Of a DNA stretch of 21,133 nt, positions 1 through 21,133 are shown piece by piece. Both the position numbers and the translations under genes were made by a program. The stretch is from a virus: positions 1-21,133 of the IMG/VR virus record IMGVR_UViG_3300006919_000574; one strand, written 5' to 3'. Under the pieces are notes generated by a model, which saw only the letters and a list, made by a program, of their open reading frames with translations, made no database searches and was not told the origin of the DNA. Positions within the stretch are counted from its first letter, which is position 1, and each line of letters opens with the position of its first letter.

Positions 1-287
1 CCTTTACTAACCGTATGCCTATTCATTCCCACCATTAACGCCAAGTAGCTAACCGCATCATGGCTAGAATAATCTTGAGCTGAATACCTCTCGCACAACG
101 CAAACAATACCAGCTTCTCTCTCGCCTTAATCTCCGAGCTGCCCAGATGTTTTTTATACCACTTCCAAACCACCTGTTTCAGCTTCGAGTAACTCTTATA
201 CTTCATGGCTACACCGTAGGTTATCAACCCGCTCTTTTCTGGCTCACCGATTGGCTCGACCACCAACCACCATTTCTGCTCTTTCAA
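1..287 (-). CDS. Partial helix-turn-helix protein, C-terminus cut by window edge
   Basis: The minus-strand frame is open from the amber codon at 288-290 to the window edge, so the C-terminus is missing. The translation is basic and helical (KYKSYSKLKQVVWKWYKKHL) and ends in a helix-turn-helix-like stretch, with EKLVLFALCERY followed by DAVSYLALMVGMNRHTVSK. This is the pattern of phage winged-helix regulators or replication initiators, in which a helix precedes a recognition helix with R-x-T-V. The start is uncertain. The first ATG is at 204-206. TTG at 285-287 directly abuts the upstream stop, with AAGG about 11 bases before it. Codons 207-287 also read like protein (KWWLVVEPIGEPEKSGLITY), which favours the longer form. 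It follows a winged-helix gene in the same frame, so the two may be translationally coupled. A DNA-binding role is likely; its target is unknown. Confidence 0.6.
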   Translation of the reverse strand, partial: MKEQKWWLVVEPIGEPEKSGLITYGVAMKYKSYSKLKQVVWKWYKKHLGSSEIKAREKLVLFALCERYSAQDYSSHDAVSYLALMVGMNRHTVSK

Positions 288-653
288 CTAACTAACCGCC
301 TTAAGGCTTCTTTGCCTCTCAGTAAACCATTCATTTAATAACTGCATCGACTCCTTACACATTCTATACACTCGCTTCCTCTTATCCTTTCCTACCGCCT
401 TGCACATATATCCTCTCTCAACATAATCATCTAACACCGATGCTACAGTCGACCTACTCCCCATACTGCTTGGCAATAGTTTCACTATTGCTTCAAAATT
501 AATGCTCTTGCCACTCACGTCTGCAATAGCAACTTCTAACACTACAATCACATGTAGCGGACTAGTCCACCAGAACGACATAAATCCTCTTTGCCTTCTA
601 CTCTTATAAAACTGATCTCGAACACTTATCATTCTATCTTTTAACTGCTTCAT
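288..653 (-). CDS. Winged-helix (MarR-like) DNA-binding protein
   Basis: This 121-aa protein has the layout of a small winged-helix regulator. A basic N-terminus and a hydrophobic helix (HVIVVLEVAIADVSG) are followed by a turn and recognition helix (GSRSTVASVLDDYVERGY, residues about 65-82). A basic beta wing follows (DKRKRVYRMCKES). The ERGY...R..Y arrangement is typical of MarR-type and plasmid-type winged helices, but I cannot assign a subfamily. The ATG is preceded by GTGGAGGG about 10 bases upstream. A long leader carries a candidate promoter overlapped by a dyad, which suggests autoregulation. It ends at a TAG, after which the same frame stays open into another HTH gene. Likely roles are control of the early operon or of replication at the adjacent iterons; both are inferred from position. 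Confidence 0.65.
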   Translation of the reverse strand: MKQLKDRMISVRDQFYKSRRQRGFMSFWWTSPLHVIVVLEVAIADVSGKSINFEAIVKLLPSSMGSRSTVASVLDDYVERGYMCKAVGKDKRKRVYRMCKESMQLLNEWFTERQRSLKAVS

Positions 654-682
654 TGTTTTTCACCCTCCACTGAAAAAAATTA

Positions 683-718
683 AGTGAAACGTTTTACTAA
701 TATCCGCTTCAATTTCAA
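683..718 (-). promoter_or_regulatory. Candidate promoter with overlapping operator dyad
   Basis: On the minus strand, TTGAAA (713-718) and TAAAAC (691-696) are separated by 16 bases and point toward the gene starting at 653. The -10 lies inside AGTGAAACGTTTTACT (683-698), a 16-bp dyad centred on AAACGTTT with a single mismatched pair. A dyad over the -10 of a winged-helix gene is the usual layout of an autorepressor operator. The call is from sequence pattern only. Confidence 0.4.
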
Positions 719-758
719 CCCAACTTTATCCATAAATTTTACTGATATTTTTATCCCT

Positions 759-787
759 GAGAGTTGAGCCGAAAGGCTCAATCTCTC
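759..787. other. Strong hairpin in the non-coding gap
   Basis: TTGAGCC and GGCTCAA pair perfectly around a GAAA loop (UUUC on the minus strand). The stem extends by a further five pairs (GAGAG with CTCTC) past one bulged T, giving about 12 pairs. No T-run follows on either strand, so it is not a standard intrinsic terminator. It sits between the 23-bp iterons and the promoter of the winged-helix gene. Confidence 0.6.
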
Positions 788-810
788 TATTAGTCTAGTC
801 TAGGATATAT

Positions 811-879
811 GGCTACCCGTATAGCCAATTATTGGCTACCCATATATACAATAATTGGCTACCCGTGTATCCAATAGCT
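811..879. repeat. Three tandem 23-bp iterons
   Basis: GGCTACCC occurs at 811, 834 and 857, exactly 23 bp apart. Each unit continues with a similar A/T-rich part (CGTATAGCCAAT, CATATATACAAT, CGTGTATCCAAT). The first unit contains the dyad GGCTA-cccgta-TAGCC, and the junction of units one and two contains GCCAATtATTGGC. Exact period and AT-rich surroundings fit protein-binding iterons of a replication origin or a multi-site operator. The last copy overlaps the stop codon of the gene to the right. Confidence 0.75.
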
Positions 880-1636
880 AATCCTCCTCATCTTCAATAA
901 TACAAAAAATACCACACTCAAAGTTGTAAGATTTTAAGTCTCTACCTTTTGCATCTACTGGCAATTCTCTCAACGGTATTCTTTTATTTTTATACCTAAC
1001 TAAGTTAGCTCCTAATTCTTCTGATAGATTTGCTCTTTGCTCAAATACATCTGGAAATGTCTTACGCACTAAGTTCCAATAAGTTGGAGAACTAGCCTTA
1101 ACACAACCAATACAATTAGCATTAGGATAACCAAAAGAGTATATTTCAGGTAATTTAATTCCAGCATCTAATAAAATATCAAAACACCCTTGCTTGGTTA
1201 TACCTGCATCAATTAAAACTGTAAGCAAATCATCTCTTTGCGTAAGTTTGAATCTTTCTGCTCTTTTTTCTTCATCAGCAGTAAAGCCTAAGACAATATA
1301 ATCAGATTTATTTTTAACTTCCCATATTTGCCTAGCATTTTTCTTTAGATGTAATGTGCATGGCGCTCCAAAGTTGCCAGACATAAATTTTCTCTCTCTC
1401 CATACTGTTTCGCATGATTGATCTGGAAACTTGGGGTTAATTGCATATTCAATCTCTATACCTAACCACTTTTCAATATCTTTTAAGAATCTTTGATTGT
1501 CGTGATGTTCTTCTTTAATAGGATTATTAACAACTCTGATACGATTATTTGCACCATAAAGCTCAATAGTTTTTTTAGCCGCCACGGCACTTGCCGCACC
1601 ACAACTAAACCAAACTGTAATATCTTTATCTTTCAT
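878..1636 (-). CDS. PAPS-reductase-like PP-loop ATP pyrophosphatase
   Basis: This 252-aa protein belongs to the phosphoadenosine-phosphosulfate reductase / adenine nucleotide alpha-hydrolase superfamily. The N-terminal P-loop variant FSCGAASA (residues 10-17) keeps the S-x-G-x-x-S skeleton but has CG where SGGxDS is usual. Other family marks are GFTADEEKRAERF (117-129) and cysteines at 93 (APCTLHLKK), 175 and 178 (NCIGC), and 241 and 245 (CGIFC). These could ligate an Fe-S cluster or act in sulfur chemistry. It overlaps the small upstream gene by 11 bp at the distal end of the replication operon. Family members activate a substrate with ATP; in phages the substrate is mostly unknown. Sulfate assimilation, base or tRNA modification, and DNA-backbone chemistry like DndC are all possible. 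The fold call is fairly secure; the reaction is not. Confidence 0.75.
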   Translation of the reverse strand: MKDKDITVWFSCGAASAVAAKKTIELYGANNRIRVVNNPIKEEHHDNQRFLKDIEKWLGIEIEYAINPKFPDQSCETVWRERKFMSGNFGAPCTLHLKKNARQIWEVKNKSDYIVLGFTADEEKRAERFKLTQRDDLLTVLIDAGITKQGCFDILLDAGIKLPEIYSFGYPNANCIGCVKASSPTYWNLVRKTFPDVFEQRANLSEELGANLVRYKNKRIPLRELPVDAKGRDLKSYNFECGIFCIIEDEED

Positions 1637-1772
1637 CAGTTTTAAGAGCTAAAATTTCCTTTTTTAATGCCTGTAATTGTTGTTTTCTGTAACGCTCAAT
1701 CGCTTCAATTAATATTTCATTTTGCTCAATTTGTTTTTTAATCTGGTTAATTACTGTTCGAGTTTCACTCAT
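1626..1772 (-). CDS. Small coiled-coil protein, 48 aa
   Basis: From the ATG at 1770-1772 this reads 48 aa, almost entirely a charged helix with coiled-coil spacing (INQIKKQIEQNEILIEAIER). I do not recognise a family. The start is chosen because GGGAG lies eight bases upstream. A longer upstream reading exists, but it would cover the whole 43-aa gene next door in another frame. It overlaps the start of the PP-loop gene by 11 bp and follows the stop of the 43-aa gene by one base, so it is clearly part of the operon. Function unknown. Confidence 0.55.
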   Translation of the reverse strand: MSETRTVINQIKKQIEQNEILIEAIERYRKQQLQALKKEILALKTDER

Positions 1773-1773
1773 A

Positions 1774-1905
1774 TTATTTGCTCCCTTTATCTTTCTTTTT
1801 GGTTTCTTTTTTGGTCTTTTTCTTACCAAAAATCCTATCCCAATTATCTTCAAAAGTTTTCTTATCTATTTGTCTTGGTCGTTGGTCGCTTCCCTTTCCG
1901 TTCAT
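1774..1905 (-). CDS. Small conserved phage protein with DRIFG motif, 43 aa
   Basis: Translating the gap after the primase-helicase gives a 43-aa lysine-rich protein. Its first half reads RQIDKKTFEDNWDRIFGKKK and its tail is almost only Lys, Thr and Glu. I recall short proteins with a D-x-x-x-F/Y-x-x-N-x-D-x-I-F-G-K core from many phage genomes, usually annotated hypothetical. The ATG at 1903-1905 has AGGAG immediately upstream (a doubled AGGAGAAAGGAGA purine tract). It begins 12 bp after the primase-helicase stop and ends one base before the next ATG. Spacing, ribosome site and the motif together support a real gene. Function unknown; the basic tail might bind nucleic acid. Confidence 0.7.
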   Translation of the reverse strand: MNGKGSDQRPRQIDKKTFEDNWDRIFGKKKTKKETKKKDKGSK

Positions 1906-1917
1906 TCTCCTTTCTCC

Positions 1918-3774
1918 TTAATCCCAATCAAAGGATTTATTATTTTCTAAAATTTCTAAAACTGCACCACGTCTAACCAACGTCTTAGTTGCATAATCTA
2001 CGTTTCCAGAATTACTTTTAACTAGACTGGCTTTTACTACCGCCATTCTGTCAACTGGTATGCCTTGCTCCATGCATATCTTTTCGCAAGTATCGTTATC
2101 CGCTAACCACATGGCTATCGCGAAACGAACACTATCTGTAATACTTGATGCTCCTCTTATCTCAGCACGGTGCGAAAGTGCATCGTCTGAATCATTCGTA
2201 AGGGCAGATTTTGCCAAGTGATGAACAGTAAGAGTCGTAACACCTAATCTGGCACTTATATTTGCACAATAACTACCCCATAACTGGCCAACTTCATTAC
2301 TTGAACTGATATTTCCAGTAGTAAATGCTTGTAATGGGTCGAATACAACCAGTTTTAAGTTAGGTATTGTCTTTAATTCCTCTACTAATTCAGTCGCTTG
2401 TGATGTTACCCCTTCTTCTCTTAATAATATCATTGGCTCTTTTTGTTCTGGAATAGGAAATACATAAACATCGTATTCAGATTTAAACCGCAAACCTAAT
2501 GGGTCTAATGATGCAATCCTTCTGTGTACTTCGCCAAGATCATCTTCAGCTGCAAAAATTACAGTTGAGCCTTTTTGTTTTATATGTTTACCCCACCAAT
2601 CACCGCCAGTTGCAATACCTAGAGCTAACTGAATCATTGATAAAGACTTACCAACGCCACCAACTGCCGCAATTATTCCTGGTTTACCAAAAGGAATAAA
2701 ACTATCTACTAACCACTCTATTGGTTTTGGCTCTTCAACCAAGTTACGAATAGCATATTGTCTAATATTAAACTTAGACTCTATTAACTCTAACTTAACT
2801 TGTTCTAATCCCTTCTCCAAATACAAATCATTGAAGTCACCAATAATAGAAGGCAATCTGGAAACTGCATTAGTAATACTATTAACTACTTCATTGGCAC
2901 ATTTCTCACCAATCCCAGAGGTATCGTTATCAAGTGCAATAATAAACTTTGCACCCGTTATAGAACGCAATCTCGTACACGCAGAGACACAGAAATTTGC
3001 AGAGAATACCACGGCGACAGGTATGCCTGTAGCTTCGTATATAGAAGCTCCTGTTGCGTATCCTTCACATAAAATAATCGTTTCTAAACCAGGTAATTCA
3101 AATGCTTCACAACCAATAAGAAAAACATTTCCCTTAACTTCCCCACCTCCAGCAAACTTTTTGCTTCCGTCTGGCATAATGTATTGAAGTGACTTTATTT
3201 CTGAAACTAATGTTCCATTATCATTATTTCTTATGATAGAATGCACACCGATTAATAGGTTTCCATTAATCGTTTTTAACCCATAATTTTTAATCTTTTT
3301 ATCTGTGAGATACTTATGCTCTATAACTTCATTCGCACCAGCAAACTTTTCTTTAACGTATACGGCAACTTGCTCATGTTGTATTTTCTTAGCCTCTTCT
3401 CTCCTCTTTTGTGCCTCCTCGAGCTTGGATTGTAATATCCTTTTTTGCTCCGCAGACATCTCATTAGGATTATAGGAAGTAAACTTGTTCTCTAAATTAG
3501 TACGCCAATTACCATAAACGCATACAAAGTTTTGATCTAATTGGTTATAAACATAATATCCTGAACGCTCCCCACCTTTATCTGGTCGATGATTCGGCCC
3601 AGCACTTACAGGTACTCTAACTAAGTTTCCTGTTGTATCTAAGAAATCAACTAATAAACCATGAGAACGCATCTCATTAATTAAATCAGCATTAGATTTA
3701 CTTGTATTACTAAAGGCATAGTTGTCATCTATAACAACGCCTTTATCTCCATAAAATTGCGTTAAGTCAGTCAT
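1918..3774 (-). CDS. Toprim primase fused to RecA-like (RepA-type) helicase
   Basis: This bifunctional replication protein makes primers and unwinds DNA at the phage fork. From the ATG at 3772-3774 it is 618 aa. An N-terminal region and charged helix (about 105-135) lead to a Toprim domain with CEGYATG (Glu237) and the acidic pair in LDNDTSG (282-284), then DFNDLY (313-318). The C-terminal half is a RepA/RecA-like ATPase with Walker A GGVGKS (372-377), FAAEDD (407-412), Walker B LVVFDP (475-480) and TVHHLAKS (516-523). No N-terminal zinc finger is present in this chain, though a Cys-rich protein is encoded just upstream. A TTG 39 bp further upstream is possible but lacks a good ribosome site. 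It overlaps the zinc-finger gene by 8 bp. Confidence 0.88.
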   Translation of the reverse strand: MTDLTQFYGDKGVVIDDNYAFSNTSKSNADLINEMRSHGLLVDFLDTTGNLVRVPVSAGPNHRPDKGGERSGYYVYNQLDQNFVCVYGNWRTNLENKFTSYNPNEMSAEQKRILQSKLEEAQKRREEAKKIQHEQVAVYVKEKFAGANEVIEHKYLTDKKIKNYGLKTINGNLLIGVHSIIRNNDNGTLVSEIKSLQYIMPDGSKKFAGGGEVKGNVFLIGCEAFELPGLETIILCEGYATGASIYEATGIPVAVVFSANFCVSACTRLRSITGAKFIIALDNDTSGIGEKCANEVVNSITNAVSRLPSIIGDFNDLYLEKGLEQVKLELIESKFNIRQYAIRNLVEEPKPIEWLVDSFIPFGKPGIIAAVGGVGKSLSMIQLALGIATGGDWWGKHIKQKGSTVIFAAEDDLGEVHRRIASLDPLGLRFKSEYDVYVFPIPEQKEPMILLREEGVTSQATELVEELKTIPNLKLVVFDPLQAFTTGNISSSNEVGQLWGSYCANISARLGVTTLTVHHLAKSALTNDSDDALSHRAEIRGASSITDSVRFAIAMWLADNDTCEKICMEQGIPVDRMAVVKASLVKSNSGNVDYATKTLVRRGAVLEILENNKSFDWD

Positions 3775-4138
3775 CTGCCTGTGCCTTGGAGTTATTGAGA
3801 TAACTTGACACAAGCCTTCTTACAAAATCTATCCTATCTTCTTTAGTCCATTCATGCAGAACAAAGGAATTATTTTTTTTAGAAACCTCTAGATATGTTG
3901 ACTTACTATCTTTTAATGCAACAGATAACAGCTCCTCGTTAATCTGTGCGAAATTTTTAATTTGCTCCATTTTTTTACCTTCTCCAATAAATTTAAGATG
4001 TTCATAGCAACAAGCAGCTTTAATTTTGCCGTTGCGAATATGAAGTAAGGGAGAAGCCAAGCCGTGACAGTATGAACATAAACTTGGCCTCCGATACTTG
4101 AGATCATCATTATTAAAAAGGTAAATCGTCTTCGTCAT
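3767..4138 (-). CDS. Small Cys/His-rich (zinc-finger-like) protein
   Basis: This 123-aa protein has CSYCHG at residues 21-26 and CCYEH at 43-47, a spacing fit for one zinc-binding site of the ribbon type. The remainder is a charged helical region (WTKEDRIDFVRRLVSSYL). I do not recognise a named family. It sits between the SSB-like gene (26-bp overlap) and the primase-helicase (8-bp overlap). The primase chain lacks the zinc-binding domain that usually reads the template in Toprim primases. A separate chain that supplies it is an attractive but unproven reading. The start is a plain ATG. Confidence 0.65.
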   Translation of the reverse strand: MTKTIYLFNNDDLKYRRPSLCSYCHGLASPLLHIRNGKIKAACCYEHLKFIGEGKKMEQIKNFAQINEELLSVALKDSKSTYLEVSKKNNSFVLHEWTKEDRIDFVRRLVSSYLNNSKAQADD

Positions 4139-4601
4139 CTACATCGCTTGGGAAGATTTCTTCTTTTGGTAATACTTCTTTAGGGTCTACATTTTCTTTA
4201 GCAGTTGTAGTTCCGTAAGGTTTCCAACCATTACCAAAGTTATCTGCAATCTCTAAATAACCTTTCTCACCAACGACAAGTTCACCTTCTACTTTTTTAC
4301 CCAGAAGTTCATCAGTATTTTTCATTGACGCTACTCCCATTGCATTTAGCATTTTAACTAATGACTCTCTGCCTATCTCAACAGGCTTGTCATTGTTATG
4401 TGCCATAGTAAAAGCATGACTTACTTTTATTATTTCGCCTTCAACATCAAAGTGAATCTTCAAAGCCTTCCAACCGTTTCTGCCTTCAATCATTTCTGAG
4501 CCAGCATATTCAAAGTTGTATCTTCCAGGCTTTACCTTTTCTCCACCGCCAGATGTTTCTCCAGCTTCTAATTTATCCAAACCGAATTCTGTTAAATCCA
4601 T
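4113..4601 (-). CDS. Single-strand DNA-binding protein (DUF669-like)
   Basis: This 162-aa protein resembles the DUF669 group of phage ssDNA-binding proteins. The core has KPGRYNFEYAGSEM followed by alternating beta-strand segments (WKALKIHFDVEG). The C-terminal tail is acidic and ends DDEDDLPF, like the partner-docking tail of bacterial SSB (which ends in D-x-I/L-P-F). The ATG at 4599-4601 is chosen over one nine codons upstream because a perfect GGAGGT lies six bases before it. It is flanked by the Sak4-like ATPase and the primase-helicase, the usual setting for a phage SSB. Expected role: coat ssDNA and recruit recombination and replication proteins through the tail. Confidence 0.78.
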   Translation of the reverse strand: MDLTEFGLDKLEAGETSGGGEKVKPGRYNFEYAGSEMIEGRNGWKALKIHFDVEGEIIKVSHAFTMAHNNDKPVEIGRESLVKMLNAMGVASMKNTDELLGKKVEGELVVGEKGYLEIADNFGNGWKPYGTTTAKENVDPKEVLPKEEIFPSDVDDEDDLPF

Positions 4602-4639
4602 GTTGTTACCTCCGTAAAAATTTAACAATTAATATTTAA

Positions 4640-4834
4640 TTACCCAGGATCGTATTCCTCGTAATCATTCGCTCGACTTATTTCTTCTTCAAGTGCGTCA
4701 ACAACATCTGCTAAGACTCTGTTTGCACCTAACGGGAGAATAAGGTCATCATCTCCGTTTTTTTCCATGCAATCTTCAACCAATATTTTGGCTTTCGTTA
4801 AAAAGAATATTAGTTTTTCGTTTTGCGTTGCCAT
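4640..4834 (-). CDS. Small acidic protein of unknown function, 64 aa
   Basis: A 64-aa acidic, helical protein (TKAKILVEDCMEKN, then VLADVVDALEEEISRANDY) ending in a run of Glu, Tyr and Asp. I recognise no family. The ATG shares its A with the TAA stop of the upstream Sak4-like gene (TAATG), so the two are almost certainly translationally coupled. It lies between the recombination ATPase and the SSB-like gene, so a role in replication or recombination is the contextual guess. Confidence 0.6.
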   Translation of the reverse strand: MATQNEKLIFFLTKAKILVEDCMEKNGDDDLILPLGANRVLADVVDALEEEISRANDYEEYDPG

Positions 4835-5616
4835 TACTTCGCTATGAGTTTACCGATTTCAGCCCAAGTCTTTTCAGCTCTAACAATAAAGTCATCGCCT
4901 TCTTCTACGACTGGTATCTCTTCTGGTAATCCATATCTATTCTTGGCAACCGCAGCTGGTGATTCAGTTGTCACTAACACCCTGCCAGATTGAACAGTTT
5001 TACTTGTCAAACCTTTACTACCTTGAACTTTAACAGTTCCTTTTTTGTAGTTTAGGAATAAACACATATCACTAGCCTCTAAGACTAATGCACTTGCTGC
5101 CTTATGCATTTTTAATTCATGCCTATCGTATGCTTCGGTGCTTGGATCGTGAAATGCTTTAATTTGGTTATGAGCAATCATAACAACACGCATTTTCTTT
5201 TCGTTTCTTAATCTATTAACTAAATCAAGTATCTCTCTCCAATACTTCAACGCTTCTGCATAACCACGACCATAACCAAAAGATTCAATCGATGGTTGTT
5301 TGTGTGCCTCACAAGTCTTTGCATGAATAAGTGGCTCTAACCAATCTAAACTATCAATAACCAAAGTATTGTATTCAAGTTCATCTGCATCAACTAAAGA
5401 TTTTAGATACCCATAAAAAGTATCGTAGTCTCTTGCTAGTGGAAAGTGAGGGATGTCTCTGTTGTTAGTTAAGATTCCCAAACCTTCTTCTGTTTGCAAA
5501 ACAATAGGATTTTTACTTCCTACAGCAAGTGTTGTTTTACCTAGTCCAGAAGGACCATAGATAATGACAATACTTGGTTTTGCTTTTGCTTTCTTTTGTA
5601 TTGCTGCTAATGACAT
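4834..5616 (-). CDS. Sak4-like RecA-family ATPase (phage recombinase)
   Basis: This 260-aa P-loop ATPase has Walker A GPSGLGKTT (residues 21-29), Walker B TLVIDSLDWL (84-93, Asp88) and a sensor-like MIAHNQI (146-152). Length and motif layout match the AAA_24 / Sak4 group, RecA-core phage proteins that support single-strand annealing and recombination with a cognate SSB. The SSB-like gene lies just downstream and two nucleases upstream, a common grouping in temperate phages. The ATG shares one base with the upstream stop. The AAA_24 fold is clear; recombinase activity rests on family knowledge. Confidence 0.82.
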   Translation of the reverse strand: MSLAAIQKKAKAKPSIVIIYGPSGLGKTTLAVGSKNPIVLQTEEGLGILTNNRDIPHFPLARDYDTFYGYLKSLVDADELEYNTLVIDSLDWLEPLIHAKTCEAHKQPSIESFGYGRGYAEALKYWREILDLVNRLRNEKKMRVVMIAHNQIKAFHDPSTEAYDRHELKMHKAASALVLEASDMCLFLNYKKGTVKVQGSKGLTSKTVQSGRVLVTTESPAAVAKNRYGLPEEIPVVEEGDDFIVRAEKTWAEIGKLIAK

Positions 5617-5912
5617 TAGTTAATCTCCTTAGTGACACCTTCTAACTTCACAGGTTTTTTATAAGGCGGTAGTTCTGCTTCTAACTTCTCTAAAGTGTTA
5701 GCTACATTTTTTCTAACCGACTCCATGTGATGCACAGTTTTAGTTGCCAGTTGATAGGCTTCGTTTAACTGTTGCTCTGCTTGCAAGTCTTTACTGATTT
5801 CTTCAACCATAGGTCTTGTTCTATCAGTTAAGTCTCTCTCAAATATCTCTCTTGGGTTTCCGTCTTTATCCGTAAAACTCAAAAGAGGTTGCTCTTTCTT
5901 TTCATTTACCAT
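5616..5912 (-). CDS. Helical protein of unknown function, 98 aa
   Basis: From the ATG at 5910-5912 this is a 98-aa, mostly helical, charged protein. A segment FTDKDGNPREIFERDLTD leads into a long helix (VEEISKDLQAEQQLNEAYQL) and a second helix with coiled-coil character. The start is chosen for GGAGGA about seven bases upstream; a longer reading would run far into the nuclease gene. It overlaps the nuclease stop by 11 bp and shares one base with the Sak4-like start. I do not recognise a family. Context suggests an accessory of replication or recombination. Confidence 0.6.
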   Translation of the reverse strand: MVNEKKEQPLLSFTDKDGNPREIFERDLTDRTRPMVEEISKDLQAEQQLNEAYQLATKTVHHMESVRKNVANTLEKLEAELPPYKKPVKLEGVTKEIN

Positions 5913-6645
5913 TTGTATCCTCCATGGATTTATATGTTTCGCAAACTTCTTTGTGTGAACAGAATTTGCACCAAGTTCCAGCATTAAAGCTAGGCTCATC
6001 ACCCATTGCTTCATCACAAGCTGGTTTTAGAATATTCAAACCCCAGTCAACTAAGTCGACTGCTTGAATATCCCAAGTTCGTATAGGCCCATCTTTATGA
6101 AAGGCTTTTTTGTTTGGTTGTATGATTGTCATTTCTATGACTGTATCTTCGTTACCCCATCTTGATAGGCAACCTAGGGCGTAGCACATTAGCTGTTCGT
6201 TCATCACAACATCTACCGCCCATGCACCAGACTTTAAATCGCCAACGACCATTCTATTACCTTCGCCCAGGATAACTGCATCAGCAGTTCCCCAGAGATC
6301 ATCATTTATATCTGGAGCATTTACTTTTTCTTCTACAAGTAATTTACCGTTTAGTTCTTCAGTTCTTCTATTAATGTATTCAACATAGATTTCTGCCATG
6401 TCGATATCATCTTGCGTGATATCAAAACTAAATCCGTCAACATCTACCGTTCTACCAAGATAGTAGTCTGATAATGTAATTCCATCTAATCTGTTTTTAA
6501 GCAAGGCTTCTACCATTTCGTGAGTAGAAGTACCTCTAGCTGCTGCCATGCTACCTTTACGTTCCGCAGCTGCGTTTATCTTTGCACTAGCTGGACATCT
6601 AATAATTCTATTAATGCTACTGGGTGACAATATCGCGTGTGACAA
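5902..6645 (-). CDS. Cas4/RecB-like PD-(D/E)XK nuclease (DUF2800-like)
   Basis: This 247-aa nuclease carries the PD-(D/E)XK core in the sequence WGTADAVI (118-125, Asp122) then VVGDLKSG (133-140, Asp136 and Lys138), with Gln151 downstream. Cys17 (IIRCPAS) and the C-terminal triple Cys226, Cys229 and Cys235 (CKFCSHKEVC) form the four-cysteine Fe-S signature of Cas4/AddB-type nucleases. The layout matches DUF2800 phage proteins, expected to resect DNA ends for the Sak4/SSB recombination pair. Translation starts at TTG: no ATG occurs before residue 33, which would delete the first cysteine, and a GAGGAG site lies seven bases ahead of the TTG. Confidence 0.85.
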   Translation of the reverse strand: MSHAILSPSSINRIIRCPASAKINAAAERKGSMAAARGTSTHEMVEALLKNRLDGITLSDYYLGRTVDVDGFSFDITQDDIDMAEIYVEYINRRTEELNGKLLVEEKVNAPDINDDLWGTADAVILGEGNRMVVGDLKSGAWAVDVVMNEQLMCYALGCLSRWGNEDTVIEMTIIQPNKKAFHKDGPIRTWDIQAVDLVDWGLNILKPACDEAMGDEPSFNAGTWCKFCSHKEVCETYKSMEDTNGK

Positions 6646-7039
6646 GTCCGTACTCCTCTCTGATTAGTGCTGCAAATAGTTCCGTAGAAATATTCATAGC
6701 AATATTAAAATCTTCCATTTCAAATAAATTGTTTTTGATGGCGTAAGTGTTTGCAATCATTACACGCCAGTCTGATCTATCAGCTCTAAACCATAAGCAT
6801 GGCAAGAGTCTTACCTTCTTTGCTTGTGTGGTTGTTTGTTCCCAGAAGTTTTTTAAGTCTCCTGGTGTTATAACTTTTCTTCTTTTAACTTCGATTGCAA
6901 AACCATCTAAGCCAAGTAGGTCGTGACCACCGCCGAATGTTTGTGAGTAGTTTACTTCTAATTGGATACCTAAAAGTTCTTTGATTTCATCAATGACCTC
7001 TCGTTCTCCACGCCTACCTTTATTTCTAGCGTTGACCAA
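6617..7039 (-). CDS. Holliday-junction-resolvase-like PD-(D/E)XK nuclease
   Basis: This 140-aa protein begins with a basic helix, KGRRGEREVIDEIKELLG (Glu12/Glu14), then GGGHDLLGLDGFAIEVKRRK (36-55) with Asp40, Glu50 and Lys52. This is the complete E...D...ExK set of small resolvase-type PD-(D/E)XK enzymes such as archaeal Hjc and phage analogues. It would cut branched recombination or replication intermediates before packaging. The start is TTG at 7037-7039, one base after the upstream stop, with GGAG six bases before it. It overlaps the downstream nuclease by 29 bp. Nuclease fold is well supported; the junction-specific role is inferred from family and neighbours. Confidence 0.78.
   Translation of the reverse strand: MVNARNKGRRGEREVIDEIKELLGIQLEVNYSQTFGGGHDLLGLDGFAIEVKRRKVITPGDLKNFWEQTTTQAKKVRLLPCLWFRADRSDWRVMIANTYAIKNNLFEMEDFNIAMNISTELFAALIREEYGLVTRDIVTQ
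6643..6658 (-). promoter_or_regulatory. Ribosome-binding site that fixes a TTG start
   Basis: GAGGAG (minus strand, 6653-6658) lies seven bases before TTG at 6643-6645. It justifies the non-ATG start of the Fe-S nuclease and keeps its first cysteine. Confidence 0.7.
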
Positions 7040-7040
7040 G

Positions 7041-7223
7041 TTACTCTCCGACTTGTGATGATTCTTCTAGCTTTTTGATTTCCTCGAACTTGTATCTAAC
7101 TTGACCGCCTAACTTTACATACGATGGTCCTTTGCCATGTGAACGCCAGTTCTCTAAAGTTCTTGGAGACATTCCCCAACGCTCAGCAAGTTCGTTTTGA
7201 TTTAAAAATATTTTTTCTTCCAT
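7041..7223 (-). CDS. Excisionase-like HTH (MerR/HTH_17) protein
   Basis: This 60-aa protein has the HTH_17/AlpA layout: LNQNELAERWGMSPRTLENW (7-26) gives the helix-turn-helix and YVKLGGQVRYKFEEI (35-49) the short wing that ends in a R-Y/F-x-x-x-E/D-I motif. Such proteins bend DNA at attachment sites as Xis or act as small transcription regulators. It is the first gene of the leftward replication operon and lies 430 bp from the end of int, with the DUF3310 gene in between. ATG start with a weak AGGT upstream. Excisionase or early regulator cannot be decided from sequence. Confidence 0.75.
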   Translation of the reverse strand: MEEKIFLNQNELAERWGMSPRTLENWRSHGKGPSYVKLGGQVRYKFEEIKKLEESSQVGE

Positions 7224-7252
7224 GTTATTACCTATTACTTCGTGATTGTGAT

Positions 7253-7282
7253 ATTCTACTCGATGTAATTTTAATAAAGCAA
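7253..7282 (-). promoter_or_regulatory. Candidate promoter of the replication operon
   Basis: Minus-strand TTGCTT (7277-7282) and TAGAAT (7253-7258) are 18 bases apart; the -10 differs from TATAAT at one position. It ends 29 bases before the ATG of the excisionase-like gene. It is the best match in the 160-bp gap between the divergent genes. I see no convincing promoter for the plus-strand gene, though the gap is AT-rich. Confidence 0.5.
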
Positions 7283-7383
7283 GTAGCTGAACAAAAATAA
7301 TAGAAATAATATTGAGATTTAAACTACAGAAAAAAATTACATAAAATTTATCAATAAAATTAAATCATTATTTGGAGGAATAA

Positions 7384-7659
7384 ATGAGTATAGATAATGC
7401 AACACCTGAAGAGTGGGATAGAGCCAGAATGAAAGCAACACAAAAACAAATTGGTGGAAGCCATTACAAAGATAAAGGCATACAACCATTGGAGTATGCT
7501 TACAGTAATGGATTAACGCCTAACTTAACTAATGTAGTTAAGTATGTAACCAGAGAAAAAGAAGATAGAGTGAAAGACTTACGAAAAGCCATTCACTATA
7601 TCGAACTTGAATTAGAAATGGTCTACGGTGTTGACCCAGACGGTAACCCTTTAGATTAA
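7384..7659 (+). CDS. DUF3310 family protein
   Basis: The only plus-strand gene, 91 aa. KQIGGSHYKDKGIQPLEYAY (residues 21-40) followed by NVVKYVTREK and DLRKAIHYIELELE is the hallmark of DUF3310, a small phage family. Part of phage T7 gp1.7, which has nucleotide kinase activity, is related to it. Whether this short form has any kinase activity cannot be told; no P-loop is present. GGAGG lies five bases before the ATG, a strong ribosome site. It diverges from the excisionase-like gene and converges on int. Its TAA (7657-7659) overlaps the stop of int on the other strand inside TTAATTAATTAA. Confidence 0.82.
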   Translation: MSIDNATPEEWDRARMKATQKQIGGSHYKDKGIQPLEYAYSNGLTPNLTNVVKYVTREKEDRVKDLRKAIHYIELELEMVYGVDPDGNPLD

Positions 7660-8774
7660 TTAATTAACTTTACAGAACCATCATCTATTGCATTACCAAC
7701 TAAGCTGGCATTTGTAGTAGATGTTTGGTCGTAGATGTGCATATATCTATCCATTGATGCTAGACTTGTATGACCAAGTAAAGTTCCAACTTCTTTAGTA
7801 GACATCTTCCCAGAGTTTATAGCTGTTGAGGCATAAGAGTGTCTTAGATCATGCAGTTGTAAATCTGGACAACCGCATACTTCTCTTGTTTTATTCCAAA
7901 TTTTTCTAACACTTTTTACTTTAACTATAGTGCTGTCTTCAGACTTATTAGTTAAATTATTTAGCTTATAAATAATTTTCATAGCCTGGTCGTTTAACCA
8001 AATAACTCTTTTCTTATTTGTTTTTAACCCAGTCTTATGGTCTAAAACTGGTAATTCTATTCTATTACCTCTCTCATCTTGGACTAGATGTTTCCATTTA
8101 GCTTTAGATATTTCATCGCCTCTGGCACCAGTAAAGAACTGTAGTCCTATTTTAGATACTGAATATATAAGACTAGGGTCTTCTTCATATCTTCTGGCTA
8201 GTTCTATAAAGATAGCTTTCTTTTCTTCATCTGTGTAATACCTACTTCTTGCCACCTCATAGTTTTTGCTTATCTTTTTAGTAGGGTTTTTATCTAACAG
8301 TTCCAATACATCGATAGAATAGTAGTAAGCTGCTTTTAAAAATACTAAACATTTATTTGCTACCGTTGGACTTCTTTTTGTTAGCTCCTGGAACCATTGT
8401 ACTAAATCACTTTTACTAACCTTTGACGCGGTAGTATTACCAAAGAAGGGTTGTATGTTTTTTATATAAATATTTTCTTTTGTTTTTGTTTCTTGATTTT
8501 TATGTTGCAAACTTTTGATGTAGTTCTCCCACATATTATCGACTGTATATTCATTTGCCTTTTGTTTCTTTTTCTTTTCTTCAAAAGGATCAATACCTTG
8601 TGCAATTAAACCTAATATCTTTTGTGCTTCTTTTCTTGCAATGTTTATTAATACATTTCTTGGTGCTATTTTTTTCTCTCTTCTTTTGCCATCAATTCTG
8701 CAATGAATATAGTATCCAGTTGGATAGATTTTAAGACTATTTATTTGTTTATCAGTTGTGTATTTTGCCGCCAT
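7656..8774 (-). CDS. int: Tyrosine recombinase / phage integrase
   Basis: This 372-aa integrase has all tyrosine-recombinase landmarks: Arg218 in GARGDE, Lys247 in HKTG, His308 and Arg311 in LHDLRHS, His335 in LLGHTS, and the nucleophile Tyr344 in MDRYMHI. Residues 1-60 resemble the arm-type DNA-binding domain (YYIHCRIDGKRREKKI), and 75-165 the SAM-like core-binding domain. It catalyses integration at the adjacent attachment site and, with an Xis, excision. The ATG has GGGAG six bases upstream. Its 5' leader contains one of the two 20-bp arm-like repeats, so Int binding could repress its own gene. Its stop overlaps that of the convergent DUF3310 gene by 4 bp. Confidence 0.95.
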   Translation of the reverse strand: MAAKYTTDKQINSLKIYPTGYYIHCRIDGKRREKKIAPRNVLINIARKEAQKILGLIAQGIDPFEEKKKKQKANEYTVDNMWENYIKSLQHKNQETKTKENIYIKNIQPFFGNTTASKVSKSDLVQWFQELTKRSPTVANKCLVFLKAAYYYSIDVLELLDKNPTKKISKNYEVARSRYYTDEEKKAIFIELARRYEEDPSLIYSVSKIGLQFFTGARGDEISKAKWKHLVQDERGNRIELPVLDHKTGLKTNKKRVIWLNDQAMKIIYKLNNLTNKSEDSTIVKVKSVRKIWNKTREVCGCPDLQLHDLRHSYASTAINSGKMSTKEVGTLLGHTSLASMDRYMHIYDQTSTTNASLVGNAIDDGSVKLIN

Positions 8775-8785
8775 TGTTTGCTCCC

Positions 8786-8805
8786 ATCCGTCATATATCC
8801 GTCAT
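8786..8805. repeat. Arm-type direct repeat, left copy
   Basis: ATCCGTCATATATCCGTCAT is itself two ATCCGTCAT units 11 bp apart. An identical 20-mer lies at 9036-9055. It is in the int leader, 12 bp before the ATG. Paired short direct repeats on both sides of a core are the usual arm sites of lambda-type integrases. Confidence 0.75.
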
Positions 8806-8848
8806 TTAAGAGCGGACAGACGTGTATTTCAATTACCTATAGTGTATT

Positions 8849-8876
8849 AATATAACTGATTTTATGGCGGAAACAA
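8849..8876 (-). promoter_or_regulatory. Candidate int promoter
   Basis: Minus-strand TTGTTT (8871-8876) and TATATT (8849-8854) are 16 bases apart, upstream of int with a leader of about 70 bases that includes the left arm repeat. The -10 differs from TATAAT at one base; the -35 is weak. Confidence 0.4.
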
Positions 8877-8902
8877 AGGGTTATTTTAAAAAAATATAAT
8901 TT

Positions 8903-8915
8903 TATCAATTAGTTA
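8903..8915 (+). promoter_or_regulatory. IHF consensus site in the attachment region
   Basis: TATCAATTAGTTA matches the IHF consensus WATCAANNNNTTR at every fixed position. It lies in a very AT-rich tract 20 bp from the tRNA-like core, between core and left arm repeat, where IHF bends DNA in lambda-type intasomes. A 13-base degenerate match in AT-rich DNA can arise by chance, but the location is apt. Confidence 0.55.
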
Positions 8916-8934
8916 AAAAATTAAAAAAAAATAT

Positions 8935-8972
8935 TTAAAAGGGAATTGCTCTACCAACTGAGCTAAGGGCCC
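8935..8972 (-). other. attP core: 5' half of a tRNA-Lys(UUU) gene
   Basis: Read on the minus strand from 8972, the sequence is GGGCCCT TA, D-arm GCTCAGTTGGTAGAGC, A, then anticodon stem ATTCC and loop CTTTTAA: tRNA positions 1-38 with anticodon TTT. After position 38 it turns into an A/T run, so the 3' strand of the anticodon stem, T-arm and acceptor 3' end are absent. It cannot be a working tRNA. A truncated tRNA beside an integrase, flanked by arm-like repeats, marks the phage attachment core. The shared block is the 5' part of the tRNA, not the 3' part that most integrases use. Confidence 0.85.
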
Positions 8973-9006
8973 ACACGCAGAAATCAGCCATTTTTTAGGG
9001 TATTTA

Positions 9007-9030
9007 GAGAAGCTAAACATATAGCTTTTC
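9007..9030. other. Imperfect inverted repeat near the attachment core
   Basis: GAGAAGCTA and TAGCTTTTC form arms (eight of nine pairs) around AACATA. It follows the end of the PD-(D/E)XK gene on the minus strand but has no T-run, so a weak terminator or a protein site in the attachment region are both possible. Confidence 0.35.
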
Positions 9031-9035
9031 TACCT

Positions 9036-9055
9036 ATCCGTCATATATCCGTCAT
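9036..9055. repeat. Arm-type direct repeat, right copy
   Basis: This copy is identical over 20 bp, and in the same orientation, to 8786-8805; the two start 250 bp apart and bracket the tRNA-like core. It overlaps the last five codons, including the stop, of the endonuclease gene, so the coding end and the arm site share sequence. Confidence 0.75.
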
Positions 9056-9457
9056 GCTTAAAGATTTCATAGCATCTTTAAAACTTTGGATAGAATTGGT
9101 CGACTTCATAATTTCGTCCTTTATCGTGATTTGTGTGGTTTGACAATCACAAAAGGCTCTAAAACATATAGTCTGGTATTCAAGATTTACCATAGCGACA
9201 ATATCAATTTGATTTTTTTTATAATGTCTTCCTGTTGTTGTTCTGCCTTTGCGTAAATCAAATCGCCAGTTTTTTTTTCTCTTTTCTATATGTGTAACTG
9301 TTTTAACCTGGCATCGGTAGAGTTTACTTTTCCATTCAAAGATTAAATCCGCATGGGATGTATGAGGCATTACTGTGACGGTGTCTGATTCTCTCGCAAT
9401 AACTGAGCAAGCTAGGTACTCTCCACTCCTACCTATCCGCTCCGTTTTGCGTGTCAT
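9041..9457 (-). CDS. Small PD-(D/E)XK endonuclease
   Basis: This 138-aa basic protein has G-R-S-G-E (Glu13), HADLIF with Asp37, and RCQVKTV with Gln50 and Lys52. It is a PD-(D/E)XK core with Gln replacing the central acid, as in the group I intron endonuclease-like family (PF11645-type). A basic, aromatic middle (KRKKNWRFDLRKGR) could bind DNA. It is the last leftward gene before the attachment site, 11 bp after the ejection-protein gene, and no strong ribosome site precedes its ATG. Possible roles are junction cutting, host-DNA degradation, or a homing or recombination aid. In the integrated state it would lie at one end of the prophage next to the host tRNA. Confidence 0.65.
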   Translation of the reverse strand: MTRKTERIGRSGEYLACSVIARESDTVTVMPHTSHADLIFEWKSKLYRCQVKTVTHIEKRKKNWRFDLRKGRTTTGRHYKKNQIDIVAMVNLEYQTICFRAFCDCQTTQITIKDEIMKSTNSIQSFKDAMKSLSMTDI

Positions 9458-9468
9458 GGTATGTCATG

Positions 9469-11451
9469 TTAGTTGTTACCGAGTATCTGATCCTCAACAA
9501 CTGGAACTAGGGGTTGTACTGCAACCGTTGAAGCTGGTAAACCGCTTGGCAATGATTGTGGTAAGAAGTTTAAAAACTTTCTTAAGAATTCTTTTTGTGC
9601 TTCTTTGTTTCCAGTATTTGCTTGCTTAATCAATTCTTTGTTAAATGGTTTTGATAAAAATCTGTTTAAACCATACATCATTCCTAAACCAGCAAAAGCA
9701 CCAATACCACCGCTTGCACTTGCTCCTGTCATACCAACCATAGCACTAGGTCCTAATGAGTTAGCAGCTCTAAGCATACCTGATCTTTGTATAAATTGAT
9801 TAACTTCTGGTAATACTTCTGGGAACTCTCTTAATGCACCTAATAGATTAGATAAATCATCTATGTTTGTATGTTTGTAAGTTTTTAATAATTCTTTAGT
9901 AGCTTCATACTGCATACTTTGCGGATTTGATAAACCAAGCTCATCAAATAATTTAGCAAAATCTCTTTTTTCTGATTTTATATATTTACCAAAAATATCA
10001 TCTAAATAATTTGCAGCCAATTCATTAACTTGTTTATCACCGACTAAAGCTCTCAGCTCTCTTACTGCTTCTGGACTTTTGTTTTTACCAAAAGTTTTGC
10101 TATATAAGTCTTCTATTCTTGCGGTAGGAGGTCTGCCAATACCAGGTCTTAATGCTCCTCTTCCTAATGCTCTTTGGAATTCTTTACCTGTTTTGTTTTC
10201 TACTTTTTGCATATAGTTTTTAAACATCTTATCACCAGCAGAATATAAACGACCAGCTTCATCTCTTGGGTCTCTAAGCTGTCTTTTCATTGTATCTAGT
10301 AATGCGTTTGCGGTTCTAAAGGCATAATTATTTGGTACTTGAGATACTGCTGGATCATATTTTTTAGACAAATCTGTAATTCTTGTATCAAGTGCTTTTA
10401 CATCATTAAATTTTATTTTATTACCTTTGTTAATTTTTAATTCATCTAACAAATCTACTATTTCTTTTGGAGCATCTGTAAATTTACTTGGTGAAGTAAC
10501 TCTATTTGCAGTATTCGCTAAAGGAGTCATATCAAAAAACTCACCCTTTGCTTTATTTATAGAGTCTGCTTTTTTATAAACTGTTGAATATGATTTTCTC
10601 CAAGTATTAAAGTTTTCTAAACCAACTTCTTTGATTAAATCCGATCTTTCAGACTCGCTCAATGGTTTTAATTTTGCAGATGGAGATATTCTTTTATCTA
10701 ATGCTTTATTAACTTGTTCAAAAACATTTTTTAATTGTGCTTGTCCTGGTTTACCAGCTAAAGGCATACGATTTGATAAATCATAAGCACCTCTTACAAA
10801 AGGAGATGAGCTTGCTTGACCAAGTGATAATTCAATACCTTCCTTGCCTAGTAGTTCTGCTTTTTTAGCCGCATCATCAGTAATACCTAATGCCTTTTCA
10901 GCAAAACCAACTCTTTGACCTGAACTTGGTACTACTCCAGCTAATTTATCAGCACCTTTAGTTATTATATTTTTACCACCAGTTATTCCTTCTTTAATAG
11001 TTGATGATAAAAATTTACCTGCTCCTGGAGCTGCGGCTGTTAAAGCAGTATCAATAGTTCCTGTGATGACCGCATCTTTTGCTCTTTGACCAGCAGAAGG
11101 TGATGGCATATTTGGAGAAACTATATCTCCTATAAAATCTGTTAATAGTGAACCACCGCCTGCTCCAACTCCAGCACCAACAGCCATGCCAGGTAAACCA
11201 CCAGGAATACCAGCGATAGCACCACCGATACCACCAGCGACTTCTAATACTGGCTCTACAAAACCAGGAAGTCTGCCAGGATATTCATTAGGGCCGATTA
11301 AACCAAGCTCAACACCAGCATCTCTTACTCTTGTGTTAAAAGTAAGTTCATCAATTTTACCTTCTTGAAGTAACTTGAAGCCATCAGCTTTTAACTCTTC
11401 AAATATTTTTTGTGCTTGTTGTTTTTGTTGAAGCTCTTGATAGGTAGCCAT
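9469..11451 (-). CDS. Putative ejection (internal virion) protein, 660 aa
   Basis: A 660-aa protein with a charged helical N-terminus. A Gly/Ala/Pro-rich hydrophobic stretch follows (about 62-110, for example GGAIAGIPGGLPGMAVGAG), then a long Lys-rich helical middle, and a second Gly-rich hydrophobic stretch near residues 570-605 (SASGGIGAFAGLGMMYGLN). Large helical proteins with membrane-seeking glycine-rich segments, coded in series after the tail genes, are typical of the DNA-ejection proteins of short-tailed phages. No lysozyme or transglycosylase motif is visible. It follows the 358-aa gene by two bases. Function is inferred from composition and place. Confidence 0.55.
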   Translation of the reverse strand: MATYQELQQKQQAQKIFEELKADGFKLLQEGKIDELTFNTRVRDAGVELGLIGPNEYPGRLPGFVEPVLEVAGGIGGAIAGIPGGLPGMAVGAGVGAGGGSLLTDFIGDIVSPNMPSPSAGQRAKDAVITGTIDTALTAAAPGAGKFLSSTIKEGITGGKNIITKGADKLAGVVPSSGQRVGFAEKALGITDDAAKKAELLGKEGIELSLGQASSSPFVRGAYDLSNRMPLAGKPGQAQLKNVFEQVNKALDKRISPSAKLKPLSESERSDLIKEVGLENFNTWRKSYSTVYKKADSINKAKGEFFDMTPLANTANRVTSPSKFTDAPKEIVDLLDELKINKGNKIKFNDVKALDTRITDLSKKYDPAVSQVPNNYAFRTANALLDTMKRQLRDPRDEAGRLYSAGDKMFKNYMQKVENKTGKEFQRALGRGALRPGIGRPPTARIEDLYSKTFGKNKSPEAVRELRALVGDKQVNELAANYLDDIFGKYIKSEKRDFAKLFDELGLSNPQSMQYEATKELLKTYKHTNIDDLSNLLGALREFPEVLPEVNQFIQRSGMLRAANSLGPSAMVGMTGASASGGIGAFAGLGMMYGLNRFLSKPFNKELIKQANTGNKEAQKEFLRKFLNFLPQSLPSGLPASTVAVQPLVPVVEDQILGNN

Positions 11452-11453
11452 GA

Positions 11454-12530
11454 TTAAAAATCATTTCCTTTATTTATAAAATAGTTGTTATATTTTCCTT
11501 CGGATACAAAATTTGTATCTGCTTTTACTGAAACACTATCTTTAGGAGCTAACGATGCTGTTGCTGCTTCTAGTTTTTTTAATAAAGTTTTTGATTTTAC
11601 TAATTCTTCTCTATACTTTTCTTTCGTAGCATCGCTAACATTTTCACTTCTAATTCCTTGTTCTAAATTTGCAATTCTTGATTGTGTTTGTATTTTAAAA
11701 TTTGAATATTTTTGAAAAGCATCCGCTTCAGAAGTTGCAGAACCCTCTGGAATATTCTTTTTAATTTCGCCTAAAAGTAAATTACTTGGTCTACCAGTAT
11801 AATCATTTGCTAATGTTGCTAAAATTTCTAAGTTTAAATTATCTCTATCTCTTATAGCTGCTGCTGTATCACCAGCAGGATCAGCACCAAATAAAAATCT
11901 TGATGGTTTATTTATAATATTTTCTTGAAATGCATCAACAGGCCCAAATGCTTGGTCTAAATTAGAATAGTCATTTTGCATACCTGTATCTTTGTTTAAA
12001 GTTTCAACAATTTCATTTGTTTCATCAATAATACTTTGACCTGAAGAAACATTTAAGTTTTTAACCTCGTTTGGTTTTAAACCACCAACAACTATTGCGT
12101 TTGCTTGTTCTGGTGTGTAACCAGCATTAATTAAAGATTGTATTTGTCTTTGTTCTGCCATTCCTGCTATTTCACCAGCTTGCAAGTTTTGTTGATATTG
12201 AAATGCAGCACTAGGACCAAAAGTTTTATATATTTGTTGTTGCTCTGGACTCATAGCATTAATTGCTTTTTCCTGCTCTGCTTTCCTCTTAGCATCTTCT
12301 TCATCTAATTGTCTTTGTTTGATTGCGTTTTGCGCTTGAGCAATTCTTGACGGATCGCCAGATTGTTGTGCGCCAATAAGATTCATAGCCTCACTAAACT
12401 TTTGCAAGCCTTCAATTTGCATTTGTCTTCTATCGCCTTTTGGTAAATTCAAAAATTGATCTGTTGGCATACGATTATCCATACCGTATTGACCAAAAGC
12501 ACTTCCTATTTTTTGAAATATATTTGCCAT
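11454..12530 (-). CDS. Putative ejection/virion protein, 358 aa
   Basis: A 358-aa Gln- and Ala-rich, mostly helical protein. Coiled-coil-like segments lie at about 60-95 (QAQNAIKQRQLDEEDAKRKA) and 275-330 (IANLEQGIR, then KEKYREELVKSKTLLKKLE). I do not recognise a named domain. Its ATG immediately follows the stop of the 711-aa S74 protein gene, and it ends two bases before the 660-aa ejection-like gene. The arrangement of two or three consecutive helical proteins after tail genes recalls the ejection protein sets of P22 and T7. Role is inferred from position and composition. Confidence 0.5.
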   Translation of the reverse strand: MANIFQKIGSAFGQYGMDNRMPTDQFLNLPKGDRRQMQIEGLQKFSEAMNLIGAQQSGDPSRIAQAQNAIKQRQLDEEDAKRKAEQEKAINAMSPEQQQIYKTFGPSAAFQYQQNLQAGEIAGMAEQRQIQSLINAGYTPEQANAIVVGGLKPNEVKNLNVSSGQSIIDETNEIVETLNKDTGMQNDYSNLDQAFGPVDAFQENIINKPSRFLFGADPAGDTAAAIRDRDNLNLEILATLANDYTGRPSNLLLGEIKKNIPEGSATSEADAFQKYSNFKIQTQSRIANLEQGIRSENVSDATKEKYREELVKSKTLLKKLEAATASLAPKDSVSVKADTNFVSEGKYNNYFINKGNDF

Positions 12531-14666
12531 TTATAAAGCTCCATAATTAACTGTTAAGTAACCGCTTTCATGTTCAAATACTGCATTAGGTATGTGTGCA
12601 ACTTCTTGAGCAATAACACCAATCTCAGGTGTGTTAATACCAAGTTTTTTAGCAACATCATTCCATGTCCAAGTGTAAACATTATGTCCTTTAGATTTAC
12701 CAACAAGTGTAATATTGTCTTTTAATCTTTCATCAGAAAATAAACCCATAATTGATCCTATAGCTCCAGCAGCACCTCCTATTTGTTCAAAAGTTCCAGG
12801 TTTATAACTTTGACTAACATTACTCTGCGTAGGCAACGCACTAACACCTTGAGCCAATAAACCAAGTTGTTGTGGGCCGTAACCAAGCGCTCGTAAGAAC
12901 TCGTTGTAACCAGCATCCATGCCTCTTTGTTGTAGTCCTTGTTGTTGTGAACCGATACTAGATAGCATACCAAGACTTCTGTATTGGTCGCTTAATTGGT
13001 CGCTTAATAAACCAGCTTGGAACTGTCTGTTTCTCATTTCTAATTCTGGTTGCATAAATGCAGCTCTATTAGCAGCATCAAACATTCCCATGTTCATTTG
13101 ATTATTAAACTGTCCTTGTTGTAAACCAAATCTATTTAAAGCATCTTGGTTAGCAGCAAATCTTGACGCGTCTAATCTTGCCTGATTTTGTGCAACATCA
13201 CCAAGCAAGCCTTGTCTTGCTAAACCAGCCTGTTGACCAAAGGTTGCGTTTTGCATAGCAATAGCTCTGTCTGCATCAGACATAAATCTATCTGCTCCAA
13301 ACTGTCTATCTATATCTTGTCCAGCTAAACCTGTTGCTCTATCAAAACCTTGCGAACGTAAATTACTAGCTAACTTACCAGCTTGTTCTGCAAAGTTTCT
13401 GTTTGTTTCTGATTCTAATAAGGCTGAACGCGAACCACCAAATGCACCTCTTCCGATTGCTGCATCTTGGTCGCTTTGTATTTGCATCTGTCTTGCTCTG
13501 TTTAAATCACCGAGTGTATTGTCTATAACTTGTGATTGAAAAGGGTTTTGATACGCACCTATATCTGTATCTAATAAAGACCTTGGTGTTATATCTCTTA
13601 CATCACCACGATTAACAGAAGCACCACTATATAAGTCTACTGGAGCTATGTTTGATGCTTGTTGCATTGCTGCTGGACCTAATTGAGTTGGTGAAAATGG
13701 ATTAGTTTGTGACTGTAAACCTGGTCTAATAGGATTTCGTATTGGGTCAGGTCTACGAACAGTTACTCCTGCTGAACCAGTCATAGTGCCATCTGAATTA
13801 ATAATTTCTGATGGTCTAATTCCTGGACCAAAACCAAAGTCTTGTGAAGGTATTGGTTTTGGAGGAGTTGGAGGTTGCAATAGACCACCGTAGTTAATGC
13901 CACCGCCTCCAGGAACATTACCGCCTACAATAGGTCCTCTAGGTCTTGAAGCTCTAGGGTCAGCCGATGAACCAAATGCTTGAAGAGGTCTATCTGGATC
14001 AAATCCCTCAGCAATTAATGATTCTCTGGTTTTTTGTCGTTGTGCTAAGACCTCTGGATTATCACCAAAATATCCTGGTCCTCTACCACCACCAGCAGCT
14101 CTTAGTGAAGCCTCTGCTTCTTCCATTGATACTCGTGGTCCATCAAAAATTGCTTCAGGCATATTTAGAAATCCAGCCTCTCTTAAATCTGTGCCAACCA
14201 AAGGTCTATTTCTGTCTGTTCCATCTCCCATTGTCATTTTAGGCATTGGGTCATAACCTGTACCTGGAGTTGGTGAAGGAAAAACAGGTCCACCGCCTCC
14301 TGGGCCACCGATTGATATAGGTGGAGTTGGTCTTCTACCGCCGCCGCCAGTAATAGGCATAGGTTGGAAGATTGGAGAAGGTTGTTGTGGTTGATTATAA
14401 CCAAATGGTAAATTAACACTTGGAGCAGACATATAAGCTAAATTGTTTAATTGACTTCTAGGATCAAAACCCATTGATTGATTAAACATATTTCTTGTTG
14501 CACCAAATCCCATTAATTGATCTGGGTTAAATCCTGCTACTCTTGCACCTGTGTATGGAACAAAAGGTTGTGAAGCTATACCTTGGGCCTTACTATAAAG
14601 GTCCTGGTATATCTCCATTTGTGCTGGGTCAGTCGTTGTTGTAGTTGTGCTTTTTCCTTTACTCAT
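12531..14666 (-). CDS. Gly/Pro/Gln-rich virion protein with C-terminal S74 chaperone
   Basis: A 711-aa protein in three parts. The N-terminus has a Thr run and a conserved-looking helical segment (EIYQDLYSKAQGIASQPFVP). Low-complexity Pro/Gly-rich blocks follow (about 85-150 and 240-330), then a Gln/Asn/Arg/Ala-rich helical region (about 385-600). The last 70 residues are a short Peptidase S74 (intramolecular chaperone) domain beginning SDERLKDNI and including PEIGVIAQEVAHIPNAV. In this family the Ser of the S-D-x-R-x-K motif is the self-cleavage site, so the domain probably trims itself off after trimerisation. It overlaps the upstream GNAT-like gene by ATGA. It sits among tail and ejection genes; the exact virion part is unknown. 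Confidence 0.68.
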   Translation of the reverse strand: MSKGKSTTTTTTDPAQMEIYQDLYSKAQGIASQPFVPYTGARVAGFNPDQLMGFGATRNMFNQSMGFDPRSQLNNLAYMSAPSVNLPFGYNQPQQPSPIFQPMPITGGGGRRPTPPISIGGPGGGGPVFPSPTPGTGYDPMPKMTMGDGTDRNRPLVGTDLREAGFLNMPEAIFDGPRVSMEEAEASLRAAGGGRGPGYFGDNPEVLAQRQKTRESLIAEGFDPDRPLQAFGSSADPRASRPRGPIVGGNVPGGGGINYGGLLQPPTPPKPIPSQDFGFGPGIRPSEIINSDGTMTGSAGVTVRRPDPIRNPIRPGLQSQTNPFSPTQLGPAAMQQASNIAPVDLYSGASVNRGDVRDITPRSLLDTDIGAYQNPFQSQVIDNTLGDLNRARQMQIQSDQDAAIGRGAFGGSRSALLESETNRNFAEQAGKLASNLRSQGFDRATGLAGQDIDRQFGADRFMSDADRAIAMQNATFGQQAGLARQGLLGDVAQNQARLDASRFAANQDALNRFGLQQGQFNNQMNMGMFDAANRAAFMQPELEMRNRQFQAGLLSDQLSDQYRSLGMLSSIGSQQQGLQQRGMDAGYNEFLRALGYGPQQLGLLAQGVSALPTQSNVSQSYKPGTFEQIGGAAGAIGSIMGLFSDERLKDNITLVGKSKGHNVYTWTWNDVAKKLGINTPEIGVIAQEVAHIPNAVFEHESGYLTVNYGAL

Positions 14667-15058
14667 AATTCTTTTCTAACCAGATATTCTTGTTCAAAGC
14701 CAAGATGTTTTATTTTTCGCAGCCAGCCTTTACGACCACCACCATAAATTCTTTTGCATCCAAAATGTTTTGCAAATTGTTCAAAGCTAGGTAACATTGA
14801 CTCTAGCTCTTTGTAGTCACCAGCACAGAATATTAAATTCATTACTTTCACTCTGGGATATTCTACAAACTCTGTTATCATTACAGAGTCTTTACCAGGC
14901 CATATATGAAACATTCCTTGGCCTATTTTTTCTTTAATATCAGTTAAATTATACATATCTTGGTGCTTTATTGCACGAATAATATGATGCTCTAACCTGT
15001 CAAACTCTACTTCCCAGTCTTCTTTAGACTGTTGTGGAGGTGGAGAGTGTTCCGTCAT
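14663..15058 (-). CDS. GNAT-like acetyltransferase-fold phage protein
   Basis: About 131 aa from the ATG at 15056-15058, or 141 aa from an ATG at 15086-15088; neither has a strong ribosome site, and the shorter form overlaps less with the upstream gene. The central beta region (DSVMITEFVEY, then KVMNLIFCAGDYKEL) and the end (FGCKRIYGGGRKGWLRKIKH, then LGFEQEY) resemble GNAT-fold phage proteins. In these a G-R-x-G-W segment and a final GF/GW strand close the acetyl-CoA site. The classic R/Q-x-x-G-x-G/A loop is not evident, so it may be a divergent or inactive member. It lies among tail genes. Confidence 0.5.
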   Translation of the reverse strand: MTEHSPPPQQSKEDWEVEFDRLEHHIIRAIKHQDMYNLTDIKEKIGQGMFHIWPGKDSVMITEFVEYPRVKVMNLIFCAGDYKELESMLPSFEQFAKHFGCKRIYGGGRKGWLRKIKHLGFEQEYLVRKEL

Positions 15059-15251
15059 CTGCGACACTAACTTTATATTTCGTTCCATTTGGACTTACCA
15101 ATACTAACTCGGTGGCATCACCACCATTTATTTGTATTCTTTCACCTTTGTTGAAAGTCATACCCGTTTGATATTCTATCTCTGATATTAAATAGTTAAG
15201 ATAGTTCTTATCGTAATCTTCACCTGGTCGTGTCAGCGTTCTTCTTGCCAC
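15024..15251 (-). CDS. Small protein of unknown function, 75 aa, GTG start
   Basis: A 75-aa protein with a basic N-terminus (MARRTLTRPGEDYDKNYLNY), a helical first half and a beta-rich second half (TELVLVSPNGTKYKVSVADD). The start is GTG at 15249-15251, overlapping the upstream TAG as TAGTG, with AGAGG about nine bases upstream. The tight coupling to the propeller-like tail protein gene suggests a structural or assembly role. I do not recognise a family. Confidence 0.6.
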   Translation of the reverse strand: MARRTLTRPGEDYDKNYLNYLISEIEYQTGMTFNKGERIQINGGDATELVLVSPNGTKYKVSVADDGTLSTSTTV

Positions 15252-16750
15252 TATCTACGACCTCTATTTCTTACATCTAATCGTATATTGCCTACTTGAA
15301 AATTTTGATTGGTTGATCCTGTTACTGTCATCTGTACTTGTCGTGCTGTAAACCTTGCATCGGTATAACCATCATTTTCAAACGTAAAACTTCCAAAATC
15401 TGTTTCTGGACCAAGTGGTGTAAATCTTCCTTTAAAACTTAATGTGACTCCTGGTAAGCTGTTAGCTTCTTCATCAGGTAATATTTGGTTACATTGCACA
15501 TAGTTATCACCGTTACCTATTTCTATAGGTCCTGATTCTGCATACGGAACGGCTGTTCCTAAATTTTCAGAATTACTAAGTGTTGTACTTTCATGTTGAT
15601 AAACATTACCAAGTGAATCACAAGCAATCGGATAATCAAAAACACCTTGGTCTATCCAACATCCTCTATCCATAGAACCAATAGACCAAACATTATCAAC
15701 ATAATTCCAAATAGCATATTTATTAGGTGTCTTTTGGTCACTACCTTTTGGAAAAAACCAAATTACTTCATTAAAGTTAGAGTTATGTCCACCGCAAGAT
15801 AATCTTCTATAGTTATATCGTATATCATCAAACACAAAATCATGCACATCACACTTGATTTCTTTAACCGATCCATCAAAAACAAAGAAAGAGTTTTCAC
15901 CCATCCATGTTAAAAAGTTACCAGAAGTTACAACTGTTCTAGGTGATGCAGCTTTACAGTTAGTACCAGCATCTTGAATACCGTATATAAAAGGAGAACC
16001 TGTATAGTAAAGTCTTGCGATACCAGTATCAGTAAAGATAATGACATCTGTTTGCCATTTAACGGCACTTAATATTCTACCGCCTGTTGGTATTTGTAAA
16101 TCACCAGCTGTATTTGTTGATGCAGCTGTCCAGGTTGTACTTGCTTCTCTTGATGACCATTGTACTTTTCTTGGGTCGCCACCAGCTCCTAGAGCTATCA
16201 CATGACGTTCATTGGTGACTAATACACCAGAACATCCTGTAGGAGAATTAGTTAGCTGTGAGCCTATAGTTGATGGTGCAGAAGGTGACCATTTATAAAT
16301 CTTGCCATCACTTGCACAACAGAAAAGTAAGTCTTCACCAAAGTTATCAAAAGACCATGATTTAGAATCAAAGAATAAACCAGACTGTGATCTAGCATCA
16401 CCGTAGTCTTCGACATTATAGTTATATGCACCGTATCCAAGTGGGTCTGTTGATTGGTCAGACACAAAACCAGAAGGAGTAATGTCATACCAAGTTCCAG
16501 CATGGTTGACATAAATCTTTTGTCTTGTTCCAACCGCTAAAACTTTTTTACCAGAATTAGTAATGTATGCAAACATTCCTGTCGGCGTACCTGTTAAAGC
16601 TGTATCTCTTATTTTTTCCCAACCACCAAGAGGTCGCAAAAAACCATTTTGAAAACGTATTAAATTACTATCAGTCCAACGCCCTTTGTTACCATAGTCC
16701 GTTCCATTCGTGACTACTCCAGCGGGAGGGGTGACTGGTAGCAAAGGCAT
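15251..16750 (-). CDS. Propeller-like tail/stabilisation protein (P22 gp10-like)
   Basis: A 499-aa protein with repeated beta-rich, Trp- and Gly-containing blocks: GGWEKIRDTALTGTPTGMF, KKVLAVGTRQKIYV, SDGKIYKWSPSAPSTIG, DPRKVQWSSREASTTW and EVIWFFPKGSDQKTPNKYAI. The N-terminal pattern of a Pro-rich start, then W-x-D-x-x-x-I-R-F-x-x-G and GGW, is shared by tail proteins of many short-tailed phages that I associate with the P22 gp10 packaged-DNA stabilisation type. A beta-propeller is likely. It sits downstream of fibre genes and upstream of the S74 protein gene. The family link is by pattern, so the specific gp10 role is moderate confidence. Confidence 0.6.
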   Translation of the reverse strand: MPLLPVTPPAGVVTNGTDYGNKGRWTDSNLIRFQNGFLRPLGGWEKIRDTALTGTPTGMFAYITNSGKKVLAVGTRQKIYVNHAGTWYDITPSGFVSDQSTDPLGYGAYNYNVEDYGDARSQSGLFFDSKSWSFDNFGEDLLFCCASDGKIYKWSPSAPSTIGSQLTNSPTGCSGVLVTNERHVIALGAGGDPRKVQWSSREASTTWTAASTNTAGDLQIPTGGRILSAVKWQTDVIIFTDTGIARLYYTGSPFIYGIQDAGTNCKAASPRTVVTSGNFLTWMGENSFFVFDGSVKEIKCDVHDFVFDDIRYNYRRLSCGGHNSNFNEVIWFFPKGSDQKTPNKYAIWNYVDNVWSIGSMDRGCWIDQGVFDYPIACDSLGNVYQHESTTLSNSENLGTAVPYAESGPIEIGNGDNYVQCNQILPDEEANSLPGVTLSFKGRFTPLGPETDFGSFTFENDGYTDARFTARQVQMTVTGSTNQNFQVGNIRLDVRNRGRR

Positions 16751-16791
16751 TATTAACCTGCTATTGTTTTTGTTTCGCTTGTTGGATTGAT

Positions 16792-17097
16792 TTAGCCATC
16801 AATGTTGTTGTCTAGGCTTTCTTTTAAACCAGAAACTTCATCTTCGCCCATAACATCTGTAACCCAACCACTTACTATTTCATTAGTAAGATCAGCAAAC
16901 GGTATAAAGTTTTCTATATCATCTGCGTTAATAGCCTGCGTGCCATACGTTGAAGCTGTGTAATCATTACCTTCAGCATCTTGTTGGTCGCTTACTGCGT
17001 TTAGTCGCCAATGTACGTTATAAACAACGTCTGAGTGACTGTCGTGATTTGGGTAAACATCAACTGTTTTACAATCCCATGTATATGTATTTGCCAT
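16792..17097 (-). CDS. Conserved small phage protein, 101 aa
   Basis: A 101-aa acidic protein opening TYTWDCKTVDVYPNH and continuing VVYNVHWRLNAVSDQ. Similar short proteins with a W-x-V/C-x-x-x-D-x-Y-P start and a V-H-W-R core are frequent beside tail fibre genes of marine phages, always of unknown role. The ATG shares its A with the stop of the 58-aa membrane protein, and AAGGAG lies about 10 bases upstream inside that gene. A 41-bp gap without recognisable signals follows before the propeller-like gene. Confidence 0.65.
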   Translation of the reverse strand: MANTYTWDCKTVDVYPNHDSHSDVVYNVHWRLNAVSDQQDAEGNDYTASTYGTQAINADDIENFIPFADLTNEIVSGWVTDVMGEDEVSGLKESLDNNIDG

Positions 17098-17273
17098 TAT
17101 TTATTCTCCTTTTGATAAATTTTTATTTTAAAATTTAATGCCAATAAATCAATGTAACCAAATAATTTATCTATCCAGGCATCATCTTTTGTTGATGGTG
17201 TAAAGGCAGCGATGATAGATGCGATTGTTACTATGTAAGTTATTGTTGTTATTGTATCTGTTATAAAATGCAT
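17097..17273 (-). CDS. Small holin-like membrane protein, 58 aa
   Basis: Hand translation of the gap between the fibre and the 101-aa gene gives 58 codons. An N-terminal hydrophobic segment (TITTITYIVTIASIIAAF, residues 8-25) is followed by PSTKDDAWIDKLFGYIDLLA and a basic end. I recall short phage proteins with a single membrane span, then a T-P-x-x-K-D-D-x-x-x-x-K-L-x-x-x-I-D-x-L-A motif, in many marine phages, sometimes labelled holin-like. The ATG is four bases after the fibre stop, and the stop overlaps the next ATG as TAATG, so it fits the operon exactly. Membrane insertion is likely; a lysis role is only a possibility, and no endolysin is visible in the window. Confidence 0.72.
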   Translation of the reverse strand: MHFITDTITTITYIVTIASIIAAFTPSTKDDAWIDKLFGYIDLLALNFKIKIYQKENK

Positions 17274-17277
17274 GATG

Positions 17278-19224
17278 TTATCCTTCTAGTGTTTCTATTC
17301 TTGATTTAAGATCATCAATCTGTTCTTGTTGTTCTTGTATAGCTTTTACTAATAGTGGAACTAATTTACTTTGGTCAATTCCTTGATATTCTGGATTACC
17401 TTCACTATCAACTCCATCTTTTTCACCAGTAATTGCTTCAGGCACTATGTCTTGTACTTCGTGCGCTAAGAAACCATCAACTGTTGTATCTGCATCAGCT
17501 ATAAAATTAAACCTAGCTGGTTTTAATTGTGCAACTCTATCAAGAGCATTAAAGTCATAATTTACATTTTCTTTTAATCTATAATCTGATGATGTATTAA
17601 ATGCTGTGCTTGAACCAGAGGTTACAATGCTTCCCACTTGTCCATTGGGATTAAACATTTGCATATGGCTATCTCCCCCAGTTGCACTTGATGAAGTAAC
17701 TATCATTCCAATCGTGCTTTTTGCGTCTATACCAAACCCTTTTACAGAAGCAGAAGGAAGTGATGAGCAATTTACAAGTAAATCTCCATTATTAGCAATA
17801 GTCATTAATGTTGAAAGTGATGCATCTGCACCTGCACTTCCTGAAGCTGCGGTTGCAAAATAATGATTACCATTAAATTGCTGATAATAACTACCTTCAC
17901 CATTAGCTAAATATGCATAAGTATTTCCAGAATCTACTGCTAAATTTTGAGAAAGTGTTATAGCACCACCATCAATTCTGGTAGAGTCAGTTATTAATGA
18001 TCCATTTGTAAATACTATACCTGTAACTGCTGAATGCAATGTTGGAGATGTACAACCTTGATATATCGTTCCAGCACTATCAATACGCATTCTTTCTGAG
18101 CCATTTGTAGCGAATCCCATGTGATTAGAAGAATGGTTATAACCGAAAGAAGCTACATTATTACTATCAGCATCTCCAAATATAATTGCATTTTCTACAT
18201 TGTTTGGAGATAAGAATGTCAGATAGTTGTGTGTACTATTTTCTATAACTAATGAACTATCTGATAGTGCTGTTACACTACCTGCACTTCCTTTATGCAC
18301 ATGAAGTTTTGTATCAGGACTAGCCGTTCCAATTCCAACATTGCCACCATCTGTAATGACCATCTGACCACCAGCATCAGATAAACTGTTGTAATTAAAT
18401 CTTAAAGTATTAGAGCTTCCTGATTGATAAATATAAAAAGGATTTGCATTACCAGCATTAATTTTTACACCAGCATGAACATAAGCATTAGAGTTGGTTT
18501 GAGCTATCGTTACTAAAGCATCGCCACCACCTACCGCTGGTTGAAATTTACCGCTACCAACTACGTCTAATTTAGTACTTGGACTACTCGTTCCAATTCC
18601 AACGTTGCCTGAACTATCAATACGCATATGTTGTGAACCTGCAGCAGTAAAAATAGTGCTACTACCAGCTTGTTCTGAGCCAATGATAAAATTATTACCA
18701 CTATTGTATGCAAAGGCAACATTCGTTCCGCTATTTTGCCAAGTAATGTGAGATGTTGAACCATTTATAGTAAGTCCTTTTGTACCAGCTCCAAAAGTTA
18801 CTGGGCTAGTTTGTCCAAATCCAATATTTCCTGAACTATCAATTGTTAAAGCATTTATATCAAGTGATGAAGAGTTTGAAACCCTAAAATTAATATCTTG
18901 TCCTACAGTAAAGTGGTCAATATAAGAAGCACCTGCTGATTTAAATCTTATATTGTTTTCAGCGATAATTGTATCGCTAGTACCAACTGTTATATTTCCT
19001 GATGCATCTAAACTTGTAAATGATCCCGCAGCTGGAGTTGTGCCACCAATGACAGAATTATCAATTACTGCTCCGTCTAAGTTTAATGCTACTGAAGTAC
19101 CATTAGATGCAAAGATCGCATCAAGTGAATCAAGGTCAGCGTTTAGCTTTGTACCCCAGGTATCAGTAGATGCTCCTACCTCTGGTTTAGTTAAGTTTAA
19201 ATTCGTTGTATATGTGTCTGCCAT
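17278..19224 (-). CDS. Tail fibre with C-terminal S74 intramolecular chaperone
   Basis: A 648-aa trimeric-fibre-type protein. The N-terminus (TTNLNLTKPEVGASTDTWG) is of the kind shared by marine phage fibres and probably docks to the tail. The shaft carries repeated segments such as MRIDSSGNVGIGTSSPSTKL, NIGFGQTSPVT, NVGIGTASPDTKLHV and MRIDSAGTIY. Residues 546-648 form a full Peptidase S74 domain, starting SDYRLKENV with GFLAHEVQDIVPEAI and ending in a coiled coil (EQQEQIDDLKSRIETLEG). The chaperone should trimerise, help fold the shaft and cut itself off at the Ser before DYR. Host-receptor binding is the expected role. Ribosome site AGGA eight bases before the ATG. Confidence 0.87.
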   Translation of the reverse strand: MADTYTTNLNLTKPEVGASTDTWGTKLNADLDSLDAIFASNGTSVALNLDGAVIDNSVIGGTTPAAGSFTSLDASGNITVGTSDTIIAENNIRFKSAGASYIDHFTVGQDINFRVSNSSSLDINALTIDSSGNIGFGQTSPVTFGAGTKGLTINGSTSHITWQNSGTNVAFAYNSGNNFIIGSEQAGSSTIFTAAGSQHMRIDSSGNVGIGTSSPSTKLDVVGSGKFQPAVGGGDALVTIAQTNSNAYVHAGVKINAGNANPFYIYQSGSSNTLRFNYNSLSDAGGQMVITDGGNVGIGTASPDTKLHVHKGSAGSVTALSDSSLVIENSTHNYLTFLSPNNVENAIIFGDADSNNVASFGYNHSSNHMGFATNGSERMRIDSAGTIYQGCTSPTLHSAVTGIVFTNGSLITDSTRIDGGAITLSQNLAVDSGNTYAYLANGEGSYYQQFNGNHYFATAASGSAGADASLSTLMTIANNGDLLVNCSSLPSASVKGFGIDAKSTIGMIVTSSSATGGDSHMQMFNPNGQVGSIVTSGSSTAFNTSSDYRLKENVNYDFNALDRVAQLKPARFNFIADADTTVDGFLAHEVQDIVPEAITGEKDGVDSEGNPEYQGIDQSKLVPLLVKAIQEQQEQIDDLKSRIETLEG

Positions 19225-19238
19225 AATTTAATTCCTGT

Positions 19239-19892
19239 TTATGCTGCAATGTCAGTCCAATCAGTATTTGTTGCGGACTGATCTGTCCAAGTTGTTGTAG
19301 CTGGTGTTTGGTCTGTATAAATAGTATCTGCTACAGTCTGGTCTTCCCATTTTAAACTACCTATCGCAGAAAAACTACTGCTTTGTGTAATACTACAGGT
19401 TCCAGATTGGACCAATGAACCAGTAACAACTAAGTCACTTGAAGCATTTATTTGACTTGCTGCTGATACGATAAAGACACCAACAGCAGTTACGTTTGTT
19501 GATGCGGTGATATTTGATTCACCAACATCAATTTGTGTGCCTGTTGCACTAAGACTTGATGATGCTGCCATTAGCACGCCACCAATATCTATTTGAGTAC
19601 CTACAGCTGTTAGGCTCGATGTTGATGATATGCTTGTCGCACCAAATTTAATTCTAACACCAGTCGATGTAAGACTTGATGTTGCTGTGATTTGTGAAGC
19701 ACCTTGTACGGGTACTAATCCAACTGCAGTAACACTAGAAGAAGCTGTTATTGATACTTCTCCAGTTACAGGTACAACACCAACCGCAGTTAGGTTTGAT
19801 GTTGCTGTGATTGAGCTTTCAGCTAATTCAAATTGTGGTGTTCCCCAGTAGGACTTACCGTATCCACCAAAACCATAGCCTACTGAAGCCAT
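19239..19892 (-). CDS. Repeat protein: eight 20-aa plus three 10-aa tandem repeats
   Basis: A 217-aa protein with no domain I recognise, built almost wholly of tandem repeats. Residues 1-24 are a Gly/Tyr-rich lead (MASVGYGFGGYGKSYWG). Residues 25-184 are eight units of exactly 20 aa with consensus near xxSITASSSLTAVGxxxxxG, for example EVSITASSSVTAVGLVPVQG. Residues 185-214 are three units of 10 aa: QTVADTIYTD, QTPATTTWTD and QSATNTDWTD. The two-strand-per-20-residue pattern suggests a beta-solenoid or fibrous rod, perhaps a receptor-contacting or neck fibre. It lies between a small conserved structural gene (four-base gap) and the S74 fibre gene (14-base gap), so a virion role is likely. Confidence 0.7.
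   Translation of the reverse strand: MASVGYGFGGYGKSYWGTPQFELAESSITATSNLTAVGVVPVTGEVSITASSSVTAVGLVPVQGASQITATSSLTSTGVRIKFGATSISSTSSLTAVGTQIDIGGVLMAASSSLSATGTQIDVGESNITASTNVTAVGVFIVSAASQINASSDLVVTGSLVQSGTCSITQSSSFSAIGSLKWEDQTVADTIYTDQTPATTTWTDQSATNTDWTDIAA
19251..19820 (-). repeat. In-frame tandem repeats (8 x 60 bp, 3 x 30 bp)
   Basis: Eight diverged 60-bp units occupy 19341-19820 and three 30-bp units 19251-19340, all in frame inside the 217-aa gene. The protein register is exact, while the DNA copies differ at many positions, so the array is old or under selection and is not a recent slippage product. Confidence 0.75.
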
Positions 19893-19896
19893 GATA

Positions 19897-20280
19897 TTAC
19901 GCTACAGTTATATCTATAGCACCTGCATTAAATCTAAATACATCTCCAGTAGAAACAGTTTTACTTGTTGTTAGGTTTCCATAAGCAAGTAAGTTACCAG
20001 ATGATGAAGCATCAAAAATACCTACTGCAACAACAGTACCATAATCGGCTGTAGCTGTTGGGTATTCTATAGCTGATGTGTTTGATGCTGTATCGTTAGT
20101 AACAGTAAAAGCTGCTGTTTGTCTTGCATAAGCTCCGCCTGAAACTTCTGTTCCACCACCAGTATCAGATGGTGCTGATGTATATAATGCTACATATAAA
20201 GTTGATGGAGCTGTATAGGCTGATCCACCAAATACATGACCAACAACTTTGTTCTCTAAATAATCTGAAAATCCAGCCAT
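19897..20280 (-). CDS. Conserved phage structural protein, 127 aa
   Basis: A 127-aa beta-rich protein. The start (GFSDYLENKVVGHVFGGSAY), then PSTLYVALYTSAPSD, SGGAYARQTAAFTV and VAVGIFDASSSGNLLAYGNL, follows a pattern very common in phage tail regions. This is a short helix, an LY-x-A-L-Y/F-T-S-x-P strand, then G-Y-A-R-Q and G-I-F-D-A. Members are usually annotated as hypothetical or putative tail proteins. AAGGAG lies before the ATG. It is placed between the adaptor and the repeat protein gene, consistent with a minor tail or fibre-base component. Confidence 0.7.
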   Translation of the reverse strand: MAGFSDYLENKVVGHVFGGSAYTAPSTLYVALYTSAPSDTGGGTEVSGGAYARQTAAFTVTNDTASNTSAIEYPTATADYGTVVAVGIFDASSSGNLLAYGNLTTSKTVSTGDVFRFNAGAIDITVA

Positions 20281-20294
20281 TTTATTCTCCTTTG

Positions 20295-20942
20295 TTAATT
20301 ACCGTAGTAATAATTTTTCTTTTGTTTTTTTCCGTAAGTTCTTCTTCTCATCATTAAAGAACCTTTACCAAATGCAGCTTTCTCTTGCTCAAGCCTCATT
20401 TCTTCTAATGCTTTCTCAAACTGTTGCGTAAACATTGGTATTCTTTCATCTTCCATTAAGAAGATTGAAGCGTGTTTTAACGCACCATACAAATATACAT
20501 CTGGGTGTGAGACTGATACAAAGTTACTTGTATTGGAATCACTTAATGCAGATATTTTAGCATAGTAAGTTAGCTGTAGGGTATATTCTGCATCAGGAGT
20601 TGGTGCTAATTCTATAGAGTCATCCACCATTGCAAAATAAACTGGTTGACCTGTAGAGTTGTTGTTTGCTTTTCTATAGACATCTAATGACTCTATAGAT
20701 TGTTGGAATAAAGGACTAAAATCATTTGATGTAATTTCTACATTGATGGCCTCTATCCAATCTGTTGGAACTGTTAAGTATTGTGAGTCAGCTGTAGCTG
20801 TTGCTCGTTTAATCATGTCTTTAGTTCTTAATCTTCTATTAAGTTCTGCTTCGACATTATCAATGAACGTATCTATATCAGACGTTAAATCTGATCTATT
20901 TAGATAATTTGCTATTGCTGTTTTAAGTTCTGCGTATGTCAT
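20295..20942 (-). CDS. Head-to-tail adaptor protein (P22 gp4-like)
   Basis: A 215-aa protein with YAELKTAIANYLNRSDLTSD at the N-terminus, then DTFIDNVEAELNRRLRTKDM and the strand YLTVPTDWIEAINVEI. A beta segment (PVYFAMVDDSIELAPTPDAE, YTLQLTYYAKI) and a final helix (FTQQFEKALEEMRLEQEKAA) with a basic tail follow. This helix-strand-helix pattern, with L-N-R-x-D...E..LNR.LR and the YY.KI...LS motif, is that of the gp4-like adaptor family that joins portal to tail in short-tailed phages. It overlaps the upstream gene by ATGA. The family call is good; stoichiometry and partners are not visible here. Confidence 0.72.
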   Translation of the reverse strand: MTYAELKTAIANYLNRSDLTSDIDTFIDNVEAELNRRLRTKDMIKRATATADSQYLTVPTDWIEAINVEITSNDFSPLFQQSIESLDVYRKANNNSTGQPVYFAMVDDSIELAPTPDAEYTLQLTYYAKISALSDSNTSNFVSVSHPDVYLYGALKHASIFLMEDERIPMFTQQFEKALEEMRLEQEKAAFGKGSLMMRRRTYGKKQKKNYYYGN

Positions 20943-21133
20943 ACTTTACCTTGCCAAGTTCTAAATACTTTATTATCTGGGTTGTTGAGCCACTCTTTCC
21001 ATTTTGCACGGTCTTGTGACCAACCTTCTCGTAATGCTTTTTGCCAAATTACCATGGGTACTTCAGCGATGTGTCGCATATCTTTTCCAGGCTTAGGTGT
21101 ATTGTCTCTTAGTTTCTTAACGTGGTCAATGAC
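20939..21133 (-). CDS. Partial conserved phage protein, N-terminus cut by window edge
   Basis: The minus-strand frame is open from the window edge to TGA at 20939-20941, giving 64 residues of a C-terminus: DMRHIAEVPMVIWQKALREG, then KWKEWLNNPDNKVFRTWQGK. I recall short phage proteins with an R-H-I-A-E-I/V-P-x-x-V/I-W segment and an ending near W-L-N-D/N-P-D-N-x-x-F-R-T-W beside capsid and adaptor genes; function unknown. Its stop overlaps the adaptor ATG (ATGA), so the two are coupled. The start lies outside the window. Confidence 0.7.
   Translation of the reverse strand, partial: VIDHVKKLRDNTPKPGKDMRHIAEVPMVIWQKALREGWSQDRAKWKEWLNNPDNKVFRTWQGKV

Follow-up and report, generated by a model that had tools for sequence, protein, structure and literature searches.

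A conserved three-unit repeat array and a covarying winged-helix protein as probable replication origin and initiator in a group of uncultured phages

Introduction

Iteron plasmids such as P1 and pSC101 encode autoregulated initiators and carry a few iterons, spaced by about two helical turns, beside the initiator gene; initiators of this type contain two winged-helix domains. In phage replication protein O, the C-terminal region binds the helicase loader. The iterons of the lambda origin are imperfect inverted repeats of 19 bp accompanied by an AT-rich tract (PMC7466680). The PLE satellite of phage ICP1 has a RepA_N domain and an origin with three semi-palindromic iterons of about 30 bp; the DNA-binding domain covaries with the origin, the rest is conserved, and origin swaps confirm the cognate pairing (PMC8263062).

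The locus described here belongs to a known kind of system with a protein family that appears to be new, and its point of interest is what may be a natural two-residue specificity code. It lies in a virus record of 21,133 bp, the whole of which was analysed (the window), and consists of three repeats followed by the gene of a 145-aa winged-helix protein. PLE is the closest demonstrated case: the two share three semi-palindromic iterons, a DNA-binding domain covarying with the origin (here putative) and the swapping of modules. They differ in that the pairing was shown there by origin swaps and is read here from sequence comparison, and in that PLE RepA has a C-terminal domain, its homology with the 145-aa protein not being established. 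With the lambda origin and O protein the locus shares the imperfect inverted-repeat structure of every iteron, an AT-rich tract beside them and a dedicated (here putative) initiator, to which weak O-like family matches of the 145-aa protein can be added. Lambda has four iterons of about 19 bp inside gene O, whereas here three of 22 bp lie outside the gene, accompanied by a conserved hairpin and a 145-aa protein without a visible recruiting domain. The likeness to P1 and pSC101 is that a small number of iterons, spaced by about two turns, adjoin the gene of the (here putative) initiator, but their initiators have two winged-helix domains and the 145-aa protein has one. By analogy, the present system would work like those of lambda and PLE; membership in either protein family is not established. 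None of the titles and abstract openings listed by the literature searches describes the array of this phage group.

Results and Discussion

Organisation of the locus

The genes of the window run on the minus strand, in the order excisionase-like HTH_17, PDDEXK, exonuclease, Sak4-like ATPase, Toprim_3/AAA_25 primase-helicase and PAPS-reductase-like gene, after which come the repeats, the gene for a 121-aa protein and that for a second HTH protein, of which the first 95 aa are included. The features around the repeats are the following, in gene direction:

1918..3813, minus strand: 631-aa Toprim_3 + AAA_25 primase/helicase, end of the replication operon
878..1636, minus strand: PAPS-reductase-like gene (phrog_424), inserted next to the array
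854..875, minus strand: candidate iteron unit 1, ATTGGATACACGGGTAGCCAAT, a 22-bp quasi-palindrome found at the same position in relatives
831..852, minus strand: candidate iteron unit 2, ATTGTATATATGGGTAGCCAAT
808..829, minus strand: candidate iteron unit 3, ATTGGCTATACGGGTAGCCATA
788..807, minus strand: conserved AT-rich element after the array, ATATCC and then TAGACTAGACTAATAG, with 5-bp repeats, in near and far groups
759..787 (about), minus strand: hairpin, GAGAGATTGAGCC-TTTC-GGCTCAACTCTC
716..758 (about), minus strand: conserved AT-rich leader, ATATCAGTAAAATTTAYGGATAAAGTTGGGTTG
288..653, minus strand: 121-aa protein, winged-helix-like by eye, an optional gene between the array and the gene of the putative binder
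3..287, minus strand: N-terminal 95 aa of the 145-aa winged-helix protein, likely TTG start, with ...GMNRHTVSK at the start of the recognition helix

The first-pass annotation had placed the repeats between the replication operon and two genes for DNA-binding proteins, a description that fits except that the PAPS-reductase-like gene intervenes between operon and repeats. This gene was found by tblastn (18 records) only in the window phage and in its near-identical twin, G001 (35,577 bp); together with a 75-aa ORF it occupies positions 878-1853, between a small basic ORF and the array. The twin completes the second HTH protein to 145 aa, and its operon ends after that gene, against convergent small genes. 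At positions 285-290 of the window the TAG stop of the 121-aa gene is immediately followed by the in-frame TTG start of the 145-aa gene, and this junction is kept in nearly all near relatives. Readthrough of the TAG was considered and rejected: an SD-like AGGCGG and a TTG belong to the 145-aa gene itself, and in L115 the two genes lie in different frames.

The core of the repeats, GGCTACCC, stands at 811-818, 834-841 and 857-864, with start-to-start distances of 23 and 23, so that the exact 23-bp period originally described is borne out. The repeating unit is wider than was first stated and consists of 22-bp quasi-palindromes with one base between units. Equally spaced (15-30 bp) triples of 8-mers number two in the window, for a mean of 0.003 in 300 first-order Markov windows, and a chance origin of the array was rejected on this basis. 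The summed palindrome score of the window's units is 22/33, compared with a mean of 12.3 and a maximum of 19 after shuffling. The palindrome is weaker in other array classes, several of which fall within the shuffled range, partly because their two half-sites differ. By eye, the units follow the grammar ATTG-NNN-ATACGGGT-NNN-CAAT, with variants, the core being alternatively the reverse complement, ACCCGTAT. There is no second occurrence of GGCTACCC-N15-GGCTACCC within the window, and a scan of 17 related records at 15/20 matches revealed no further comparable copies of the unit above shuffled controls.

The hairpin and AT-rich tract reported next to the repeats are also present (about 759-787 and about 716-758). 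Between array and hairpin, the window has tandem 5-bp repeats (CTAGA CTAGA CTA, 788-807) whose position is conserved; far relatives have CATAA CATAA CATA at this place. Hairpin pairing is kept with other sequences in seven far relatives (L064, L072, L075, L083, L102, L109 and L128). In the four genomes tested, the DNA beyond the hairpin ranks within the least stable 1.5-13.6% of 60-bp windows, AT-richness being modest in the window's own phage.

Conservation in relatives

Relatives were collected by searches with the primase (74 loci), with the 121-aa protein (35 loci) and, in viral contigs, with an alignment of the 145-aa protein (257 relatives, 80 kept). The region upstream of the 121-aa gene was compared in 69 loci, giving 45 distinct sequences; L118 is too short to reach the array. 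Relatives carry three repeats at the same place, followed by the AT element, the hairpin and the winged-helix gene, in a constant layout (array, ATATCC with AT-rich 5-bp repeats, hairpin, leader, gene). Conservation of the period in relatives had been proposed as a check on the repeats, and the three direct copies, about two helical turns apart, indeed keep a period of 22-23 bp (23 in the window) as their sequence changes. The repeat sequence varies between phages, and within a phage the copies vary in concert. In L041, L109 and L128 a good match is limited to two of the copies, and no clear array was found in L084 and L105. Among 27 further loci the array is present in all 20 that reach it, the other seven ending short of it, and the far groups each have their own array and their own helix. 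The repeats are best read, from this comparison, as a conserved array of the protein-binding type.

Phage records gave no match to positions 1-8000 of the window in a DNA search, nor to the 145-aa protein by tblastn, and genome-collection contigs gave none when searched with one 145-aa sequence. The alignment search of these contigs gave one distant match, L239 (CAJQJC010000020.1), a contig of a Candidatus Pelagibacter MAG. This sole relative of the putative binder in the genome collection has several repeats, ATATCC and a hairpin-like stretch; the match is too thin to name a host.

The array covaries with the recognition helix of the 145-aa protein

In 57 contigs chosen for holding both array and helix, far groups and contigs ending before the array being left out, there are 48 distinct array-protein pairs, and the triad of residues before TVSK follows the array class. 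The NRH triad goes with class A arrays (GGGTAGCC) in 16/16 cases, NRK with class BC (GGGTACCC/GTATGGTC) in 17/18, and HRH with class D, of TATA type, in 21/22; SRQ, found in L041, has an array of its own. By eye, the NNN triplets of the unit track residues 89 and 91, and residues 89-91 stand at the start of the modelled recognition helix. Across 23 non-redundant loci, array distance correlates with the distance of the recognition segment (r=0.55, p=0.0002), also after allowing for the primase (r=0.55), and more weakly with the rest of the 145-aa protein (0.33), the primase (0.29) and flanking DNA (0.37). Linkage alone does not explain the association between array and helix, because the 121-aa gene lies between the array and the gene encoding the helix.

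The pair of residues 89 and 91 predicts the array class with one error in 23, compared with four in 23 for the best of 1569 near pairs in the primase; neither column 89 nor column 91 by itself outperforms the best single primase column. The pair 119 and 122, which the model places in the loop joining the wing strands, makes three errors in 23. In a tree built from the 145-aa gene minus the helix (53 rows; the window, with its incomplete gene, is not among them), there are 6 changes of the triad and 8 of the array class. A test of independent pairs, underpowered and unable to reach significance, found three supported pairs that agree in most draws and none discordant (p=0.25). Two contigs break the triad rule, L078 (HRH with a class C array) and L201 (NRK with a class D array). 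They are reciprocal, come from the same metagenome (3300046167) and have the appearance of mosaics whose switch point falls between array and helix, which could be either genuine recombinants or chimeras of the assembly.

That the 121-aa protein binds the repeats is very unlikely, even if it looks winged-helix by eye and is encoded in the window directly after the array. It was not found in three of 17 records (G014, G015 and G017), all of which keep the array, and it shows no covariation with array class: the correlation with array distance is 0.11 (p=0.06) and falls to -0.05 after allowing for the helix (21 loci), and the best of its 300 residue pairs makes six errors with at most four residue groups (21 loci), or five without this limit. 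The 145-aa gene comes directly after the hairpin in G015 and G017, and in G014 the distance from the array to its start is about as short. The idea that one of the two HTH proteins binds the repeats is very probably right, but the binder would be the second, partial one, the 145-aa protein when complete, whose helix covaries with the array. The leader at 716-758 is missing together with the 121-aa gene in G015 and G017; with its AGTAAAATTTAY-GGATAAAG, it is conserved where that gene is present and gone where it is absent, and is perhaps a site for the 121-aa protein.

The repeats could also act as RNA, as stem-loops in a leader or a small RNA, given that class A units can pair internally and that a covarying hairpin stands beside them. 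This is extremely improbable: class C units pair only at their ATTG/CAAT ends, the orientation of the units differs from phage to phage, a change tolerated by a DNA dyad, an Rfam search gave no match, and the partner in the covariation is a DNA-recognition helix.

Fold and family of the 145-aa protein

The AlphaFold2 model of the 145-aa protein (pLDDT 90.8) is a winged helix with its recognition helix at residues 90-102. No replisome-recruiting domain was seen in the 145 aa, which, going by the model, leave no room for a separate C-terminal domain. Matches to families of replication initiators are weak: phrog_6643 ("replication initiation protein") matches 18/30 members, phrog_678 ("replication initiation O-like") matches 7/30 at E 0.01 or better (best E 0.00017), and the best E among the PHROG replication-initiation matches is 7e-6, the twin's own protein being at E 0.0006. 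In Pfam, HTH_36 matches 26/30 members, the twin's score lying below the cut-off of the database, and PF04492 (phage replication protein O) matches 4/30 (best E 0.05). RepA_N, which we take to be PF06970, was not listed in the scan of the 30 members, and the match to it is one of winged-helix fold only, at Z below 7. In this second fold comparison, initiator and Rep-DNA chains appear at Z 6.0-6.7 among many equal winged helices, with which 4pql, 4pt7 and 5kbj, presumably RepA_N initiators, are tied. A search of PDB sequences with the alignment gave no match at E up to 1, and Foldseek gave none under E 0.001, its best (E 0.012) being to winged helices of the MarR/ArsR/TubR type.

The presence of TubR chains among these weak matches, and of iterons upstream of a DNA-binding gene, would suit a plasmid-type partition site (centromere) for which the winged-helix protein serves as adaptor, in the manner of TubR/tubC. 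There is hardly any likelihood in this, as no partition NTPase was noticed beside the array and the integrase suggests a chromosomal prophage.

Origin or operator

We consider it probable that the array and the 145-aa protein are an iteron-type replication origin and its initiator. The three repeats would be the iterons, and the standalone winged-helix protein encoded just downstream would bind, probably as a dimer, to every one of the 22-bp quasi-palindromes. Side by side, the three occupied units could build a nucleoprotein complex, which would melt the AT-rich DNA next to it and recruit the primase/helicase that the phage encodes upstream; binding, dimerisation, melting and recruitment are the steps that we infer. 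The same protein is likely to autoregulate its own operon as well. An origin is favoured because there is one site of the unit per genome, at the end of the replication operon, with an initiator-type putative binder and a low-stability stretch beyond the hairpin. When ten genomes were searched for any three-copy array (period 18-60), the array itself was recovered in six, other arrays appeared in G011 and G012, and nothing was found in three genomes whose own array is below threshold; no rival array of non-coding appearance stood out in the ten.

The GC skew that the first-pass annotation had suggested as a check decides neither way: in four near-complete genomes coding bias makes the cumulative skew monotonic, and the array coincides with its minimum only through the rotation of the genomes to start there. 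Over about 20 kb following the array the GC3 skew is mostly below zero, and ahead of the array it is positive or close to zero, a sign opposite to that expected of a simple bidirectional origin at this place. GC skew gives no support to the origin.

The main rival, which we regard as unlikely if serious, is a transcription operator through which the 145-aa protein would act as repressor or activator on the promoter of its own operon, possibly serving as a lysogeny or immunity switch. In its favour, the gene begins a short way downstream of the array, the 5' end of the transcript would have the hairpin close by, and the phages look temperate because 16/17 related records have a tyrosine integrase. 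In the twin genome nothing else was noticed that is clearly a repressor. On this reading the specificity classes would represent immunity types, for which diversification into classes is typical. Yet an immunity repressor is expected at early promoters too, and no copies of the unit occur elsewhere in the 17 records; no sigma-70-like promoter was found at 600-1000, and the PHROG matches of the protein are to replication initiators, not repressors. The functions of origin and operator can coexist.

A natural specificity code

If the array is an origin, these uncultured marine temperate phages may hold a natural and readable specificity code, a proposal we put forward tentatively and would rate below an even chance. 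A one-domain initiator would switch origin type through two residues of the recognition helix, together with wing residue 122, as the half-sites of the iterons change in step around a constant 8-bp core. This would give the phages several initiator-origin types, each orthogonal to the others, on a genome that they otherwise share, and selection, for example by origin-directed nucleases, satellites or superinfection incompatibility, would keep these types separate. If true, an initiator and an origin would be named for a group of uncultured phages, and the helix residues set against the iteron triplets would make a comparative set for testing how an initiator changes its origin specificity. The same set would bear on what drives such diversification, as known from the conflict between PLE and ICP1.

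The integrase (7656-8774 in the window) has 29-40% identity to most relatives and 86% to that of G016, and the adjoining replication genes are highly conserved, a pattern that we read as integrase swapping.

Follow-up and report, generated by a model that had tools for sequence, protein, structure and literature searches.

Organization of the integrase region

The window analysed here (21,133 bp of viral DNA, positions 1 to 21,133 of IMG/VR record IMGVR_UViG_3300006919_000574) encodes a tyrosine integrase next to a short block of host-like tRNA sequence (Table 1). Read along the minus strand, the order of the region is PDDEXK-like ORF, repeat, 5' leader, 38-mer, AT-rich stretch, repeat and integrase. 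The integrase scores just under the cut-off against Arm-DNA-bind_3. An ORF resembling the PDDEXK-like one is found in the same slot in the related contigs L009 and L218. At the place of the candidate int promoter, the relatives L007 and L009 have TTGTTT with TATAAT; a counterpart of the IHF-like site between core and int was found in neither of them. A small HTH_17 protein, a candidate excisionase or directionality factor, is encoded on the far side of int (window 7044-7223, minus strand).

Table 1. Features of the predicted attachment region (window coordinates).
Feature	Position	Strand	Basis
Putative attP core, positions 1-38 of SAR11 tRNA-Lys(UUU)	8935..8972	-	exact in at least 119 SAR11-type contigs; unique in window
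CTTTTAA, tRNA positions 32-38, anticodon loop, likely 7-bp overlap of strand exchange	8935..8941	-	crossover position inferred
Int-side arm-type repeat GACGGATATATGACGGAT	8786..8803	-	exact copy either side of core, 0 expected
Distal arm-type repeat GACGGATATATGACGGAT, overlaps end of PDDEXK ORF	9036..9053	-	exact 18-bp copy
Element AAAAAATGGCTGATTTCTG, phage-owned, ending 5-6 nt upstream of tRNA position 1	8978..8996	-	kept in relatives
IHF-like site AATCAGCCATTTT inside element AAAAAATGGCTGATTTCTG	8982..8994	+	12/13 to WATCARNNNNTTR
IHF-like site TATCAATTAGTTA between core and int	8903..8915	+	13/13
Candidate int promoter TTGTTT-N16-TATATT	8849..8876	-	read by eye
Tyrosine integrase, 372 aa	7656..8774	-	Pfam Phage_integrase, E 5.9e-14
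PD-(D/E)XK nuclease-like ORF, upstream of core, same strand	9041..9457	-	Pfam PDDEXK_5, 26.5 bits (cut-off 26.1)

Identity of the 38-bp block

An initial annotation of this DNA, made from the sequence alone, described the block as the 5' half of a tRNA-Lys(UUU) gene that stops after position 38. This description is correct: positions 1-38 of SAR11 tRNA-Lys(ttt) align with the block at 38/38 bases, after which identity is lost (ATATTTT in the window, GGAATGG in the tRNA), so that the block extends as far as the anticodon loop's 3' edge. The 38-mer GGGCCCTTAGCTCAGTTGGTAGAGCAATTCCCTTTTAA, which reads from 8972 to 8935, occurs once in the window, where the chance expectation with up to three mismatches is 0.00. 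The annotation had also proposed that cellular tRNA-Lys genes start with this sequence. Following an exact-match scan of one-genome-per-species contigs, the 38-mer was found in at least 119 SAR11-type contigs; the matches listed come from SAR11/Pelagibacteraceae or unnamed Alphaproteobacteria represented by single-cell or metagenome assemblies. The sequence continues as the rest of tRNA-Lys(UUU) in 118 of the 120 matches listed, while one of the remaining two is truncated by the contig end and the other is a displaced half at an integrated element. ARAGORN detected no complete tRNA in the window.

In G003, a 1.2-Mb single-contig member of the group, family searches predicted 32 tRNA genes, and ARAGORN named one tRNA-Lys among the tRNA loci read. 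The host thus probably has one copy of the target gene and would probably not survive losing it.

The block occupies the attachment-like slot that had been claimed for it. As in attP sites of the anticodon-loop type, a tyrosine recombinase gene adjoins the site, the block of identity with a host tRNA is bounded at the anticodon loop and two exact 18-bp arm-type repeats (predicted binding sites) flank the core. Judged by these sequence features, the 38-mer is very probably the attP core. For the whole explanation, that this is a tyrosine-integrase attP targeting the anticodon loop of SAR11 tRNA-Lys(UUU) with the phage donating the 5' half of the gene, we estimate a probability of about 0.86. 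An exact attachment site of this kind links an uncultivated phage lineage to SAR11. Among cultured phages there is no similar DNA, and the integrase is only about 25% identical to those found there.

Modular exchange among related integrases

The best evidence for the attachment core is a modular swap among relatives of the window phage. Compared with L007, the catalytic part of the integrase (from residue 74 on) is 94% identical and the N-terminus 50% identical; L007 has the same tRNA-Lys core but arm repeats of an ACGGGG type. With L009 the relationship is reversed: the N-terminus is 82% identical and the catalytic part 32% identical, and L009 has GACGGAT-type arm repeats like those of the window but a tRNA-Glu core. 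The integrase N-terminus tracks the arm sites in these sequences and the catalytic part tracks the core, as would follow from an N-terminal domain that recognizes the arm sites and a remainder of the protein that recognizes the core.

Several tRNA genes are represented in this slot. L009 carries approximately positions 1-38 of tRNA-Glu (35 aligned, with one mismatch to SAR11); the exact L009 38-mer was found in 0 of 392 SAR11-order genomes. In L216-L218, a tRNA-Asn 5' half fills the slot, on the opposite strand; this 38-mer is exact in 3/381 alphaproteobacterial genomes, where ARAGORN calls a tRNA-Asn. L214 instead carries positions 33-77 of tRNA-Met, a 3' half whose 45-mer is exact in 73/392 SAR11-order genomes. 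The use of either half by relatives is not mentioned in the initial annotation. Because both halves are present among the four groups, there must have been at least one switch of the donated half. The series in one gene slot (Lys 5', Glu 5', Asn 5' inverted and Met 3') offers natural material for asking how integrases are retargeted and which half is donated.

The tRNA blocks of all relatives begin or end at the anticodon loop. Together with the end point of the window block, this is the basis for placing the likely crossover at CTTTTAA.

Adjacency to an integrase gene is no proof of recombination, and the half-tRNA might be a relic or serve some other function as an RNA, such as a decoy or tRNA-half RNA. 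We give very little credence to this idea: different tRNAs, and either half of them, fill the same slot by int, always bounded at the anticodon loop, and the arm repeats match the integrase N-terminus.

Predicted products of integration

If the 38-mer is the attP core as proposed, the identity would span the crossover back to tRNA position 1 and the phage would donate the 5' half. At the first junction, phage DNA, the 5' half and the host 3' half would be joined (AAATGGCTGATTTCTG + 38-mer + GGAATGGGTC) to give a complete tRNA-Lys with phage DNA upstream. At the second, the host promoter and host 5' half would be joined to the phage (host tgt-side + 38-mer + ATATTTTTTTT), facing int on the same strand. 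When these joins were made in silico, attR gave a tRNA-Lys, whereas attP and attL gave none. Since an intact tRNA-Lys arises only from phage-left, 38-mer and host 3' half, the topological argument made previously, that the rebuilt tRNA has phage DNA 5' of position 1, is correct, and it holds for a crossover anywhere in the block. The element thus holds the 5' part from which the gene is restored in silico, as in the class of islands with a 5' tDNA fragment.

The initial annotation did not comment on the fact that the host tRNA promoter would end up in front of int. No terminator-like site was found between this promoter and int, and by analogy with a characterized element (ICEKp1, below) the host tRNA promoter would drive int after integration. 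The rebuilt tRNA would in turn be transcribed from phage DNA, by a weak internal promoter or by read-through. This raises the question of how an essential and apparently single-copy tRNA is expressed once its own promoter sits at the far end of a prophage.

A more elaborate proposal is that a lysogen keeps its apparently single tRNA-Lys(UUU) gene under prophage sequence alone (a leader containing the conserved IHF-like element), with int driven by the captured host tRNA promoter, in an integrase lineage that flips between donated halves. We regard this combination as unlikely. If it were true, the tRNA and int would have swapped promoters and the viability of the lysogen would depend on the prophage.

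The upstream element

Element AAAAAATGGCTGATTTCTG (AATAAATGGCTGATTTCTG in L009) has one copy in the window and is retained in relatives whose flanks and tRNA half differ. Two readings of it were considered and rejected. First, captured host DNA does not account for it, as it is absent upstream of all of the cellular loci listed (at least 119). Second, it is not a conserved coding sequence, as the end of the PDDEXK ORF varies relative to it: the ORF ends inside the element in L009, just before it and in another frame in L007, and well before it in the window. Its absence upstream of host loci and its presence in phages with different tRNA halves indicate that the element is phage-owned.

The consensus for IHF binding is WATCARNNNNTTR. 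The reverse complement of AAAAAATGGCTGATTTCTG fits this consensus at 12/13 positions in the window and at 13/13 in the same place in L009, and for each IHF subunit G003 encodes a similar protein, scoring below the curated cut-offs. Based on this fit and on these proteins, we favour a predicted P-arm site for DNA bending rather than a promoter, and the other IHF-like site may likewise bend DNA.

A phage promoter for the rebuilt tRNA is nevertheless possible. The promoter scan reported no site in the region but is uninformative, because it also reported none upstream of a host-like SAR11 tRNA-Lys used as a control. In cyanophage P-SSP7, by contrast, a clear promoter-like TTGTTA-N16-TATAAT lies upstream of the tRNA-Leu half.

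Stable, transient or tRNA-dependent integration

No lysogen of this phage was found among the SAR11 genomes searched. A close relative of the integrase was not found in the genome contigs, and 397 genomes of the SAR11 order gave only weak, distant integrase matches (E 4e-7 or worse). A junction search had 0 matches with a pattern that fits the tRNA-Glu form only and so says nothing on Lys junctions. Contig L017, from a relative, breaks off precisely where the 38-mer does, at position 38. This is a weak hint that attP and integrated forms, with their two continuations, coexist in the sample, but phage variation at position 39 could also be the cause. In the near-identical phage L008, the half-tRNA core carries C25A, a substitution predicted to disrupt the D-stem once the tRNA is rebuilt. 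The lack of a lysogen, the lack of a promoter-like site in the region and the L008 substitution all count against the proposed explanation.

One alternative is that the site recombines but integration is transient or a dead end, as in T7-like cyanophages, so that there are no stable lysogens and it is of little consequence whether the rebuilt tRNA is expressed. It overlaps with the explanation proposed here, differing from it on the outcome and not on the identity of the site. For cyanophages whose site is the first half of tRNA-Leu, integration occurs without stable lysogeny (PMC8776855), and both the lack of lysogens among the SAR11 genomes searched and the lack of an evident promoter (in a scan that also missed the host-like control) are in keeping with such an outcome. 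Lysogens can, however, be scarce in single-cell genomes in any case. Furthermore, the core is 38/38 identical between the window and L007 while the flanks have diverged to 60-64% identity, and this perfect conservation includes positions 1-31, which are mostly dispensable for strand exchange as usually understood; it suggests that the rebuilt tRNA matters. We consider transient integration a serious contender, with somewhat less than an even chance of being correct.

In tRNA-dependent lysogeny, a complete tRNA-Lys would be encoded elsewhere on the phage and just the anticodon-loop core would matter. The strategy is apparently present at the same host gene in a SAR11 element (L027), and pelagiphage HTVC011P combines a whole tRNA-Leu with a 12-bp copy of the core. 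However, no whole tRNA above the cut-off, and thus no phage tRNA of the same isotype, was detected in the window, in a near-identical 35.6-kb contig (possibly incomplete) or in other close relatives. A full 38-bp half would also be superfluous under this strategy, whose short core does not rebuild the tRNA, whereas the 38-bp core does so in silico. For the window phage we therefore judge tRNA-dependent lysogeny to be very improbable.

Comparison with known systems

Sites of the kind proposed for the window phage, in which the phage donates the 5' half, are rare but already documented in other phages and islands; what this locus adds is the swap series and the promoter question. The earlier remark that a 5'-half arrangement is unusual agrees with the Islander survey, which contains 3,760 islands with a 3' tDNA fragment and 159 with a 5' fragment (PMC4383910). 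In those 159 of 3,919 islands, the displaced fragment is the host 5' half and the restored gene takes its 5' half from the element; this genomic survey covers integrated islands, and the comparison is one of class description. Archaeal pTN3-like integrases likewise rely on a 5' half, that of tRNA-Leu (41 bp), and restoration parts the gene from its original promoter; a review notes that such use is seldom met in bacteria (PMC8371274, PMC5495485). Integration of the archaeal elements disrupts the integrase gene, which would not happen in the window phage.

The T7-like cyanophages P-SSP7 and S-TIP37 also have a marine phage attP consisting of a tRNA 5' half (tRNA-Leu) that ends at the anticodon loop, a comparison for which the P-SSP7 sequence itself was checked. 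They are phages of another type in which the tRNA half lies downstream of int, and no promoter like that ahead of the P-SSP7 half is evident in the window. Mycobacteriophage Fionnbharth, which uses tRNA-dependent lysogeny, resembles the arrangement proposed here in its tRNA-Lys(UUU) isotype and in crossing over within a single, essential tRNA gene, but its integration does not restore the tRNA, whose loss is complemented by a phage tRNA gene. In ICEKp1, the host tRNA promoter reads into int once the element is integrated (PMC13023037), the geometry predicted for the window phage. Integration of ICEKp1 displaces the tRNA-Asn terminator, while the window phage would leave the host promoter with the 5' half only.

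tRNA sequences in other SAR11 elements and phages

Two SAR11 contigs, L027 and L105, each carry two copies of the 38-mer about 290 bp apart and were first read as 5'-half integration scars. This reading was rejected for L027 (SAR11 AG-914-G22, 6365-7998) because another 1.2 kb along comes the host 3' half, bordered by conserved host flank, which places the whole tRNA inside the element. The element of about 1.47 kb separates the 5' and 3' halves of the host tRNA-Lys and, besides GTGCAC-type repeats and two small ORFs, contains a complete tRNA-Lys of its own; no integrase was seen. It appears to be a tRNA-complementing relic or satellite. L105 (2310-2700) has an L027-type leader and a complete tRNA-Lys behind a decaying 38-mer copy, on a contig that ends ahead of the far junction and is too short to decide between the two readings. 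Two related viral contigs of another phage type, L011 (8150-8225) and L015 (6510-6585), have a complete tRNA-Lys near an integrase gene, and the leader TTGAAAAATAAAGGTT is common to L011, L027 and L105.

HTVC011P (L169) encodes a complete tRNA-Leu(UAG) right after int (5592-5676) that is identical to one SAR11 copy, and has a separate 12-bp copy of the anticodon region at about 5786-5797. By its sequence, this arrangement looks like tRNA-dependent lysogeny. In HTVC019P (L185), 15 bp right after int, on the opposite strand (4712-4726), match the anticodon stem-loop of SAR11 tRNA-Cys.
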